Assembly: GCF_000260115.1 (NCBI RefSeq)
Contig: NZ_JH651379.1
Span: 558,001-622,000, forward strand
Reading direction: 5' to 3'
From: Galbibacter orientalis DSM 19592
GTDB taxonomy: Bacteria > Bacteroidota > Bacteroidia > Flavobacteriales > Flavobacteriaceae
DNA length: 64,000 bases
The notes under the pieces are model-generated. The model had not been told where the DNA came from, made no database searches, and saw only the letters and a list, made by a program, of their open reading frames with translations. The stretch's first letter is position 1, and the number at the start of each line of letters is the position of its first letter. This document shows positions 1 to 64,000 of this stretch, one piece after another. The position numbers and the translations under genes are program-made.

Positions 1-207
1 ATTCTCAATACTTGCCAAACTGTTTTCCAAAGCCGTACGTGTAGGGTTTGCACTACGAGAATACTCATAACCCTTATGTCCGCCAGGGGTACTTTGTGCA
101 TATGTTGATGTTTGGTAAATTGGTGGCATAACAGAACCGTATGCTTTATCGGGCTCTTGCCCTCCGTGGATTGCTTTAGAATTAAAGCGTAAATTATCTT
201 TACTCAT
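1..207 (-). CDS. Cystathionine gamma-synthase/lyase-type PLP enzyme (5' part, cut by window edge)
   Basis: Only the first 69 codons are present; the gene runs off the left edge. The N-terminus reads MSKDNLRFNSKAIHGGQ, followed by PIYQTSTYAQ and YEYSRSANPTR. This is the standard opening of the Cys/Met-metabolism PLP family (cystathionine gamma-synthase, cystathionine gamma-lyase, O-acetylhomoserine sulfhydrylase), which handles sulfur transfer between cysteine and homocysteine in the cytoplasm. The PLP lysine lies outside the window, so the exact reaction cannot be decided. The ATG is supported by a -7 element CAAAAATA (reverse TATTTTTG) at 226-233 with TTTG about 20 nt further upstream. Confidence 0.85.
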   Translation of the reverse strand, partial: MSKDNLRFNSKAIHGGQEPDKAYGSVMPPIYQTSTYAQSTPGGHKGYEYSRSANPTRTALENSLASIEN

Positions 208-225
208 AAGTTGAAGATTGTCTAA

Positions 226-257
226 CAAAAATATCGTTTACTTTTGGGGATTGCAAA
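226..257 (-). promoter_or_regulatory. Bacteroidota-type promoter of the trans-sulfuration gene
   Basis: On the minus strand TTTG (254-257) is followed after 20 nt by TATTTTTG (226-233), matching the TTTG-N19-TAnnTTTG consensus known for Bacteroidota primary sigma factor. It lies 19 nt before the ATG at 207. Seen directly; use in vivo is inferred. Confidence 0.5.
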
Positions 258-296
258 GAACAGCGTACCTTTATCCTTTATTTAACAGCAATTTTT

Positions 297-1055
297 ATGA
301 AGCGATTTTTTGCAATTGGAATTATTCTATCTGCAGTATTTTTTACAGCCTGTGAAAAGAAAGAAACTCTAAGTTTTGTTAATCAAAATATGGTCAACAA
401 CACATGTACTAATTGTCCGAAAGTAACTATTGACCTTCCGCAAGCGCAACCCGAAAACGAAATCACTAGCAAGATTAATCAAGATATTAATAAGTTTGTT
501 ATTAACATCCTTAACTATTCCGAGGAAAAAACCACCGATTCTTTGGATGCTGCAATTGAAATATTCCGAAGTGATTACAAAAAACTAAAAGAACGATTTC
601 CTGAAGATATTATTCCATGGGAAGCTACTATTAATGGAACTATCTCATTTCAGAATACCCTCTTTACTTCTATCAAAATTGAAAGCTACATCTTTACAGG
701 AGGAGCTCATGGATACGGAAGTATTACTTTTTTAAATTACGATACAAAAACAGGAAAAGCGTTAACTGCTGAAGACTTATTTACAGACAAAGGGGCTTTT
801 GTAGATTATGCTGAAAAACTATTTAGAGAAGAAGAAAAAATAAAACCCGATGCTAATATAAATAGCACCGGATTTATGTTTGAAAATGACAATTTCCATC
901 TTCCAAATAGTATTGGTTTTGATGAAAAAGGCATTGTATTAATTTACAATCCTTACGAAATATCTGCTTATGCTGACGGACTTACAAAAATTGAAATTCC
1001 TTTGGAAAAAGCAACCCAATTTATGAAGCCTGAATGGCTCTCAGAAGCGCATTAA
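297..1055 (+). CDS. DUF4163/DUF3298 (RsiV-like) lipoprotein
   Basis: The 252-residue protein begins with a lipoprotein signal (hydrophobic stretch then FFTAC, Cys at about residue 19), so it should be anchored in a membrane facing the periplasm or outside. The body carries the features of DUF4163 followed by DUF3298, including the GGAHG motif at about residues 135-139 (YIFTGGAHGYGSITFLNYD) and the LTAEDLF segment. These domains also form the extracytoplasmic part of RsiV-like anti-sigma factors, but no cytoplasmic anti-sigma part is visible, so a sensing or peptidoglycan-ligand role is only a guess. Its 3' end overlaps the convergent DinB-like gene by 35 bp. Confidence 0.75.
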   Translation: MKRFFAIGIILSAVFFTACEKKETLSFVNQNMVNNTCTNCPKVTIDLPQAQPENEITSKINQDINKFVINILNYSEEKTTDSLDAAIEIFRSDYKKLKERFPEDIIPWEATINGTISFQNTLFTSIKIESYIFTGGAHGYGSITFLNYDTKTGKALTAEDLFTDKGAFVDYAEKLFREEEKIKPDANINSTGFMFENDNFHLPNSIGFDEKGIVLIYNPYEISAYADGLTKIEIPLEKATQFMKPEWLSEAH

Positions 1056-1488
1056 CAAAACCTGTATGCAAACCTTCGTGGTAATTATTAAAAGCAATAG
1101 CATCTTCAATACTATTTATATTTATTCCAACACTATTGGTAAAACTAATATACGAAGTTGACTTTTTATAATCTTCTTTAACCCTATCTACATTTAACAT
1201 TAACTCTTCTTTGTATTTATTAAAATCTTCCAAAGAGACTGGTTTATTAGGATTTGGCGCAGTTCCTTTTCTATAATTATCTACAAGCTCATCATCCACA
1301 TACATGGCTTGCCCTGCCAATTTATAACATAAAAGTTGTTGCGTAACCACCAAATGGATAACATTCCATGCAATATTATTATTAAATCCTTCTGGAATTC
1401 TATTAATTTGTTCTTCTGAAAGACCTTCGGTAGCTTTTAACAAGCTTTTTCTACTTTTTTCTAATATCTCAAATTGATATGCCAACAT
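1021..1488 (-). CDS. DinB-like (DinB_2 superfamily) putative metal-dependent protein
   Basis: At 155 residues this is a typical length for a four-helix DinB/YfiT-type protein. The three expected metal-ligand histidines can be seen: one in the WNVIHLV helix (about residue 46) and two in the NYHEGLHTG segment near the C-terminus (about 137 and 141). Family members include thiol transferases such as bacillithiol-dependent enzymes and damage-inducible proteins of unknown substrate. Nothing here identifies the substrate. It is convergent with and overlaps the DUF3298 gene by 35 bp and stands alone on its strand. Confidence 0.75.
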   Translation of the reverse strand: MLAYQFEILEKSRKSLLKATEGLSEEQINRIPEGFNNNIAWNVIHLVVTQQLLCYKLAGQAMYVDDELVDNYRKGTAPNPNKPVSLEDFNKYKEELMLNVDRVKEDYKKSTSYISFTNSVGININSIEDAIAFNNYHEGLHTGFVNALLRAIQAS

Positions 1489-1818
1489 ACTATTTATTTT
1501 TTTGCTAAATGAAGTTTAAAACACTAGGTATTAACCCTCCATAAAGCATATTATTTACAAAGCATAAAATTAAGAAAACTAGGCTCAATTCCCTTGAAAA
1601 AACTCAGTTAAAACATTCAAAGAGGACCTTGTTATAATTCCACAAAAAAGAAGGAGTAACTAAACTAATAGCTTTAAATTTGCATTTTAACCTCTCATAG
1701 AGGGATTAATTATAGTCAAAATAATCGCCTCCACAGAAGGAAGGAATGAGATTTATGATTTTGCGATTTTTATCTATTATCAATTTTATTACCAAATGTT
1801 TAACCTAAATTTATTCGT
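1489..1818. other. Intergenic stretch without a gene
   Basis: About 330 bp between divergent genes. I see no ORF or RNA gene. The part at 1688-1750 belongs to the dispersed repeat family described separately; the rest is AT-rich unique-looking sequence. Confidence 0.5.
1688..1750. repeat. Dispersed intergenic repeat, partial copy
   Basis: Contains CTCTCATAGAGGGATTAATT then AATCGCCTCCACAGAAGGAA. The same order (GAGGGATT, ATTATA, AATCACCTCCA, GAA) recurs at 33930-33985, and the CCCTC/GAGGG hairpin recurs at about 8210, 34110 and 35085. Confidence 0.5.
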
Positions 1819-2172
1819 ATGAAAAAAATCTATCATCTTAGCACTTGCGATACTTGTAAAAGAATTATTCAAGAAATAAATTTTCCTGATAATTTTACTT
1901 TCCAAGACATTAAAACAGAGGCTATTACTGAAAGTCAGCTAGAAGAGATGAAAGCTCTTTCTGGTTCTTATGAATCCTTATTTAGCAAAAGAGCTCGCCT
2001 ATACAAGGAGCGCGATTTAAAGAATCAAGCCCTTGAAGAAAACGATTATAAAAGTCTTATTCTGGAGCATTATACTTTTTTAAAACGCCCTGTAATTATT
2101 GTTGATGAAAATATTTTTATAGGAAATAGTAAAAAAATAGTAGCAACAGCAAAGGAAACCATTCATGAATAA
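1819..2172 (+). CDS. ArsC/Spx-family (YffB-like) reductase-like protein
   Basis: The 117-residue protein has the thioredoxin-like ArsC fold signature: an N-terminal strand, the redox motif C10-D-T-C13 in STCDTCKR, and the late segment LKRPVIIVDENIFIGN, which contains the conserved cis-proline region. Members either reduce arsenate with glutathione/glutaredoxin or act as RNA-polymerase-binding Spx-like regulators. The two-cysteine motif does not decide between these. No arsenic-resistance genes are nearby. The stop overlaps the start of the EamA exporter gene by 8 bp, so the two are translated together. Confidence 0.8.
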   Translation: MKKIYHLSTCDTCKRIIQEINFPDNFTFQDIKTEAITESQLEEMKALSGSYESLFSKRARLYKERDLKNQALEENDYKSLILEHYTFLKRPVIIVDENIFIGNSKKIVATAKETIHE

Positions 2173-3073
2173 ACGAATTTTAGCGTTGTTGGCTGCATTT
2201 GGGGCAAGTGTTATTTACGGAATAAACCATACGGTTGCTAAAGACGTAATGCCTACCTACATTGAGCCTTTTGGATTTATTTTTCTAAGAGTAACGGGTG
2301 CCGCCGCTTTGTTTTGGCTTATTAGTTTTTTTGGCCCAAAAGAAAAAATTGCTAAAGAAGATTGGCCACGACTTATTGGAAGTGCCATTTTTGGAATGGT
2401 TATTAACATGCTGATGTTTTTTAAAGGGTTAAGCCTTTCTTCCCCTATTAACAGCGCCGTTATATCTACTATTACTCCAATTTTTGTTTTTGTACTTTCT
2501 GCATTAATTATAAAAGAACGGATTACTCCAATTAGAGCTTTTGGAGTTATGCTAGGACTTGCTGGTGCACTCGGACTTGTACTTTTTGGAGAGCAAATGC
2601 AGCAAGGAGCCCCAGATATTGCTTTAGGAAATATTATGCTCCTTACCAATGCTATCTCCTATGGTATTTATTTAATTTTAGTTAAACCTCTTACAGTAAA
2701 ATACCACGCATTTACTATTATGAAGTGGGTTTTTCTTATCGCTATTTTTATTAATTTCCCATTTACTATTTCAGAATTTACAGCAGTAAAATGGAGCTCT
2801 TTACCTTTTGATGCTATTTGGCGTATGGCATATGTAGTACTTGGAACTACATTTTCTACCTACTTACTTAATATCTATGCACTAAAACAATTAAAAGCAT
2901 CTACTATTGGAGCCTTTGTGTATTTACAACCGCTTATTGGAATTGCATTTGCTGTTTTAGTAGGCGCTGATAAAATTAGTTTTGTTAGAATAATTGCTGC
3001 TATATTAGTATTTATTGGGGTTTATTTAGTGACCAAAACAAAGAGAAAAACCCCCTCACAGCAAAAACCATGA
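2165..3073 (+). CDS. EamA-family (DMT superfamily) permease
   Basis: At 302 residues with about ten hydrophobic segments, this matches the family's two-EamA-domain architecture. The first repeat starts at about residue 5 (LLAAFGASVIYGINHTVAK) and the second at about 150 (GNIMLLTNAISYGIYLILVKPL). A short basic tail follows the last membrane segment. DMT transporters export metabolites or take up nucleotide sugars and amino acids; the substrate here is unknown. It overlaps the preceding ArsC-like gene, which suggests co-expression rather than a proven shared function. Confidence 0.88.
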   Translation: MNKRILALLAAFGASVIYGINHTVAKDVMPTYIEPFGFIFLRVTGAAALFWLISFFGPKEKIAKEDWPRLIGSAIFGMVINMLMFFKGLSLSSPINSAVISTITPIFVFVLSALIIKERITPIRAFGVMLGLAGALGLVLFGEQMQQGAPDIALGNIMLLTNAISYGIYLILVKPLTVKYHAFTIMKWVFLIAIFINFPFTISEFTAVKWSSLPFDAIWRMAYVVLGTTFSTYLLNIYALKQLKASTIGAFVYLQPLIGIAFAVLVGADKISFVRIIAAILVFIGVYLVTKTKRKTPSQQKP

Positions 3074-3076
3074 GGG
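3053..3076 (-). terminator. Possible terminator of the thioesterase gene
   Basis: CCCTCA (3053-3058) pairs with TGAGGG (3071-3076) across a 12-nt loop. On the minus strand the stem is followed by GGGTTTTT. It overlaps the 3' end of the EamA gene and lies downstream of the convergent thioesterase. The long loop and short stem keep confidence low. Confidence 0.35.
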
Positions 3077-3141
3077 AGCAAACAAAAAATATGTCAACAT
3101 CTTTTATTTTATAGCCTACTACTTTACAAGCTCCTTAAAAC

Positions 3142-3630
3142 TTATTCAGACTTTAAGTCGACAGGCATCTTAGCATGCTTACGAGTATCTTCTTTTGTTA
3201 AAACCCTAAAATCTTCAGCACGATCTACTTTTTCAAATAAATGCGCTGCTTCCTCTGGAAGTCCTATTAATTTTCTAGAACCCAAATCTATCCAAGCCCC
3301 CATAATCTCACAATGCGCAACATTACGTCCTTTATAATCGTAATAATTATGATGAAATTCAAAAAACATTCCATCTTCACTCATCCCTTTTAACTCCAAA
3401 GAAACTGTTACTGGTTTTCCAGAAAACACTTCTTTAAAATAATAAATATGCTCATAAAACACCACAGGACCTATATTTAACTTTCCTAACAAACGCTGAT
3501 CAAAACCCTTTTCTATAAGATAGGACATACGCGTATGTGCAGCAAACTCAATATAAGCCTTGTTTGCCAAATGTCGGTTTGCATCCAAATCGTTCCAACG
3601 GATTTCAAATTCTTTTGTGTACATCTTCAA
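3142..3630 (-). CDS. Hotdog-fold acyl-CoA thioesterase (4HBT/YbgC-FadM type)
   Basis: The 162-residue protein shows the 4HBT pattern: an early strand FEIRWNDLDANRHLANKAYIEF with the conserved Asp and the following helix, then VSLELKGMSEDGMFFEFHHNYYD. These enzymes hydrolyse acyl-CoA or hydroxybenzoyl-CoA thioesters in the cytoplasm. The usual D-x-x-GH-x-N sequence appears here as D-x-N-RH-x-A-N-K, so the substrate may differ from classical 4HBT. It stands alone, convergent with the EamA gene. Confidence 0.8.
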   Translation of the reverse strand: MKMYTKEFEIRWNDLDANRHLANKAYIEFAAHTRMSYLIEKGFDQRLLGKLNIGPVVFYEHIYYFKEVFSGKPVTVSLELKGMSEDGMFFEFHHNYYDYKGRNVAHCEIMGAWIDLGSRKLIGLPEEAAHLFEKVDRAEDFRVLTKEDTRKHAKMPVDLKSE

Positions 3631-3654
3631 TATTTTTTTAAGTTTATGCTGCTA

Positions 3655-3703
3655 CAAGCAACCACCTCGAAACAAGCCCGCAAAGGATTTAAAACCTCCA
3701 TAA
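3655..3703. repeat. Dispersed intergenic repeat, degenerate copy
   Basis: ACCACCTCGAAACAAGCCCG followed by AGGATTTAAAACCTCC resembles the ACCTCGAGGCAAGCC-type hairpin of the better copies at 31196 and 34001, but is decayed. Confidence 0.4.
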
Positions 3704-3805
3704 GAAATTAAAACAAATTTCATTAATTTTAAACTTGTAAAGCAAAGTTACAAACTATTATTATGCACGCATAATAATTAACGAATTTGAAATTAATAAT
3801 TCCTT

Positions 3806-4771
3806 ATGCCAATTTTAGCATCGCACTACAATCCTCCTCACTTATTTAAAAATGGTCATTTTGCAACTATCTATTCTGGAAAAATAAGGCAAGTAAAAGG
3901 TGTTCAGCAAAAACGAGAAGAGATTACCACACCAGACAATGATTTTCTGGATTTGGACTGGAGTTTTTCCGAAGAAAAAACAAACAAACTAGTTGTTATT
4001 CTCCACGGATTGGAAGGAAATGCTCAACGCCCATACATTACTGGAAGCGCAAAAATATTCAATCAAAATGGGTATGATGCGGTTTGTTTAAACTATAGAA
4101 CGTGTAGCGGAAAAATAAATAAAAACTTTAGATCCTATCACTCTGGAGATACCGATGAGTTGGAGTGGGTTATAAATTTCATTTTAAAAAAATACAACTA
4201 TCATCATATTGTTTTAAAAGGGTTTAGTTTAGGAGGAAATTTAACCCTGAAATATTTAGGACAACACAAAATTCCTTCAGAAATAAAAGTCGCAATAGCG
4301 GTTTCTGCTCCCTGCGATTTATATGGTTCGATGCTTGAAATTCATAAAAGAAAAAACTATTTATACGCGCTTCGATTTAAAAGAACACTCTTGGCTAAAT
4401 TGAAAGAAAAGCAAAAACTATTTCCTGAAAAAGTTTCAAAAACGGATGTGAAAAAAATTATCACCTTAAAAGATTTTGATGATTTTTATACCTCCAAAGC
4501 TCATGGTTTTATAAATGCTTTAGATTATTACGATAAAAGTAGCTCCTTACAATTTCTAAAAAACATAGAAGTTCCTACTTTAATTTTAAATGCTAAGAAC
4601 GACTCTTTCTTATCGGAGAGCTGTTTCCCGATTGAAGAAGCCAGAAAAAACAACAATTTATTTCTTGAAATTCCCGCATACGGAGGTCATGTTGGATTTT
4701 ATGACGCTCATAATGTTTATTATAATGAAAAAAGAGCGTTAGAATTTGCAACAAAATTCACAAAATTTTAA
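3806..4771 (+). CDS. YheT-like alpha/beta hydrolase
   Basis: The 321-residue length suits the YheT/EMBL-type hydrolase family. Visible elements in order are the oxyanion region VVILHGLEGNAQ (about 63-73), the nucleophile elbow G-F-S141-L-G-G (139-144), the acid region NAKNDSFLS, and the histidine in YGGHVGFYD near the C-terminus. The N-terminal HYNPPHLFKNGHFATIY is also typical of YheT. It probably hydrolyses esters in the cytoplasm; no signal peptide is present and the substrate is unknown. It stands alone, followed by the azurin gene. Confidence 0.85.
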   Translation: MPILASHYNPPHLFKNGHFATIYSGKIRQVKGVQQKREEITTPDNDFLDLDWSFSEEKTNKLVVILHGLEGNAQRPYITGSAKIFNQNGYDAVCLNYRTCSGKINKNFRSYHSGDTDELEWVINFILKKYNYHHIVLKGFSLGGNLTLKYLGQHKIPSEIKVAIAVSAPCDLYGSMLEIHKRKNYLYALRFKRTLLAKLKEKQKLFPEKVSKTDVKKIITLKDFDDFYTSKAHGFINALDYYDKSSSLQFLKNIEVPTLILNAKNDSFLSESCFPIEEARKNNNLFLEIPAYGGHVGFYDAHNVYYNEKRALEFATKFTKF

Positions 4772-4857
4772 AAGAATATTACCTAATTTATTAGGCTTGT
4801 CTACTTCCAAATGAAGTATAAATATGTATCTTAGCGCTTAATTAAAACAAAATAACA

Positions 4858-5376
4858 ATGAAACTTTACAGTAAAATAGCTGCATGTCTTTTTTCTTTGG
4901 CCATCATAAGTTGTGGTGACGGGAAAAAAGAAAAGAAAGAAGAGAAATTCCAATATGAGCAGGAGCAGTCTTCTTCTAAAAAAACATCGGATGCTGAAGA
5001 ATCGCAAAACACAGTGATTATTACAGCTAACGATATGATGAAATTTAATAAAAGTGAGATCCGTGTTAAAGCTGGTCAAAAAGTTACTATTACATTAAAG
5101 CATGTTGGTAAACTTGACAAGAAAGTAATGGGGCATAATTTAGTTATTCTTAAAGCTGATGCCGACCTTGTTGATTTTGCTACTAAAGCTACTGGAGCTA
5201 CAAACAATGAGTACATTCCTGAAGGAACAGATGCTGTTATAGCTCATACAAAACTATTAGGTGGTGGTGAAAGTGACACTATTACTTTTGAAGCTCCAGC
5301 TGCTGGAACTTATAACTTTTTATGTAGTTTCCCTGGACACTTTGCTGCTATGCAAGGTAAATTTATTGTAGAATAA
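4858..5376 (+). CDS. Azurin-like blue copper lipoprotein
   Basis: The protein has 172 residues: a lipoprotein signal with lipobox IISC19, then a charged Lys/Glu/Gln/Ser linker to about residue 50, then a cupredoxin domain. All four type-1 copper ligands of azurin can be placed: H93 (MGHN), C156 (FLCSFPGH), H161 and M165. The GGGESDTITFEAPAAGTYNFLC block is azurin-like rather than plastocyanin-like. It should carry single electrons at the membrane surface in the periplasm. Twelve bp separate it from the following DUF1080 lipoprotein, so the two are probably co-transcribed; the biological link is unproven. Confidence 0.93.
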   Translation: MKLYSKIAACLFSLAIISCGDGKKEKKEEKFQYEQEQSSSKKTSDAEESQNTVIITANDMMKFNKSEIRVKAGQKVTITLKHVGKLDKKVMGHNLVILKADADLVDFATKATGATNNEYIPEGTDAVIAHTKLLGGGESDTITFEAPAAGTYNFLCSFPGHFAAMQGKFIVE

Positions 5377-5388
5377 TTTATTATTAAG

Positions 5389-6282
5389 ATGAAAATATAT
5401 CAGTTTATTTTATTAAGTGCACTAATTTCAATAGTTGCTTGCAAAAGCAAAGAAGAGAAAAAAGAAGAACCTATAAAACAAACTGATACAGCAGTCCAGC
5501 TAGAATGGCAACAGCTATTTAATGGTGAAGACCTTTCTGGCTGGACTCCTAAAATAAGACATCATGAAGTAGGTGAAAACTACGCAAACACCTTTTCTGT
5601 AAAAGATGGATACATTACCGTAAATTACGACGACTACCATGATGTTTTTAATAAACAATACGGACATCTTTTCTATAACAAGCCTTTTTCTGCTTATTTT
5701 CTAGCTGTTGAGTATAGATTTGTAGGAGAGCAAATAGCCGACGGCGAAGGTTGGGCCTATAGAAATAGTGGTGCTATGCTACACGGGCAAGCTCCAGAAA
5801 CTATGCTTAAAGACCAAGATTTTCCAATTAGTATTGAAGGGCAATTTCTTGGTGGAAATCCGGATACAGATGATGAGCGCTCTACACTAAATCTATGTAC
5901 CCCTGGAACAAATGTTGTTTACAAAGACTCTCTTTTTACACCACATTGTACTAACTCCTTATCCAAAACCTATAGAGGCGACCAATGGGTTAGAGGTACT
6001 TTTTTAGTTTTAAAAGACTCTATTGTAAAACATATTCTAGAAGGAGAAACAGTTTTAGAGTACATAAACCCTACAATTGGTGGTAGTGGTGTTACCGATT
6101 TTGACAAAACAGCAAAACAAGATGGGAAACCACTAACCGAAGGATATATTTCTATCCAAAGTGAAAGTCACCCAATACAATTTAGAAAGGTTGAAATTAT
6201 AGACTTAGATCCAATTTACAACGACAAAGACAAGCTAAACGCTACTATTGATGCTATTTTAAAAGAAGAGAAAGCAAAATAA
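5389..6282 (+). CDS. DUF1080 (3-keto-disaccharide hydrolase family) lipoprotein
   Basis: The 297-residue lipoprotein (lipobox at VACKS, Cys about 19) has the DUF1080 opening WQQLFNGEDLSGWTPKI and later the SIEGQFLGG and YISIQSESHPIQFRKVEI blocks near the C-terminus. Members of this concanavalin-like fold family have been linked to hydrolysis of 3-keto-glycosides made by Gfo/Idh/MocA oxidoreductases. One such oxidoreductase lies 42 kb away at 48135-49562. It follows the azurin gene closely. Its substrate here is not known. Confidence 0.85.
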   Translation: MKIYQFILLSALISIVACKSKEEKKEEPIKQTDTAVQLEWQQLFNGEDLSGWTPKIRHHEVGENYANTFSVKDGYITVNYDDYHDVFNKQYGHLFYNKPFSAYFLAVEYRFVGEQIADGEGWAYRNSGAMLHGQAPETMLKDQDFPISIEGQFLGGNPDTDDERSTLNLCTPGTNVVYKDSLFTPHCTNSLSKTYRGDQWVRGTFLVLKDSIVKHILEGETVLEYINPTIGGSGVTDFDKTAKQDGKPLTEGYISIQSESHPIQFRKVEIIDLDPIYNDKDKLNATIDAILKEEKAK

Positions 6283-6286
6283 ATTT

Positions 6287-7696
6287 CTATTCCCTTAAAG
6301 ATAATAGCGAATCTATTTTGTGCTGAAGTCTTTCCTCAGAAGGAGCCGCCTCATTAAAATCAATAATAGATCCATATTTATCCAATAATAAGTATCTAGG
6401 TAGCGAATTAATTTCTAATTCTTTTGTAAAGTCTACTTTAGTAGAATTTCCTTCAATTAATTGAAATTGATTTCCTTTTAGCTCATGCTTATTCAATACA
6501 TCTAACCATTTCTTGTTTGAGTCCCACACATTTATCCCTACAAAAGTTATGTTTCTGATATATTTATCTGCCAATTTATTAAATGAAGGAAATTCTACTA
6601 AACAAGGCTTACATGAAGAAGCCCAAATGTCCACATACAAAAATTTGCCATTATATTGATTTAAGGTAGTTGTATCTCCATTACGATTAATAAGTTTTGT
6701 TTCAACTACCGATCTAATTTTCTTTACTTTATTGAGCTTATTAAAAGTACTTTCAATATCTTTCTTATAATATGCATCTGTATTTATAGCTTTAAAAGTT
6801 TTATAAAACAGATCTAAACTATCTACACCTATTATATGCCATTTAGCAATAAGATATGATACTTTATTTTTTATTTTTTGATTTGTAATATTTTTATCTA
6901 TTTCCTTTAGATACGCCACGTCAATATCACAATTTTTACATTTTAAGAACTTTCCCTTCACAAATAAATCACTCTTATCTTTAAGGAAATAGTAATGATT
7001 ATTAGCCAAAAAAGGGATAAAGAAAGGTAACTTTAATAATGTTTCATTATTTATATCAATAGAAGAAAATGGTTTTGGATAGTTTATAGAAACTTTATAG
7101 TCCTTTTCATCAGTAAGTAACTTTTTATCTACTTCGAAACTCATTAAATTATAATCCATATTAAGAGCTATAAAGGACCGTTCAAGATGCAAAAAATCAA
7201 TATTTTTTATAGGCGTATCCTCAAGAAGCTTTTTATAAACACCTCCAATTGAATCATTCATTTTTAAAAATTCTTCTTCATCAAGCTTTACAAAGTTCTT
7301 ATAAGTATCTATATGCTTTAATGCTTGCCTCTTCTTTTGACGTGAAAAAAGATATTCATTTTCATCAGCACCAATTCCTTTGAAATACACTTTACTCTTT
7401 TCTTGGTCTAGAATTAGATCCAAATTAAAACCAGGCTCCAAATAAATATCAAAATTTAGATTGTCCACCTCTATTTTATAGTAACCTAGCGCTACTGAGA
7501 TTGTATCCTTAAACTCTCCTTTTTTGTTTACATAAAAAGTATCTATTGTTTTAGGATTAGTAATATCTCTATTTTTAATAACAAGGAATTCCGACTTAGA
7601 AGAAACCAATCCCCCTGAAATAAGCACAGCATTTTCTACCTCTTTTTCGCAAGAAAAAAAGACAACAAGCATTAAAGCATATAGAATTCTATTCAA
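6287..7696 (-). CDS. TlpA/ResA-type thioredoxin-like lipoprotein (TTG start)
   Basis: I place the start at a TTG (7694-7696), giving 469 residues. That yields a lipoprotein signal NRILYALMLVVFFSC whose Cys is residue 16. An ATG at 7819 is in frame, but its first 36 or so codons read, out of frame, the tail of a Bax-inhibitor gene and are not protein-like. The C-terminal domain is thioredoxin-like: FLYVDIWASSCKPCLVEFPS with CKPC at about residues 362-365, the cis-Pro region NSLPRYLLLD, and an overall TlpA layout. The N-terminal 300 residues are the variable region common in Bacteroidota TlpA proteins. It probably acts as a periplasmic disulfide reductase; the partner is unknown. Confidence 0.8.
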   Translation of the reverse strand: MNRILYALMLVVFFSCEKEVENAVLISGGLVSSKSEFLVIKNRDITNPKTIDTFYVNKKGEFKDTISVALGYYKIEVDNLNFDIYLEPGFNLDLILDQEKSKVYFKGIGADENEYLFSRQKKRQALKHIDTYKNFVKLDEEEFLKMNDSIGGVYKKLLEDTPIKNIDFLHLERSFIALNMDYNLMSFEVDKKLLTDEKDYKVSINYPKPFSSIDINNETLLKLPFFIPFLANNHYYFLKDKSDLFVKGKFLKCKNCDIDVAYLKEIDKNITNQKIKNKVSYLIAKWHIIGVDSLDLFYKTFKAINTDAYYKKDIESTFNKLNKVKKIRSVVETKLINRNGDTTTLNQYNGKFLYVDIWASSCKPCLVEFPSFNKLADKYIRNITFVGINVWDSNKKWLDVLNKHELKGNQFQLIEGNSTKVDFTKELEINSLPRYLLLDKYGSIIDFNEAAPSEERLQHKIDSLLSLRE

Positions 7697-7707
7697 ATTA
7701 TATAAAT

Positions 7708-7895
7708 TTACTTTCTTCTTCCAAAAATTCTCAGAAGAAATAAGAACAGGTTTATAAAATCTAAATACAGAGTTAAAGCTCCCATAACAGCTTCTTTTGT
7801 ATCTTCTTCCGTCCTTCATTTCCGATGATATTCATCTGTTTAATTTTCTGTGTATCATAAGCAGTTAATACAACAAATATTAGAACCCCCTGCAT
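7708..7895 (-). pseudogene. C-terminal remnant of a Bax-inhibitor-1/YccA membrane protein
   Basis: On the minus strand from 7895 the frame reads QGVLIFVVLTAYDTQKIKQ then MNIIGNEG. After a lost base near 7811-7812 it continues as EEDTKEAVMGALTLYLDFIN and LFLFLLRIFGRRK-stop (stop 7708-7710). TAYDTQKIK and the ALTLYLDFINLF tail are hallmark C-terminal sequences of BI-1/YccA proteins, usually about 235 residues. Restoring one A (GGACGG to GGAACGG) rejoins the frame as GTEEDTKE. Only about 62 residues remain, and the remnant stops where the palindromic element at 7895-8072 begins. The truncation and frameshift make it a pseudogene. Confidence 0.8.
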
Positions 7896-8072
7896 AAATT
7901 AACGTGGGTTCGAAATAAATCTAAATATAGGACAAATTTAACTATATGATTTTAAATTACTTAATCCTCCTTTCGTTTTTGTATTGACACAAAAACGAAA
8001 CAAAAAGGTCAAGACTGATTTAAAAAGTATTTAAATAAGTCAGTTTTCTCATATAGAACTCACGTTAAATTA
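7895..8072. mobile_element. MITE-like element with terminal inverted repeats
   Basis: The ends 7895-7911 (TAAATTAACGTGGGTTC in + sense) and 8056-8072 (GAACTCACGTTAAATTA) are inverted repeats with two mismatches over 17 bp. Inside are two further hairpins: TTTCGTTTTTGT/ACAAAAACGAAA with perfect 12-bp arms (about 7971-8000), and ACTGATTTAAA/TTTAAATAAGTCAGT (about 8014-8045). There is no ORF. No clear target-site duplication is visible. It abuts the truncated Bax-inhibitor remnant, which fits insertion followed by loss of the gene's 5' part. Confidence 0.6.
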
Positions 8073-8107
8073 CAATTCAATAAATCATTTTATTTTCAAA
8101 AAAAAAT

Positions 8108-8232
8108 TATCTCGAATCAAGCCCAAGAGGTATTCAAACCAATGAGTTTAGTTTATTACGGTGCAGAAATCCTTCAGCAAACTCAAAACAGGCTTTGAAA
8201 TAATTAAACCCTCTATGAGGGATTAACGAGTT
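8108..8232. repeat. Dispersed intergenic repeat copy
   Basis: TATCTCGAATCAAGCCCAAG, AGGTATTCAAA, ATCCTTCAGCAAACTCAAA, ACAGGCTT and CCCTCTATGAGGGATTAACG follow in the same order as the family copy at 34001-34132, with diverged bases. This and the adjacent MITE-like element fill the roughly 650 bp without a gene between the TlpA gene and the tolC stop. Confidence 0.55.
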
Positions 8233-8247
8233 TTATTTATAAAAACA

Positions 8248-8275
8248 TAAAAAAGCCCTCACTTTCGTAAGGGCT
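8248..8275 (-). terminator. Intrinsic terminator of the first RND operon
   Basis: On the minus strand AGCCCTTACGAAAGTGAGGG-CT forms a stem (AGCCCT 8254-8259 with AGGGCT 8270-8275, plus inner pairs) followed directly by TTTTTT. It lies about 75 bp downstream of the TolC stop at 8352. Confidence 0.8.
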
Positions 8276-8351
8276 AACCATGAATGAAATCTATTTAATC
8301 CATTAAATGAGTTAAATCATTAACAGGTAAATTGATTTTATTGTTATTGCC

Positions 8352-9752
8352 TTATTGCCAACCTCCACCAAGTGCTTGGTACAGTGTTACAACAGCATTT
8401 AAGCGTAAATATTTATTTTCAACCAAAAGCAATTCAGAGTTTAAAGAATTCTCTCTAGCCGTAAGTACTTCCAAGTAATTTACTAAACCTTGATTAAGTA
8501 ATTCTTCAGAATACTCTGTAGCCAAACTATATGCTTCGTACTCTTTTTGTCTAGCTTCAATTTTATCTACTGCAGCTTGATAGCTATACAACGCATCTGA
8601 AACTTCTCTTCCAGCGGTTAATAATGTTTGCTTATAATTTAATAAAGCCGACTCTTGTTGCGCTTTAGAAACTTCAAATTGAGTACGTATTTTCCTTCCA
8701 TTTAAAATAGGCTGAGCCAAACCACCAACTAGCGAGTTAAAAATAGAGCTCGCATCAATCCAATCATCAAAATTTAAACTTTGGAAACCAGCGCTAGCAC
8801 TTAATGTAATAGAAGGATAAAAGCTACTTCTAGCAACATTAGTAAGCTCAAAAGCATTTATTAATCCATATTCTGCTGAAGCTACATCGGGTCTGTTTTG
8901 CAACATCAAATAAGGAACTCCTGTAGTTAATTCTTGGTCTATTTCTTGAGACTCCAATACACTACGCTCTATAGCATGTGGAGGTTGCGCTAATAAAATA
9001 GAAAAGGCATTCTCTAATAATTTAATTTGATTTTCTAAATCAATTTTTATCGCCTTTGCTGTGTATAACTGAGCTTCGGTTTGTTTAACCGCCACTTCTG
9101 TAACCATTCCAGCATCTTTAAGAGCCTTTGTTGTTTCTAAACTCCCTTCTCTATTTTCTACTGTTTCATTAGTAATTTTTAACTGTTCATCTAAAGAAAG
9201 TAATTGATAATAGGTAGAAGCAAGTGCTGCAATAAGTTCTGTTTTAACAGCTTTATGCGCTTCGATAGTTTGCAAATACGTTGCTTCGAAAGCTCTTTTA
9301 TTACTTCGTATTTTCCCCCAGATATCTGCTTCCCATGATAAACTTGCCGTTAAATCGTATTGCTCATAAGGGGCATTAAAAATACTTCCAAACTGACTGT
9401 TTTCAGAATTTTCCTGACGCGTAACTGTTCCATTTAAATTTAAAGTTGGATAATTGCCAGCCTTTCCTTGTTTTAAATAAGCCTCTGAAGCCACAATTTG
9501 CTGTAGCGCCATTCTGATATCTAAATTATTAACAAGTGCAGTATCTATATATCTTTCTAGAATTGGATCCTTAAATAAAGTTCTCCATGAAACCATTCCT
9601 AATGAAGTACTGTCTTGAGATAGCTGATCGGTTCTATAAAGATTTTCCGTTTCAACCTCAGGTCTTTCATAATTCTTAGCCACAAAACACGATTGCAACA
9701 GCAATGGCGCGCTAAGCCCTAGTATGATTTTATATATTTTTAAGTTCTTCAT
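8352..9752 (-). CDS. RND efflux outer-membrane channel lipoprotein (TolC/OprM family)
   Basis: The 466 residues fit the OprM/NodT branch. A lipoprotein signal ends LQSCFVAKNYERPEVE (Cys about residue 22), followed by two OEP repeats with long coiled helices. The segments SLSWEADIWGKIRSNKRA and PYLMLQNRPDVASAEYGLINA are conserved in the family. It forms the trimeric outer-membrane duct of a tripartite exporter. One base separates it from the pump gene upstream, making it the last gene of the regulator-MFP-pump-channel operon. A strong terminator follows. Confidence 0.93.
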   Translation of the reverse strand: MKNLKIYKIILGLSAPLLLQSCFVAKNYERPEVETENLYRTDQLSQDSTSLGMVSWRTLFKDPILERYIDTALVNNLDIRMALQQIVASEAYLKQGKAGNYPTLNLNGTVTRQENSENSQFGSIFNAPYEQYDLTASLSWEADIWGKIRSNKRAFEATYLQTIEAHKAVKTELIAALASTYYQLLSLDEQLKITNETVENREGSLETTKALKDAGMVTEVAVKQTEAQLYTAKAIKIDLENQIKLLENAFSILLAQPPHAIERSVLESQEIDQELTTGVPYLMLQNRPDVASAEYGLINAFELTNVARSSFYPSITLSASAGFQSLNFDDWIDASSIFNSLVGGLAQPILNGRKIRTQFEVSKAQQESALLNYKQTLLTAGREVSDALYSYQAAVDKIEARQKEYEAYSLATEYSEELLNQGLVNYLEVLTARENSLNSELLLVENKYLRLNAVVTLYQALGGGWQ

Positions 9753-9753
9753 C

Positions 9754-12700
9754 TTAATTTAAGTTATCTTCAGATTCAACAATAGCTTCTGGAGCTCCTG
9801 AAATTTTTTCTTGTAACCATTGGAATACTACAAAAAGAATTGGGATTGCAAACACTCCTAAAATTGTTCCAATTAACATCCCTCCTGCTGCTCCAGTTCC
9901 TATAGAACGGTTACCAGCGGCACCAACACCACCTGCTAATGCTAATGGCATTAATCCTAAAATAAAAGCAAATGAAGTCATCAAAATTGGTCTAAGTCTA
10001 GCTTTAGCCCCATGAATTGCAGCATCTGCAAGACTCTCTCCTCGTCTTCGCCGTTGAAGTGCAAACTCCACAATAAGAATTGCATTTTTGGCTAAAAGCC
10101 CAATTAACATAATAAGTGCAATTTGAAAGAAAATATTATTTTCCAATCCAACCATTTTGGTTGTAAAATAAGCTCCAAACACCCCTAATGGTAATGATAA
10201 GATTACCGAAAAGGGCAGCAAATAACTTTCATACTGTGCCGATAATAAAAAGTACACAAACACAATACTTAAAATAAATATTAAAATTGTCTGACTTCCT
10301 GCATTTACCTCTTCTCTAGTTAGTCCAGAATAAGCAATATCATAATTTGATGGTAAGTTTGCCGCTTCAGCTTCTACTACAGCAATTGCATCCCCAGTAC
10401 TATACCCAGGATTTGAAGCTCCAGTAATTTTAGAAGAATTAAATAAGTTAAAACGGGTAACCGACTGAGGTCCGTACACTCTTTTTAGTTTTACAAACTG
10501 AGTAATAGGTGCCATTTCCCCTTCTCCGGTTCTAACATACAATTCATTTAAAGATTGTTTATTATCTCTACTTTCGGGAAGTGTTTGTAAATACACACGA
10601 TACTGTTTACCAAATCTAGCAAAATCGGCTGCATAAATACCTCCTATATATCCTTGTAAGGTAGAGAATATAGAGCTAATAGGCACTCCCTTTTCTTTAG
10701 CAACAGGCACGTTAATCTCCATCTCATACTGTGGATATTTAGTATTAAAAGAAGATTGCGCATATTGAATTTCAGGATGTTTCATTAAAGCCATCATAAA
10801 ATCACGATTAGCCTCATCTAGTTCCGTAAAAGCACCTCCAGATCTATCTAATAAATTCACTTCAAAACCAGAAGAAATTCCAAAACCAGGAATACTTGGC
10901 GGTGCAAAAAATATAATATTTGCCTCTGGAATTGTAGTAGCTATTCCAAATAACTTCTTGGTAAGCGCATCTACAGAAAGAGAATCTTCTCCACGTTCTT
11001 CCCAGTCTTTTAATTTAATAAATCCTAATCCGTAGTTACTACCTTGTCCTCCTAATAAGCTAAATCCACTAATTACAGACACACCTTCTACACCAGGTAA
11101 ATCCTTAGTTTTTTCATATAATAATCTGTTTACTTCTCCAGTTCTATCTATAGATGAACCCGCAGGTAATTCTACATTCGCAAAAATAATCCCACGATCT
11201 TCATTAGGAACAAAACCAGTTGGAGTAGTTGAAGAAACCCAAATTATACCAGCTATAGACGCCAATAATGCAACTCCAGTAATCCATTTATGTTTGTATA
11301 GAAAGCCTAAAGATCTTCCATAACGTTCTGTAGTAGCACTAAATCCCTTATTAAAACCGTCATAAAAACGTTGTAAGTATGTTGTGTTTTTCTTCTCCTC
11401 TTCCGTATGAACTTTTAAGAATAATGCACACAATGCAGGGCTTAAGGTTAAGGCATTTACAGCAGAAATCATAATCGCTACAATTAGCGTTACCCCAAAT
11501 TGCTCATAAAAAACCCCTGTTGGTCCTTGGATAAATGTAACAGGAATAAATACAGCTGCCATTACTAAGGTAATAGATATAATAGCTCCTGATATTTCTG
11601 TCATTGCATTTATAGTTGCAGATTTTGCAGATTTCTCATTCCCTTCTTCAATCTTGGCATGCACCGCTTCCACCACTACAATAGCATCATCGACCACAAT
11701 ACCAATAGCCAGCACTAAAGCGAATAATGTTAGTAAGTTTATGGAATATCCGAAGACATTCAGAAAAAAGAAAGTACCTATAATTGCAACAGGAACTGCT
11801 ATAGCAGGAATTAAAGTAGATCTAACATCTTGTAAGAAAATAAATACTACCAAGAAAACCAATATAAACGCCTCAATAAGTGTATGCACCACCTTATCTA
11901 TCGATGCAGTTAAAAAGTCGTTTGTATCATACGGAATAAACAAATCTATCCCTTTTGGAAAATCTGGCTTCAGATTCTCCAATTTTTCGTGAATAGTCTC
12001 AATAATCTCTTGTGCATTGGATCCTTTTGTTTGGTATATCGCCATGTTTACACTTGGATACCCATTTGTAATAGAACTCGAAGCAAAAGATTGCGCACTC
12101 AATTCTATATCTGCAACATCTTTTAAACGTAGATACTGACCATTCCCTAGCGCTTTTATAATGATGTCTCCGTATTGTTTTTCAGTTTTAAAACGCCCAC
12201 TGTATTTTATTACGTAAGAAAAAGCCTCCCCATTATTCTCTCCTAAAGAACCTGCAGCTGCTTCTAAACTTTGCTCTCTTAAAGCTGCCGAAACATCTGA
12301 TGGAATTAAATTATATGCCGATAATTTATCTGGTTTTAACCAAATACGCATTGCATAATCTTGACTAGAAAATACATTAACATCTCCAACCCCATTTACA
12401 CGCTGTAATTCTGGAATAACGTTAATTTTTAAGTAATTCTGAACATACGTAGCGTCGTAATCCTCATTAGATGAGAAAAAGGAAATAAACATCAGCGAAC
12501 TCGTTTGTTGCTTTTGTGTTATAACTCCTGTTTGTACAACCTCTTGCGGCAACAAAGCATTGGCTCTAGATACCCTGTTCTGTACGTTTACAGCAGCAAT
12601 ATCTGGATCTGTATTTTGATCAAAATAAACCGTAACATTTGCTGTACCAGCATTGGTAGCGGTAGAAGTAATGTACGTCATTCCTTCCACTCCATTTATC

Positions 12701-12903
12701 TGCTCTTCAATAGGAATAATTACACTCTCTAATATGGTTTCGGCACTGGCTCCAGGATAGGTAGCATTTACCTGAACAGTAGGAGGGGCAATATCTGGAT
12801 ACTGCTCTATAGGCAAGGTTAAAACCCCTAACCCTCCTAAAATTACTAATATAATGGAGATTACTGTAGATAATACAGGTCTCTCTATAAATGTTTTTAG
12901 CAT
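9754..12903 (-). CDS. HAE1-type RND multidrug efflux pump (AcrB family)
   Basis: The 1049-residue length matches AcrB. The N-terminus MLKTFIERPVLSTVISIIL, the TM4 proton-relay pair in LVLAIGIVVDDAIVVVEAV and the second-half counterpart LIMLIGLLAKNAILIVEFA are all present. GFVPNEDRGIIFANVELPAG is typical of HAE1 pumps. It resides in the inner membrane and uses proton influx to expel hydrophobic or amphiphilic compounds through its partner TolC protein. It sits between the MFP (23 bp upstream) and TolC genes. The substrate range cannot be read from sequence. Confidence 0.96.
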   Translation of the reverse strand: MLKTFIERPVLSTVISIILVILGGLGVLTLPIEQYPDIAPPTVQVNATYPGASAETILESVIIPIEEQINGVEGMTYITSTATNAGTANVTVYFDQNTDPDIAAVNVQNRVSRANALLPQEVVQTGVITQKQQTSSLMFISFFSSNEDYDATYVQNYLKINVIPELQRVNGVGDVNVFSSQDYAMRIWLKPDKLSAYNLIPSDVSAALREQSLEAAAGSLGENNGEAFSYVIKYSGRFKTEKQYGDIIIKALGNGQYLRLKDVADIELSAQSFASSSITNGYPSVNMAIYQTKGSNAQEIIETIHEKLENLKPDFPKGIDLFIPYDTNDFLTASIDKVVHTLIEAFILVFLVVFIFLQDVRSTLIPAIAVPVAIIGTFFFLNVFGYSINLLTLFALVLAIGIVVDDAIVVVEAVHAKIEEGNEKSAKSATINAMTEISGAIISITLVMAAVFIPVTFIQGPTGVFYEQFGVTLIVAIMISAVNALTLSPALCALFLKVHTEEEKKNTTYLQRFYDGFNKGFSATTERYGRSLGFLYKHKWITGVALLASIAGIIWVSSTTPTGFVPNEDRGIIFANVELPAGSSIDRTGEVNRLLYEKTKDLPGVEGVSVISGFSLLGGQGSNYGLGFIKLKDWEERGEDSLSVDALTKKLFGIATTIPEANIIFFAPPSIPGFGISSGFEVNLLDRSGGAFTELDEANRDFMMALMKHPEIQYAQSSFNTKYPQYEMEINVPVAKEKGVPISSIFSTLQGYIGGIYAADFARFGKQYRVYLQTLPESRDNKQSLNELYVRTGEGEMAPITQFVKLKRVYGPQSVTRFNLFNSSKITGASNPGYSTGDAIAVVEAEAANLPSNYDIAYSGLTREEVNAGSQTILIFILSIVFVYFLLSAQYESYLLPFSVILSLPLGVFGAYFTTKMVGLENNIFFQIALIMLIGLLAKNAILIVEFALQRRRRGESLADAAIHGAKARLRPILMTSFAFILGLMPLALAGGVGAAGNRSIGTGAAGGMLIGTILGVFAIPILFVVFQWLQEKISGAPEAIVESEDNLN

Positions 12904-12926
12904 AACTTACTTTTTAAGCTTTTTTG

Positions 12927-14051
12927 TTAGTTTCTAAATAATGTTTTTATCGGTTTTGTTATACTATCAAATGACGTTTCTTGTGGTACAATTTCAGCTC
13001 CATCTCTAAGTTTATCCACTCCTTTAGCCACTATAACATCTCCAATTTTAACACCAGATTCTACTACATATAAGTTTTCTATGTGGTCTGTAATTTTAAT
13101 TACTTCAGATTTTACTTTATTATCACTTCCTACATGAAAAACTAATGTTTGCCCCTGACGCTCAAAAGTAGATTCTTGAGAAATAACAGGTACATCTGTA
13201 TAAACGGTAGGGATTTGTATTACCCCACTGTTTCCATTTGTTAAAAGTCTTTCTGGATTAGGAAATGTAGCTCTAAAGCTAACTGTACCTGTATTTTGGT
13301 TTACTTGCCCAGTTACAGTTTTAATTTTTCCTTTATGCTTATATAATTCGCCATTAGCTAAAACCAAATTGATTTCTGGAAAATTGTCAAGTTTTTCCTG
13401 ACGGGAATCTCCTTTTGTATTCTGAACAAAATCTAAGTAATCCTCTTCATTCATTGAAAAATAAGCATATACTTCTTTTATATCAGAAACTGTTGTTAAC
13501 GGTATTTGGTCACTCGGACTTACTAAAGTTCCTTCTCTATAAGGTATTGCTCCTACAAAACCATCAACAGGACTTTTAACCGTAGCATAATTTATATTAG
13601 CATTTATGGCGCTATAATTACTCTTTGCTTGTGCTAAATTAGCTTTGGCAGTTTCTAATTGAACTTCACTAATAATTCCCTTTTCTACTAGTGGCTTTAA
13701 TTTATCAACCTCCACTTGGGCTACATTTACACTAGCTTGAGCAGCACCAGCATCTTGAGTTAAAGATTCTGTTTCTAAACGAAATAAAACTTGCCCTTTG
13801 CTAACTTGCTGTCCTTCGTCTACTAAAACATCTTTTATATAACCAGATATTTTTGCTCGAACCCCACTGTTTATAACCCCTTCTATACTTGTAGGATAGG
13901 TTTTATAACCAGTAATTTTTTTACTTTCTATCTTTACAGTAGGATAAGGCATTGCCTGAGCTGCTTGTTGCGCTTTTTCCTTCTTCCCACAACTTACAAG
14001 GACTATTGCAAAACCTACTAGGAATAGTTTAGAATATAATTTTGAACTCAT
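12927..14051 (-). CDS. RND efflux membrane fusion lipoprotein (AcrA family)
   Basis: The 374 residues begin with a lipoprotein signal ending VLVSCGKKEK (Cys about 21). A lipoyl/barrel-hybrid core includes SGYIKDVLVDEGQQVSKGQVLFRL, followed by an alpha-hairpin rich in Ala/Gln/Lys and the second lipoyl half NYATVKSPVDGFVGAIPYREG. It connects the AcrB-like pump to TolC in the periplasm. Its start overlaps the regulator's stop at 14051, so regulator and pump are one transcription unit. Confidence 0.95.
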   Translation of the reverse strand: MSSKLYSKLFLVGFAIVLVSCGKKEKAQQAAQAMPYPTVKIESKKITGYKTYPTSIEGVINSGVRAKISGYIKDVLVDEGQQVSKGQVLFRLETESLTQDAGAAQASVNVAQVEVDKLKPLVEKGIISEVQLETAKANLAQAKSNYSAINANINYATVKSPVDGFVGAIPYREGTLVSPSDQIPLTTVSDIKEVYAYFSMNEEDYLDFVQNTKGDSRQEKLDNFPEINLVLANGELYKHKGKIKTVTGQVNQNTGTVSFRATFPNPERLLTNGNSGVIQIPTVYTDVPVISQESTFERQGQTLVFHVGSDNKVKSEVIKITDHIENLYVVESGVKIGDVIVAKGVDKLRDGAEIVPQETSFDSITKPIKTLFRN

Positions 14052-14563
14052 TATTGTACTTGATTGACTGTTATTAAATTATTTTTTAGTTTACATAAAT
14101 TTTCAATCATGGCATCCACAAACTCAATGTAGTGCTTATTGAAAGAAAGATCTTTTCTGTTTTTCATTGTTAATTTATCATCTGCTGATAATGTTTTTTC
14201 TCGATAATTAAGAACCTTAACATGCAGTTCTCGCTCTTTTTTCCAAGAATTAATTTTATCATCTAAACGATTTATCATATTATCAACCGAAGCCTTAAAA
14301 TACCTTCTACGGTCTCCCGGTTTTGTGTAATAACCAATCCTCCCCATCGACTGTAAAAGCTGAAGATTTGTTGAAAGCGAACTTTTACTCACTTGTAACT
14401 CTTCCAAAATCTCGTCAAAAGTTGCACCTTTATCTCCTGCTAAAGCTAAATACCCAAAGATTCTTGAAGACAGTGGAGATAGCATATCTTGACATTCAAA
14501 ATACACTCCCATTTCTTCTATTAGCTCTTTTTTTAGCTTCATTAATTCTACATCTTCTATCAT
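14051..14563 (-). CDS. GbsR/MarR-family winged-helix regulator of the RND operon
   Basis: The 170-residue protein shows a GbsR-type winged helix: PLSSRIFGYLALAGDKGATF, then EILEELQVSKSSLSTNLQLL as the helix-turn-helix and GRIGYYTKPGDRRRYFK as the wing. A helical dimerisation tail follows. As first gene of the efflux operon it most likely represses its own promoter. A perfect 28-bp palindrome lies 27 bp upstream of its ATG, between the -33 and -7 elements, and is the obvious binding site. The inducer is unknown. Confidence 0.9.
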   Translation of the reverse strand: MIEDVELMKLKKELIEEMGVYFECQDMLSPLSSRIFGYLALAGDKGATFDEILEELQVSKSSLSTNLQLLQSMGRIGYYTKPGDRRRYFKASVDNMINRLDDKINSWKKERELHVKVLNYREKTLSADDKLTMKNRKDLSFNKHYIEFVDAMIENLCKLKNNLITVNQVQ

Positions 14564-14580
14564 ATTTTATAAATAAGATG

Positions 14581-14617
14581 CAAAACTACGTTTAGTTCGG
14601 TAATTACCGAACTAAAC
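14581..14617 (-). promoter_or_regulatory. Promoter with overlapping perfect 28-bp palindromic operator
   Basis: The palindrome spans 14590-14617, half-site GTTTAGTTCGGTAA, with a perfect mirror and no spacer. On the minus strand TAGTTTTG (14581-14588) is a -7 element, and TTCG lies 19 nt upstream inside the palindrome as a weak -33. A dimer bound here would cover the promoter, which fits autorepression by the GbsR/MarR-like protein. The binding itself is inferred. Confidence 0.75.
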
Positions 14618-14652
14618 AGCAGTTAATAGTATGTTAAACTTTAGCTTAAAAA

Positions 14653-15783
14653 TTAAGCGTTACTTTCAGAATATTTTTTTGAGGTAGTGGAGGAAGCTTT
14701 AATAAACGATTTAAAACTTTTGCAAATTACCACAAAAACACCTAAAAAACAGCATGTTAGACCTAATATTAATAAATTAAACACATCCGAAAATGTATTT
14801 CCTGCAGAGAGAATACATAATATTAGTAATGTAGAAATAGGTAATGAAAGTGCTAAAACTCCAATTGCAAAATTGGAATCAAATGTTTTAGCATTAGTGT
14901 TTTTATTTTTTTCTGAAGAATCTATTAAAGAAATATGTGCAAATGGCCAAAAACTACAAGCACTAAGAGCAAATGAAACTATTAAAAGAATAGTACTGCC
15001 ATTTATTCCTCCAAACAGCATAGCTAACGAGGCAATTAATACAAGTATTACTCCTGCGCGTAACATTAATAAAGAAAATATTTGCACAAACTGCATTCGT
15101 TTAATTTTAAATGCCAAACCAATATAAATAAGTACTAATGGAGTCATAATAATACTTAGCCTTGAAAAGGTATCCTTAAAAAAACTAGGAAGCATAGTAA
15201 GGTTAACACCAAAAACTACAAAGAGTAAGGCGGCAAAAATAAAAATATTAACGGGTTCTTTTAGAATTGAAATAAATAGATTTTTAATCTTCCTTGAATT
15301 CCCAATAACTCCAACTACATCTTGATTATTTTGATAGTACCATTTCATTGCAATAATATACAATACAACAAGTACAAAAACTTTATTTCCTAAATCTGCC
15401 ATTGCAGCTTTAGCTAAATAATCGTCTCCTAAAAATTCTAATATAAACGGAAAAGACGATAAGCCAGGAGCAAGAGAAGGGATAAGCAACCTACTTGTTC
15501 TTCCTATGGCAGTATTTTTTTCAATCCCCACCAAAGGAAGCATTAAACCAGTAATAAAGTATAAAACTACATTTAATAAAATTGCTAAAAATGGAAGTGA
15601 AATTAATGCCATACTAATATTCACCTTTAATAAAGCAATAAAAATAGTGGCAGGCAATGCAAGGTTTAAAATTATTTTTTTCAACCCTGTAACTTCTTCT
15701 GGACTTTTAAACTTAAGCTTGAGTAGAAATCCTATTAAAATAAATAGCAGTAATGATATGGTTTTTTGTAAAGCAAACTCCAT
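14653..15783 (-). CDS. AEC-family (auxin efflux carrier-like) permease
   Basis: The 376-residue protein has about ten hydrophobic segments in two halves, opening with LLLFILIGFLLKLKFKSPEE. The segment GLKKIILNLALPATIFIALLKV is a recognised AEC pattern. Family members move organic anions such as malate or amino-acid-related compounds across the inner membrane. It shares one base with the stop of the Tat-exported aminotransferase upstream, so the two are translationally coupled and may act on the same compound. The substrate is not identified. Confidence 0.82.
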   Translation of the reverse strand: MEFALQKTISLLLFILIGFLLKLKFKSPEEVTGLKKIILNLALPATIFIALLKVNISMALISLPFLAILLNVVLYFITGLMLPLVGIEKNTAIGRTSRLLIPSLAPGLSSFPFILEFLGDDYLAKAAMADLGNKVFVLVVLYIIAMKWYYQNNQDVVGVIGNSRKIKNLFISILKEPVNIFIFAALLFVVFGVNLTMLPSFFKDTFSRLSIIMTPLVLIYIGLAFKIKRMQFVQIFSLLMLRAGVILVLIASLAMLFGGINGSTILLIVSFALSACSFWPFAHISLIDSSEKNKNTNAKTFDSNFAIGVLALSLPISTLLILCILSAGNTFSDVFNLLILGLTCCFLGVFVVICKSFKSFIKASSTTSKKYSESNA

Positions 15784-16982
15784 TAAACAAGTATTTGATT
15801 AATTGCCTCAGCAAAGTATTTCATTTCTTCCGTTGTTCCCATACTCACTCTACACCAATCTTGATCCCAAAATTTAAAGGCCCTAACCACCACTTTCCTT
15901 TCATATATTTTATCAAGAAATTCGTCTCCTGCCATTTCTATAGGAAATAGAACAAAGTTTGTTTGAGATGGGAGGTAGGAAATATTTTTTTTCTCTAATA
16001 AGTTGTAGGTAAATTGTTTTGCTTCAGTAATTTTTGACTTACAATCTTCCACAAAATCAACATCGTCTAAACTAGCATTGGCAGCAGCTATTGTAGGCCC
16101 TGTAATCCCCATTCCACCTCTAGTAATTTTATTAATTTCATCTAAAGAATTCTTATTTCCTAACATATATCCAATGCGCAGTCCAGCCATTCCATATATT
16201 TTGGAAAAAGTACGAGCTACAAACACATTTTTTCCTTTTGCAACCAGAGGAGCCATGCTATTATTTAACCCACCTTCTGACAATTCTATATAAGCTTCAT
16301 CAATAAAAATAGGAACCTTGTCTGATACGCGATCACAAAAATCATAAAGCTTTTTGGTGTCTGTTAATGTTCCTGTTGGGTTATTAGGATTTGTAATGTA
16401 CACTAACTTTGTATCTGCATCTATAGCAGCTTCCATAGCATCTAGATCGTGTTGAAAATCTTTAGTGAGCTTAATAGGTTTCCAGTTGCCGCCTGAAGCT
16501 TTTGCCACTTGAACCAAAGACATATAACAAGGGTCTCCACTAATAACATTTCCTCCATCTCTAAAATAAACCAAGGCGGTTTTCTCTAATAAATCAGACG
16601 ACCCAGGTCCCATCATAATATTATCTGTAGTAACTCCTTCTTTTTGCGCTATTTTTCCTACTAATTCTCCTAAAGACCGCCATGAATAATGATTCCCTTC
16701 TGTAACAGCCTCTTGAAAGGCCTTTGATGCTTTTAAGGATGGTCCATATGGATTTTCATTCCATACCAATCTAGCTTTCACCGTACTTAAATCTGGAAAT
16801 CTAGGGGGAGTAAACTCTTTAAAGCTAGTTAAATTGGAATTAAACATAAAAGGCTGTTTATTTCCATGCGCATAATCTGCCGTTGCACTCCATAAATCTA
16901 TTGGTGTTAAAGCTAATGCTCCAGCAGCTAATGCTCCTTTTTTAAACCATTCTCTTCGGCTGTTATTCTTTAGGTTTTTCAT
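15783..16982 (-). CDS. Tat-exported PLP aminotransferase (histidinol-phosphate aminotransferase-like)
   Basis: The protein has 399 residues. The N-terminus NSRREWFKKGALAAGALAL is a twin-arginine signal, so export of the folded enzyme to the periplasm is predicted. The rest is a class I/II aminotransferase: ARLVWNENPYGPS, MMGPGSSDLLEKTA, NPNNPTG, FIDEAYIEL with D228 and Y231, and TFSK261 as the probable PLP lysine, then GMAGLRIGYMLG. Sequence resembles HisC-type enzymes, but export argues against a role in histidine synthesis. The coupled AEC permease suggests a transported amino or keto acid. Reaction unknown. Confidence 0.85.
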   Translation of the reverse strand: MKNLKNNSRREWFKKGALAAGALALTPIDLWSATADYAHGNKQPFMFNSNLTSFKEFTPPRFPDLSTVKARLVWNENPYGPSLKASKAFQEAVTEGNHYSWRSLGELVGKIAQKEGVTTDNIMMGPGSSDLLEKTALVYFRDGGNVISGDPCYMSLVQVAKASGGNWKPIKLTKDFQHDLDAMEAAIDADTKLVYITNPNNPTGTLTDTKKLYDFCDRVSDKVPIFIDEAYIELSEGGLNNSMAPLVAKGKNVFVARTFSKIYGMAGLRIGYMLGNKNSLDEINKITRGGMGITGPTIAAANASLDDVDFVEDCKSKITEAKQFTYNLLEKKNISYLPSQTNFVLFPIEMAGDEFLDKIYERKVVVRAFKFWDQDWCRVSMGTTEEMKYFAEAINQILV

Positions 16983-17174
16983 TTCTTGTAGATTAATTAA
17001 GTTAAGTTGCTACAAGTTATAGCAGACTAACAAAATTTCCTATGAGAAAAAATTAAAACCGAAGCTGTTAAATTTTAAGATTTATAAAATAAAACGGATA
17101 TATTGTGATATTTTAATCATAAATGTTAAAAACAAGATTATTTTATCTCAATTTTAACATTAAAAAGAAGTGAC

Positions 17175-17576
17175 TTAATTCGCCAAAACACCTGCTATTC
17201 CTAACACAGGAACAGCAACCTCATTGCTCTCTGAAATCTGATACTCGTTAAAAAGGAATTTTTTTTCGTATAATTTATTATCAGCAAAAAAAGTAAGAAA
17301 AAACTCGTTTTTCAATTTAAAAACCTCCTCTTGGATAAGTTCTACTTTCCTAAAAGATTTAGCTTCCAAATCTCCAAGTCCATGGCGCATAGTTGTAGTT
17401 TTTAACGCTTCTCCATAACCTTTAGAAACCAAAATAGCTCCTTCTATTGCACTTTCCCTATTATTTATAAGATAGATATACCAAGTTTTTGAAAGGTGCT
17501 TTTCGTCCCACTCATTTACAGCAGCAACATAAACTTCTTCAGCAATAGGGATTTCTATATCTTTTTTCATGTTCAA
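17175..17576 (-). CDS. Conserved protein of unknown function beside pheS
   Basis: This 133-residue soluble protein has no signal peptide or membrane segment. It contains a mixed alpha/beta stretch TWYIYLINNRESAIEGAILVSKGYGE and ends VAVPVLGIAGVLAN. I do not recognise a functional domain. Related Bacteroidota proteins are sometimes labelled as phenylalanyl-tRNA synthetase alpha subunit only because of this neighbourhood; there is no synthetase motif here. Starts at Met1 or Met3 are both possible. It is separated from pheS by 181 bp containing a repeat copy. Confidence 0.65.
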   Translation of the reverse strand: MNMKKDIEIPIAEEVYVAAVNEWDEKHLSKTWYIYLINNRESAIEGAILVSKGYGEALKTTTMRHGLGDLEAKSFRKVELIQEEVFKLKNEFFLTFFADNKLYEKKFLFNEYQISESNEVAVPVLGIAGVLAN

Positions 17577-17664
17577 TTTATCGTTTTAACGGTTACATGG
17601 AACCTCCAAATAATCATTCTGCTATATGTCTAAAAATATAGGCATAGATATTTATTATAAGTAA

Positions 17665-17752
17665 AATACCTCGGAACAATTCACGGGGCATTAAAAGGAA
17701 AAACCTAAAACATTCCAAAGCAAGCTTCGGAGCATTCAAATTTCGATTATTG
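17665..17752. repeat. Intergenic repeat, related to the copy at 50902-50985
   Basis: ACGGGGCATTAAAAGGAAAA, ACCTAAAACATT and TTCGGAGCATTCAAAT match ACGAAGCATTAAAGGAAAA, CCTAAAAATATT and ATCGGAGTATTCAAAT at 50911-50970. The copies are clearly related but diverged. Confidence 0.5.
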
Positions 17753-17757
17753 AGTAA

Positions 17758-18783
17758 TTATAAAACAGATTTAAATTGTTTTAAGAAACGGATATCGTTT
17801 TCACTAAGCATTCTAATGTCCGAAATTTGATGCAACAATAAAGCAATTCTATCTATTCCCATTCCAAAGGCAAATCCAGAATATTCTTTAGAATCAATTC
17901 CACAATTTTCTAACACATTAGGGTCTACCATTCCGCAACCCATAATTTCCAACCATCCTGTACCTTTGGTCATTCTGTAATCGGTTTCGGTTTCTAAGCC
18001 CCAATACACATCTACCTCAGCACTAGGTTCTGTAAATGGAAAATAAGATGGACGTAAACGAATCTTAGACTTCCCAAACATTTCTGTAGTAAAATACTGT
18101 AGAGTTTGTTTTAAATCGGCAAACGAAACTCCCTTATCAATATACAATCCTTCTACTTGATGGAAAAAGCAATGCGACCGAGAAGAAATAGCCTCATTTC
18201 TAAAAACACGCCCAGGAGAAATTGTTCTAATTGGCGGTTTATTATTTTCCATATAACGCACTTGCACAGACGACGTATGCGTACGCAATAAAACATCCGG
18301 ATTAGTTTGCACAAAAAACGTATCCTGCATATCTCTAGCAGGATGGTATTCTGGTAAATTTAATGCCGTAAAATTATGCCAATCGTCTTCAATTTCTGGC
18401 CCTTCAGAAACATTAAATCCAATCCGAGAAAATATATCAATAATTTGATTTTTAACAATAGAAATTGGATGTCTTCCTCCCAATTCCAATGGCATTGCAG
18501 GCCGCGTTAAATCGCCATACAAATTTTCTGTAGGCTGAGCACTCTCTAAAGCTTCTTTTAGAGAATTCACCTTTTCCTGTGCAGTATTTTTTAACTGGTT
18601 AATTACCTGTCCAAATTCTTTCTTCTGCTCATTAGGAACATTCTTAAATTCAGCAAAAAAGTCATTTAAAAGTCCTTTTTTTCCTAGATATTCAATTCTA
18701 AATGCTTCAACCTCATCTAAAGTAACCGCTGTAAAGCCTTTTACTTTCTCAATATGTTCCTTAATAGTATCAATCATAACCAT
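17758..18783 (-). CDS. pheS: Phenylalanyl-tRNA synthetase alpha subunit
   Basis: At 341 residues it is full length. An N-terminal coiled region (to about 95) precedes the class II catalytic core. Motif 2 reads PGRVFRNEAISSRSHCFFHQ and motif 3 GFAFGMGIDRIALLLHQISD, ending with the usual DIRFLKQF. It charges tRNA-Phe together with the beta subunit PheT, which is not in this window; separated pheS and pheT are common in Bacteroidota. The start may be Met1 or Met3 (MVMIDTIKEH). Confidence 0.97.
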   Translation of the reverse strand: MVMIDTIKEHIEKVKGFTAVTLDEVEAFRIEYLGKKGLLNDFFAEFKNVPNEQKKEFGQVINQLKNTAQEKVNSLKEALESAQPTENLYGDLTRPAMPLELGGRHPISIVKNQIIDIFSRIGFNVSEGPEIEDDWHNFTALNLPEYHPARDMQDTFFVQTNPDVLLRTHTSSVQVRYMENNKPPIRTISPGRVFRNEAISSRSHCFFHQVEGLYIDKGVSFADLKQTLQYFTTEMFGKSKIRLRPSYFPFTEPSAEVDVYWGLETETDYRMTKGTGWLEIMGCGMVDPNVLENCGIDSKEYSGFAFGMGIDRIALLLHQISDIRMLSENDIRFLKQFKSVL

Positions 18784-18888
18784 TTTTTCTTTGGAAGGGC
18801 AAATTTAAAGATTTCTAAAGAATATTTGCCGTTTCCTTCAACTTATAATTCTTTTTTAGAAGCTTTTTAGCTTGCGAAAATATAAATC

Positions 18889-18980
18889 GCTGTTTCCCGC
18901 TTTCCCCACTACACGGCTATTTGTCTCTGCCAAACAGACGGGGTAGTTGGCTCAATCGGGGCTAGCAGCTATAACTAGCA
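18889..18980. repeat. Higher-GC intergenic block resembling a Bacteroidota dispersed repeat
   Basis: On the minus strand the block starts near TAGCCCCGATTGAGCC and ends near AAAGCGGGAAACAGCG. It is distinctly richer in G+C than its surroundings. The AGCCCCGAT...AGCGGGAA frame recalls, from memory, a repeat often seen downstream of Bacteroidota genes. Only one copy is in this window, so repeat status is not shown here. Confidence 0.35.
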
Positions 18981-19000
18981 CACTCTATATTGTTTTTTTA

Positions 19001-19357
19001 CTATTCTATATAACCACTATCTGTAAAATACTGTACAATAGCTTCTTTCATCAAAACCGACTGTTCACCTGCTTTTAGGGTAGGTAATTGCTCTTTCATT
19101 ACATAATGTGGCCAACCATCATCATCAAAAAAATCAAACTCATAATATCCATAAGGCTCTAAAAGTCGGCAAATAGCAATATGCATTAAATTAAGCTTTT
19201 CGTCCTTTTTAAACTTTCTATTAAGTTGCCCAAGCTCTTGAACCCCTATTAAATAAATAATAGCATCAAGCTCTAATTCATCCCCATCTGCAAATTGATT
19301 TGAGAGTTTTCCAACCAACAAATCCCATTTCATTTTTAAAACCTCGTCTCTTGCCAT
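19001..19357 (-). CDS. Conserved hypothetical protein, 118 residues
   Basis: A small, acidic, soluble protein without signal or membrane segments. It opens MARDEVLKMKWDLLVGKLSN and contains a His/Asp/Trp-rich patch (YEFDFFDDDGWPHYV). I recognise it only as a flavobacterial conserved protein type of unknown function. It is transcribed away from the divergent cvpA gene about 100 bp upstream. Confidence 0.6.
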   Translation of the reverse strand: MARDEVLKMKWDLLVGKLSNQFADGDELELDAIIYLIGVQELGQLNRKFKKDEKLNLMHIAICRLLEPYGYYEFDFFDDDGWPHYVMKEQLPTLKAGEQSVLMKEAIVQYFTDSGYIE

Positions 19358-19435
19358 TTTATAATTTTGTGCAAAAGTAAGAAGATAATTTTTCTATTAA
19401 CATCATAGCATTTTAATTTCTAAAAATCTAAAATG

Positions 19436-19443
19436 TATATTTG
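19436..19443 (+). promoter_or_regulatory. -7 promoter element before cvpA
   Basis: TATATTTG matches TAnnTTTG and lies 17 nt before the ATG at 19461. No convincing TTTG -33 element is at the right distance. Confidence 0.35.
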
Positions 19444-19460
19444 TTAAAATGATTTTCTGA

Positions 19461-19949
19461 ATGAATTACATTGACATCGTTTTAGGCGGACTTATTATCT
19501 TCGGAATTGTACGCGGATTTATGAAAGGGCTTTTTATAGAAGTAGCCTCCTTAGTTGCACTTATTCTTGGAATCTATGGCGCCATCCACTTTTCATATTT
19601 TGTGGGCGATTTCCTTCAAGAAAAAGTCGACTGGGAACAAAAATACGTTAGCCTTACTGCCTTTGCTATCACCTTTATCATTATAATATTGGCTGTCTCT
19701 CTTATAGGAAAACTACTTACAAAAATTGCTAATTTAGCTGCTTTAGGCTTATTAAATAGATTCTTTGGAGCCGCTTTTGGCGGATTAAAAATAGTGGTAA
19801 TTTTAGGAGCTATTTTAATTTTTATAGACAGAACCAATCAAACTATTGAGTTTATAAAGCAAGAAACTATAGACAGCTCAGCTACCTATAAACCCGTTAA
19901 AGAGATTGGAGGCTTTGTTTTTGATTGGGTGCTTAGAGAAACTTCCTAA
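19461..19949 (+). CDS. cvpA: CvpA-family membrane protein
   Basis: At 162 residues with four predicted membrane helices, it has the CvpA opening IDIVLGGLIIFGIVRGFMKG and the central GLLNRFFGAAFGGLKI block. CvpA proteins are inner-membrane proteins needed for colicin V production in E. coli and for envelope stress tolerance in other bacteria; their molecular activity is unclear. It stands alone, with a MITE-like repeat downstream. Confidence 0.85.
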   Translation: MNYIDIVLGGLIIFGIVRGFMKGLFIEVASLVALILGIYGAIHFSYFVGDFLQEKVDWEQKYVSLTAFAITFIIIILAVSLIGKLLTKIANLAALGLLNRFFGAAFGGLKIVVILGAILIFIDRTNQTIEFIKQETIDSSATYKPVKEIGGFVFDWVLRETS

Positions 19950-20079
19950 AATATTAAATTTAGTATCTGGATAAAAATACAAGACCTTATATTAAAGGAG
20001 AAAAGAATAAATTGTAGTTCCCACAAGTTATGATTTATAGAGGAAATTCTTCGTTTCTTTTCTATTTTAAACAAAAAAA

Positions 20080-20208
20080 TGGCTGTTTAAAAAGTAATTT
20101 ATAATTGTTAAAACTAAGCTTTTCGAAGTTTTAAACAACTAATACTCAAAAGCATCCTTCAACAAGCTCAGGATAACATTTAAAGTTTAGATACTTTTTA
20201 GACAGCCA
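20080..20208. mobile_element. MITE-like repeat, copy 1 (GGCTGTCTAAAAAGTA ends)
   Basis: TGGCTGTTTAAAAAGTA (20080-20096) and TACTTTTTAGACAGCCA (20192-20208) are inverted repeats with one mismatch over 17 bp. The interior contains ATCCTTCAACAAGCTCAGGAT. A related element lies in inverse orientation at 38316-38511. There is no ORF. Confidence 0.65.
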
Positions 20209-20229
20209 CTTCAATTATTAAATGATAGC

Positions 20230-20856
20230 TTAATCTAAATGATAGATTTCCATAATATTTTTCAAAATACCATCTAAATCAATCTTTAAGTCAATTAATT
20301 TTCCAGTATGAATATCAAATACCCAACCATGAACTTTAAGTCCTCTACTACGAACCGCTTTTTGTACAGTTGCAGTTTTAATAAGGTTTACACATTGCTC
20401 TTGAACATTTAACTCCACTAAACGGTCGTAACGCTTATCTTCATCGTCAATAGCATTTAATTCGGTTTTATGTAAACGGTATACATCTCTAATATTTCTT
20501 AACCATGGATTTAAAATTCCTAAATCTGCCGATTGCATAGCTGCTTTTACACCTCCACAAGAAAAATGTCCACAAACCACTACATGGTTTACTTTTAAAT
20601 GGTTAACGGCGTAATCTAATACAGACATTGCATTCAAGTCTGTTCCTACAACCATATTTGCAATGTTTCTATGAACAAAAACCTCACCTGGCTGTAAACC
20701 CATTAAATCCTCTGCAGTTACCCTACTATCAGAACAACCTATGTATAGTAACTCTGGACTTTGTCCTTTTCCTAAATCTTCAAAATAATTTGAATCTACA
20801 TCAAGTTTAGATTCAATCCACTTTTTATTATTGTCAAATACCTTATCTAAATTCAT
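20230..20856 (-). CDS. can: Beta-class carbonic anhydrase
   Basis: The 208-residue protein carries the beta-CA zinc site: C41 and D43 in GCSDSRV, then H97 and C100 in CGHFSCGGV. The conserved VHRNIANMV follows the first motif. It interconverts CO2 and bicarbonate, presumably in the cytoplasm since no signal is present. It lies 41 bp downstream of a SulP anion transporter on the same strand, a pairing that suggests coupled bicarbonate import and dehydration or hydration. Confidence 0.95.
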   Translation of the reverse strand: MNLDKVFDNNKKWIESKLDVDSNYFEDLGKGQSPELLYIGCSDSRVTAEDLMGLQPGEVFVHRNIANMVVGTDLNAMSVLDYAVNHLKVNHVVVCGHFSCGGVKAAMQSADLGILNPWLRNIRDVYRLHKTELNAIDDEDKRYDRLVELNVQEQCVNLIKTATVQKAVRSRGLKVHGWVFDIHTGKLIDLKIDLDGILKNIMEIYHLD

Positions 20857-20897
20857 TCTAATATTTTTCTTAAAATTAAACTTTTTTATATAATTTA

Positions 20898-22478
20898 TTA
20901 AGCTGCTTCGCTATTTTTTGCTCTAAAAAATGAAGTGTAATTTTTAGGGTTGTACACAACTCCTTTGTTGGAAATTAACTTAACTTCTATATTTTTATCT
21001 TTCGCTTTAATAGCAAAATCATCTAGAATTTCCAAAATGTCATAGTTCAATCGTAGCGTTTTTGTAACATCTAACTCCAGAAGAGTATCATTTGGCAACG
21101 CATTTAACTCTTTTAGAATTGCTCCTTTATTCAGAAAAGAAATCTCTTCTGCTAAAGTCATTTTTACAATATGACTCCCTTCATCTGTTTTCTCAATATG
21201 TAAGAAGTGTGAGTTTTGATAGTTCTTTATTAAAATCATTGTAATCCCTACAGCCAATCCTAATCCTATTCCCATTAATAAATCTGTAAACACTACTCCT
21301 AAAACAGTTACAATAAAAGGAATAAATTGTTCTTTTCCCAACTTAAACATCTGCTTAAACAATGCTGGTTTTGCTAATTTATAACCTACAATAAGTAAGA
21401 TTGCCGCTAATACAGCAAGTGGTATTTTATTAAGTAATAATGGAATTAAAATTACAGATCCAAGGAGCAACACTCCATGAATAATTGCCGATAATTTTGT
21501 TTTACCTCCCGATTGAAGGTTAGCAGAACTACGCACAATAACTTGTGTAATTGGAAGTCCCCCTATAAATCCAGAAACAATGTTTCCTGCACCTTGTGCA
21601 AAAAGCTCTCTATTGGTAGGTGTTGTTCTTTTTTCTGGATCCATTTTATCTGTTGCTTCCACACACAAAAGTGTTTCTAAACTTGCTACAATCGCAATTG
21701 TAACACCAGTTACCCATACTTGCGGGTTTGTAATTGCTGCAAAATTAGGAAACGTAAACTGCCCAATAAAATCTGAAGCACTTTCTGGTACAGGTACCGA
21801 TACTAAATGGTCTGTAGCTATTCCAAAACTAGAGTTAGAATCTACTAACATATAATATAAAATTCCAACAATTACGGCTACTAATGGCCCAGGGATAATT
21901 TTAAATATATCGTGTTTTTTTGATAATACTTTTTCCCAAAACAGTAAAATAAACAACGAAATGCACGTTACTAAAATGGCTCCTGGAGAGATAAAATCTA
22001 ACATAGAACCTAATGCCGAAAACGTATTCTCACCATCCAATTGGAAAAAATCTAAATCTCCCTCATAATCGGAATCATATCCAAAAGCATGCGGTATTTG
22101 CTTTAAAAAAATAATAACACCTATGGCAGCCAACATCCCCTTAATTACAGATGAAGGAAAATAATACCCAATAATACCTGCTTTTAAAACACCTAAAAGA
22201 ATTTGAATTACACCTCCAATAATTACCGCAACTAAAAAATTCTCAAATCCTAAAGAGGCTATTGCAGCTAATACAATAACTGCCAATCCAGCTGCTGGTC
22301 CACTTACTCCAATGGAAGAACCACTTATACTACCAACTACAATACCTCCAACAATACCAGCTATTAAACCAGAAAATAAAGGGGCACCACTGGCTAATGC
22401 AATCCCTAAACACAATGGTAGGGCTACGAAAAACACGACAAGACTCGCCGGTAAATCATTTTTTAGATGTTTAAACAT
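20898..22478 (-). CDS. SulP-family anion transporter, probable bicarbonate carrier
   Basis: The 526 residues begin with the SulP signature FVALPLCLGIALASGAPLFS and GSISGSSIGVSGPAAGLAVI. About 10-14 membrane helices run to about residue 410, followed by a cytoplasmic STAS-like domain (about 430-510). SulP proteins move sulfate, bicarbonate or other anions with Na+ or H+. The adjacent carbonic anhydrase argues for bicarbonate, but transport has not been shown and sulfate remains possible. Confidence 0.87.
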   Translation of the reverse strand: MFKHLKNDLPASLVVFFVALPLCLGIALASGAPLFSGLIAGIVGGIVVGSISGSSIGVSGPAAGLAVIVLAAIASLGFENFLVAVIIGGVIQILLGVLKAGIIGYYFPSSVIKGMLAAIGVIIFLKQIPHAFGYDSDYEGDLDFFQLDGENTFSALGSMLDFISPGAILVTCISLFILLFWEKVLSKKHDIFKIIPGPLVAVIVGILYYMLVDSNSSFGIATDHLVSVPVPESASDFIGQFTFPNFAAITNPQVWVTGVTIAIVASLETLLCVEATDKMDPEKRTTPTNRELFAQGAGNIVSGFIGGLPITQVIVRSSANLQSGGKTKLSAIIHGVLLLGSVILIPLLLNKIPLAVLAAILLIVGYKLAKPALFKQMFKLGKEQFIPFIVTVLGVVFTDLLMGIGLGLAVGITMILIKNYQNSHFLHIEKTDEGSHIVKMTLAEEISFLNKGAILKELNALPNDTLLELDVTKTLRLNYDILEILDDFAIKAKDKNIEVKLISNKGVVYNPKNYTSFFRAKNSEAA

Positions 22479-22494
22479 AACTAACTATATTTTT

Positions 22495-22515
22495 GTTTTC
22501 ACAAGAGGTGAAAAC
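22495..22515. promoter_or_regulatory. Inverted repeat in the 5' region of the SulP gene
   Basis: GTTTTCAC (22495-22502) and GTGAAAAC (22508-22515) form a perfect 8-bp inverted repeat with a 5-bp spacer, 17 bp upstream of the SulP ATG. It could be an operator or a 5' UTR hairpin. No function is proven. Confidence 0.4.
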
Positions 22516-22663
22516 TTATTAAAATTTTACTTAAAATTTGCGTGAAAAACGTGTAGGTAATCAGATTTTAAATAGAATAATAAACAATAGTTAGCATATT
22601 GGAAATAACCCAATTCTTACTCTTAAAGTAGAAACTATTGGAAATAATATTCCTTAAATCTAA

Positions 22664-22987
22664 TTAGGAAATATATTCTGGAGGTGGAATAATAACATCC
22701 ATCACTTGACTATAGTGATGTTTTACGAAGTAATGGTAATTTTTTCTTTTTGTAATAATCTGAGAAATATAAAAACCTTCCTCTTTTGGGTAAGGTAACT
22801 CTTTGAGTTCTTTTAATTCACTGCTAGTATTATTGTCCTTCTTCTCTTCTTCTGTCATACTATAAAAGTAGGATACGTCTGCATCTTTCTCAACAACAGT
22901 CAATATAGCTGGAGTTATTAAGAAGGAGCAAAATATAAAGAGGAAAAAACCCACAAATATTTTCTTATTCGTATTCAATACTGACAA
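22664..22987 (-). CDS. Small membrane-anchored protein of unknown function
   Basis: The 107-residue protein has one N-terminal hydrophobic helix (about residues 10-31) and then an acidic/Lys-rich soluble part with EEEKKDNNTSSELKELKEL. I do not recognise a domain. It is 58 bp downstream of batE on the same strand and may be read from the Bat operon, but nothing in the protein says what it does. Confidence 0.55.
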   Translation of the reverse strand: MSVLNTNKKIFVGFFLFIFCSFLITPAILTVVEKDADVSYFYSMTEEEKKDNNTSSELKELKELPYPKEEGFYISQIITKRKNYHYFVKHHYSQVMDVIIPPPEYIS

Positions 22988-23045
22988 TTAATTAACATCA
23001 ATAACAAATATAATGTTTGTTACTGAATTATCTGTTAAGGATTTT

Positions 23046-23828
23046 TTAAAAGTCTTTAATTTCTTTTAAATCAGTATCGGGTAGCCAACCTATTTTACCA
23101 TCTGCTAGCTTAATCTTTTTCCAACCTCCTAAGGTTTCCAAAATATTAACTTTAGTCCCTTCATGCAATAAAAACACCTCGGTGCTGCCCATATTAGGTT
23201 CTGACATTACAGAAGTTTCTTTAGCAAAAATTATGGCAGGTTTTCTATTGTTATCTACTCCGTATTGGTAATATGAAAAACCATAACTAGCTATAGAAAA
23301 TAACAGGAATAAAATACTTAGCGCAAAATAAATCCGCTTTCTTGTATGGTAGCTAGCAAAGTAATACAGTAAGAAACCAACAACAAACAACACCATAAAT
23401 AAAATAGACAGAATAGCCCATGTATTGTATGATAATTTAAAGATTATATTGGTGGCTAATTTTGCTAAACCAGTTTGCGGCATCACATCAATAGCATCTA
23501 CCGTCATGTTTTCTGCAAAGTGCAAATTATTTTTAATATCTGCATCATTAGGAGAAAGCAAGAGAGCCTTTTCATAATAATAGATACTTGGCGCTATTTG
23601 ATTTAATTTATAATATCCATTGGCTAAATTATAATAAAGAGCAGCAGAATGAACTCCACTTTGAGATACCTCAAGATATTTTTCTATTGCTTTTTGATAT
23701 TTCCCCTCGTTGTATAAATCGTTACCTTGCTTAAACACCGCTTCATTTTGGGCTACCCCAACATAAGCTGTCAATAAAAACAACGTAAAAACAAATCCGC
23801 TAAGTAAACTTTTACAAGCCTTCATCAT
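23046..23828 (-). CDS. batE: BatE: TPR and SH3-domain membrane protein
   Basis: The 260 residues comprise a signal peptide (to about 27), TPR repeats (FKQGNDLYNEGKYQKAIEKYL; ALYYNLANGYYKLNQIAPSI), two membrane helices (about 130-180) and a C-terminal bacterial SH3 domain (VMSEPNMGSTEVFLLHEGTK to IGWLPDTDL). This is the standard BatE architecture. Bat proteins were linked to aerotolerance and stress survival in Bacteroides and Leptospira. The start overlaps the end of batD by 4 bp (ATGA). Confidence 0.9.
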   Translation of the reverse strand: MMKACKSLLSGFVFTLFLLTAYVGVAQNEAVFKQGNDLYNEGKYQKAIEKYLEVSQSGVHSAALYYNLANGYYKLNQIAPSIYYYEKALLLSPNDADIKNNLHFAENMTVDAIDVMPQTGLAKLATNIIFKLSYNTWAILSILFMVLFVVGFLLYYFASYHTRKRIYFALSILFLLFSIASYGFSYYQYGVDNNRKPAIIFAKETSVMSEPNMGSTEVFLLHEGTKVNILETLGGWKKIKLADGKIGWLPDTDLKEIKDF

Positions 23829-25612
23829 GATTTAAACTGTTTATCGATTAACGAAATAACTTCGGCTGCTTTATTGTAATCGCTTTGCATTTCTGCTGTT
23901 GTACTTGGAGAATACCTTGCCAATTCACAACTTTTTAGTAATGCTATAAAATTATCTACCCCCTGCTTTTCTACATTTTTAGAAAGTAGTAATTCACTTA
24001 TTTTTTCTTTACTAAATTCAGACGTTACCAACTTCAATTTTGCTCGTAAGTAATTATGTAGCGCTCTTTCTAAAGATTCGTAGAATGCCTCTTTATTACC
24101 AAGATTTCTTTTTGCTTCTGATAAGTATTTCTTAGCCAACTTATTAGCCTTTCTAACTCTATTGCCAACTACATCTCCAGCCATAGCTGCTCTTTTCTTC
24201 CCTATTAAAATAGCAATAGGAATTAAAAGTAAAGGAACTAGTAGCAATATATAATACAAAATAGAACCGAAGAAAACAGAAGCTTCTTTAGCATATAAAT
24301 TGGTGTCTAATTTTATAAATCTAAATTGGTCGCCCAAGGTAGCTATAGGTTGCTTATTGATAGCATCACTATCTCTGGTCGCTTCATTTGCTACCGCAGC
24401 ACTGGACGGTCCTTCATAAACATTTATTAGGGATTGTTGTGAAGTAACTGTTTTGTATTTCTCTTCTTTAGGATCAAAATAAGAGAATGCTACGCCAGGA
24501 ATAGGATACTTCCCTTTGAATTGCGGAACAATAGTATAATTGTCGGAAATTTTTCCGCTCATTCCAGATAAATTCGTAGAAACATTTTCTTCATGTTCAG
24601 GCTCATAAACCTCCAACGAACTTGGAAGCGTAAGCTTTGGCAAGTTAAAAAGTTTTAAGTTTCCTTTTCCAGTTACCTGAATTTTAGCAGTTAAAGATTC
24701 GTTCGCTTTTAAATCGGATTTTGAAGTAATTACATCAAAATCAAATTGTCCAACAGCACCTGTAAATCCTGCTGGTTTTCCAGCCTCTGGAAGTGGTTTT
24801 ACTTTAATAATACGTTGCCCAGCAGTAACTGTTTTATTAGTTTGCGTAAACAATCTTCCGCCAAAAACATCTCTCCTATTAGTTGGAACATCTACAGTTA
24901 CATCCAATGAGAGCGGTTCAATTTCTAAAGAGCCCGTTTTTTGAGGATATAATACTACACGTTTTAAAACCACATAACGGTATTGTTTTCCTTCGTACAA
25001 ACCATTCTCTACCTGAAATCTGGTAACTTTTATATCTTGAGACCAAAAATTATTATACGTTGGATTTGCCTTCGGAAGAAAATTAGAAACATTAATGCTT
25101 GGACTCACATACAATTTGTAAACCACACTTACTGCCTCATTTAAATACGGACTCCCATTAGATACCTCAGCTACTAAATGCAAATTATCATCTGCAATAT
25201 CATCGGCAGAAGGCGGCGCATTCGGGTCGTTAACCGCTTCGGTTACCTCTATTTTTATAGGAGTTGTTTTATACGTATTTCCTTCTATTTCAACTTTAGC
25301 CTGCTGAATTGTAAAATTCCCTTTGGACAAAGGTGTTAAAACGTAAGAATACGATTTTGAAAAAGAACGTTTTCCATTTACCCAAGAATGACTAACAGAT
25401 TGATTTGGTCCCATTAAAACTCTAAAACCTTCAAAAGAAGGTGGCACAAAATTATCGCCATCCTTATTCATGCTAAATTCTACACGTAAGCGCTCATTTA
25501 CGCCAAGTTTTTTCTTACTAGCATTGGCCTCAAACTGCACTTCTTCCTCTTGAGAGAATAAAACTCCCGAGAAACATATAAAAAAAGTAAGTATTAAAAA
25601 TTTAATTTTCAT
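23825..25612 (-). CDS. batD: BatD: large periplasmic protein with C-terminal helix
   Basis: The 595 residues open with a signal peptide (LTFFICFSGVLFSQ). A long beta-rich periplasmic region follows with the BatD opening VQFEANASKKKLGVNERLRVEFSMN and the GRLFTQTNKTV block. One membrane helix lies at about residues 445-470, and a cytoplasmic helical tail contains LERALHNYLRAKL. It is part of the inner-membrane Bat complex. It is four bases from batC upstream and overlaps batE downstream. Confidence 0.9.
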   Translation of the reverse strand: MKIKFLILTFFICFSGVLFSQEEEVQFEANASKKKLGVNERLRVEFSMNKDGDNFVPPSFEGFRVLMGPNQSVSHSWVNGKRSFSKSYSYVLTPLSKGNFTIQQAKVEIEGNTYKTTPIKIEVTEAVNDPNAPPSADDIADDNLHLVAEVSNGSPYLNEAVSVVYKLYVSPSINVSNFLPKANPTYNNFWSQDIKVTRFQVENGLYEGKQYRYVVLKRVVLYPQKTGSLEIEPLSLDVTVDVPTNRRDVFGGRLFTQTNKTVTAGQRIIKVKPLPEAGKPAGFTGAVGQFDFDVITSKSDLKANESLTAKIQVTGKGNLKLFNLPKLTLPSSLEVYEPEHEENVSTNLSGMSGKISDNYTIVPQFKGKYPIPGVAFSYFDPKEEKYKTVTSQQSLINVYEGPSSAAVANEATRDSDAINKQPIATLGDQFRFIKLDTNLYAKEASVFFGSILYYILLLVPLLLIPIAILIGKKRAAMAGDVVGNRVRKANKLAKKYLSEAKRNLGNKEAFYESLERALHNYLRAKLKLVTSEFSKEKISELLLSKNVEKQGVDNFIALLKSCELARYSPSTTAEMQSDYNKAAEVISLIDKQFKS

Positions 25613-25615
25613 TTT

Positions 25616-26581
25616 TTACCAATCTTTTTCAGATTTTACTGGTGCTCCTTTTACTTTTTCAGCATTTATTTTTTCTTGAACTTTCTTTTCTTCGTTGTTC
25701 ATCGCCTCCAAAATATTTTTTACCTGCTGAGGTGATAATTGATTAGGACGAGGTTGTTGCTGTTGCTCTTGAGGCTTATCTCCAGGATTCTGCTTTTGAT
25801 CTTGCTTATCGTTCTTTCCTTCGTCTTGTTTTTGATCTTCAGGATTCTCGCCTTGCTCGTCCTTATTGTCGCCTTCACTATTTTTATCATCTTCCTTCCC
25901 TTGATCGTCTTTTTTCTCATCTCCCTCATCCCCATCTTTCTTATCCTGATTGTCTTTATTATCCTGATTCTGATCTTGGTTATCTTTATTCTCGTCTTGC
26001 TTATCGTCTTTATTTTGATCCTGATTATTCTTATTTTCGTCTTGCTGTTTCTTTAGCATTTCTTTTGCCAATGCTAAGTTATAGCGAGTTTCTTCATCCG
26101 CTGGATCATTTCTCAACGCTTCTTTATAAGCCTCTACCGCCTTTTGATGTTCTTTATTTTTCATAAATACATTCCCTAAATTATGGTATGCACTATGCTT
26201 TTCTTCTTTAGTTTTTGCAGTAGTTCCAGCCTCTTTATAACGCATAAAGGCCTCTCCCATACTTTCTTGCTTATAATACACATTTCCTAAGTTGTACTTT
26301 GCTTTTGCATTGTCCGAACTTTTAGAAACTGCTTTTCTATACTCCATTTCTGCTGCAATAGCATCAGAACTCTCTTCAAGCACTTCATTCCCTTTATAAG
26401 TATACTCAACAGATTCATTTAAAGCTTTTTGCTTAGCCTTTTCTATCGATTCTGTGTCTTGTGCTTTTACTACTGAAAATGAAAAAAGTCCCAAAATAGC
26501 TAAAAAAATCATTTTTCCGCTAACAGAAATCTCTTTTATACTGATAATTTTTGTGTTACTTTTCATCTTTCTTCGTTTCAT
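25616..26581 (-). CDS. batC: BatC: TPR protein with a long acidic disordered tail
   Basis: The 321-residue protein has an N-terminal signal or anchor (FLAILGLFSFSVVKAQ), then three TPR-like units (about 60-175), then about 100 residues made almost only of Asp, Glu, Asn, Gln and Lys, and ends in a short conserved helix SPQQVKNILEAMNNEEKKVQ. TPRs suggest protein docking within the Bat complex; the tail should be disordered. The start overlaps batB by 26 bp. Met1 and Met6 are both possible starts. Confidence 0.88.
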   Translation of the reverse strand: MKRRKMKSNTKIISIKEISVSGKMIFLAILGLFSFSVVKAQDTESIEKAKQKALNESVEYTYKGNEVLEESSDAIAAEMEYRKAVSKSSDNAKAKYNLGNVYYKQESMGEAFMRYKEAGTTAKTKEEKHSAYHNLGNVFMKNKEHQKAVEAYKEALRNDPADEETRYNLALAKEMLKKQQDENKNNQDQNKDDKQDENKDNQDQNQDNKDNQDKKDGDEGDEKKDDQGKEDDKNSEGDNKDEQGENPEDQKQDEGKNDKQDQKQNPGDKPQEQQQQPRPNQLSPQQVKNILEAMNNEEKKVQEKINAEKVKGAPVKSEKDW

Positions 26582-27611
26582 TAAACAAGTTTAACTTCTG
26601 AATCCAAACTGTTTTTCTTTCCAATAAGAAAATATCTAGAAACAAGAACAAAATTGCAGCTGCAATAAACCACTGAAACTGATCTTTAAAATCGGCATAT
26701 TGCTTGGATTCAAATTCAGTTTTATCCATTTTGGTTAACGTATCCGTTACAAAATCAATTACAGATTCGGTATTTGATCCGTTAATATATTCCCCATCTC
26801 CTTCCGAAGCTATTTCTCTTAAAACAGTTTCATTAAGCTGTGTAATTACAACCTCTCCCTGCTGGTCTTTTTTATAAGAATCTATAATTCCATTTATTCT
26901 GATAGGTATCGGACCTCCTTTTTTGGTTCCTACACCAATGGTAAAAATTTTTATCCCTGCTTTTTCAGCTTTTTCTACAGACTCTAATGCCATATCCGAA
27001 TGATCTTCTCCATCGGAAATTAAAAACAAGACCCTATTTGTCTGATCTTGATCGTCATAATACGTAGTTGCCAAATCAATAGCCTCATTTATGGCTGTTC
27101 CTTGAGACGACATCATATCTGTATTCATGCTCTGTAAAAACATTTTCCCTGCCGCATAATCTGTTGTAATTGGCAACTGCGGATACGCCTGTCCCGCATA
27201 TGCAATAATCCCTATCCGATCGCTCGCCAAATTATTTATAATCTCAGAAACTATTCGCTTTGCTTTTTCCAATCTGTTGGGAGCAATATCTTCTGCCTCC
27301 ATACTTTTTGAAACATCAATAGCAAAAACAATATCTACCCCTTCTCTTTTAACTGTTTCAAGCTTTGTGCCAATTTTAGGATTTACCAAAGCAATTGCCA
27401 AACATGCAATTGCTAGCATAATAAACACCAACTTTAGCAACGATTTAAACGTTGATTTGTTTGGACTTAATCTTTCTAATGATACCGCATTGGCAAACTT
27501 TTTCTGAGTTCTTTTTTGCCAAAACTTAAACCCTAAAAAGAGCAATAACAATACTGGAATTAAAACCAGTACGTAGAAATATATTTTTTCGTCTAACTGA
27601 TATATATCCAT
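26556..27611 (-). CDS. batB: BatB: von Willebrand factor A-domain membrane protein
   Basis: The 351 residues comprise two N-terminal membrane helices, a vWA domain with the MIDAS motif DVSKS in VFAIDVSKSMEAEDIAPNRL and a later SDGEDH, and a C-terminal helix near 310-330. vWA domains bind a divalent metal and mediate protein contacts; this one should face the periplasm or the cytoplasm close to the membrane. It is in series with batA (3 bp upstream) and overlaps batC. Confidence 0.92.
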   Translation of the reverse strand: MDIYQLDEKIYFYVLVLIPVLLLLFLGFKFWQKRTQKKFANAVSLERLSPNKSTFKSLLKLVFIMLAIACLAIALVNPKIGTKLETVKREGVDIVFAIDVSKSMEAEDIAPNRLEKAKRIVSEIINNLASDRIGIIAYAGQAYPQLPITTDYAAGKMFLQSMNTDMMSSQGTAINEAIDLATTYYDDQDQTNRVLFLISDGEDHSDMALESVEKAEKAGIKIFTIGVGTKKGGPIPIRINGIIDSYKKDQQGEVVITQLNETVLREIASEGDGEYINGSNTESVIDFVTDTLTKMDKTEFESKQYADFKDQFQWFIAAAILFLFLDIFLLERKTVWIQKLNLFNETKKDEK

Positions 27612-27614
27612 AAC

Positions 27615-28616
27615 TTATACAAAACTTCTAAAAACAGTATATCTCAATAAATATTCCAACATTAAGAGTCCGCATGCTAAAAGTGCAAACATTCTAAACT
27701 CCTCTTCATAATTGTAATATTTAAACTCTTCAATATCGGTTTTTTCTAATTTATTAATCTCTTCGTAAATCTCCGATAGCTTTTCATTATCGGTAGCTCT
27801 AAAATAAACTCCTCCAGTTTTTTCTGCAATATCTTTAAGCAAAGCTTCATCAATTTCTACCTTACTCATTCCATATCTAAAACTTCCATCAGGATTGTAT
27901 GCAATTGGAGACAACGCCATCCCATTACTTCCCAATCCAATGGTATAGGTTTTTATTCCATACTCAATTGCCAAACTTGCAGCAGTTTGCGGCTCTATAA
28001 ATCCAGAGTTATTCACTCCATCGGTTAGTAAGATAATTACTTTGCTTTTAGCCTTGCTATCTTTTAATCTATTTACAGAAGTAGCTAATCCCATTCCTAT
28101 TGCTGTTCCATCCTCTAATTGTCCGTAATTAATATCGTTTAAAGAGCGTAGCACAATAGCTTTATCACTTGTAATAGGGGTTTTAGTAAAACTTTCTGCT
28201 GCATAAACCACCAGCCCAATACGGTCGTTAACACGTTCTTTTATAAAGTCCGCAGCTACTTTTTTTAAGGCAGTTAGTCTGTTTGGTTTTAAATCTCGTG
28301 CTAACATACTTGAAGAAACATCAATTGCCATTACAATATCTATTCCTCGTGTAGTTTTAGTACGTGTTGAAATATCTTCTTTTTGTGGTCTTGCCATTGC
28401 AACAATCAATGCTGATAACGCCAATAATCTTAAAACAAATAACAAAGGTTTTAATTTAGCCAGCATTGAAGGCGCTCCTTTAAAGCCTTTTATACTCGAT
28501 ATTTTTAAAGAAGCTGTTTCTTTTTTTCGTTTAAAAAAATACCAAACAATAGCCACTGGAAGTATTAAAAACAACCAGAAAAATTGTGGATTTGCAAATT
28601 GTATATTTTCAAACAT
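27615..28616 (-). CDS. batA: BatA: von Willebrand factor A-domain membrane protein
   Basis: The 333 residues have the BatA layout: an N-terminal helix (FFWLFLILPVAIVWYFF), a second helix near 60-80, a vWA domain with MIDAS DVSSS in MAIDVSSSMLARDLKPNRL and LLTDGVNNSG, and a final helix near the C-terminus. It is a paralogue of the neighbouring BatB, and the two probably form the core of the Bat complex. It starts 2 bp after the preceding BatD-like gene ends. Confidence 0.93.
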   Translation of the reverse strand: MFENIQFANPQFFWLFLILPVAIVWYFFKRKKETASLKISSIKGFKGAPSMLAKLKPLLFVLRLLALSALIVAMARPQKEDISTRTKTTRGIDIVMAIDVSSSMLARDLKPNRLTALKKVAADFIKERVNDRIGLVVYAAESFTKTPITSDKAIVLRSLNDINYGQLEDGTAIGMGLATSVNRLKDSKAKSKVIILLTDGVNNSGFIEPQTAASLAIEYGIKTYTIGLGSNGMALSPIAYNPDGSFRYGMSKVEIDEALLKDIAEKTGGVYFRATDNEKLSEIYEEINKLEKTDIEEFKYYNYEEEFRMFALLACGLLMLEYLLRYTVFRSFV

Positions 28617-28618
28617 AA

Positions 28619-30289
28619 TTAGCTTTCTGTTTTAAAATCTATAGAATTGGTAATTTTCTCAACAATCTGTTCTGCATAAAGATCATCTTTAGGATACACC
28701 ATAATTAGCTGCTGAAACCCTCCATTTTGCACAAAACTGAGAATAACATACGCTGCTTCTCTAGTTTTTTTACTTTCTGGGCTGTCTATTTCCAGTGTAC
28801 CAAATACTTTATTCCCTTTCTTTCCTGTTGGTGTAACTACCTCATCTTGTTTTACAACCATATTTTTAGCTCCCGCTTCTTCCACTTTTGCCAAAGCAGC
28901 ATCTATTGCTTTTTTAGCATCAAAATCGGCTTCCTTTTTATAAGTAGAAATGGTAGCTTGAATATAAAAATTACTTTGCAAGCCTCCATATTCAAAGACC
29001 TGATAACTATTTGTTCCAGCGCCTTCTATACTTTTCGGGATTTTATTATTTCGTTTAAGCACTTTTGGAGTTTCTAAATAAATAGCTGGAAATCCATAAG
29101 AACTTCCTACCCATTGCTCCTCTAATAAAGATTTTGTTGGGTGACCAAAAACAGAATCCTTTACATTACTAAAGCCATATTTGTAGGTAAAAATTCCAGC
29201 CACAATAATTAAAACTCCAATTCCAGCCGCAATTGCATATTTAATTTGCTGTTGCTTCTTTTTACGTTTAAAATTGGCTACATATTCTTCTTGCTCCATT
29301 AGCTCTTCCTCTGTTGGTTCTGGAAGCGCTTCTTTAGTTTTAACAACTATTTGTTCTATTGATTTTCTATCGCGATCAATAGCAGAATTTTCTGGAGTGT
29401 TTTTTGCAAATTTTACTAAATCGGCTGTTTGAAGTACATTTTTAAACTGACTAATAGTATCGTTATCTATTTTTAAACTTCCAGCATCTCTAAGCATTTC
29501 CATTTTGGTAATTAATTCGTCGGTGGTGCTTTCTAAAGCCGAAATATGTACATCTTCTTCTAAATAAGAACGTACAATATTTGTCAATTCAGAATAGTAT
29601 TCTTTGTATTCAGACTGAATTAGATATTTTGATTCGTCTAGTTTTTTTAATTCAGCAATGGCACGATCGTATGGCGGAAGCAATGCTATTTTTTCTTCTT
29701 GTGTTAATGGTTTTTTTCTGAAAACAAACCAATATAATAAGCCTCCTACAATAGCAGCAATAACAAGTCCTCCTAACACCCATTTCCACCAATCACCAAA
29801 TGGTTTTTCTACCTGCGCTAAGCCTTTAATGTCGTACATTTTTTGCTTAGTAGTATCTACCACAACTGTATTTACTTCAATCTTTAAAGAATCTGTAAAA
29901 TAAGGCTTATTGTTAATCATTACCTGTTGACGCGGTAGGGTATAGGTCCCAGAATCAAATTGCGTTAATGCATATTTTTTTATTAAGTTGAATCTATCTT
30001 GATTGATTAGCGTATCTGTAGGCAAAGCTTCTACTACTTCTAGCGGCATAAAAGTCTGTCCTTCTGGAAAAATTACCTGCGAAGTTGTATCTGCTTCAAC
30101 TTCAAATGTAAAATGAATTTGCTCTCCAATTTTTATAGAAGTAGAATCTACCGAAGATTTTACCTGAGGGGTAGACTGTGCAAAAGCAATACAGGATAGG
30201 CAATAGAATACAAGCAACAAAATGCTCGACTTTTTGTTAAGCAACCTATTAAACGTATTCTTAAATATTAAATTAATCATTTTTTTCAA
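28619..30289 (-). CDS. BatD-like membrane protein of the Bat operon
   Basis: The 556 residues show a signal peptide ending CIAFAQ, a beta-rich exported part (STPQVKSSVDSTSIKIGEQI), a helix near 170-190 (WWKWVLGGLVIAAIVGGLLY), and a helical cytoplasmic part containing YYSELTNIVRSYLEEDVHIS, which is typical of proteins in this operon slot. A second helix lies near 350-370, followed by a beta-rich C-terminal domain. It sits between DUF58 and batA as in other Bacteroidota. Its own activity is unknown. Confidence 0.75.
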   Translation of the reverse strand: MKKMINLIFKNTFNRLLNKKSSILLLVFYCLSCIAFAQSTPQVKSSVDSTSIKIGEQIHFTFEVEADTTSQVIFPEGQTFMPLEVVEALPTDTLINQDRFNLIKKYALTQFDSGTYTLPRQQVMINNKPYFTDSLKIEVNTVVVDTTKQKMYDIKGLAQVEKPFGDWWKWVLGGLVIAAIVGGLLYWFVFRKKPLTQEEKIALLPPYDRAIAELKKLDESKYLIQSEYKEYYSELTNIVRSYLEEDVHISALESTTDELITKMEMLRDAGSLKIDNDTISQFKNVLQTADLVKFAKNTPENSAIDRDRKSIEQIVVKTKEALPEPTEEELMEQEEYVANFKRKKKQQQIKYAIAAGIGVLIIVAGIFTYKYGFSNVKDSVFGHPTKSLLEEQWVGSSYGFPAIYLETPKVLKRNNKIPKSIEGAGTNSYQVFEYGGLQSNFYIQATISTYKKEADFDAKKAIDAALAKVEEAGAKNMVVKQDEVVTPTGKKGNKVFGTLEIDSPESKKTREAAYVILSFVQNGGFQQLIMVYPKDDLYAEQIVEKITNSIDFKTES

Positions 30290-30312
30290 ATTTCCTGATA
30301 GTAAGATTTGGC

Positions 30313-31179
30313 TTATCCTCTTCGTTTAAAATATCCTAATAATTTTTTTACATAACTCTCATCAATCCGACTACTAATTACGCCTGCTCCACTTTTTGTA
30401 AATACCGTTTGGTAATAATTTACACGATCTAAATAATATTTGGCATATTGATTTCTAACAGTTTTAGATTTTGTATTTACCAACATAAGCTCGCCAGTTT
30501 CGGCATCTTCCATTTGTACAAAACCAATATTAGGAATGCTTTCTTCTTTTTCGTCGTAAATTCTAATTCCTGTAATATCGTGTTTATTGGCGGCTATTTT
30601 AAGTGCATGCTCATATTTATCTGACATAAAATCGGACAGTACAAAAGCAATTACTTTTTTCTTACTAACACTCGACATGAATTTAAGCGCTCCATTAATA
30701 TCTGTGTTTTTATTTTTTGGCTGAAATTCTATCAACTCTCTAATAATTCTCAACACATGAAACCTTCCTTTTTTTGGAGGAATGTATAATTCTATTTGGT
30801 CTGAGAATAATATCAATCCAATCTTATCGTTATTCTGCATAGCAGAAAATGCCAAGGTGGCCGAAATTTCTGTAATGATATCTTTTTTGAATTGATCTGT
30901 AGTTCCAAAAAGTTCCGACCCAGAAACATCCACCATAAGCATCATGGTGAGTTCTCGTTCTTCTTCAAAAACTTTAATAAAAGGCTCGTTATAACGCGCA
31001 GTTACATTCCAATCGATATTTCTTACGTCATCTCCAAATTGATAACTCCGCACCTCGCTAAATGTCATTCCACGACCTTTAAAAGTAGAATGATATTCTC
31101 CTCCAAAAATATGGTCGCTCAACCGACGCGTTTTAATCTCTATTTTCCTAACCTTCTTTAGTAGCTCTTTAGTATCCAT
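30313..31179 (-). CDS. DUF58 protein of the MoxR-Bat operon
   Basis: At 288 residues this carries the DUF58 signature GRGMTFSEVRSYQFGDDVRN and IDWNVTARYNEPFIKVFEEE, followed by a vWA-like fold with MLMVDVSGSELFG. It has no membrane helix, so it should be cytoplasmic. DUF58 proteins accompany MoxR ATPases and probably act as their adaptors or substrates. It lies 152 bp downstream of moxR, with a repeat copy in between. Confidence 0.9.
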   Translation of the reverse strand: MDTKELLKKVRKIEIKTRRLSDHIFGGEYHSTFKGRGMTFSEVRSYQFGDDVRNIDWNVTARYNEPFIKVFEEERELTMMLMVDVSGSELFGTTDQFKKDIITEISATLAFSAMQNNDKIGLILFSDQIELYIPPKKGRFHVLRIIRELIEFQPKNKNTDINGALKFMSSVSKKKVIAFVLSDFMSDKYEHALKIAANKHDITGIRIYDEKEESIPNIGFVQMEDAETGELMLVNTKSKTVRNQYAKYYLDRVNYYQTVFTKSGAGVISSRIDESYVKKLLGYFKRRG

Positions 31180-31195
31180 TTTTCGATTTAAAAAT

Positions 31196-31280
31196 CAACT
31201 ACCTCGAGGCAAGCCAACGAAGTATTTAAACGAAACAAATTTAACTTATTTCGACGCTGAGCGTCGGGATTTGAAATCTT
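31196..31280. repeat. Dispersed intergenic repeat copy within the moxR-DUF58 gap
   Basis: AATCAACTACCTCGAGGCAA, GCCAACGAAGTATT, ATTTAACTTATTTCGACG follow in the same order as the copy at 34001. CGACGCTGAGCGTCG here is a perfect small hairpin. The copy lies inside what is probably one operon. Confidence 0.6.
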
Positions 31281-31331
31281 TAATTCGCAACAATCATTCA
31301 TTGCAAATCATTATTAGCTATTCCCAAAATC

Positions 31332-32333
31332 CTATGGAACCTCTATTTCGTTTACGATCTTGTTAATAATTTCCTCAGAAGTAATACTTTCCGCTTCCGC
31401 TTCATAAGTAATTCCAACTCTATGACGGAGTACATCGTGTACAACGGCTCTTACGTCTTCTGGAATTACATACCCTCTACGCTTAATAAATGCATAACAT
31501 TTTGCAGCCATTGCCAAGTTGATACTTCCCCTTGGAGATGCTCCAAAACTAATAAGTGGTTTTAAATCTGATAAATTATATTTCTCTGGATAACGTGTTG
31601 CGAAGATGATATCCAATATATATTTTTCAATTTTTTCATCCATATAAACCTCTCTTACCGAAGCTTGCGCTCTTAATATTTGGTCTATAGAAACTACTTG
31701 ATTTACTTTATTGAATTCTCCCTTTAAATTAGCACGAATAATAAGTTGCTCTTCGTCTAATTTTGGGTAATTAATAACTGTTTTCAGCATAAAACGGTCA
31801 ACCTGTGCTTCTGGCAATGGGTAAGTTCCTTCTTGCTCCACAGGGTTTTGAGTAGCCATTACTAAAAAAGGTTTGTCTAAAATAAAAGTCTCATCTCCAA
31901 TAGTAACTTGCTTTTCTTGCATTGCCTCTAGCAAAGCAGACTGTACTTTTGCTGGTGCACGGTTAATCTCATCTGCCAATACAAAGTTTGCAAAAATTGG
32001 ACCTTTCTTAATAGAAAAATCATTATCCTTCATATTGTAAATAAGTGTTCCCACCACATCGGCAGGTAATAAATCGGGAGTAAATTGCACCCTGCTAAAA
32101 CTTCCATGCACTGCTTTTGCAAGTGTATTAATTGCTAAAGTTTTTGCTAATCCAGGAACTCCTTCTAATAAAATATGTCCTTGACCTAAAAGACCAATCA
32201 ACAATCTTTCTACCATGTGTTTTTGACCAACAATAACCTTGTTCATTTCCAAGGTTAATACATCGATAAAAGCACTTTCTTTTTCAATTTTTTCGTTAAT
32301 AGCGTTAATATCCAACGTAGTATTTTGCTCCAT
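31332..32333 (-). CDS. MoxR-family AAA+ ATPase
   Basis: The 333 residues show Walker A in ILLEGVPGLAKTLAINTLA, Walker B in FVLADEINRAPAKVQSALLE, sensor 1 MATQNPVEQEGTYPLPEAQ, and the arginine finger region DRFMLK. It is a cytoplasmic AAA+ protein of the MoxR type, which act as chaperones in assembling vWA-domain complexes. As first gene of the moxR-DUF58-bat series, it likely serves BatA and BatB. Confidence 0.94.
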   Translation of the reverse strand: MEQNTTLDINAINEKIEKESAFIDVLTLEMNKVIVGQKHMVERLLIGLLGQGHILLEGVPGLAKTLAINTLAKAVHGSFSRVQFTPDLLPADVVGTLIYNMKDNDFSIKKGPIFANFVLADEINRAPAKVQSALLEAMQEKQVTIGDETFILDKPFLVMATQNPVEQEGTYPLPEAQVDRFMLKTVINYPKLDEEQLIIRANLKGEFNKVNQVVSIDQILRAQASVREVYMDEKIEKYILDIIFATRYPEKYNLSDLKPLISFGASPRGSINLAMAAKCYAFIKRRGYVIPEDVRAVVHDVLRHRVGITYEAEAESITSEEIINKIVNEIEVP

Positions 32334-32431
32334 TTATGTTAATTTTTTGAGGCATCAATATAACACCATCTATATTAGGACGCAAATTGAAAATTTATTT
32401 AGACTGTGGCTGTTAACAATAGGTTAAAAAA

Positions 32432-32464
32432 TTAAGAGTAGTCTAAAGATTAGACTACTCTTAA
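32432..32464 (-). terminator. Strong intrinsic terminator
   Basis: A perfect 15-bp stem (TTAAGAGTAGTCTAA with TTAGACTACTCTTAA) and a 3-nt loop, followed on the minus strand by TTTTTT. It is 22 bp downstream of the DUF4382 lipoprotein stop. Confidence 0.85.
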
Positions 32465-32485
32465 TATATTTTTATGGATTTTTAA

Positions 32486-33562
32486 CTATTCTAAGGTAAT
32501 ATCGCCTAAAGCAGTAGCTTCTCCGTCTACAACTTCTACAGCTGTAATCTCCTTAATGTTAAAAGCAGAACCTTCTGCTGGTGTTAGTGTTAAAACATAT
32601 GTACCAGTAGGAACCCCTTCTAGTGTAAACACTCCTTCTGCATTTGTATCAGCAGAAACAATTTCTTCATCTACCACAATAGATGCTGTAACTGTAGCAT
32701 CGGCATTTACAACTGTTCCTGAAATACTTCCCCCAGAAATTTGCATTAATTCAATAGCTCCAATATCTGCAACTTCTCCATTTTCTACTGCTACCTCTTC
32801 CACTGTTGCTTCGGCATAACCAGAAGCCTCATCTGGAGTTAGCATAACGTTATACGTTCCAGCAGGAACTCCGTTTAAAACAAAAATTCCTTCCTCGTTT
32901 GTATAGGTTGAAATAGTATCTTGATCTGCAACCACCCAAGCCAATGTCTGGAAATCTACTGGGGTAACAGCTCCCATAATTCTCCCTGAATTAACTACTG
33001 TACTTGCATTAATTACAGGTTTTAAAATAATATTATCTGAATTCCCAGCGTCAACAATCGACTTATCTGCATCAAAGTCAAGAATTAATTCATACGTATA
33101 ACCGCCTTCTAATTCTGTATCTTCAAGCTTTATTTTTAATCCAGATTGTTGTGCGCTTGGAGTTTTTAAAGGGAACTCCTCTCCATCAATTACAACCGTA
33201 TTATTATCTCCTAAAACAAGTCTAATTTGCTCTACTTCTCCAGCAGGAATTTCGTTATCTGCAAGTACAACACTTGCTCCTCCTGTTAACTCTAATAAGT
33301 CATAAACTCCAGCGTTTATTTCTCCTATAGTTTCCCAACCACCTTCTTCATCGTCGGTTCGGTTAATCATAACATCTTGAATGTCAACATTTACCTTCTC
33401 ATAATCTCCAGGGGCATCTACTAATTTAACAGTTACTTTAGCCATATCCGAAGAAGGTACCTCGCTACCATTATTGTCGTCGTCGCTACAACTTGCAGCT
33501 ACAAATAAAACTGCAAAAGCCATTAATATTCTTTGCGATAATTTTTTAAGATTTTTCATCAT
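32486..33562 (-). CDS. DUF4382 lipoprotein with two carboxypeptidase-regulatory-like repeats
   Basis: The 358 residues comprise a lipoprotein signal ending VAASCSDDDNN (Cys about 25), then DUF4382 (about 38-190, opening AKVTVKLVDAPGDYEKVNVD). Two homologous beta-sandwich repeats follow at about 190-275 and 278-358, each with the EGvF.L.GVPtGTY pattern. The protein is strongly acidic. It is probably surface or outer-membrane attached with a structural or binding role; no catalytic motif is visible. It stands alone with its own terminator. Confidence 0.82.
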   Translation of the reverse strand: MMKNLKKLSQRILMAFAVLFVAASCSDDDNNGSEVPSSDMAKVTVKLVDAPGDYEKVNVDIQDVMINRTDDEEGGWETIGEINAGVYDLLELTGGASVVLADNEIPAGEVEQIRLVLGDNNTVVIDGEEFPLKTPSAQQSGLKIKLEDTELEGGYTYELILDFDADKSIVDAGNSDNIILKPVINASTVVNSGRIMGAVTPVDFQTLAWVVADQDTISTYTNEEGIFVLNGVPAGTYNVMLTPDEASGYAEATVEEVAVENGEVADIGAIELMQISGGSISGTVVNADATVTASIVVDEEIVSADTNAEGVFTLEGVPTGTYVLTLTPAEGSAFNIKEITAVEVVDGEATALGDITLE

Positions 33563-33730
33563 TGGGTTTGTTTATTCTTAATTTTTAATTCCTAAAACCT
33601 CTTGCGCAAGCGGTCTCTTTTTTATTTACGCCTGTAAAAGAAACTATAGATGTTAATAAATGTTAATATTGTAAAACTGTTTTATTGTGCAAAAACTTCA
33701 CTTTTTTACTGAAGTAAATTTTAAGCTGCA

Positions 33731-33835
33731 ATTAACTACCTCGAGGTATTCAAAGAAAAAATATTTGACTCATTTCGATGCAGATCACTTTATCAAACAT
33801 AGACAGGCTTTAGCGGAATCAAATCTTGATTATTA
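33731..33835. repeat. Dispersed intergenic repeat copy
   Basis: ATTAACTACCTCGAGGTATT then CATTTCGATGCAGATCACTT and ACAGGCTTTAGCGGAATCAA. The middle of the ACCTCG hairpin is deleted relative to the copy at 34001. Confidence 0.6.
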
Positions 33836-33929
33836 AGTAAAAACTGTTGAAACTTTATAATTCCTAACTACATTTTTTACACACGGATATTTTATGTTTA
33901 TTTTTAACTTCTGAAACTTCTTGTAGAGG

Positions 33930-33985
33930 GATTTATTATAACTGAAGTAATCACCTCCAAAAAAGAAATAAGCGAAGGTTTATTG
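33930..33985. repeat. Dispersed intergenic repeat, partial copy
   Basis: GAGGGATTTATTATAACTGA then AATCACCTCCAAAAAAG, parallel to the partial copy at 1688-1750. Confidence 0.45.
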
Positions 33986-34000
33986 GAATAATGATTCTTT

Positions 34001-34132
34001 AATCAACTACCTCGAGGCAAGCCTACGAGGTGTTCAAAAGAAAATAATTTAACCCATTTCGACGTAAAGCCCTTCGATAAACTCAGGACAGGCTCTGGGG
34101 AATAAAACCCTCAATGAGGGATTTAATTATAA
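34001..34132. repeat. Dispersed intergenic repeat, best-preserved copy
   Basis: In order: a hairpin ACCTCGAGGCAAGCCTACGA-GGT (34009-34031, one bulged A), CATTTCGACGTAAAGCCCTT, CGATAAACTCAGGACAGGCT and a second hairpin CCCTCAATGAGGG. It can serve as the reference for the family. Confidence 0.7.
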
Positions 34133-34172
34133 AAGATATTGAAAATTAAATGTTTAATTTAAATTTATTGAT

Positions 34173-34931
34173 GTGAAAGATAAAATTGCACTTATAACAG
34201 GAGCTACAAGCGGAATAGGAGAAGCCACAGCAAAATTATTTGCTAACCATGGAATCCATTTAATTCTATGTGGAAGAAGAGAGGAACGTTTGGAAAAACT
34301 TAAACAAGAGCTTTCTTCAAAAGTAAAAGTCCATACCCTGAAGTTTGATATCCGAAACAAAGAGCATGTTTTTGAAGCTATTAAAAGTATTCCTTCAGCA
34401 TTTAAAAAAATAGATATTTTAATAAACAATGCAGGAAATGCGCACGGACTATCCCCTATTGACAAAGGAGAAATTTCCGACTGGGAAGCTATGATAGATA
34501 TTAATGTAAAAGGACTTTTATATGTTTCTAAAGCTATTGTCCCTACTATGGTGGGGCAAAAATCTGGACACATTATTAATATTGGCTCTACAGCCGGAAA
34601 AGAAGTATACCCAAATGGAAATGTATATTGCGCTAGTAAACATGCCGTAGATGCTATTAACCAAGGAATGCGAATTGATTTGCATGCGCATGGAATTCGT
34701 GTTGGCGCTATCAATCCAGGGTTGGTAGAAACAGAGTTTAGCCAAGTACGCTTTAAAGGAGATACCGAAAAAGCTGATGCGGTTTATAAAGGATTCTCTC
34801 CACTAAAGCCAGAAGATATTGCAGATATTATCTACTTTACTGTTTCTAGACCAGCACATGTTAATATTGCCGACCTTATTGTAATGCCAAGCGACCAAGC
34901 TACAAGTACAATTGTAAATAAAAATAATTAG
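34173..34931 (+). CDS. Short-chain dehydrogenase/reductase (YdfG-like)
   Basis: The 252 residues open with the nucleotide-binding motif ALITGATSGIGEATAKLF. They continue with DILINNAGNAHG, INIGSTAG holding the catalytic Ser, and YCASK holding Tyr and Lys. The closest type is YdfG (3-hydroxy acid/serine dehydrogenase). It is NADP(H)-dependent by family; the RR in CGRREERLE after beta-2 favours NADPH. The start is GTG (34173); an overlapping ATG two bases upstream runs straight into TGA. Neighbours give no functional hint. Confidence 0.88.
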   Translation: MKDKIALITGATSGIGEATAKLFANHGIHLILCGRREERLEKLKQELSSKVKVHTLKFDIRNKEHVFEAIKSIPSAFKKIDILINNAGNAHGLSPIDKGEISDWEAMIDINVKGLLYVSKAIVPTMVGQKSGHIINIGSTAGKEVYPNGNVYCASKHAVDAINQGMRIDLHAHGIRVGAINPGLVETEFSQVRFKGDTEKADAVYKGFSPLKPEDIADIIYFTVSRPAHVNIADLIVMPSDQATSTIVNKNN

Positions 34932-35023
34932 ACCTTCTAAGACAACACAATAACCATTATGTCTTGATCCACTAAAATAAAATCCGCCAACTAGGGCAAA
35001 TACAAAAGCATTCAGACAAAAAA

Positions 35024-35107
35024 AACTTTAATCCATTTCGATGTAGAACACTTCGATATACTCAGAACAGGCTCTGGGAATTAAACCCTTGATGAAGGAT
35101 TTAAAAA
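35024..35107. repeat. Dispersed intergenic repeat copy
   Basis: ATCCATTTCGATGTAGAACA, CTTCGATATACTCAGAACAG, GCTCTGGGAATTAAACCCTT, GATGAAGG. It closely resembles the copy at 36421-36522 and lies just upstream of the AlbA-domain gene. Confidence 0.65.
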
Positions 35108-35184
35108 CTAAAAGAGTTATCCGCTTTTAGTTTATAAATCTACTTTATATCTTTAATGTCAAACAATTAAGGATACCTTGTCGG

Positions 35185-36321
35185 ATGATTAATAAACGCT
35201 TGCTCGTAAAAAACCTATTGGCTCATAACGACGAAAACAGTTTTTATGACAAAAAGCGCTTTATAAATATTGGAGATAAAGAAGGCAAAGCAAAGTTTAT
35301 TAAACACATTTGTGCGCTTGCAAACTCTAACCCCAACAACAATTCTTTCATTGTTGTTGGAGTAGAAGACGAAGACAATAAAATTGTTGGTGTTGACTTT
35401 TTTGACGATAGTAAAATTCAGAATTTAGTAAATGCGTATATCGAAAATGCACCTTTTGTTTCCTATGAAAACATTTATTTCCCAGACCTCCCCGAAGGAA
35501 AAGTTGTAGGTTTGGTTACCATTCGTTCATCTGGAAAATTGGCAGCTCTTAAAAAAAACATCTGGAAATATTGGGGCGGAAGTGTATTTTTTAGAGATGG
35601 TAGCATTAGCATGCCTAAAATTTTTGATATCGAAATAAAAGACACCAATTCTACCATTGTTAACGAAATAGAACAACACGCCAAAAACAATATTGAGCTT
35701 ACTTTAGATGGCGTTATTGATTTTATAAATAACAAACACCGTGATTTAGAATCCGATTACAAAGTATTTAAAGAACAATTTGTAGTTTGTTGGGCAGGAA
35801 ATATCAAAAAAGTAGATTCTAAAATCTATTATTCTCGTGTAGATATTGAACTAATAAATGAGCAAGTAAAGCTTTTTTATTCCGCTTTAGATGAAGTAGA
35901 AATCTCGTATAACGATAATTCCTTTTCAATAACAGAATATGTTCAATTAGGACTCAACACTAACAAGAAATTTTATCCTCTTGAAAAAGTAGAAATTCGT
36001 TTTAACAATAATGGCTCCTACAAAATTGATAGCACCCTAATTTTCGATCCACCGCAATACGACCGAAAAATGTTATATCATATATTTAACACCAACAATA
36101 CTATTTTAGAAAAGCTCAAAAAAGGACTCCCATTAAATCCCCGCGATGAAAAAGATCTAAAAAATATTCCTGCAACCCATCTTATTTGTTATTTAAACGG
36201 TTTTTCTGGTGCCAAACAAATGCTAGAAGACTACCGTTGGTTTGTAAAAGACCACAATAAAGAAGTGTATGCTTCTCTTAAAGAAGCATTGAGAATTCTT
36301 AGAAAGGTTCAATATTCTTAG
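35185..36321 (+). CDS. AlbA (Schlafen AAA_4-like) putative DNA-binding domain protein
   Basis: The 378 residues show an N-terminal AlbA-type domain (about 1-130) with DKEGKAKFIKHICALANSNP, FIVVGVEDEDNKIVGVDFFD and the repeat-like VVGLVTIRSS. The rest (about 150-378) does not match anything I recognise. AlbA_2 domains occur in regulators and in some defence or mobile-element proteins, but no toxin, nuclease or defence partner is adjacent. It is a lone gene bounded by repeat copies on both sides. Function open. Confidence 0.75.
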   Translation: MINKRLLVKNLLAHNDENSFYDKKRFINIGDKEGKAKFIKHICALANSNPNNNSFIVVGVEDEDNKIVGVDFFDDSKIQNLVNAYIENAPFVSYENIYFPDLPEGKVVGLVTIRSSGKLAALKKNIWKYWGGSVFFRDGSISMPKIFDIEIKDTNSTIVNEIEQHAKNNIELTLDGVIDFINNKHRDLESDYKVFKEQFVVCWAGNIKKVDSKIYYSRVDIELINEQVKLFYSALDEVEISYNDNSFSITEYVQLGLNTNKKFYPLEKVEIRFNNNGSYKIDSTLIFDPPQYDRKMLYHIFNTNNTILEKLKKGLPLNPRDEKDLKNIPATHLICYLNGFSGAKQMLEDYRWFVKDHNKEVYASLKEALRILRKVQYS

Positions 36322-36420
36322 TTTATAACAACTTCCTTTTTGGTTAACCATCTTTTTATATAAAAAAACATAATGTCCAAGTAAAAATACAAGACCGCTT
36401 CGCTATAAGAAAAAAAGAGC

Positions 36421-36522
36421 AAGAGGTCTATTTTGAAAACCTCATTTAAACTTTTTCAACGTAGAACCCTTCGATATACTCAGAACAGGCTCTAGGAATA
36501 AAACTCTCAATTAGAGATATAA
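36421..36522. repeat. Dispersed intergenic repeat copy
   Basis: AACGTAGAACCCTTCGATAT, ACTCAGAACAGGCTCTAGGA and ACTCTCAATTAGAGAT parallel the copy at 35024-35107. The final hairpin has drifted but is still self-complementary (CTCTCAATTAGAG). Confidence 0.65.
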
Positions 36523-36585
36523 GTCATTCCAACATAACACATTTAATGAACTTATATCTAACTTTGAGACACCCCCTTTAAGAGA

Positions 36586-37530
36586 TTAAAAACCGATTTG
36601 ACTAGCAGTTGGCAATGCATTTATAGCCCCAAATTGTGTGGTAGTAATTGCACCAGCCTTATTTGAAATAGCAATCATCTTTTGGATTTTATTATAATCT
36701 TTCAATACAGTTTCCAAATTCTCTTCTAAAGAAAGTTGATATAAAAAACACCCTACAAAAGCATCTCCGGCTCCAGTAGTATCCACAGGATTCACTTTTG
36801 TACTTTCTATAATAATAGTTTTATTTTCCATACTTAAAAAAGTTCCTTTGCTTCCTAAAGTAACCGTAAGGAGTTTAATTCCATGCTTATGAAAAATTTG
36901 AGAAGCTTCTAATAATGTTTCTTTTCCGGATATTAACAACGCCTCTTCCTCACTAAATTTTGCAAAATCAGCTTTTTCAATAAAAGGAATACATTTTTTT
37001 ATAAATTCATTTTCTCTTCCCTTCCATAAGTCTGCTCTAAAATTAGGATCAAAACTTATAAAAGCATTTTCTTTAACTGCATCAATTAAATAAGCTGTAT
37101 AAGCTTCCTCTAAGCTCCCCCCTAAAAAACAGGTTGCTGCACCAAAATGTACTATCTGGTTTTTAAATTGAGTGGCTAACTTCTTAGTGTAATTTAATTT
37201 TTTATCTGCTCCTCTATTAAATACAAAATCGCGTTCCCCATTAGCAGCTATAGAAACAAAAGCCAATGTTGTAAAGATGTCTGAACGCTGTAAATTCTCA
37301 ATTCCCACCTCATTTTTTTGAAGTGTTTCAGCTAAAAAATCTCCAAAAGCATCATTCCCAACACAACCCACAAACTCACTTTTCCCTTTCAATTTTGCAA
37401 TTGCCGCTGCTACATTTGCTGGCGCTCCTCCTGCTTTTTTAGTAAACTCCTTAGCTTTAGATAAATCTGCTCCTTGGTTTTCAGCAACAAAATCAATTAG
37501 CAATTCTCCAATACAATAAACTTTTTTCAT
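36586..37530 (-). CDS. PfkB-family sugar kinase, fructokinase-like
   Basis: From the ATG at 37530 the protein starts MKKVYCIGELLIDFVAENQG and has 314 residues. In-frame ATGs at 37539 and 37557 would add residues without homology value. PfkB signatures are visible: GGAPANVAAAIAKL near residue 35 and the catalytic VDTTGAGDAFVGCF near the C-terminus. The closest type is fructokinase, phosphorylating fructose or a similar sugar with ATP. It is divergent from a metallophosphoesterase, with 51 bp between the starts. Confidence 0.88.
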   Translation of the reverse strand: MKKVYCIGELLIDFVAENQGADLSKAKEFTKKAGGAPANVAAAIAKLKGKSEFVGCVGNDAFGDFLAETLQKNEVGIENLQRSDIFTTLAFVSIAANGERDFVFNRGADKKLNYTKKLATQFKNQIVHFGAATCFLGGSLEEAYTAYLIDAVKENAFISFDPNFRADLWKGRENEFIKKCIPFIEKADFAKFSEEEALLISGKETLLEASQIFHKHGIKLLTVTLGSKGTFLSMENKTIIIESTKVNPVDTTGAGDAFVGCFLYQLSLEENLETVLKDYNKIQKMIAISNKAGAITTTQFGAINALPTASQIGF

Positions 37531-37581
37531 TCCAATCATAAGTTGTAATTTCACCATAAATATACTCTAAAAAGTAATTTC

Positions 37582-38313
37582 ATGACAAAAAGAACGCTTG
37601 TAATTGGCGATATTCACGGTGCTTTTCGTGCTTTAGAGCAAGTTTTAGAACGTGCAAATGTAACAGAAAACGATACCCTTATTTTTTTAGGCGATTATGT
37701 GGATGGATGGAGCGAATCGCCTCAAGTTATTGACAAACTCATTGAATTAAAAAGTTCCAATGCCTGTGTTTTTATCAAAGGAAATCATGACGCTCTTTTT
37801 TTAGATTGGCTAACAAAACAAGACGATAATGAACTATGGTTATTCCACGGTGGAAAAGCTACTGTTGATGCCTACCAAGAGCTTGATAAAACTAAAATAG
37901 ACCTTCATATTAGGTTTTTAGAATCGCTTAATAATTATCATTTAGATTCAGAAAACCGACTTTTTGTACACGCAGGATTTACCAATTTACACGGTGTTAC
38001 TAAAGAATATTTTCCAGAAATGATGTATTGGGATCGTTCGCTTTGGGAAATGCTTTTAGCTATGGATAAAAATTTATCAGAAGAAAATCCATTTTATCCG
38101 CAACGATTAAAACATTATAAAGAAATATACATTGGTCATACCCCAACAATAAGAATTGGACAAACTACCCCCATAAATATTGCCAATGTTTGGAATATGG
38201 ATACTGGCGCTGCTTATAAAAGTCCGCTAACCATAATGGATATCAACACCAAAGAATATTGGCAGAGTGACAATGCAAACGAACTTTACCCTGAAGAAAC
38301 TGGTAGAAATTAA
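37582..38313 (+). CDS. Calcineurin-like metallophosphoesterase (PPP-type phosphatase)
   Basis: The 243 residues contain the PPP metal motifs in order: GDIHG (about 8-12), GDYVDG (about 37-42), GNHD (about 67-70), a histidine in LFVHAGF, and IGHTP near residue 190. It resembles bacterial serine/threonine phosphatases and diadenosine-tetraphosphate hydrolases. It is cytoplasmic; the substrate is unknown. It is divergent from the fructokinase-like gene. Confidence 0.87.
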   Translation: MTKRTLVIGDIHGAFRALEQVLERANVTENDTLIFLGDYVDGWSESPQVIDKLIELKSSNACVFIKGNHDALFLDWLTKQDDNELWLFHGGKATVDAYQELDKTKIDLHIRFLESLNNYHLDSENRLFVHAGFTNLHGVTKEYFPEMMYWDRSLWEMLLAMDKNLSEENPFYPQRLKHYKEIYIGHTPTIRIGQTTPINIANVWNMDTGAAYKSPLTIMDINTKEYWQSDNANELYPEETGRN

Positions 38314-38315
38314 AA

Positions 38316-38511
38316 GGGCTGTCTAAAAAATATCTAAACTTTAAAGTCATCCTTCAACAAGCTCAGGATGACTTTGATTTTTAGTTGTTTGTAACTTCGA
38401 CAAGCTCAGTTTGACACCATTTCGACAAGCTTTGACACCGTTTCGACAAGCTAAATTTGATACCATTTCGAGCTCAAGATGACAACTGTAAATTACTTTT
38501 TAGACAACCCC
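38316..38511. mobile_element. MITE-like repeat, copy 2 (inverse orientation)
   Basis: Left end GGGCTGTCTAAAAAATATCT (38316 on) and right end AAATTACTTTTTAGACAACC (to 38511) are imperfect inverted repeats. The inside contains GTCATCC...GGATGAC around CTTCAACAAGCTCA, and several TTTCGACAAGCT units. The outer part matches copy 1 (20080-20208) read on the other strand. It fills the gap between the convergent phosphoesterase and pyk genes and could also act as a terminator. Confidence 0.65.
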
Positions 38512-38530
38512 TTTAACATATTTAAGTAAT

Positions 38531-39958
38531 CTATATTTCTGTAACTCTAAGTGTATTAACCATTCCTTTTTCTTTAATTGGCATGGCTGCAAGGCTAATC
38601 ATCATATCTCCTTTTTCTAGGAATCCTTTTTCTTGCGCTATTTTATTTACATCTTCAATAGTTTGATCGGTGCTTACAAACTTATCATAATAAAAAGCTT
38701 TTACACCCCACAGCAAGCTCAATTGTGTTACAATTCTATGGTTAGAAGTAAACACTAAAATATGAGCTTTTGGTCTCCATGCTGAAATCTGAAAAGCCGT
38801 ATATCCACTATTAGTAAGTGTTGAAATAACTTTTGCATTAATTTCATTTGCCATACTAGCCGCATGAAAACACACAGATTTTGTAATATATCTTTTAGTT
38901 TTTATATGAGGTGGCTCTTGAGGAACTTTAATCAACGGAGAATGCTCTACACTATCAATAATACTGGCCATTCTTTCTATAACTTGTACAGGATATGACC
39001 CTACAGAAGTTTCTCCAGAAAGCATTACTGCATCTGCTCCATCCATAACAGAGTTTGCAACATCGTTTACCTCTGCTCTAGTAGGAGTTAAACTAGAAAT
39101 CATAGTTTCCATCATTTGCGTAGCAATAATAACTGGAATTCTAGCTTTTTTAGCTCTTAAAACTAATTGCTTTTGAACTAATGGAACCTCTTGAGCAGGA
39201 ATTTCTACCCCTAGGTCTCCACGAGCAACCATCAAACCATCACAGTGTGCAACAATTTTGTCTATATTTTCTACTGCTTCTGGTTTTTCTATTTTAGCTA
39301 CAATCGGAATTTTATTATCTGTATGTTCAGCAATTAATTTCTGAAGATCCATTAGATCCTCACTATGACGAACAAAAGAAAGCGCCATCCAATCCACATC
39401 TTGCTTAATAGCAAAAATTGCGTCTTTAATATCTTTTTTGGTAAGCGCTGGTAAAGATATATTTGTATTAGGAAGGTTTACTCCTTTTTTAGACCTTAGT
39501 GGTCCTCCTTGAATAACTTTAGCTTTTACCTCTGCTTTCCCATCTGTAGTAACAACTTCAAACATTAGTTTTCCATCGTCTAATAAAATACGCTCCCCTG
39601 GTTTTACATCTCTAGGAAACTCTTTGTAATTCATGTAAACACGCTCTGCAGTACCTTCAAATGGTTCTCCAGTAACAAAGGTAATTTCGTCTCCTTTGCT
39701 TACAATTACATCTTCTTTCATTACTCCAACACGGAGTTTAGGACCTTGAAGGTCGGCAAGAATAGCGGTGTTATAATTAAATTCTTTATTTAAAGAACGA
39801 ATCATTTCAATACGTTCCTTAACATCATCGTAATCTGCATGCGAAAAATTAATTCTAAACACATTTACGCCAGCTTCTATCATGTCTTTTAAGACCTCTC
39901 TAGTGCTTGTGGCAGGACCAAGCGTTGCTACAATTTTTGTCTTTTTTCTATTAGGCAT
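38531..39958 (-). CDS. pyk: Pyruvate kinase
   Basis: The 475-residue length is normal. Visible signatures are KIVATLGPATS near the start, IPIVAKIEKPEAVENIDKI with the catalytic Lys, GLMVARGDLGVEIPAQEVPL, and TRAEVNDVANSVMDGADAVM. It converts phosphoenolpyruvate and ADP to pyruvate and ATP in the last step of glycolysis. Its start overlaps the end of the IPExxxVDY gene by 8 bp, so the two are co-translated. Confidence 0.97.
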   Translation of the reverse strand: MPNRKKTKIVATLGPATSTREVLKDMIEAGVNVFRINFSHADYDDVKERIEMIRSLNKEFNYNTAILADLQGPKLRVGVMKEDVIVSKGDEITFVTGEPFEGTAERVYMNYKEFPRDVKPGERILLDDGKLMFEVVTTDGKAEVKAKVIQGGPLRSKKGVNLPNTNISLPALTKKDIKDAIFAIKQDVDWMALSFVRHSEDLMDLQKLIAEHTDNKIPIVAKIEKPEAVENIDKIVAHCDGLMVARGDLGVEIPAQEVPLVQKQLVLRAKKARIPVIIATQMMETMISSLTPTRAEVNDVANSVMDGADAVMLSGETSVGSYPVQVIERMASIIDSVEHSPLIKVPQEPPHIKTKRYITKSVCFHAASMANEINAKVISTLTNSGYTAFQISAWRPKAHILVFTSNHRIVTQLSLLWGVKAFYYDKFVSTDQTIEDVNKIAQEKGFLEKGDMMISLAAMPIKEKGMVNTLRVTEI

Positions 39959-40424
39959 TCGTTAGAAAAATTAAGTTATTTTTATATTTTAGTTGTTGTG
40001 CTTCTATTTTATATGCGGTAATAATACCAGGTATTTTATTTAATTTACTTATTACTTCTAAGGCTTTATTATAAGCTCCATCTTCGTCTATTTTAAGAAA
40101 ATAGTCCACTTTACTATATTCAGGAATAAAAAAAGCGCGCTGTATTGAACTATTTTCAAACAAACTTATATCTTCTCTTTTTTGCTGAATATTAACTTTA
40201 TTCTTAATCAAACTCCATGTTATTTCATTTGCCTCATCAAACCACTTATAAGCTGGCATACTCACCCGATCTGCAATGTTTACATCAACATCCAACCGTT
40301 TCAATTTTATTTTAAATACTAAATTTAAAAAATAAGCTAACCTATAATCGTCTAAAGAACCGTGAATAGCGATTAAGGTATATGAGTGTTCATAAAAATC
40401 ATCTAATAGTTTATAGATAGCCAT
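39951..40424 (-). CDS. IPExxxVDY family protein
   Basis: The 157-residue protein contains the motif that names the family, FIPEYSKVDYFLKI. This is a Bacteroidota-specific family of unknown function usually found next to pyk and rnc, as here. It has no signal peptide or membrane helix. The overlap with pyk suggests a tie to its expression or activity, which is unproven. Confidence 0.9.
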   Translation of the reverse strand: MAIYKLLDDFYEHSYTLIAIHGSLDDYRLAYFLNLVFKIKLKRLDVDVNIADRVSMPAYKWFDEANEITWSLIKNKVNIQQKREDISLFENSSIQRAFFIPEYSKVDYFLKIDEDGAYNKALEVISKLNKIPGIITAYKIEAQQLKYKNNLIFLTNA

Positions 40425-40533
40425 AAATGAGTTTACACGGAATTGTAAATATATAATTATAACTCTGACTTAGCAACTTTTAAGTCCTTGATTGCAATGA
40501 ATTTAAAACGAAAACGTTGTAGTTTACGTTTAA

Positions 40534-41268
40534 TTATTCATCAATTTTGTGTTGCAATGCATAGTAAGCCCTTTTAGATGCGCTTTCTTCAGCTTTTTTC
40601 TTAGAAGTAGCTCTTGCTTTAGAAATTAACTCTTTGTTAATATAGAGTTTTACTGCAAAATGCTTTATGTCGTCGTTTCCATTATCTTCATAAGTATCAA
40701 ATAGAAATTCTTTTTTTTCTTTTTGACACCATTCAATAATTAAGCTTTTGTAGCTTATAATTTTTCCTTCAAGATTTTCAATATCTACATAAGGTTTAAT
40801 TACGCGTTGCTTAATAAATCGTTCACAATAATGATAGCCTCTATCAAGAAAAATAGCCCCTACTAAAGCTTCGAAAACATTTCCATGTATATTATCTCCA
40901 AAATGCTCATTTGGGATTTTACTTTTTACAAATTTTATAAGATTAAGGTCTTTTCCTAATTCGTTTAAATGCTCTCTACTTACAATTTTAGAACGCATTT
41001 TAGTTAAATACCCTTCATCTCCCGTAGGAACTTCATTATATAAATAGTGCGAAATAATAGAACCCAACATAGTATCCCCTAAAAATTCTAGTCGCTCATA
41101 ATTAACAGGTAATCCTTTTTCATCTTTTATATTAACAGAACGATGTGTAAAGGCTTTCCTATAAAGCGCTATTTTTTTAGGTTTAAATCCTAAAATTCGG
41201 TAGATTTCTAAAAAAAAATCCCCGTCATCTTGTGACCGGGAATTTAATATTTTTCGAATGATCTTCAT
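40534..41268 (-). CDS. rnc: Ribonuclease III
   Basis: At 244 residues it has the RNase III signature ERLEFLGDTMLGSIISHYLY with the catalytic acidic residues, the second acidic patch in GNVFEALVGAIFLDRG, and a C-terminal dsRNA-binding domain (about 175-240) with KELISKARATSKKKAEESAS. It cleaves double-stranded RNA, for example rRNA precursors. It lies 16 bp downstream of fabF, the conserved Bacteroidota order acpP-fabF-rnc. Confidence 0.96.
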   Translation of the reverse strand: MKIIRKILNSRSQDDGDFFLEIYRILGFKPKKIALYRKAFTHRSVNIKDEKGLPVNYERLEFLGDTMLGSIISHYLYNEVPTGDEGYLTKMRSKIVSREHLNELGKDLNLIKFVKSKIPNEHFGDNIHGNVFEALVGAIFLDRGYHYCERFIKQRVIKPYVDIENLEGKIISYKSLIIEWCQKEKKEFLFDTYEDNGNDDIKHFAVKLYINKELISKARATSKKKAEESASKRAYYALQHKIDE

Positions 41269-41284
41269 TCAGTGAGATTGATAT

Positions 41285-42535
41285 CTAATCTAGCTTTTTA
41301 AACACTACGCAAGCATTATGCCCTCCAAATCCAAAAGTATTACTCATTGCTACTTTAACTTCTCTCTTTTGTGGCTCGTTAAGCGTAAGATTAAGTTTAG
41401 GATCAATGTTTTCGTCTACTGTAGAATGGTTAATTGTTGGAGGAATAACACTTTTTTCTATAGCCATAATTGAGGCAATAGCTTCTACAGCACCGGCAGC
41501 ACCTAATAAGTGACCTGTCATAGATTTTGTAGAGTTAATGTTAATATTATAGGCATCTTCTCCAAACACTTTACTTATTGCTTTAAGTTCTGCTACATCT
41601 CCTAGAGGTGTAGAAGTACCATGCGTATTAATTGCATCTACTTCAGATGGTTTTAATCCTGCATTCTCTAAACAATTTTTCATAACAGCAACAACGCCAA
41701 TTCCCTCTGGATGCGGTGCCGTCATGTGGTAAGCATCAGAAGATAAACCTCCACCAACAACTTCTGCATAAATTTTTGCTCCACGTGCAATTGCGTGGTC
41801 ATATTCCTCAAGTACTAAAGCTCCAGATCCTTCTCCGAGCACAAAACCATCTCGATTTGCATCAAATGGTCTAGAAGCCGATTTCGGATCATCATTTCTA
41901 GTACTCATGGCATGCATCGCATTAAATCCTCCCATTCCCGCGGCTGTTACGGCTGCTTCAGAACCTCCTGTTATTACAACATCGGTAGTTCCTAAACGAA
42001 TAGAATTTAGCGCATCGATAATAGCATTTGCCGACGATGCACATGCGGACACAGTGGTATAATTAGGGCCCATGAAACCATGCTTTATGGAAATCAATCC
42101 AGGCGCTATGTCTGCAATCATTTTAGGAATAAAGAAAGGATTAAACCTCGGACTTCCATCTCCCAAAGCATAATTAGTAACTTCTTCTTGAAAAGTTTCT
42201 AATCCACCAATTCCTGCCCCCCAAATAACGCCAACTCTATACTTGTTAACCTTTTCGATGTCAAGTCCTGAATCTTTCAAGGCCTCATCTGCCGTTACCA
42301 TGGCATATTGAGCAAAGCGATCCATACGTCTCGCTTCCTTTCGATCTATAAAGTCTGTAGGATCAAAATTTTTAACTTCACAGGCGAATTGTGTTTTAAA
42401 TTTGGACGCATCAAAATGGGTTACTGGAGCAGCTCCACTAACGCCATTTAAAAGACTGTTCCAATATTCGTCTACAGTGTTCCCTATGGGTGTTAATGCT
42501 CCTAATCCTGTTACTACAACTCGCTTTAGTTTCAT
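41285..42535 (-). CDS. fabF: Beta-ketoacyl-ACP synthase II
   Basis: The 416-residue length is typical. The catalytic Cys sits in TTVSACASSANAIIDAL (about 165). The two histidines sit in INTHGTSTPLGDVAE (about 305) and STKSMTGHLLGAAGAVE (about 342). It condenses malonyl-ACP with acyl-ACP in fatty-acid elongation. It is 97 bp downstream of acpP, and a long AT-rich hairpin lies between them. Confidence 0.97.
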   Translation of the reverse strand: MKLKRVVVTGLGALTPIGNTVDEYWNSLLNGVSGAAPVTHFDASKFKTQFACEVKNFDPTDFIDRKEARRMDRFAQYAMVTADEALKDSGLDIEKVNKYRVGVIWGAGIGGLETFQEEVTNYALGDGSPRFNPFFIPKMIADIAPGLISIKHGFMGPNYTTVSACASSANAIIDALNSIRLGTTDVVITGGSEAAVTAAGMGGFNAMHAMSTRNDDPKSASRPFDANRDGFVLGEGSGALVLEEYDHAIARGAKIYAEVVGGGLSSDAYHMTAPHPEGIGVVAVMKNCLENAGLKPSEVDAINTHGTSTPLGDVAELKAISKVFGEDAYNININSTKSMTGHLLGAAGAVEAIASIMAIEKSVIPPTINHSTVDENIDPKLNLTLNEPQKREVKVAMSNTFGFGGHNACVVFKKLD

Positions 42536-42565
42536 CTGAATATTTTTTATTCTGATAAATAATCT

Positions 42566-42612
42566 ACCAAAAAAATTTATTCACGCAATATAGCATGAAT
42601 AAATTTTTTGGT
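42566..42612 (-). terminator. AT-rich hairpin between acpP and fabF (attenuator or partial terminator)
   Basis: ACCAAAAAAATTTATTCA (42566-42583) pairs with TGAATAAATTTTTTGGT (42596-42612) with one bulged A and a 12-nt loop. The A-tract/T-tract stem resembles intrinsic terminators but lies inside a likely operon. It may lower fabF-rnc transcription relative to abundant acpP mRNA, or mark RNA processing. Structure seen; role inferred. Confidence 0.5.
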
Positions 42613-42632
42613 CTATTTTTTTATAAAAACGT

Positions 42633-42866
42633 TTATTTTGCTTCTTCGATATACTTAACTGCTTGACCAACAGTAGCAATGTTTTCAGCTTGATCGTCTG
42701 GAATTTGGATATCAAATTCTTTTTCGAATTCCATGATCAATTCCACAGTGTCTAATGAGTCCGCTCCTAGGTCGTTGGTGAAGCTAGCTTCAGCCACAAC
42801 CTCGTTTTCATCTACACCTAATTTGTCTACGATAATCGCTTTTACTCTTGATGCAATGTCTGACAT
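42633..42866 (-). CDS. acpP: Acyl carrier protein
   Basis: This 77-residue acidic protein has the phosphopantetheine site in [20 protein letters not shown] (Ser about 37). It carries growing acyl chains in fatty-acid synthesis. It is first in the acpP-fabF-rnc order. A -7 element TATTTTTG (42897-42904, minus strand) lies 30 nt upstream of the ATG. Confidence 0.98.
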
Positions 42867-42896
42867 AATTTTTTTGTTTTAAAATTTAATTGTTGG

Positions 42897-42904
42897 CAAA
42901 AATA
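42897..42904 (-). promoter_or_regulatory. -7 promoter element of acpP
   Basis: CAAAAATA on the plus strand reads TATTTTTG on the minus strand, matching TAnnTTTG. The -33 region is T-rich without a clear TTTG. Confidence 0.4.
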
Positions 42905-43045
42905 AAAAACTTTGCTTTAAAAAAACGTTTTGAGGCTAAAATGTGCTTTTAAAGTTAATAATTTTTAATTCAACTATTTAATTTTTGCCTTCTATTTCTT
43001 AATTTTTATTCTTTTTTTTGCCTAGAAATTAAATCATTACATTCT

Positions 43046-43609
43046 ATGAAAAGCATCGTAATATTAGCCTCTGGCTCGGGAACCAATGCTGAAAATATTA
43101 TAAAATATTTTGAGAAATCTACAACCGCATCGGTTACCATGGTGCTGTCAAATAAAAAAGATGCAAAAGTGCTCGATCGAGCAAATAATTATGGAAAAAG
43201 TGCTATTTCTTTCAATAAAACAGCTTTTTCAAATGGTCATATCGTCGAGTTATTGTCAACTTTGAATCCAGATTTAATAGTTTTAGCAGGCTTTTTATGG
43301 AAAGTCCCTTCAGCAATAATTAATGCCTTTCCTGATAAAATTATAAATATCCATCCTGCCTTACTTCCAAAATATGGCGGAAAAGGAATGTATGGAATGC
43401 GCGTTCATGAAGCAGTTGTAGAAAATAAAGAGGTAGAATCTGGAATTACTATTCATTATGTAAATGAAAATTATGATGAAGGAAGCATTATTTTTCAAGC
43501 AAAAGTTCAAATTACTTCTACCGATACCGCTGAAGATGTGGCACATAAAATTCACCAATTAGAATATATGCATTTCCCTAAAATTATTGAAAAAGTATTG
43601 AATGACTAA
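43046..43609 (+). CDS. purN: Phosphoribosylglycinamide formyltransferase
   Basis: The 187 residues match PurN: ILASGSGTNAENIIKYF at the N-terminus for GAR binding, LAGFLWKVP, NIHPALLPKYGGKGMYGMRV with the catalytic His and Asn, and TIHYVNENYDEGSIIFQ with the essential Asp. It transfers a formyl group from 10-formyl-THF in purine synthesis. It overlaps rnhA by 8 bp and belongs to the same cluster as the amidotransferase at 45707. Confidence 0.95.
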   Translation: MKSIVILASGSGTNAENIIKYFEKSTTASVTMVLSNKKDAKVLDRANNYGKSAISFNKTAFSNGHIVELLSTLNPDLIVLAGFLWKVPSAIINAFPDKIINIHPALLPKYGGKGMYGMRVHEAVVENKEVESGITIHYVNENYDEGSIIFQAKVQITSTDTAEDVAHKIHQLEYMHFPKIIEKVLND

Positions 43610-44075
43610 ACACGATGTACATATTTATACTGATGGATCTTCTAGAGGAAATCCAGGCCCTGGTGGCTACGGAATTGTAATGGAGTGGGTAGGAAAACCG
43701 TATAAAAAAGAGTTTTCCGAAGGGTTTAAAAAAACTACCAATAACCGCATGGAACTTCTAGCTGTAATTGAAGCCCTTAAAAAGTTAAAAAAAAGTAATA
43801 CATTAGTAAAAGTTTTTTCCGACTCTAAGTATGTAGTAGATGCCGTAGAAAAAGGTTGGGTATTTGGCTGGGAAAAGAAAAATTTTAAGGATAAAAAAAA
43901 TCCAGATTTATGGATTGAGTTCTTAAAACAATATAGAAAGCAAAAAGTGAATTTTCAATGGATAAAGGGTCATAATAATCATCCGCAAAATGAACGTTGT
44001 GATTTTTTAGCTGTAGAAGCTTCAAAAAAACCAAACCTCCCTATAGACAAAGGATTTGAAAATAGTAGCACATAA
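43602..44075 (+). CDS. rnhA: Ribonuclease HI
   Basis: At 157 residues it has all four acidic catalytic positions in context: IYTDGSSRGNPGPGGYG (Asp), NNRMELLAVIEAL (Glu), VFSDSKYVVDAVEKGW (Asp), and NNHPQNERCDFLAV (Asp). It degrades RNA in RNA:DNA hybrids. It overlaps the end of purN, so both are translated from one mRNA. Confidence 0.95.
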   Translation: MTKHDVHIYTDGSSRGNPGPGGYGIVMEWVGKPYKKEFSEGFKKTTNNRMELLAVIEALKKLKKSNTLVKVFSDSKYVVDAVEKGWVFGWEKKNFKDKKNPDLWIEFLKQYRKQKVNFQWIKGHNNHPQNERCDFLAVEASKKPNLPIDKGFENSST

Positions 44076-44110
44076 GGTATCATTCAGAAAAAAATAAAAT
44101 TAACGCCCCC

Positions 44111-44707
44111 ATGAAAATTTTAATACTTCTCTGCATCTACTCCATAAGCTTTATTACAAACGCTCAGGAATGGAATTTAAAAAGAAACTCCAACAAAATT
44201 AAAGTCTACACAAGATCCTTGGATTCCACCAAATTTAATGAATACAAAGCTATTCTTGTTGCCAATTCCACCCCTGAAAAGGCAATTAAAATAATTACAG
44301 ATGGCAACAACTTAAAAAACTGGAATTATAAAACCCCAAAAAGCGAAGTACTTAAAAAGGTTTCTGAAACAGAATATATTTTTTGGATGGAAAACGACTT
44401 ACCCTGGCCTGTAAACGATCGAGACAACATCTCCAGAGTAACCATTAACCAAACAGATGCATCCACTTATAAAATAGACATTGAACCCGCCGATAGCACC
44501 TATGTAAAAGCCAATAAAAATGTAATTAGGATGGATAATTTTAAGGGGTATTGGTTAATAAAACCGATTGGGAAAGACTCGGTAGAAGTTACGCAACAAA
44601 TGTATGGAGACCCTAAAGGAAACATTCCTTCTTGGATAGCAAATTCTATTCTCACAACATTTCCTTACCATTCTTTTGAAAAACTGAAAGAGATACTGGA
44701 AAACTAA
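44111..44707 (+). CDS. Exported START-domain (lipid-binding-like) protein
   Basis: The 198 residues begin with an SPI signal peptide ending FITNAQEW. The mature part has START/Bet v1-like features: YTRSLDSTKFNEYKAILVAN, SETEYIFWMENDLPWPVNDR and DNFKGYWLIKPIGKDSVEVT. START domains bind lipids or other hydrophobic ligands in a deep cavity. The ligand is unknown. It lies 35 bp after rnhA in the same direction. Confidence 0.78.
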   Translation: MKILILLCIYSISFITNAQEWNLKRNSNKIKVYTRSLDSTKFNEYKAILVANSTPEKAIKIITDGNNLKNWNYKTPKSEVLKKVSETEYIFWMENDLPWPVNDRDNISRVTINQTDASTYKIDIEPADSTYVKANKNVIRMDNFKGYWLIKPIGKDSVEVTQQMYGDPKGNIPSWIANSILTTFPYHSFEKLKEILEN

Positions 44708-44710
44708 GCT

Positions 44711-44718
44711 TATATTTG
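44711..44718 (+). promoter_or_regulatory. -7 promoter element before the PfkB kinase
   Basis: TATATTTG matches TAnnTTTG and ends 15 nt before the ATG at 44734. An in-frame TTG at 44716 is part of this element and is not a likely start. Confidence 0.4.
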
Positions 44719-44733
44719 CAAAAAAATTATTGC

Positions 44734-45660
44734 ATGGGTAAATTACTAATTGTAGGAAGTGTAGCTTTTGATACTATTGAAACTCCTTTTGGTAAAACTG
44801 ATAAAATTCTTGGTGGAGCAGCGCCATTTATAGGGTTAGCAGCTTCTCAATTTAATGTAGAAAGTGCTATCGTATCTATTGTTGGAAACGATTTTCCTCA
44901 GGAATATTTAGATCTTTTTACTGACAGAAACATTGACATTAGCGGTATTGAAGTTGTAAAAGACGGAAAAACTTTCTTTTGGAAAGGCAAATACCACAAC
45001 GACCTTAATTCTCGAGACACTTTAGAAACTCAACTAAATGTACTAGCAGATTTCAATCCTATTGTTCCGAAAAGTTTTAAAGATGCTGACGTTTTAATGT
45101 TAGGAAATCTAAATCCTTCCGTCCAATTAAGTGTTATTGACCAAATGGAAGTGAAGCCAAAACTTATTGTTTTAGATACAATGAACTTCTGGATGGATAT
45201 TGCTTTAGAAGAACTAATGGAAGTGATTGCAAAAGTAGATGTTATTACTATTAATGATGAAGAAGCCAGACAATTGTCTGGAGAATATTCTTTAGTAAAA
45301 GCTGCTGAAAAAATCCATACTATGGGACCTAAATATGTGGTAATTAAAAAAGGAGAACACGGGGCATTACTTTTCCATAAAGGAAGTATTTTCTTTGCTC
45401 CTGCTTTACCATTAGAAGAAGTTTTTGACCCTACTGGTGCTGGAGACACGTTTGCTGGAGGTTTCTCGGGTTATATTGCAAAAACCGACGATTATTCTTT
45501 TGACAACATGAAAAATGCTGTGATTCACGGTTCGAATCTCGCTTCTTTCAATGTAGAGAAATTTGGATCCGAAAGGCTTCAAGAGCTCACAAAAGAAGAA
45601 GTATATAAAAGACTCACACAATTTAAGAGTCTGACACAATTTGATATAAAACTTACATAA
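44734..45660 (+). CDS. PfkB-family kinase, ribokinase/adenosine kinase-like
   Basis: From the ATG at 44734 the 308-residue protein opens MGKLLIVGSVAFDTIETPFG. It carries GGAAPFIGLAASQF in the sugar-binding region and the catalytic FDPTGAGDTFAGGFSG. Its position in the purN-rnhA-purF cluster hints at a nucleoside or ribose substrate, but this is inference. An intrinsic terminator follows directly. Confidence 0.87.
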   Translation: MGKLLIVGSVAFDTIETPFGKTDKILGGAAPFIGLAASQFNVESAIVSIVGNDFPQEYLDLFTDRNIDISGIEVVKDGKTFFWKGKYHNDLNSRDTLETQLNVLADFNPIVPKSFKDADVLMLGNLNPSVQLSVIDQMEVKPKLIVLDTMNFWMDIALEELMEVIAKVDVITINDEEARQLSGEYSLVKAAEKIHTMGPKYVVIKKGEHGALLFHKGSIFFAPALPLEEVFDPTGAGDTFAGGFSGYIAKTDDYSFDNMKNAVIHGSNLASFNVEKFGSERLQELTKEEVYKRLTQFKSLTQFDIKLT

Positions 45661-45671
45661 ATAAACCACTG

Positions 45672-45695
45672 CCCTGAATAATTTCGGGGTTTTTT
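45672..45695 (+). terminator. Intrinsic terminator after the PfkB kinase
   Basis: CCCTGAA pairs with TTCGGGG (one G-T wobble) across a TAAT loop, followed by TTTTTT. It sits between the kinase stop and the amidophosphoribosyltransferase start. Confidence 0.75.
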
Positions 45696-45706
45696 ATTCG
45701 ATTATA

Positions 45707-47605
45707 ATGAGTGACGCTATTAAACACGAATGTGGAATTGCACTAGTTAGACTGCTAAAACCATTAGAGTACTATAAAGAAAAGTACGGAACTGCATATT
45801 ACGGTATCAATAAAATGTACCTAATGATGGAGAAGCAACATAACAGAGGGCAAGATGGAGCAGGATTTGCCAGCATTAAATTAAATATGCAACCAGGAGA
45901 GCGCTATATGAGTCGTGTACGCTCAAACCAAGCACAGCCTATCCAAGATATTTTTAATCAAATTAACTCTCGTATTAACGACGAGTTGAAGGAAAACCCT
46001 GAGTACAACGATAGTATTGATATCCAAAAACGTGAAATCCCTTATCTAGGAGAGTTAATGTTAGGGCACGTACGTTACGGTACTTTTGGTAAAAATAGCA
46101 TAGAAAGTGTACATCCATTTCTAAGACAAAACAACTGGATGCACAGAAACTTAATTGTAGCTGGAAACTTTAACATGACCAATGTTAACGAGCTATTTTC
46201 AAACCTAATTCGTATTGGGCAACACCCAAAAGAAAAGGCAGATACAATTACAGTAATGGAAAAAATAGGTCACTTTTTAGATGATGCTGTTTCCAAACTT
46301 TATAAGCAAATTAAGAAGGAAGGCTATACAAAAATGGAAGCTTCTCCAATTATTGCTGAAAGATTAAACGTAGCCAAAATCTTAAGAAAAGCTGCTAAGA
46401 ATTTTGACGGAGGTTATGCTATGGCAGGACTTATTGGACATGGAGATGCTTTTGTATTAAGAGATCCAGCAGGAATCCGCCCTACATATTACTACCAAGA
46501 TGACGAAGTAGTAGTTGTTGCTTCAGAAAGACCTGTAATTCAAACCGTTTTCAATGTAAATTTTGATGATGTAAAGGAACTAGATCCTGGAAAAGCTATT
46601 ATCATAAAAAAAGATGGCTCTACTTCTACTAAAAAAATATTAGACCCTTTAGAAAGAAAAGCATGTTCTTTTGAACGAATCTATTTCTCTAGAGGAAGTG
46701 ATGCTGAAATTTATCAGGAAAGAAAAAACTTAGGACGTTTCTTACTTCCAAAAATCTTAAAAGCTATTGATGAAGATATTGAAAACACAGTATTTTCGTA
46801 CATTCCAAATACAGCGGAAACCTCTTTCTACGGAATGGTAAAACAAGCTCAAGATTTTTTAAATGAGAAGAAAGAAGAGGAAATACTCAAAGAGGGGGCT
46901 AACCTTACTAGCGAACGTTTACACGAAATACTTTCTAAAAGACCTCGTATTGAAAAGGTAGCTATAAAAGATGCAAAACTACGTACTTTTATTACCGAAG
47001 ATAGTAGTAGAGACGATTTAGTAACTCATGTTTATGATGTTACTTACGGATCTGTAAAGCCAACCGATAATCTTGTTATTATAGATGATAGTATTGTTAG
47101 AGGTACTACATTAAAAAAGAGTATCCTTAGAATTTTAGACAGATTACACCCTAAAACAATTATTGTGGTTTCTTCTGCACCGCAAATTCGTTATCCAGAC
47201 TGCTATGGTATTGACATGGCACGTATGGAAGATCTAATTGCCTTTAAAGCTGCTTTGGCTTTACATGAAGAAAGAGGAACTATAGCTATTGTAGAAGAAG
47301 TATATAAACACTGTAAAAATCAAGTAGATTTACCTGACTCAGAAGTTGAAAATGCTGTTCAAGCTTTTTATGAACCATTTACAGATGAAGAAATTTCTGC
47401 TAAAATTTCAGAACTTCTATGCCCAGAAGGAATAAATGCCGAAGTGCAAATTATCTATCAAACAGTTGAAAATTTACACAAAGCATGTCCTAAAAATTTA
47501 GGAGATTGGTATTTTACAGGTAATTACCCTACAGCAGGAGGAAATAGAGTAGTAAACCGTTCATTTATGAACTTTTACGAAGGAGTGCAAGGGAGAGCTT
47601 ATTAA
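45707..47605 (+). CDS. Amidophosphoribosyltransferase-type protein, long Bacteroidota form
   Basis: The 632 residues begin MSDAIKHECGIALVRLLKPL; Cys9 would be the N-terminal nucleophile of the class II glutaminase after loss of a short propeptide. Glutaminase motifs HNRGQDGAGFASI and MLGHVRYGTFGKNS are present. The PRPP-binding loop NLVIIDDSIVRGTTLKKSIL and ISSAPQIRYPDCYGIDM-like segment define the transferase half. It is about 120-150 residues longer than classical PurF, with extra charged sequence around residues 390-440. It probably makes phosphoribosylamine, though a specialised paralogue cannot be excluded. Confidence 0.85.
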   Translation: MSDAIKHECGIALVRLLKPLEYYKEKYGTAYYGINKMYLMMEKQHNRGQDGAGFASIKLNMQPGERYMSRVRSNQAQPIQDIFNQINSRINDELKENPEYNDSIDIQKREIPYLGELMLGHVRYGTFGKNSIESVHPFLRQNNWMHRNLIVAGNFNMTNVNELFSNLIRIGQHPKEKADTITVMEKIGHFLDDAVSKLYKQIKKEGYTKMEASPIIAERLNVAKILRKAAKNFDGGYAMAGLIGHGDAFVLRDPAGIRPTYYYQDDEVVVVASERPVIQTVFNVNFDDVKELDPGKAIIIKKDGSTSTKKILDPLERKACSFERIYFSRGSDAEIYQERKNLGRFLLPKILKAIDEDIENTVFSYIPNTAETSFYGMVKQAQDFLNEKKEEEILKEGANLTSERLHEILSKRPRIEKVAIKDAKLRTFITEDSSRDDLVTHVYDVTYGSVKPTDNLVIIDDSIVRGTTLKKSILRILDRLHPKTIIVVSSAPQIRYPDCYGIDMARMEDLIAFKAALALHEERGTIAIVEEVYKHCKNQVDLPDSEVENAVQAFYEPFTDEEISAKISELLCPEGINAEVQIIYQTVENLHKACPKNLGDWYFTGNYPTAGGNRVVNRSFMNFYEGVQGRAY

Positions 47606-47676
47606 AAGCTCATTGCACTTTAACGTTAAAATATGCAATTTAACTGATTCTTAACTTAAAAATAGCACATATATCA

Positions 47677-47684
47677 TATCTTTG
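47677..47684 (+). promoter_or_regulatory. -7 promoter element of small RNA copy 1
   Basis: TATCTTTG is an exact TAnnTTTG match, 5 nt before the conserved RNA block at 47690. The -33 region is weak. Confidence 0.6.
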
Positions 47685-47689
47685 CTTAT

Positions 47690-47761
47690 ACCATAGCATA
47701 AGTAGGTTAAGTTCATGGTAAGATTTGGGGCAAAAAAGGTGGATTAATTTCCACCTTTTTT
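47690..47761 (+). ncRNA. Candidate small RNA, copy 1
   Basis: About 72 nt. The first 47 nt are identical to copy 2. They start ACCATAGCATAAGTAGG; TACCAT (47689-47694) can pair with ATGGTA (47715-47720), enclosing a 20-nt loop, and AAGATTTGGGGC follows. The 3' end is an intrinsic terminator: AAAAAAGGTGGA (47732-47743) with TCCACCTTTTTT (47750-47761) around TTAATT. No start codon with a following ORF is present and no gene follows on this strand, so it is a free-standing RNA rather than a leader. It may belong to a described flavobacterial RNA family such as Flavo-1; I cannot check this. Confidence 0.75.
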
Positions 47762-47968
47762 ATTTTCTACACTTTTAAGCTTCACTTTTAGAATTTCATA
47801 AATAAAATATCTCAAAGATAATTCTGGAACATTAGAAAAATATTTTGATGTAAGCGTTGAAATATTTGAGTGCATACATTTAATGTTGTATTCCATAAGC
47901 AACATTCATTTCATCCAACAAAACGAGCATTATATCCGATTCTTAAAGACAGAAACATTAGCAGTTTA

Positions 47969-47976
47969 TATATTTA
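47969..47976 (+). promoter_or_regulatory. -7 promoter element of small RNA copy 2
   Basis: TATATTTA differs from TAnnTTTG at one position and lies 4 nt before the conserved block at 47981, almost the same spacing as in copy 1. Confidence 0.5.
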
Positions 47977-47980
47977 CACT

Positions 47981-48052
47981 ACCATAGCATAAGTAGGTTA
48001 AGTTCATGGTAAGATTTGGGGCAAAAAGGGCGGATTAATTTCCGCCCTTTTT
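47981..48052 (+). ncRNA. Candidate small RNA, copy 2
   Basis: About 72 nt. Nucleotides 1-47 are identical to copy 1. The terminator stem is AAAAAGGGCGGA (48023-48034) with TCCGCCCTTTTT (48041-48052) around TTAATT. Compared with copy 1, two stem positions changed together with their partners (A-T to G-C and T-A to C-G), so the fold is kept. The flanking DNA is not conserved between the copies, so selection or recent duplication acted on the RNA unit alone. Confidence 0.75.
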
Positions 48053-48089
48053 ATTTTTATAATCTTATTCCTTCTAAAATAACATAAAA

Positions 48090-48113
48090 AAACGCCTGTA
48101 AATACAGACGTTT
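48090..48113 (-). terminator. Intrinsic terminator of the Gfo/Idh/MocA gene
   Basis: On the minus strand AAACGTCTGTA pairs with TACAGGCGTTT (one T-G wobble) across TT, followed by TTTT. It lies 22 bp downstream of the stop at 48135. Confidence 0.8.
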
Positions 48114-48134
48114 CTTAGATTTATACTAAAGATT

Positions 48135-49562
48135 TTACACTTTTAATTCCCAACCTTTTCTATAAGTTCCTGTAACCCATTTATTAGCATCTGGGTAATT
48201 GGTTACTTTCATATTCTCGCCATCCCATAAAATTTTCTTTCTTCCAGGATAGTCGTATGGAGCCCAATCTCCCACTTTTTTACCAGGTTGTAACACTTTA
48301 TACTGGAAGGCTTTTATAGCTAAATTCCCCATCAAAACAGCTTCTGTTAATGGTCCAGCATAAGAAAATGGTGACGAAGTTTCAATTCCTTTTAAACATC
48401 CATCAACAAAATTATTATAATGCCCACCAATAGCTCCATCTACACGTTTAAGATGTTCTCTAGGGAATGCACCTACTTTATCTTTATAATGATTTAAGAT
48501 TCTAGGATTTTCTGAATACGCATCCGTTACTAAAATTCCTTTTTCACCATAAAAAATAGAACCTCCTCCTGGATCTCCAATAGTTTCTCCTTCTTGTAAT
48601 TCTTCAGGAATTTTAGGCATAATTCCGCCATCATACCAATTTACTTCAATATCACCATGAGCTTCTGTATTAAACTTCAATCTAACAATAGAAGAAGGCG
48701 GACAAGCCTCATCATAATTTGCTTCTACAAAATCTCCAGACCAAACAGTAGTACAACTAGCCTCTGCTTCCGTTGGATATCCTAACTTTAAAGTTCTAAA
48801 TGGAGTTTCCAAAATATGGCATCCCATATCTCCTAAGGCTCCAGTTCCAAAATCCCACCAACCACGCCATTTAAATGGCAAATAAGCCGAATTGTAGGGT
48901 CTAAACTCTGCAGGCCCCAACCACTGATTCCAATCCAACGTATCTGGTACAGGCTCTCCATCTGGACTATTCCTAAGTCCTTGCGGCCAAACAGGACGGT
49001 TTGTCCAACAATCAACTTTAAGAACCTTTCCAATAACCCCTGCTTCAATCCACTCTTGAGTAGTTCTTGCACCATCTGAAGAACTTCCTTGATTCCCCAT
49101 TTGCGTAACAATTCCCTGCTCTTTAGTAACCTTAGACATTAGGCGAGCTTCAGCTATAGTGTGCGTAAGAGGTTTCTCTACATACGCGTGCTTTTTAGCT
49201 TGCATAAAAGGAATGGCTACTGTAGCATGATTATGGTCTGGCGTTGCCACCATAATTGCATCTATATCTTTTAAATGATTATCGTATACTTTTCTAAAAT
49301 CGCTATAAGTTTTTGCATTAGGATGTGCATTAAAAGTGTCTTTTGCTCTAACATTATCCACATCACACAAAGCAACATACTTTACTTTTTTAGTATTGTA
49401 AAGTTCTTTTATAACTTGACCTCCTCTTCCGCCAACTCCAACACCCGCCATGTAAAGGGTGTCACTTGGAGGAACATGAATTCCTCCCATTACATGAGAA
49501 GGTACAATGTAAAGTGCGCTTCCTGCTGCCGCTGTGCTTTTAATAAAATTTCTCCGTTTCAT
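48135..49562 (-). CDS. Exported Gfo/Idh/MocA-family oxidoreductase
   Basis: The 475 residues begin MKRRNFIKSTAAAGSALYIV, a twin-arginine-type signal, so the folded NAD(P)-containing enzyme is expected in the periplasm. The Rossmann part includes MAGVGVGGRGGQVIKELYN, and the family motif AYVEKPLTHT gives the catalytic Lys. The C-terminal half matches Bacteroidota secreted members (WNQWLGPAEFRPYN, WWDFGTGALGDMGCHI). Some relatives oxidise glycosides to 3-keto sugars, which would fit the DUF1080 protein at 5389-6282, but the genes are far apart. Confidence 0.88.
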   Translation of the reverse strand: MKRRNFIKSTAAAGSALYIVPSHVMGGIHVPPSDTLYMAGVGVGGRGGQVIKELYNTKKVKYVALCDVDNVRAKDTFNAHPNAKTYSDFRKVYDNHLKDIDAIMVATPDHNHATVAIPFMQAKKHAYVEKPLTHTIAEARLMSKVTKEQGIVTQMGNQGSSSDGARTTQEWIEAGVIGKVLKVDCWTNRPVWPQGLRNSPDGEPVPDTLDWNQWLGPAEFRPYNSAYLPFKWRGWWDFGTGALGDMGCHILETPFRTLKLGYPTEAEASCTTVWSGDFVEANYDEACPPSSIVRLKFNTEAHGDIEVNWYDGGIMPKIPEELQEGETIGDPGGGSIFYGEKGILVTDAYSENPRILNHYKDKVGAFPREHLKRVDGAIGGHYNNFVDGCLKGIETSSPFSYAGPLTEAVLMGNLAIKAFQYKVLQPGKKVGDWAPYDYPGRKKILWDGENMKVTNYPDANKWVTGTYRKGWELKV

Positions 49563-49641
49563 TTATTAAATCATTAAAGTTTTTATTGGTTACTGATAAT
49601 TTGGCAAAAAAGTTACGTAAAAAATTTAGAAGAATAATTCA

Positions 49642-49671
49642 TTTGACGAATGGATTTTTTCCATAATTTTG
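49642..49671 (+). promoter_or_regulatory. Promoter very close to the radical SAM start (possibly leaderless)
   Basis: TTTG (49642-49645) is followed after 18 nt by TAATTTTG (49664-49671), a good TTTG-N18-TAnnTTTG match. The ATG begins only 4 nt later at 49676, so the transcript would have little or no leader. Confidence 0.5.
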
Positions 49672-49675
49672 GAAA

Positions 49676-50773
49676 ATGTCCAAAGAAAAAAATATCATAA
49701 AAGGAAGAGGCGCACAGCTAAATGTTCGGAATAAATTTCTTGAAGCATCTCATGAAACTAGAGATGATTTCTTGGAATATTGCAGATTAGAAGGAGAAGT
49801 AGCAGATAAAAATAAGACGAGCTATTTAGAAGTATTTCCAAAAACAATTGTAAATAAAGTAACCAGTCCAGATGTAGGAATGGCTTATTCCATGAATCCA
49901 TATCAAGGATGTGAGCATGGGTGTATTTACTGTTACGCTAGAAACTCTCATGAATACTGGGGTTATAGCGCCGGTTTGGATTTTGAACGAAAAATTTTAG
50001 TCAAAAAAAACGCTCCTCACCTTTTAGAACAAAAGCTTTTAAGTAAAAATTGGAGCGCTAAAACTATTGTTATGGCAGGAAACACAGATTGTTATCAACC
50101 TGCGGAACAAGAATTTAGAATTACGCGGAAATGCTTAGAAATATTCTTGAAGTACAAACATCCTGTAGCAATTATTACCAAAAATGCCTTTATTAGAAGG
50201 GATTTAGATTTATTAAAAGAACTTACTGCCCATGGTCTTATTGCAGTAAATATCTCGATTACTTCCTTGAGCGAAGAAACTAGAAGGGTTTTAGAGCCAA
50301 GAACTGCCAGTATTAAAAAAAGGTTAGAAACTGTAAAACTGCTCAGCGAGAACAACATCCCTGTTAACGTAATGATTGCCCCTATTATTCCAGCCATAAA
50401 TAGTCATGAAATATTACCCTTAGCTAAAGCGGTAAAAGAGCATGGTGCACTGTCCATTGCCTTTACAATGGTTAGGTTAAACGGAGCTATTGGAGAAATT
50501 TTTACTGATTGGATACAAAAAACACTTCCAGATAAAGCAGAAAAAGTATTACATCAAATAGCAGAATGCCACGGCGGAAGCTTAAACGATAGCAGGTATG
50601 GCGTTAGAAAAACTGGAGAAGGGAAAATTGCAGAACAAATTCACAACCTCATTAGAATTGCCAGAAACACCTATTTTAAGGATACTGATTTCCCTAAATT
50701 AAACCATAGTTTATTTGAAATGCAGCGTCATAAAATGAAGTATAACTCCAATGGACAAACAAGTTTATTCTAA
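49676..50773 (+). CDS. PA0069-type radical SAM protein (SPL-related)
   Basis: The 365 residues have the radical SAM cluster motif C79-x3-C83-x2-C86 in QGCEHGCIYCYARNSHEYWG, preceded by NKVTSPDVGMAYSMNPYQ. SAM-binding segments include VMAGNTDCYQPAEQEFRITR. This matches the PA0069 family, distantly related to spore photoproduct lyase, of unknown substrate. It is cytoplasmic and transcribed alone. Its ATG is unusually close to the predicted -7 element. Confidence 0.88.
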   Translation: MSKEKNIIKGRGAQLNVRNKFLEASHETRDDFLEYCRLEGEVADKNKTSYLEVFPKTIVNKVTSPDVGMAYSMNPYQGCEHGCIYCYARNSHEYWGYSAGLDFERKILVKKNAPHLLEQKLLSKNWSAKTIVMAGNTDCYQPAEQEFRITRKCLEIFLKYKHPVAIITKNAFIRRDLDLLKELTAHGLIAVNISITSLSEETRRVLEPRTASIKKRLETVKLLSENNIPVNVMIAPIIPAINSHEILPLAKAVKEHGALSIAFTMVRLNGAIGEIFTDWIQKTLPDKAEKVLHQIAECHGGSLNDSRYGVRKTGEGKIAEQIHNLIRIARNTYFKDTDFPKLNHSLFEMQRHKMKYNSNGQTSLF

Positions 50774-50836
50774 AAATTCACCCTTCAGAAATTACAATAA
50801 TAGCTGTCTGTTAAAGGAATTTATTATAGAAATAAA

Positions 50837-50871
50837 AAATCGGCTTTATGAATAACTCATAAAGCCGATTT
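50837..50871 (-). terminator. Strong terminator of the second RND operon
   Basis: A perfect 15-bp stem AAATCGGCTTTATGA / TCATAAAGCCGATTT with a 5-nt loop. On the minus strand it is followed by TTT and more T. It may also stop plus-strand transcripts from the radical SAM gene, although the T-tract is shorter on that side. Confidence 0.8.
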
Positions 50872-50901
50872 CCTAAAAAACGAACTTAAGTAAACTCCCT
50901 T

Positions 50902-50985
50902 AGAATAAACCCACGAAGCATTAAAGGAAAACCTAAAAATATTTTAACGCTAGCATCGGAGTATTCAAATCTCCCTTAGAGAATA
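50902..50985. repeat. Intergenic repeat, related to the copy at 17665-17752
   Basis: CACGAAGCATTAAAGGAAAA, CCTAAAAATATTTTAACGCT and ATCGGAGTATTCAAATCTCC match the order of the copy beside pheS. Confidence 0.5.
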
Positions 50986-50993
50986 TTCTTATC

Positions 50994-53900
50994 TTAAATA
51001 GGAGATACGTCTTCCAACTTTTCAACAACTTCTTCTTTTTTACTTCTGAATTTAAGTTTTATTAAATACACTATGTAAAATAATAAAGGAACTATAATTA
51101 GGGTTAAGAATGTAGCTATAAACAGCCCAAAAATAACTGTCCAAGCTAAAGGTCCCCAAAAAATTACGTTATCTCCTCCCATATAAATATCAGGATTGAA
51201 ATTGGTAAATAGAGAGAAGAAATCGATATTCAATCCAATTGCCAAAGGAATTAATCCTAAAATAGTTGTAATGGCAGTAAGTAAAACTGGTCTTAATCTA
51301 GCTCTACCAGACATAACCAATACCTCTTTCATATCATCTTTTGGAAGTATATCTTCATTTTCATTTAAGCCTAACTTTATTTTTCTTCTATCGATAAGAA
51401 TTTGTGCATAATCGAGCAATACAACCCCATTATTTACTACAATCCCCGCCAGAGAAATAATTCCCATCATAGTCATCATAATAACAAACGACCACCCTGT
51501 AATCATCAAGCCTCCAAAAACACCTATAAAACTTAAGAAAATAGCTAACATGATAATTGTAGGTTTAGAAATTGAACTAAATTGGAAGATAAGAATCAAC
51601 ATAATAAGTCCTAATCCAGAGAAAAAGGCACCCATTAAGAAGTTCATTTGCTTTTGCTGCTCCTCTAATTGTCCTGTATAGTCTATATGAATGTCTTCTG
51701 AAACTTCAAAATTATTCATTTCCTTTTGGATTTTTCCTACAACAGCACCAGCATCTGTATACCCTGGAGCCAATCCAGAATAAACGGTTACCACACGTTT
51801 TAAGTCTCTATGTTTAATTGCACTAAAAGAAGACGTGTTTTTTTGTTTAGCAACCGCTGAAACAGGAATTTCTTTTATTTGTCCAGATGCTTGATCACGA
51901 AAAATTATATTTTGATCGAATAACGCACTTGGATTATACCTCAAATCTTCATTAAAACGAACATAAATATCGTAATCGTCTCCATCTTCTTTATAAATCC
52001 CTGCTTTCTCTCCAAAAATAGAACGTCTTAATTGATTTCCTACTTGACCAACTGCAACCCCTAATTCCCCAGCCTTTTGTCTGTCTACCTCAACAACCAT
52101 TGCTGGTTTATCTTTGTTTACATCAATTTTAAGCTCTTCAACCCCAGCTACATTTCTAGTGTTGATATAATCGCGCATTTTTTCTGCGTTAACAATTAAT
52201 TCATCATAATCTTCCCCACTTAACTCAATATTAATTGGATAACCAGAAGGAGGCCCCGCAACATCTTTTTCTACTGAAATAGCAATTCCAGGAAAAACAC
52301 CTTTCAAGGCTTCTTGAACCTTTTTACGAAGCACTTCACTATCTTTTCCACGACGGTATTTATACTCTCGCATGGTTGCGGTAATCTTCCCTTTGTGAGG
52401 CATTTCTGCACTAGAACCACCATCTGTTTGTGGGTTTCCAGCTCCTTCTCCTACTTGAGAAACAGCAGATTCTACCATGTAATTATAATCGCCATCCATG
52501 TATTCATCAGCATTTAAAACTGAATATACACGTTTTTCAATTTCTTTAGTAATGGCATTAGTTTTATCAATATCGGTCCCTTGAGGATACTCAATATAAA
52601 CTATAATTTGATTTGGCTTGTTATCTGGGAAAAACTCAACTTTAGTTCTACCACTTCCTAAGGAAGCGCCAAACAACATAAACACAACAATTAACAAAGC
52701 AAAAGTACTTACAACATAAACCCCAGGTCTCCATCCATCAAGAGATTTTTTCAGAAAATTCTGATACTTATTCTCCAGCCAAGTTAACGTATGTTTTTGG
52801 AAATAATCTGCAGAGCCTTTTAACCAGTATCTGTATACCCAGAACATAATGGCAGTAAAAATCATCAAGGTTCCAATTCCACGAATAGCACCACCAAGTA
52901 TTAAAATGAGTAGCCCAGGAACTCCTAAAATTATACTCAGTCTAATAAGTTGTTTTCTAGTAAGTTTTTTTTCGGCAGTGTCCATAAATTGAGACACCAA
53001 CATAGAGTTCATAAAAATTGCCACCACTAAAGACGAGCCTAGAACTACAGAAAGTGTAATTGGAAAATACTTCATAAATTCCCCCATTACTCCAGGCCAC
53101 ATTCCTAGCGGAATAAAAGCAGCAACCGTAGTTGCAGTTGAAATAATAATAGGGAAAGCAATCTCTCCAATTCCTTTTTTAGCAGCCTCTATTCGGGACA
53201 TTTTTTCTTCATCCATCAATCGGTAAACATTTTCTACAACCACAATACCGTTATCTACCAACATCCCTAATCCCATAATTAAACCGAAGAGAATCATGGT
53301 ATTTAGTGTGTAACCTAATGCCTGTAAAATCATGAACGACATAAACATGGACATTGGAATTGCAAATCCTACAAAAAGTGCATTTCTAAATCCTAAAAAG
53401 AACATTAATACTCCTACAACCAGAATAATTCCGAAGATGATATTATTTACAAGGTCGTTTACTTGATTTAATGTTTGCGATGATTGATCGTTAGCTACAG
53501 TAATTGATAAATCTAGCGGAAAATAACTTTTCTCTGCTGTTTTTATAATTTCTCGAATCTTTTCTGAAGCCTCAATCATATTCTTCCCTGCTCTCTTTTT
53601 TACATCGAGCATTACTACACTTTCTCCAAATTCTCGTGCAAAAGTAGTTTTGTCTTCCTCTTTAAAAGTTACCTCAGCAATATCTCTTAAATAAACAACC
53701 CCATCTTGAGATTTTACTACAAAATTATTGAGTTCCTTAGGATTTTCTACTTCTCCTAAAATTCTAATTGTTCTACGTTGTCCACTAGCAATCATGTTCC
53801 CCGCAGACATAGTAACATTTCCGTTTCGAATGGTGTTGAGTACATCATCAAAGCTAATTTTAGCAGCCATCATTTTATAAACATCTACAGCTACTTCAAC

Positions 53901-54494
53901 TTCTTTCTCTTGTGCTCCTCTAATATCTACCTGCTTAATCTCTGGAAGCTCTTCAATTTTATCTTCAAGGTACTCTCCAAACTCTTTTAATTTATCAACA
54001 GGATAATCTCCTTGAATATTGATATTTAAAATTGGCATTTCCTCAGACAAATTAAGGTCGAACACATTTGGCTCTACTTTTGCGCCATTAAAAATAGGCC
54101 AATCTTCTCCTGCCTTTTCAGCATCTACCTCATCTTTAACTTTTTGCTTTGCGGCTTCTACAGTAATATCTTCATCAAACTCAACAGTAATAATAGCATA
54201 ATCTTCTTGAGAAGTAGAAAGAATTTCCACTACATTACTTACATTTTTAAGTTCGTCTTCTAATGGATCTGTAATTAATCTTTCTATATCTTCAGCAGTA
54301 TTTCCAGGATATGGAGTACTGATGTATATTTTAGTTTCTTTTACTTCGGGAAACGACTCTCTAGGCATTCCGAAGTAGGCAGAAACCCCCAGAGCAAGAA
54401 CAATCGCTATCATTACATAGATAGTCGTTTTATTCTCGATAGCCCAGGACGAAAGTCCAAATTCTTTATCGGCGTTTTTATTAATTTTACTCAT
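50994..54494 (-). CDS. RND efflux pump subunit (second system)
   Basis: The 1166 residues form a full-length RND permease, somewhat longer than AcrB. The N-terminus WAIENKTTIYVMIAIVLALG and FGMPRESFPEVKETKIYIST is typical of Bacteroidota pumps of this type. TM4 carries ILFGLIMGLGMLVDNGIVVV, with a single Asp followed by Asn in place of the AcrB Asp pair. The second half has MMGIISLAGIVVNNGVVLLDYA. The ORF itself is intact, but both its partner MFP and TolC genes just upstream are frameshifted, so it may be left without an assembled complex. Confidence 0.92.
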   Translation of the reverse strand: MSKINKNADKEFGLSSWAIENKTTIYVMIAIVLALGVSAYFGMPRESFPEVKETKIYISTPYPGNTAEDIERLITDPLEDELKNVSNVVEILSTSQEDYAIITVEFDEDITVEAAKQKVKDEVDAEKAGEDWPIFNGAKVEPNVFDLNLSEEMPILNINIQGDYPVDKLKEFGEYLEDKIEELPEIKQVDIRGAQEKEVEVAVDVYKMMAAKISFDDVLNTIRNGNVTMSAGNMIASGQRRTIRILGEVENPKELNNFVVKSQDGVVYLRDIAEVTFKEEDKTTFAREFGESVVMLDVKKRAGKNMIEASEKIREIIKTAEKSYFPLDLSITVANDQSSQTLNQVNDLVNNIIFGIILVVGVLMFFLGFRNALFVGFAIPMSMFMSFMILQALGYTLNTMILFGLIMGLGMLVDNGIVVVENVYRLMDEEKMSRIEAAKKGIGEIAFPIIISTATTVAAFIPLGMWPGVMGEFMKYFPITLSVVLGSSLVVAIFMNSMLVSQFMDTAEKKLTRKQLIRLSIILGVPGLLILILGGAIRGIGTLMIFTAIMFWVYRYWLKGSADYFQKHTLTWLENKYQNFLKKSLDGWRPGVYVVSTFALLIVVFMLFGASLGSGRTKVEFFPDNKPNQIIVYIEYPQGTDIDKTNAITKEIEKRVYSVLNADEYMDGDYNYMVESAVSQVGEGAGNPQTDGGSSAEMPHKGKITATMREYKYRRGKDSEVLRKKVQEALKGVFPGIAISVEKDVAGPPSGYPINIELSGEDYDELIVNAEKMRDYINTRNVAGVEELKIDVNKDKPAMVVEVDRQKAGELGVAVGQVGNQLRRSIFGEKAGIYKEDGDDYDIYVRFNEDLRYNPSALFDQNIIFRDQASGQIKEIPVSAVAKQKNTSSFSAIKHRDLKRVVTVYSGLAPGYTDAGAVVGKIQKEMNNFEVSEDIHIDYTGQLEEQQKQMNFLMGAFFSGLGLIMLILIFQFSSISKPTIIMLAIFLSFIGVFGGLMITGWSFVIMMTMMGIISLAGIVVNNGVVLLDYAQILIDRRKIKLGLNENEDILPKDDMKEVLVMSGRARLRPVLLTAITTILGLIPLAIGLNIDFFSLFTNFNPDIYMGGDNVIFWGPLAWTVIFGLFIATFLTLIIVPLLFYIVYLIKLKFRSKKEEVVEKLEDVSPI

Positions 54495-54497
54495 GGA

Positions 54498-55659
54498 CTA
54501 TTGCTTTAATATTTGAACGTTTTGTCCTTCTTGAACACTACGTGCCCCTTCTTTTATGATATGGTCTCCAGCTTTGATTCCTTCTAAAACCTCCACTAAA
54601 TCTCCTTGTGTTTTTCCTGTTTGGATAATAGATTGATGCACTTCTGCTTCTCCACTGTCTTGAATATTTGTAGCGATATACACATATTGATTTCCATCGG
54701 CATTTTCAGAAATTACACTTTGAGGAATCAAGAAAGCATTTTCACTAGTATAATCGTTAATAATAACTTTAGCAGTTAAGTTTGGCTTTATCAATCCGTC
54801 TTTATTTGGTACGCCAACTTCAATTTTAAAAGAGCGGTTATTTGGATTAATGTAATTACTTACTTGTCTTATTTCAGTATCAATCTTTTTATTAATTACA
54901 GGAAAATCTGCAATTACTTTAGTTCCTTTTTCAATACTTGCTAAATATTTTTCTGGGACTTCAGACTCGATATACATATTGTCTAAACTCACAATCCGCA
55001 TTAAAGGCGTTCCTTGCGCAACATTGCTACCTTGGTCTGACATAACTTCTTCTATTGTTCCAGAAAACGGAGCCACCACAGTAGCTTTAGCTAACTGACT
55101 TTCTAATTGAGAAACCGCACTTTTGTTAGATTCGTATTGTGTTTGTGCTTGTAAATACTGAATTTCAGAACCAATGTTTTGTTCCCACAATCTTTTTTGA
55201 CGCTCATAAGTTGTTTGTGCTAAACTCTCTTGCGCCTTTAATTGTGCCAATTGTGCTCCCGCCCTCATCAATTCTAGCTAAAACCTGACCTTTTCTAACT
55301 TCCTGACCTTCTTTTACTAAAACCTGTTGAAGCGCACCAGAATATTCGGCATTAATAATTATGTTTTCTTTTGTACTTACACTTCCTTGTAATTCTATAT
55401 AATGATTAAAAAGCGAATCTTTTGCTTTAAAAGCTGTTACTAAAACATAATTTTTTGTTGTATCTAGCTTTTTAACAGCTTCATTAAGTGCTTTTAAATC
55501 TGTACTTAAGGCATCGTGTTCTAAATTTACTTCTTCCCGCTTTGCCTTTATTTGTTCTAAATTTCCGCTTGCTATAACATCTTCTACAGATTTATTATCG
55601 CCACCCCCACAAGATGCCAAAATTACGGCTGTTAATATGATTAAATATGTCTGTTTCAT
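54498..55659 (-). pseudogene. RND membrane fusion lipoprotein gene with a frameshift
   Basis: Two overlapping frames together make one MFP. The first (55659 down) has the lipoprotein signal VILASCGGGDNKS and the lipoyl part AEYSGALQQVLVKEGQEVRK to GQVLARIDEGG. The second (54498-55271) resumes with AQLAQLKAQESLAQTTYERQ and ends in VQEGQNVQILKQ. The switch is at about 55258-55262, where minus-strand GGCGGGAGCA would read through if it were GGCGGAGCA (net +1). The whole span is 1162 bp, one more than 387 codons. Either a real null mutation or a sequencing error. Confidence 0.85.
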
Positions 55660-55671
55660 TTTTATGCTGAT

Positions 55672-57040
55672 TTAGTTTTTTTCTGAATAATCTCTATTTG
55701 AAAGTTGAGGGGTATTTAATACCGTTTCTAATGTTGCTTTGGTATCTATAACATCCAACATGGAATTTATATATTCTTGTTGGGCAGTATATAACTGTGT
55801 TTGTGCTTGTCTTAAATCAAAACTTGTAGTAATTCCTTCTCTATGATTTAATAAGGTTTTTACTTTCAATACGCTCAGCAAGTTTTAAATTGCTTTCTGC
55901 TGTTTGGTAGTTTTCAATAGCAAATTTATAATTGCTCTTTGCTCTTTCTAAGTCAAGATTTATTTGTTGTGTAGCCTGAACAAAATCTGTTTTTGATTGC
56001 TCCAATGCAATTTTTGCTTGTTGTGTTCTAGCGCTTCTTTGTAAGGAACTAAAAATTGGAATGTTCATGCTCACCCCAAGTACTGAAGATTGAAACCAAG
56101 AAGTTTCACTATCAAAAAATACAAATTCATTATCAAAAGCAGAAGTTCCATAATTAACAAAACCATTAATAGATGGCAACGCCTTACTCTTTTCAAGCTT
56201 TAATTCCAACTCTCTTTGTTCGGTTAAATTCTGAGCAATTCTATAATCTACATTATTCTCAAAATTAAACTCTGTTTCTGTAAGAGCCAAAGCAATACTC
56301 TCTGTAGTAAGTGTTTCCAAACTATCTTCAAGATTTACCTCTGCATCTACTGGAATTCCCAATGCTAAATTCAACATTTGCTTAGCTATAGATTCCATTC
56401 TTTCAGAATTACTCAACTGATTTTGAATTTGCGATGTGGTAATTTGCAATTGCTCTACATCTTCTTCCTCTGCAAAACCATTATCGTACATGGCTTGAGT
56501 TTCTTTTAAATTATCTTTTAAAGTAGCAAGGTTCTTTTCAAAAATAGCAACACTTTCTTGCGTTAATAAAACACTCCCATAGGCATTAATAACCCCTTTT
56601 CTAACTTCTAGAAGCGTTTTTTCGTTTGTATTCTCATTATAATCCACAAATACTTTTGCTGCTTTAAGTCCTACTAAATAAGAGCCATCAAAAATAAGCT
56701 GTGTTAAAGTTCCTGTAAGCGACATGTTTTGCTTTGTCCCAAAAACTACAGGCACAAAACTACCAGGAGCTCCACCAGCAATCTCCCCAGGGATAAGCGT
56801 TACAGGTTGTTTTAATTGATTCTGATAATCTACAACCCCATCTATTTGAGGCAAACCAGCAGCAGTAGTTTCCCACTTCTTTTTAATAGATTTTGCAATT
56901 TCTCGCCTTGAATTAATTGCTGTATAACTACTATCTAAGGCAAAATTTACCGCTTCTTCCATAGAAAAACTGTAATTTCTCTCCTGAGAAAAGCCTAAGC
57001 TAGAAATTAGTAATATGGCGATGATTGTTAATTTTCTCAT
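55672..57040 (-). pseudogene. TolC-family outer-membrane channel gene with a frameshift
   Basis: The first frame (57040 down) has a signal peptide ending SSLGFSQERNYSF and most of the OEP fold, then stops early after LAERIESKNLIKS. The next frame (55672-55881) carries the missing C-terminus KTLLNHREGITTSFDLRQAQ and TQLYTAQQEYINSMLDVIDT. One extra A in the AAAAA run at 55857-55861 (T on the plus strand) explains the break. The span is 1369 bp, one more than 456 codons. Without the C-terminal helix the channel should not form. Confidence 0.87.
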
Positions 57041-57043
57041 CGG

Positions 57044-57649
57044 TTAGTTTTTGTTTTCGTTAATAAATTCATTTAAAATTTTAAGTCCACTTTCTGTGGC
57101 AATTCCACAGATATGATATTCTAGAAATTTAGTTCCCAACTCATCTGGGGCATACAAATCTATAGGGAATATTTCTGTGTCTTTTATTCCTACCATCCCA
57201 CTAAAATATATTCGAGCTATAAAATCAACATCCAACTCTTTTCTAAAAAGTCCCATCTCAATTCCTTTTGCAATATTCTCCGATACACTCTCACGCATTA
57301 CCTCAAATTGTTTTAAAATAAGTCGCTCATAGATTCTTGGATAATACTTTTTTAGTTGAAATTGCGCAGACGACTTCTTGTCTTTCATATAATCTCCTAC
57401 AAATCTTTTTATATGAAACAATTCTTCTATAGGGTTATGAGCTGCTTCACAGATAAATTCTATTCCGCTGCAAATCGATTCAAAAATATAGAAAGCGGTT
57501 GCCTCTACTAATGCTGTTTTTGTTTTGAAATGCTGATATATTGTTTTTTTCGACATCCCTAACTCGTCAGCAATATCATCCATAGTAACGCTTTTAAACC
57601 CAAGGCTTAAAAACATTTCTGTTGCTTTATCAAGTATTTTTTCTTTCAT
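57044..57649 (-). CDS. TetR-family regulator of the second RND operon
   Basis: From the ATG at 57649 the 201-residue protein starts MKEKILDKATEMFLSLGFKS, with the helix-turn-helix VTMDDIADELGMSKKTIYQH. An in-frame upstream extension to 57712 runs through the promoter and is rejected. The ligand-binding helices are divergent as usual. It is first in the order TetR-TolC-MFP-pump, and an inverted repeat overlaps its promoter, so autoregulation of the operon is likely. Confidence 0.9.
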   Translation of the reverse strand: MKEKILDKATEMFLSLGFKSVTMDDIADELGMSKKTIYQHFKTKTALVEATAFYIFESICSGIEFICEAAHNPIEELFHIKRFVGDYMKDKKSSAQFQLKKYYPRIYERLILKQFEVMRESVSENIAKGIEMGLFRKELDVDFIARIYFSGMVGIKDTEIFPIDLYAPDELGTKFLEYHICGIATESGLKILNEFINENKN

Positions 57650-57658
57650 AATTAGGGG

Positions 57659-57699
57659 CAAAGATACTACAGGAAACTTTAAAAACAATAAAAGTTTCC
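57659..57699 (-). promoter_or_regulatory. Promoter with candidate TetR operator
   Basis: Minus strand: TTG (57686-57688), 19 nt, TATCTTTG (57659-57666), 9 nt before the ATG at 57649. The inverted repeat GGAAACTTT (57672-57680) / AAAGTTTCC (57691-57699) lies across the -33 and spacer region, with partial extension to flanking ATACT/AGTAT. Confidence 0.65.
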
Positions 57700-57778
57700 A
57701 AAGTATTTTCAATTATTTAACATTGAAATGCAATTGGGGAATTTTTTAATTATGGTATTTTAGCCAAAAATTGACTTT

Positions 57779-58753
57779 ATGTTATCTATCGAAGCTTACA
57801 GAGACGCTTTTATTAGTCACTTAGAAAAAGAAATTGTTACAAAAGAGCCTGTAAATTTATACAAACCAATACATTACATTTTAAACTTAGGCGGAAAACG
57901 TTTACGTCCAGTGCTAACTTTAATGACTGCTGATATTTTTGGAACAGACTATAAAAAAGCTATGCACGCAGCCATGGCTGTTGAAATGTTTCATAATTTT
58001 TCTTTAGTCCATGACGACATTATGGACGATGCTCCTCTTAGAAGAGGCAAAGAAACGGTACATGAGAAATGGGATTTAAACACAGGAATTCTTTCTGGAG
58101 ACGCAATGCTTATTGTAGCGTATCAATTTTTTGAAAATTATGATGCTGAAACTTTTCAGCAATTGGCAAAACTTTTTAGCAAAACAGCAATAGAGGTTTG
58201 CGAGGGTCAGCAATATGATGTTGATTTTGAAACTAGAGATGATGTAACCATCGATGAATACTTAAAAATGATAACCTATAAAACAGCCGTTCTTGTTGGA
58301 GCTGCTATGAAAATGGGAGCCATAATAAGCAAAACCGATGAAAAAGAAGCACAAGCTATTTATGATTTTGGACTTAATTTAGGGATTGCTTTTCAGTTAA
58401 AAGACGATTATTTAGATGCTTTTGGAGACCCAAAAACATTTGGAAAGCAAGTAGGAGGAGATATTATAGAGAACAAAAAAACATATTTATATTTAAAAAC
58501 TCTCGAACATTTAAATACTGAAGAAGCAGAACAATTACATCATTTATACTCTATTAATCCAAATGAATCTTCCAATAAAGTACAAGCTGTTAAAGAATTA
58601 ATGGTTTCCAGCAAAGCATCCGACGCTACTTTAAAAGCAATTGAAGCGTATACCGAAAAAGCATTAAACGTTCTTGAGGAATTAGCAATAGCAGCTCCTA
58701 AAAAAGAAGTTTTAAGGGCTTTTGCTAATATGCTAATGGGCAGACAAGTATAG
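57779..58753 (+). CDS. Polyprenyl (octaprenyl-type) diphosphate synthase
   Basis: The 324 residues carry the two Asp-rich motifs of trans-prenyltransferases: SLVHDDIMDDAPLRRGKETV (first, about 80-86) and FQLKDDYLDAFGDP (second). GGKRLRPVLTLMTADIFG opens the fold. It builds the long isoprenoid chain used for menaquinone in Bacteroidota. Chain length cannot be read with certainty. It stands alone and is convergent with the TonB receptor. Confidence 0.93.
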   Translation: MLSIEAYRDAFISHLEKEIVTKEPVNLYKPIHYILNLGGKRLRPVLTLMTADIFGTDYKKAMHAAMAVEMFHNFSLVHDDIMDDAPLRRGKETVHEKWDLNTGILSGDAMLIVAYQFFENYDAETFQQLAKLFSKTAIEVCEGQQYDVDFETRDDVTIDEYLKMITYKTAVLVGAAMKMGAIISKTDEKEAQAIYDFGLNLGIAFQLKDDYLDAFGDPKTFGKQVGGDIIENKKTYLYLKTLEHLNTEEAEQLHHLYSINPNESSNKVQAVKELMVSSKASDATLKAIEAYTEKALNVLEELAIAAPKKEVLRAFANMLMGRQV

Positions 58754-58763
58754 TTAACACCTT

Positions 58764-61037
58764 TTAATCCAACTGATAACGAACTCCTACAAAACCTCGA
58801 ATCCCTTGGTTTGGCCCATACACATAGGAAGGATCAAATGTAAGTGCATACGGATTATTGGGAGTTGCTTGTGCATTCCCTTGTGCATCAAAAATTACAT
58901 TTTTATCAAAAGGGTCGTTAGCACGAGCTATTATAAATGGATTTCCTTTGTTTGGTGTCCAATTCAATAAATTTTTTATGCCTCCATATATTTCGAAGTT
59001 TTTAAATCCATCATAAGTAAATTGTATGTTTTGAATACTCCATACAGGAGAATACTCTTTTCGAGGATCCAACTCCCCTAAGAGAGGTAATCGCATCGGG
59101 CCATAAATATTTCCAGTATAATCTATATTTAAATTCCAAGGCACTATTTTATATGATATTCCCCATGTTCCAGAAAACTGTTCTGTTAGAATTTGCCGAG
59201 TGGTAATTCCATTTTCTGTTTGCGAAACATTCATAAAAGTCCCTCCTAAATTTATTTTTATTCCATTGTAGAAAACCATATCCACATTTGCACTTACCCC
59301 TGTACTCACTGCATATCCGTCCAAATTATCATATATAATTTCATTCGGATTAGTATCATAATCTGGTAAAATCATATTTGTAAAATAGGTATACCATGCC
59401 GACATATCCAAACCAATAAAACTATTGTTTTGTGTGTAAATTTTCTTCAAGTAATTAATATTAACATTATAGGATTTTTCTGGCTTTAATTCTTCTTCAA
59501 TAACTACATCTCGAGCCCCAGTGAGGGCAGCATGATCTTCAGTAAAAAGATTAACTACTCTAAATCCAGTCCCAGCATTGAGTCGCAAAATATCATTTTC
59601 AGAAAGACTCCACTTATAAGCCATCCTCGGTGTAAAAATATTTCCATGACGCTTATCATAATCGTAACGCATTCCTAAAAGAAGGGTATGTTTTTTATTA
59701 AATTTTACTTCATCTTGAATAAAAATACTTGGAATAGTAACTTCATCTGGATTGTTTTTATCCATTTCTGCTGTTGCAGCAGTATTATCATCGTAGAAAT
59801 TATAGCGCAAAGCTGCACCAAAAAGTAAATCGTGTTTATTTATTTTTTTATCCCAAGTAAGCTGTCCAAATCCAATCCGTTGATCTGCCAAATAGGGAAC
59901 ATCTCCGTAAACCGAATTCTGATTATGGTCTGTATATGAAAAAGTAAAAAGGACGTTTTCTTTAAAAGGAAGTTGATATTTTCCAAGAAATTCCCATCTA
60001 GACGTATAGATACTTTCTCCATAAATTTCATCACCTCCTCTATATTCTGGAGTCCATTGCAATTCTCCTCCCCATCTATCTTCATAAAAATAACGTGATG
60101 CTAAAGAGAATAAACGGTTATCTTTTCTCTTAAAATCCCACTTTTGAAATAAAGAAATACGATTCTGCAAAGTAAGGTCAGTAAAATTATCGTTGTTATT
60201 GTCTATAGTCTGATTAAAATTAAAGTAATTAGCTCCAAATAAAAAGGAAGTTTTTTTACCTAACAAGGCTCTGTATCCAACATCCAAATTAAATTCTCCC
60301 CAAGAAGAAACAAAAGTATCTACCGTAAGTTTTGGGGCATATTGTGGAGTTTTTGTAATTATATTTATGAGCCCCCCAACCGCTTCGCTCCCATATAAAG
60401 AAGAAGCTGGTCCTTTAATAATTTCCATTCTTTCAATCAAAGAATTTGGAATTCCAGAAAGTCCATACACCGTTGACAATCCGCTTACAATAGGCATTCC
60501 ATCAATTAAAACCATTGTATAAGGACCTTCCAATCCGTTTATATGAATATCTCCAGTATTACAAATATTACAATTAAGCTGTGGACGGACTCCATTTACG
60601 TTTTGCAAAGCTTCAAAAACATTTGCAGTAGGATTCTTTTTAAAAAATGCAGGCTTATATACCTCTACAGGCACTGGCGTTTCCATCCTACTTACAGGTT
60701 TTAAAGTTCCAGTAATTACAACCTCCTCCAAACTAGAATTTTCGTGCAATATAAAATTTACAGTTAGCGAATTTTCCTTCACATTAATTTTCTTGCTTTC
60801 CGTAGAAAAACCAGTATAAGAAGCTACAATTATATGTTCTCCATTACTGATATTATTAATTTCAAAAACTCCATTCTCATCGGTTGATGTTCCATTTTGC
60901 GTTCCTTTTATATACACATTCGCATAAGCTAACGGACTCCCATCTGAAGTAACAACACCTTTTACTTGCTGAGAAAATACCGAACCAAATGAAATCAAGG
61001 CTATTAATAGTACTAAATATTTATTGTTAATTTTCAT
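58764..61037 (-). CDS. TonB-dependent outer-membrane receptor, probably metal-linked
   Basis: The 757 residues comprise a signal peptide ending VFSQQ, a carboxypeptidase-regulatory-like domain (about 24-110), a plug (about 110-230, with IHINGLEGPYTMVLIDGMPI and GPASSLYGSEAVGGLINIIT) and a 22-strand barrel ending GVRYQLD. The plug has a Cys pair, C156-N-I-C159, unusual for an exported domain outside a known metal or disulfide role. It is divergent from a MntR-type regulator followed by Nramp and ZIP transporters. A palindrome overlaps its -7 element. A role in metal or metallophore uptake is inferred. Confidence 0.9.
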   Translation of the reverse strand: MKINNKYLVLLIALISFGSVFSQQVKGVVTSDGSPLAYANVYIKGTQNGTSTDENGVFEINNISNGEHIIVASYTGFSTESKKINVKENSLTVNFILHENSSLEEVVITGTLKPVSRMETPVPVEVYKPAFFKKNPTANVFEALQNVNGVRPQLNCNICNTGDIHINGLEGPYTMVLIDGMPIVSGLSTVYGLSGIPNSLIERMEIIKGPASSLYGSEAVGGLINIITKTPQYAPKLTVDTFVSSWGEFNLDVGYRALLGKKTSFLFGANYFNFNQTIDNNNDNFTDLTLQNRISLFQKWDFKRKDNRLFSLASRYFYEDRWGGELQWTPEYRGGDEIYGESIYTSRWEFLGKYQLPFKENVLFTFSYTDHNQNSVYGDVPYLADQRIGFGQLTWDKKINKHDLLFGAALRYNFYDDNTAATAEMDKNNPDEVTIPSIFIQDEVKFNKKHTLLLGMRYDYDKRHGNIFTPRMAYKWSLSENDILRLNAGTGFRVVNLFTEDHAALTGARDVVIEEELKPEKSYNVNINYLKKIYTQNNSFIGLDMSAWYTYFTNMILPDYDTNPNEIIYDNLDGYAVSTGVSANVDMVFYNGIKINLGGTFMNVSQTENGITTRQILTEQFSGTWGISYKIVPWNLNIDYTGNIYGPMRLPLLGELDPRKEYSPVWSIQNIQFTYDGFKNFEIYGGIKNLLNWTPNKGNPFIIARANDPFDKNVIFDAQGNAQATPNNPYALTFDPSYVYGPNQGIRGFVGVRYQLD

Positions 61038-61046
61038 CTAAAATAA

Positions 61047-61102
61047 TTTTTAGACAAATCTAAAAATTTGTTTTTAAATAATAAAATGTATTTTTGTACA
61101 AA
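61047..61102. promoter_or_regulatory. Divergent promoters with candidate MntR/DtxR operators
   Basis: Inverted repeat TTTTTAGACAAATCTAAAAA (61047-61066) covers the minus-strand -7 element TAGATTTG (61055-61062) of the receptor; TTTA sits 19 nt upstream as a weak -33. For the regulator, plus strand: TTTG (61067-61070), 18 nt, TATTTTTG (61089-61096), overlapped by the palindrome TTTGTACAAA (61093-61102). TTTAGA-N4-TCTAAA resembles DtxR-type boxes. Elements seen; binding inferred. Confidence 0.65.
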
Positions 61103-61113
61103 CTAAAAATCGC

Positions 61114-61767
61114 ATGACGCTTTCAGAAGAAGATTATATTAAAGCCATATATCATTTATCAAAAGATGAGCAAAAAGGAGTTTCTACCAATGCCATAGCG
61201 GCACAAATGGACACCAAAGCATCATCTGTTACTGATATGATAAAAAGGTTAGCAGAAAAAAAAGTGGTTCATTATAAAAAATACCAAGGAGCTAGATTAA
61301 CAGAAGAAGGAAAAGCATATGCGGCAAAAATTATACGTAAACATAGGCTATGGGAGTTTTTTTTAGTTGAAAAACTTAATTTTTCTTGGGATGAAGTTCA
61401 TGATATTGCAGAAGAATTAGAGCATATAAAAAGTGATAAACTTATTGAGAAACTAGATACTTTTTTAGATTATCCTAGAATAGATCCACATGGCGATCCA
61501 ATTCCAGACAGTAATGGAAACATTAAAAAAGTGGAAAAAACACTCCTTTCTTCAATAAAAAAAGGAAAAAAAGGAATTGTGGTAGGAGTAAAAGATTCTT
61601 CTTCAGAGTTTTTAAGATATCTCGACAAACTAAATATTGCGTTAGGAGAAGAAATTACGGTATTAAACAAGGAACCTTTTGACAACTCAGTGCTAATAAA
61701 ACTCAATGATTCTGAGATTAATATCTCCGCTATGACTGCCAATAATATCTTCCTGAAAACTAATTAA
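61114..61767 (+). CDS. Metal-dependent regulator of the DtxR/MntR family
   Basis: The 217 residues contain an N-terminal winged helix (SEEDYIKAIYHLSKDEQKGV, MDTKASSVTDMIKRLAEKKV), a metal-binding dimerisation domain with KHRLWEFFL, HDIAEELEHIKSDKL and DYPRIDPHGDPIPD, and a C-terminal FeoA/SH3-like domain (about 148-217). With bound Mn2+ or Fe2+ such proteins repress metal-uptake genes. It lies 1 bp upstream of the Nramp gene and divergent from the TonB receptor, so it likely controls both directions. Confidence 0.92.
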   Translation: MTLSEEDYIKAIYHLSKDEQKGVSTNAIAAQMDTKASSVTDMIKRLAEKKVVHYKKYQGARLTEEGKAYAAKIIRKHRLWEFFLVEKLNFSWDEVHDIAEELEHIKSDKLIEKLDTFLDYPRIDPHGDPIPDSNGNIKKVEKTLLSSIKKGKKGIVVGVKDSSSEFLRYLDKLNIALGEEITVLNKEPFDNSVLIKLNDSEINISAMTANNIFLKTN

Positions 61768-61768
61768 T

Positions 61769-63643
61769 ATGTCTAAGGAGAGTCACCATTCATTGGATGA
61801 AGTCCATGAAAGTATTAATACTACTTCCCAAAAATCTCTTTGGAAACGTATCCTTTCATTCTTTGGCCCAGCCTATTTAATAAGTGTTGGTTATATGGAT
61901 CCTGGAAATTGGGCTACCGATATAGCAGGAGGAAGTCAATTTGGATATTCCTTACTTTGGGTGTTATTAATGTCTAATATTATGGCATTATTACTGCAAA
62001 GTTTAAGTGCACGTTTAGGAATTGTTAGAGGTAAAGATTTGGCTCAAGCCTCTAAAGAGAGTTATCCAAAATTTATAAACTACATTCTTTATTTTTTAGC
62101 TGAAATTGCCATAGCGGCAACAGATTTAGCAGAAGTACTTGGAATGGCAATTGGTTTACAGCTGTTATTTGACATTCCATTACTCTGGGGTGTCTGTTTT
62201 ACCATGCTTGATACCTTCTTGTTACTTTTTTTAATAAATAAAGGTATTCGGAAAATGGAAGCCTTTATTATTGCACTAATAAGTATTATAGGACTCTCTT
62301 TTCTTTTTGAAATGTTTTTTGCAAAGCCAGATTTTACAGCTGTAGCCTCTGGATTAATTCCATCTATTCCAGACAGTGACGCTTTATATATTGCTATTGG
62401 AATTATTGGTGCTACAGTAATGCCTCACAATTTATATTTACATTCGTCTTTAGTACAAACTAGAAAATTTAATAGGGATTTTAAAAGCATAAAGCAGGCA
62501 ATTAAGTACAATTTAATCGACTCGACAATTGCTTTAAACCTTGCTTTTTTTGTGAATGCTGCTATTTTGATCCTTGCTGCCGCCACATTCTATAAAAATG
62601 GGATGTTTCAAATTGCAGAAATTCAAGATGCACATAAATTATTAGCACCATTATTAGGTTCTAAATGGGCACCAATCCTTTTTGCTCTTGCATTAATTGC
62701 TGCCGGACAAAGCTCTACCGTTACTGGAACACTAGCGGGACATATTGTAATGGAAGGGTATTTAAATCTGAGAATTCAACCTTGGGTACGAAGAATTATA
62801 ACGAGAATTCTAGCTATAGTACCTGCGGTATTAACCATTTTAATTTTAGGAGAAGGAGCAACAGGAAAACTTCTCGTTTTTAGTCAGGTTATTTTAAGCT
62901 TACAATTAGGCTTTGCCGTTATTCCTCTCATACATTTTGTAAGTAATAAAAAATTAATGGGAAAATTTGCCATTAAAACACCTATTAAAATTATTTCTTG
63001 GATAATTGCTTTGGTCATTATTTCTTTAAATATAAAACTCGTTTACAACGAAGTTTCTAAATGGCTACTCACTAGCCAACACCCTCTATGGATCTGGGTA
63101 GTTATAATTCCTCTAGCTATTGGAGCTATTGCGCTGCTTTTTTATATTTTATTTTATCCCACTCATAAAGAACGGAAAGAAAAACATGTTCCTCATATTG
63201 ATAAAGTTCAATTTAATAAACTCCCTACTGCACATGATTATACAAACATTGCAATTGCAATTGATTTTTCTGAGGCTGATAAAAAAGGGATTGATATGGC
63301 TCTAAAATTAGGTAAGAATAATGCTGAATACACACTAATTCATATTGTAGAAACTGCTGGAGCTTTAATTTACGGTAAAGAGATTAACGACCATGAAGCA
63401 GCAACCGACAAGGAATACTTAGAGTCTTATCAAAAAATATTAATAGCACAAGGCTATAAAGTCGATATAAAATTGGATTTTGGGAGTCCAAAAAAGCAAA
63501 TCCCAAAAATTATAAATAACGGAAATTACAATCTTCTCATTATGGGAACTCATGGTCATGAATTTTTTAAGGACTTAATTTTCGGAACAACGATTGACAA
63601 AGTACGTCATCGAGTAAAAACACCAGTATTAATTGTAAAATAA
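61769..63643 (+). CDS. Nramp-family divalent metal transporter fused to a UspA domain
   Basis: The 624 residues are about 200 more than a plain MntH. The Nramp part (about 25-465) has the metal-site motifs DPGNWATDIAGGSQFGYSLL in TM1 and GATVMPHNLYLHSSLVQTR in TM6. After the last helix and a short linker, a UspA domain runs from about 490 to 624 (IAIAIDFSEADKKGIDMALK; LLIMGTHGHEFFKDLIFGTT). It should import Mn2+ or Fe2+ with protons. The cytoplasmic UspA part has the G-x2-G-x9-G(S/T)-like end of ATP-binding forms only partly, so nucleotide sensing is uncertain. Confidence 0.93.
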   Translation: MSKESHHSLDEVHESINTTSQKSLWKRILSFFGPAYLISVGYMDPGNWATDIAGGSQFGYSLLWVLLMSNIMALLLQSLSARLGIVRGKDLAQASKESYPKFINYILYFLAEIAIAATDLAEVLGMAIGLQLLFDIPLLWGVCFTMLDTFLLLFLINKGIRKMEAFIIALISIIGLSFLFEMFFAKPDFTAVASGLIPSIPDSDALYIAIGIIGATVMPHNLYLHSSLVQTRKFNRDFKSIKQAIKYNLIDSTIALNLAFFVNAAILILAAATFYKNGMFQIAEIQDAHKLLAPLLGSKWAPILFALALIAAGQSSTVTGTLAGHIVMEGYLNLRIQPWVRRIITRILAIVPAVLTILILGEGATGKLLVFSQVILSLQLGFAVIPLIHFVSNKKLMGKFAIKTPIKIISWIIALVIISLNIKLVYNEVSKWLLTSQHPLWIWVVIIPLAIGAIALLFYILFYPTHKERKEKHVPHIDKVQFNKLPTAHDYTNIAIAIDFSEADKKGIDMALKLGKNNAEYTLIHIVETAGALIYGKEINDHEAATDKEYLESYQKILIAQGYKVDIKLDFGSPKKQIPKIINNGNYNLLIMGTHGHEFFKDLIFGTTIDKVRHRVKTPVLIVK

Positions 63644-63652
63644 CCAATCCTT

Positions 63653-64000
63653 ATGTTTAACGATATTGTAAATTATTTAAGAGAAATAGATCCTACTTTA
63701 GCTGCTTTTTATGCAACCCTTTTTACTTGGGGACTTACAGCAATAGGTGCTTCTCTCGTTTTTTTCTTTAAAAAAATGAATCGGAAACTCTTTGATGGAA
63801 TGTTAGGGTTTACGGGAGGTGTAATGGTTGCTGCTAGTTTCTGGAGCTTATTAGCGCCAGGAATTGAAATGAGCCCTGGAGAAGGATTTATAAAAACCAT
63901 CCCGGCAGTTACTGGCTTTGGATTAGGAGCTTTATTTATCTTCGCCTTAGATAAAATACTACCTCATTTACATGTTAATTTTAAAATGAGCGAAAAAGAA
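63653..64000 (+). CDS. ZIP-family metal transporter (5' part, cut by window edge)
   Basis: The first 116 codons are present. The frame reads MFNDIVNYLREIDPTLAAFY, then TLFTWGLTAIGASLVFFFKK, GMLGFTGGVMVAASFWSLLA and PGIEMSPGEG. This is the N-terminal half of a GufA/ZupT-type ZIP transporter. It starts 9 bp after the Nramp-UspA stop and so belongs to the MntR operon. ZIP proteins import Zn2+, Fe2+ or Mn2+. The metal-binding helices TM4-TM5 lie beyond the window. Confidence 0.88.
   Translation, partial: MFNDIVNYLREIDPTLAAFYATLFTWGLTAIGASLVFFFKKMNRKLFDGMLGFTGGVMVAASFWSLLAPGIEMSPGEGFIKTIPAVTGFGLGALFIFALDKILPHLHVNFKMSEKE

Follow-up and report, generated by a model that had tools for sequence, protein, structure and literature searches.

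Predicted tandem small RNA genes beside a purF-like gene in Galbibacter orientalis and other Flavobacteriaceae, with a candidate LytTR-type control site

Two tandem units 3' of a purF-like gene

The window, by which we mean the whole 64,000-nt stretch of Galbibacter orientalis DNA that was analysed, contains two short units of about 75 nt on the plus strand, at 47689-47764 (copy 1) and 47980-48056 (copy 2). They follow a purF-like gene (45707-47605, plus strand; TIGR01134 at E 2.3e-36, with 126 bits where the cut-off is 350). With our covariance model of the family, R1, copy 1 scores 102.4 bits and copy 2 scores 102.1 bits, both units being among the 70 sequences from which that model was built. 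At 24 bits or more, R1 finds only two places in the G. orientalis genome, at about 102 bits each.

The initial annotation had placed two tandem units 291 bp apart, which is where they lie, and had given them an identical 5' part of 47 nt; the identity is as described, but its length is 48 nt (47689-47736 and 47980-48027). It had further read the differences between the copies as paired changes in the terminators, and this is what the alignment contains: one A-U pair has become G-C and one U-A pair has become C-G. That no plus-strand gene follows the array also agrees with our gene calls, in which the next likely plus-strand gene begins at 49676; a plus-strand frame at 49275-49577 overlies a minus-strand gene.

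Each unit is preceded by a sigma-A type -7 element, TATCTTTG at 47677-47684 for copy 1 and TATATTTA at 47969-47976 for copy 2, both on the plus strand and both already noticed in the initial annotation. The account of promoters in PMC9723704 sets this element at -12 to -5 from the start of transcription, and by that rule the predicted starts are 47689/47690 for copy 1 and 47981 for copy 2. Throughout the family, TAnnTT is present in 273 of 275 distinct upstream sequences, against a mean of 44.5 after shuffling.

On the far side of the array a minus-strand hairpin with a T-run (48089-48117) resembles, by eye, a terminator for the convergent gene of GFO/IDH type at 48135-49562.

Fold and conservation of the units

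The folding energies of copies 1 and 2 are -21.9 and -25.8 kcal/mol (z -4.2 and -4.5), and none of 200 shuffles was as stable as either unit. The predicted RNA consists of a hairpin at its 5' end, then a short GATTTGGGG linker, then a terminator. In the minimum-energy fold the hairpin, ACCAT...ATGGT with a near-invariant loop, occupies 47690-47719 in copy 1 and, in the same form, 47981-48010 in copy 2. The conserved linker AAGATTTGGGGC lies at 47720-47731, where it was delimited by column conservation over 286 units, and at 48011-48022, where it was recognised from its sequence. The intrinsic terminators follow at 47732-47761 (from covariation in the family) and 48023-48052 (from fold, covariation and sequence), all on the plus strand.

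Within the family, both partners have changed in 9 of the 11 pairs of the terminator helix, and 99.6% of cells are paired. The 5' helix is paired in 98.4% of cells over the 70 units, and none of its pairs changes on both sides (two vary on one side only), so that it is backed by energy and consistency, not by covariation. The computed conservation is concentrated in a 41-nt core, which is almost fixed, while the terminator stem varies yet stays paired: 26 of the 27 columns that are invariant over the 70 units fall inside the core. Across 286 units, little varies from ACCAT through TTTGGGG, and conservation sets in abruptly at the predicted start; these figures are overstated because each of these loci came from an exact match to the core. 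Rows added from other genera by model search include changes in the 5' arm (e.g. ACCATAACATTA) and retain GTAGGTTAAG, ATGGTA and GATTTGGGG in nearly all cases. A hairpin plus T-run is present in 280 of 284 units.

Two loci, L122 and L130, have sequence after the terminator (GCCCCAAATC or GGCCCAAATC) that, judged by eye, could pair wholly or almost wholly with the GATTTGGGGC linker, and the terminator stem could therefore extend in some genomes.

Both copies in G. orientalis contain an ATG and a short open frame (ATGGTAAGATTTGGGGC..., MVRFGAKKVD), which raises the possibility that a micro-ORF is the product. We regard this as extremely unlikely. A one-base indel in the core shifts the frame, such that 172 of 283 units read MVRFG and 101 read MVDLG, and there are 253 distinct readings altogether; there is no conserved micro-ORF, and what is conserved is bases, not codons. 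Each unit has a promoter and an intrinsic terminator of its own and no conserved ORF, which is the make-up expected of a trans-acting sRNA gene.

Distribution of the family and constancy of its locus

A cmscan against Rfam and a covariance-model search of flavobacterial genomes had both been proposed in the initial annotation, along with the suggestion that the units might belong to a known family such as Flavo-1. No Rfam 15 family reaches its gathering score within the window, and the Flavo-1 suggestion found no match there. Alignments below threshold (sraA at 28.6 bits, STnc40, the L20 leader and others) were rejected because they fall below the gathering scores and, in the alignments displayed, rest mainly on the terminator hairpin. 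Model R1 matches 167 of 199 sampled Flavobacteriaceae genomes at E<=1e-3 (162 of 199 at E<=1e-8), five of the 167 being weak (E 3.9e-7 to 5.7e-4); among good-quality genomes of the family the count is 145 of 165. An exact 32-nt core pattern occurs in at least 119 stretches whose titles are flavobacterial or Bacteroidetes where named, and 119 such loci were taken, among the matches listed, with a few genomes split into two slices.

In a sample of the whole order, 37 of 148 genomes match at E<=1e-3: G. orientalis, 16 others of its family and 20 from other families, these 20 scoring at most 38.6 bits. Matches outside the family were set aside as chance terminators: 13 weak-match loci have no core and neither a purF-like nor a superoxide-dismutase gene, and the remaining 7 of the 20 were judged on score alone. 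The 1.2-1.5 kb 3' of the purF-like gene hold no unit in 13 family genomes and 7 genomes of other families (best score 17.2 bits; the 13 are family genomes without a good match, one of which had a weak match). Thus the RNA family is broad but not universal in the Flavobacteriaceae.

The locus itself is constant. Among the matches listed, a purF-like gene lies 5' of the array in all 101 exact-match loci with at least 1000 nt of upstream sequence, and a superoxide-dismutase gene faces the array in 77 of 92 loci with at least 1200 nt downstream (the dismutase name comes from a match at E 1.2e-73 that is under its cut-off). The 45 strong-match loci from model searches, two of which overlap in the G. 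orientalis genome, have the purF-like gene in 45 cases and the dismutase gene in 38. In the window and in four relatives the place of the dismutase gene is taken by a GFO/IDH-type oxidoreductase, an assignment made by Pfam for the window's gene only. Of the arrays, 68 are flanked on both sides within their slice, and these hold one copy (3 arrays), two (33), three (7), four (17) or five (8), and matches per genome reach 7 in the family survey.

This constancy bears on two further explanations. Tandem copies might suggest a mobile or REP-like repeat, the contrary outcome envisaged in the initial annotation, but the purF-side position is the same in every locus with enough flank, and the genome holds only two copies at 24 bits or more; we give a mobile repeat almost no credence. 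The two units are not a local duplication either. The array could also be a cis element of purF, a 3' UTR or series of terminators without function in trans, given that it lies close to the purF-like gene on its 3' side, at a median distance of about 110 nt. Against this, almost all copies are preceded by a -7 element and most by an upstream site; an element that served only for termination could do without a fixed 41-nt core; and the purF-like gene is still present in the 13 family genomes that have no good match to the RNA, all of which makes such a cis element very unlikely. That the two units are sRNA genes, free-standing and in tandem as initially proposed, with their own promoters and terminators at a fixed purF-side locus, is near certain, and we expect both to be transcribed.

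A direct repeat upstream of the units

The spacer between the units had been described as unconserved. This is true in part: the roughly 75 nt 5' of the units contain a direct repeat kept in the genus and the family, a putative control element that had been overlooked. Most typical units have this GCATTTCATCGA-type repeat, with a period of 20, beginning 72-75 or 83-86 nt 5' of the unit. Copy 1 has it at 47615-47646 (GCACTTTAACG...CAATTTAACTG, period 20, plus strand; 22.4 bits, at -74), and copy 2 has a weak version at 47906-47937 (plus strand; 7.9 bits, at -74), both scored with a matrix built from 141 upstream sequences without the source genus. The second copies of loci L004, L005, L006, L008 and L009 score 14.4-19.9 bits at -72/-73, and that of L007 scores 11.9.

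The repeat emerged from an expectation-maximization motif search of 152 non-redundant upstream sequences, which returned a 32-nt motif, GCnTTTyAwCGA...G...TTnrTCTA, with a total score of 2896 (60 starts); four shuffled sets, given 15 starts each, reached 1025-1038. The motif matrix correlates with itself at 0.86 for a shift of 20 and at no more than 0.18 for 15 other shifts tested, and its best inverted correlation is 0.30. With this first matrix, 239 of 290 units reach 12 bits, against 0 of 290 shuffled upstream sequences. When the genus-free matrix is applied, 234 of 259 typical units reach 12 bits, 232 of them at -72 to -75 or -83 to -86, two positions that lie one helical turn apart; 25 of the 259 stay below. 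Outside the training loci, 32 of 34 units in 14 loci score at least 13.9 bits at -71 to -74 (10 of these loci come from one other genus, and none shares DNA with the training set), one of the two misses being a divergent paralogue. An 864-kb sample of the G. orientalis genome has 7 sites of at least 16 bits on both strands, that of copy 1 included.

A divergent paralogue of the unit (GCCATAGC...TTTATGG...GGGACG) is last in the array in 30 of 30 cases (L019, L020, L027, L132 and others) and has its own conserved upstream sequence, CAATACCAGTAaTTTAG. Among these 30 units, which are from other genera, 4 reach 12 bits and none does so at -72 to -86.

What might bind the repeat? The arms are about 9 nt (GCATTTCAT type) with an 11-nt spacer and a period of 20, which fits the layout given for LytTR sites in PMC4847170, namely direct repeats of 9-11 nt with spacers of 11-13 nt, and the half-site resembles the YpdB half-site GGCATTTCAT cited there. 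These features suggest that a protein of the LytTR family binds upstream of the sRNA genes, and LytTR control of their promoters is likely. The genome encodes eight LytTR proteins. None of their eight loci has a strong site (best 12.9 bits), and none is linked to the array by position, which leaves room for the repeat to be bound by another regulator or to act as an UP-like element, with the sRNAs otherwise as described. We consider this rather unlikely, in view of a period-20 direct repeat with arms of about 9 nt, a YpdB-like half-site and two positions one helical turn apart.

Other genes preceded by the site

All seven genomes of the genus have a LytTR-like site (14.8-22.1 bits) upstream of another sRNA-like transcript, which is unrelated to the tandem sRNAs and adjoins a gene resembling an ABC-F ATPase by eye. 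In G. orientalis this second sRNA (locus L284, C1:271330-271610, minus strand) has a conserved core, TTCCATATTTTAGTTAGTTTGTTTGATTGATTTACAGAGTG, and a terminator. Its model, R2, matches 8 of 199 genomes, strongly only in the two of the source genus in the sample. In the five genus genomes examined the site (23.6-25.4 bits) also precedes two genes. In G. orientalis one of them encodes a PorP/SprF protein and the other an Ig-like protein bearing a CHU_C type IX signal; the site there scores 24.1 bits (locus L294, from about 2912, near C1:3276911).

Proposed mode of action

We propose that a single trans-acting sRNA gene of about 75 nt is present here in two copies, each of which would be transcribed from its own sigma-A promoter. 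A LytTR-family response regulator may bind the direct repeat some 45-75 bp upstream and activate these promoters, and because of such activation the array would be the multi-copy output of a two-component system. The fixed core would then pair with several mRNAs, probably around the start codon, and alter their translation. Taken as a whole, this reading of a multi-copy trans-acting sRNA, driven by a LytTR two-component system and pairing to mRNAs, is in our judgement probably correct, and pairing in trans is its most likely but unproven mode of action.

Known systems offer precedents for its parts. Pairing in trans is a common mode of action for RNAs that are encoded in multiple copies under regulated promoters. 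Qrr, csRNA and LhrC are examples: under two-component systems, each exists as several almost identical copies whose promoters are individually regulated. The tandem sRNAs share with them the near-identical copies and the apparently regulated individual promoters; those RNAs are not known to be related to them in sequence and are under other regulator families. RNAIII (under AgrA) and VR-RNA (under VirR) are regulatory RNA outputs of LytTR response regulators, and are single, longer RNAs of Firmicutes. The tandem sRNAs would resemble these as a LytTR output, the comparison of sequence being that made by the Rfam scan.

Pairing was examined over 708 start regions from a fifth of the genome, in which start codons were guessed by taking the most upstream ATG in the longest frame. 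Duplexes of -18 kcal/mol or lower number 216 there, against 160 (sd 18) for 40 shuffled RNAs, and the tail of best duplexes does not differ from that of shuffled RNAs. Complementary words that are raised, GCTATG, CTATGG, CATGAA, CCATGAA and their relatives, include the start codon itself; no complement of the linker AAGATTTGGGGC is raised in the 708 regions, and among loop complements without ATG only CTTAACCT is (3 against 0.6 expected). In fixed-register pairing across the AUG, 143 regions form at least 8 pairs, against 110 (sd 8) and with 0 of 200 column shuffles doing as well, and 29 form at least 10 pairs, against 21 (7 of 200 column shuffles). Shuffled RNAs reach the real count in 5 of 400 cases at 8 pairs and 16 of 400 at 10 pairs when G-U is allowed, and in 266 of 400 at 8 pairs with Watson-Crick pairs only, so that the excess over shuffled RNA holds with G-U counted and not for Watson-Crick pairs alone. 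Outside the array, each of seven genomes has 0 or 1 occurrences of a 12-nt complement of the core.

A more ambitious version of the proposal goes further. The ACCAU 5' end would mimic the context of a start codon and hold back UUCAUGG as an anti-start-codon seed, and it is therefore conceivable that the RNA opens onto mRNAs at their AUG; the LytTR system might then drive a battery of such sRNAs across flavobacteria together with genus-specific outputs, namely the second sRNA and the type-IX-secretion surface operon. We put this forward tentatively, as possible and not as probable.

A different reading of the same RNA is that it binds a protein, as a sponge or cofactor whose dose is set by copy number. 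It would explain why the core is fixed at nearly every base; complete arrays hold one to five copies, and the target tests yielded no convincing mRNA targets among the 708 start regions. Each short RNA, on the other hand, has one motif where many repeats might be expected, and a candidate protein is absent: RRM_1, the type of the FopS partner in Bacteroides, is unmatched in the seven genus genomes (PF00076, the domain of the RbpB type of partner; 0 of 7 at E<=1e-3). Protein binding as the main function is unlikely in our view, and we return to pairing with mRNAs as the preferred reading.

The nearest described RNAs are FopS/GibS of Bacteroides (RF04319; PMC11697453), likewise multi-copy Bacteroidota sRNAs of about 70 nt that end in a terminator. 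According to PMC11697453, FopS has a single-stranded 5' seed, pairs near start codons and numbers 14 members per genome in B. thetaiotaomicron, whereas the present sRNAs have a 5' hairpin and one tandem locus. Their 5' ACCAT is predicted by the minimum-energy fold to pair with ATGGT, and so would not be a single-stranded seed of the FopS type. The FopS consensus UUCAUGGUAUUAGAUUU resembles UUCAUGGUA-AGAUUU of the core, and the FopS model gives 18.1 bits (E 0.5) and 17.3 bits, against a gathering score of 56. It exceeds its cut-off in 0 of 198 genomes of a phylum sample, the positive control Bacteroides ihuae being matched. A FopS match in another family of the order was discarded: at 43.9 bits it is under the cut-off, it lies antisense over a gene start, and its 3-kb locus has neither a purF-like nor a superoxide-dismutase gene.

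In Flavobacterium psychrophilum, PMC9723704 describes Rfp18, an sRNA conserved among flavobacteria whose deletion lowers two protease mRNAs. The pairing region given there for Rfp18 is a third stem-loop, whereas the tandem sRNAs have two hairpins, a comparison made by description only; another of Rfp1-89 could be these tandem sRNAs. PMC5395568 lists candidate sRNAs of F. columnare without an Rfam match. The present family was not found described in the main texts of the open-licence literature searched. Regulatory RNA in flavobacteria is scarcely explored, that literature yielding one functional study (PMC9723704) and one list of candidates (PMC5395568), and here is a family that is common among those sampled, has no Rfam 15 match, occupies one predictable locus and has a candidate control site. 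The array is also compact enough to be removed in one step, which would provide an entry into the putative LytTR signalling pathway.

The words TTAACCT and CTTAACC, considered as a class of targets, were traced to a 21-nt promoter-like motif before start codons and dropped. The exact 21-mer GTTTAACCTAAATTTATTCGT lies directly 5' of the start codon of two unrelated genes, at 1798-1818 of the window and at about 141091-141111 of contig C1, and resembles a -7 element that would yield a leaderless mRNA.
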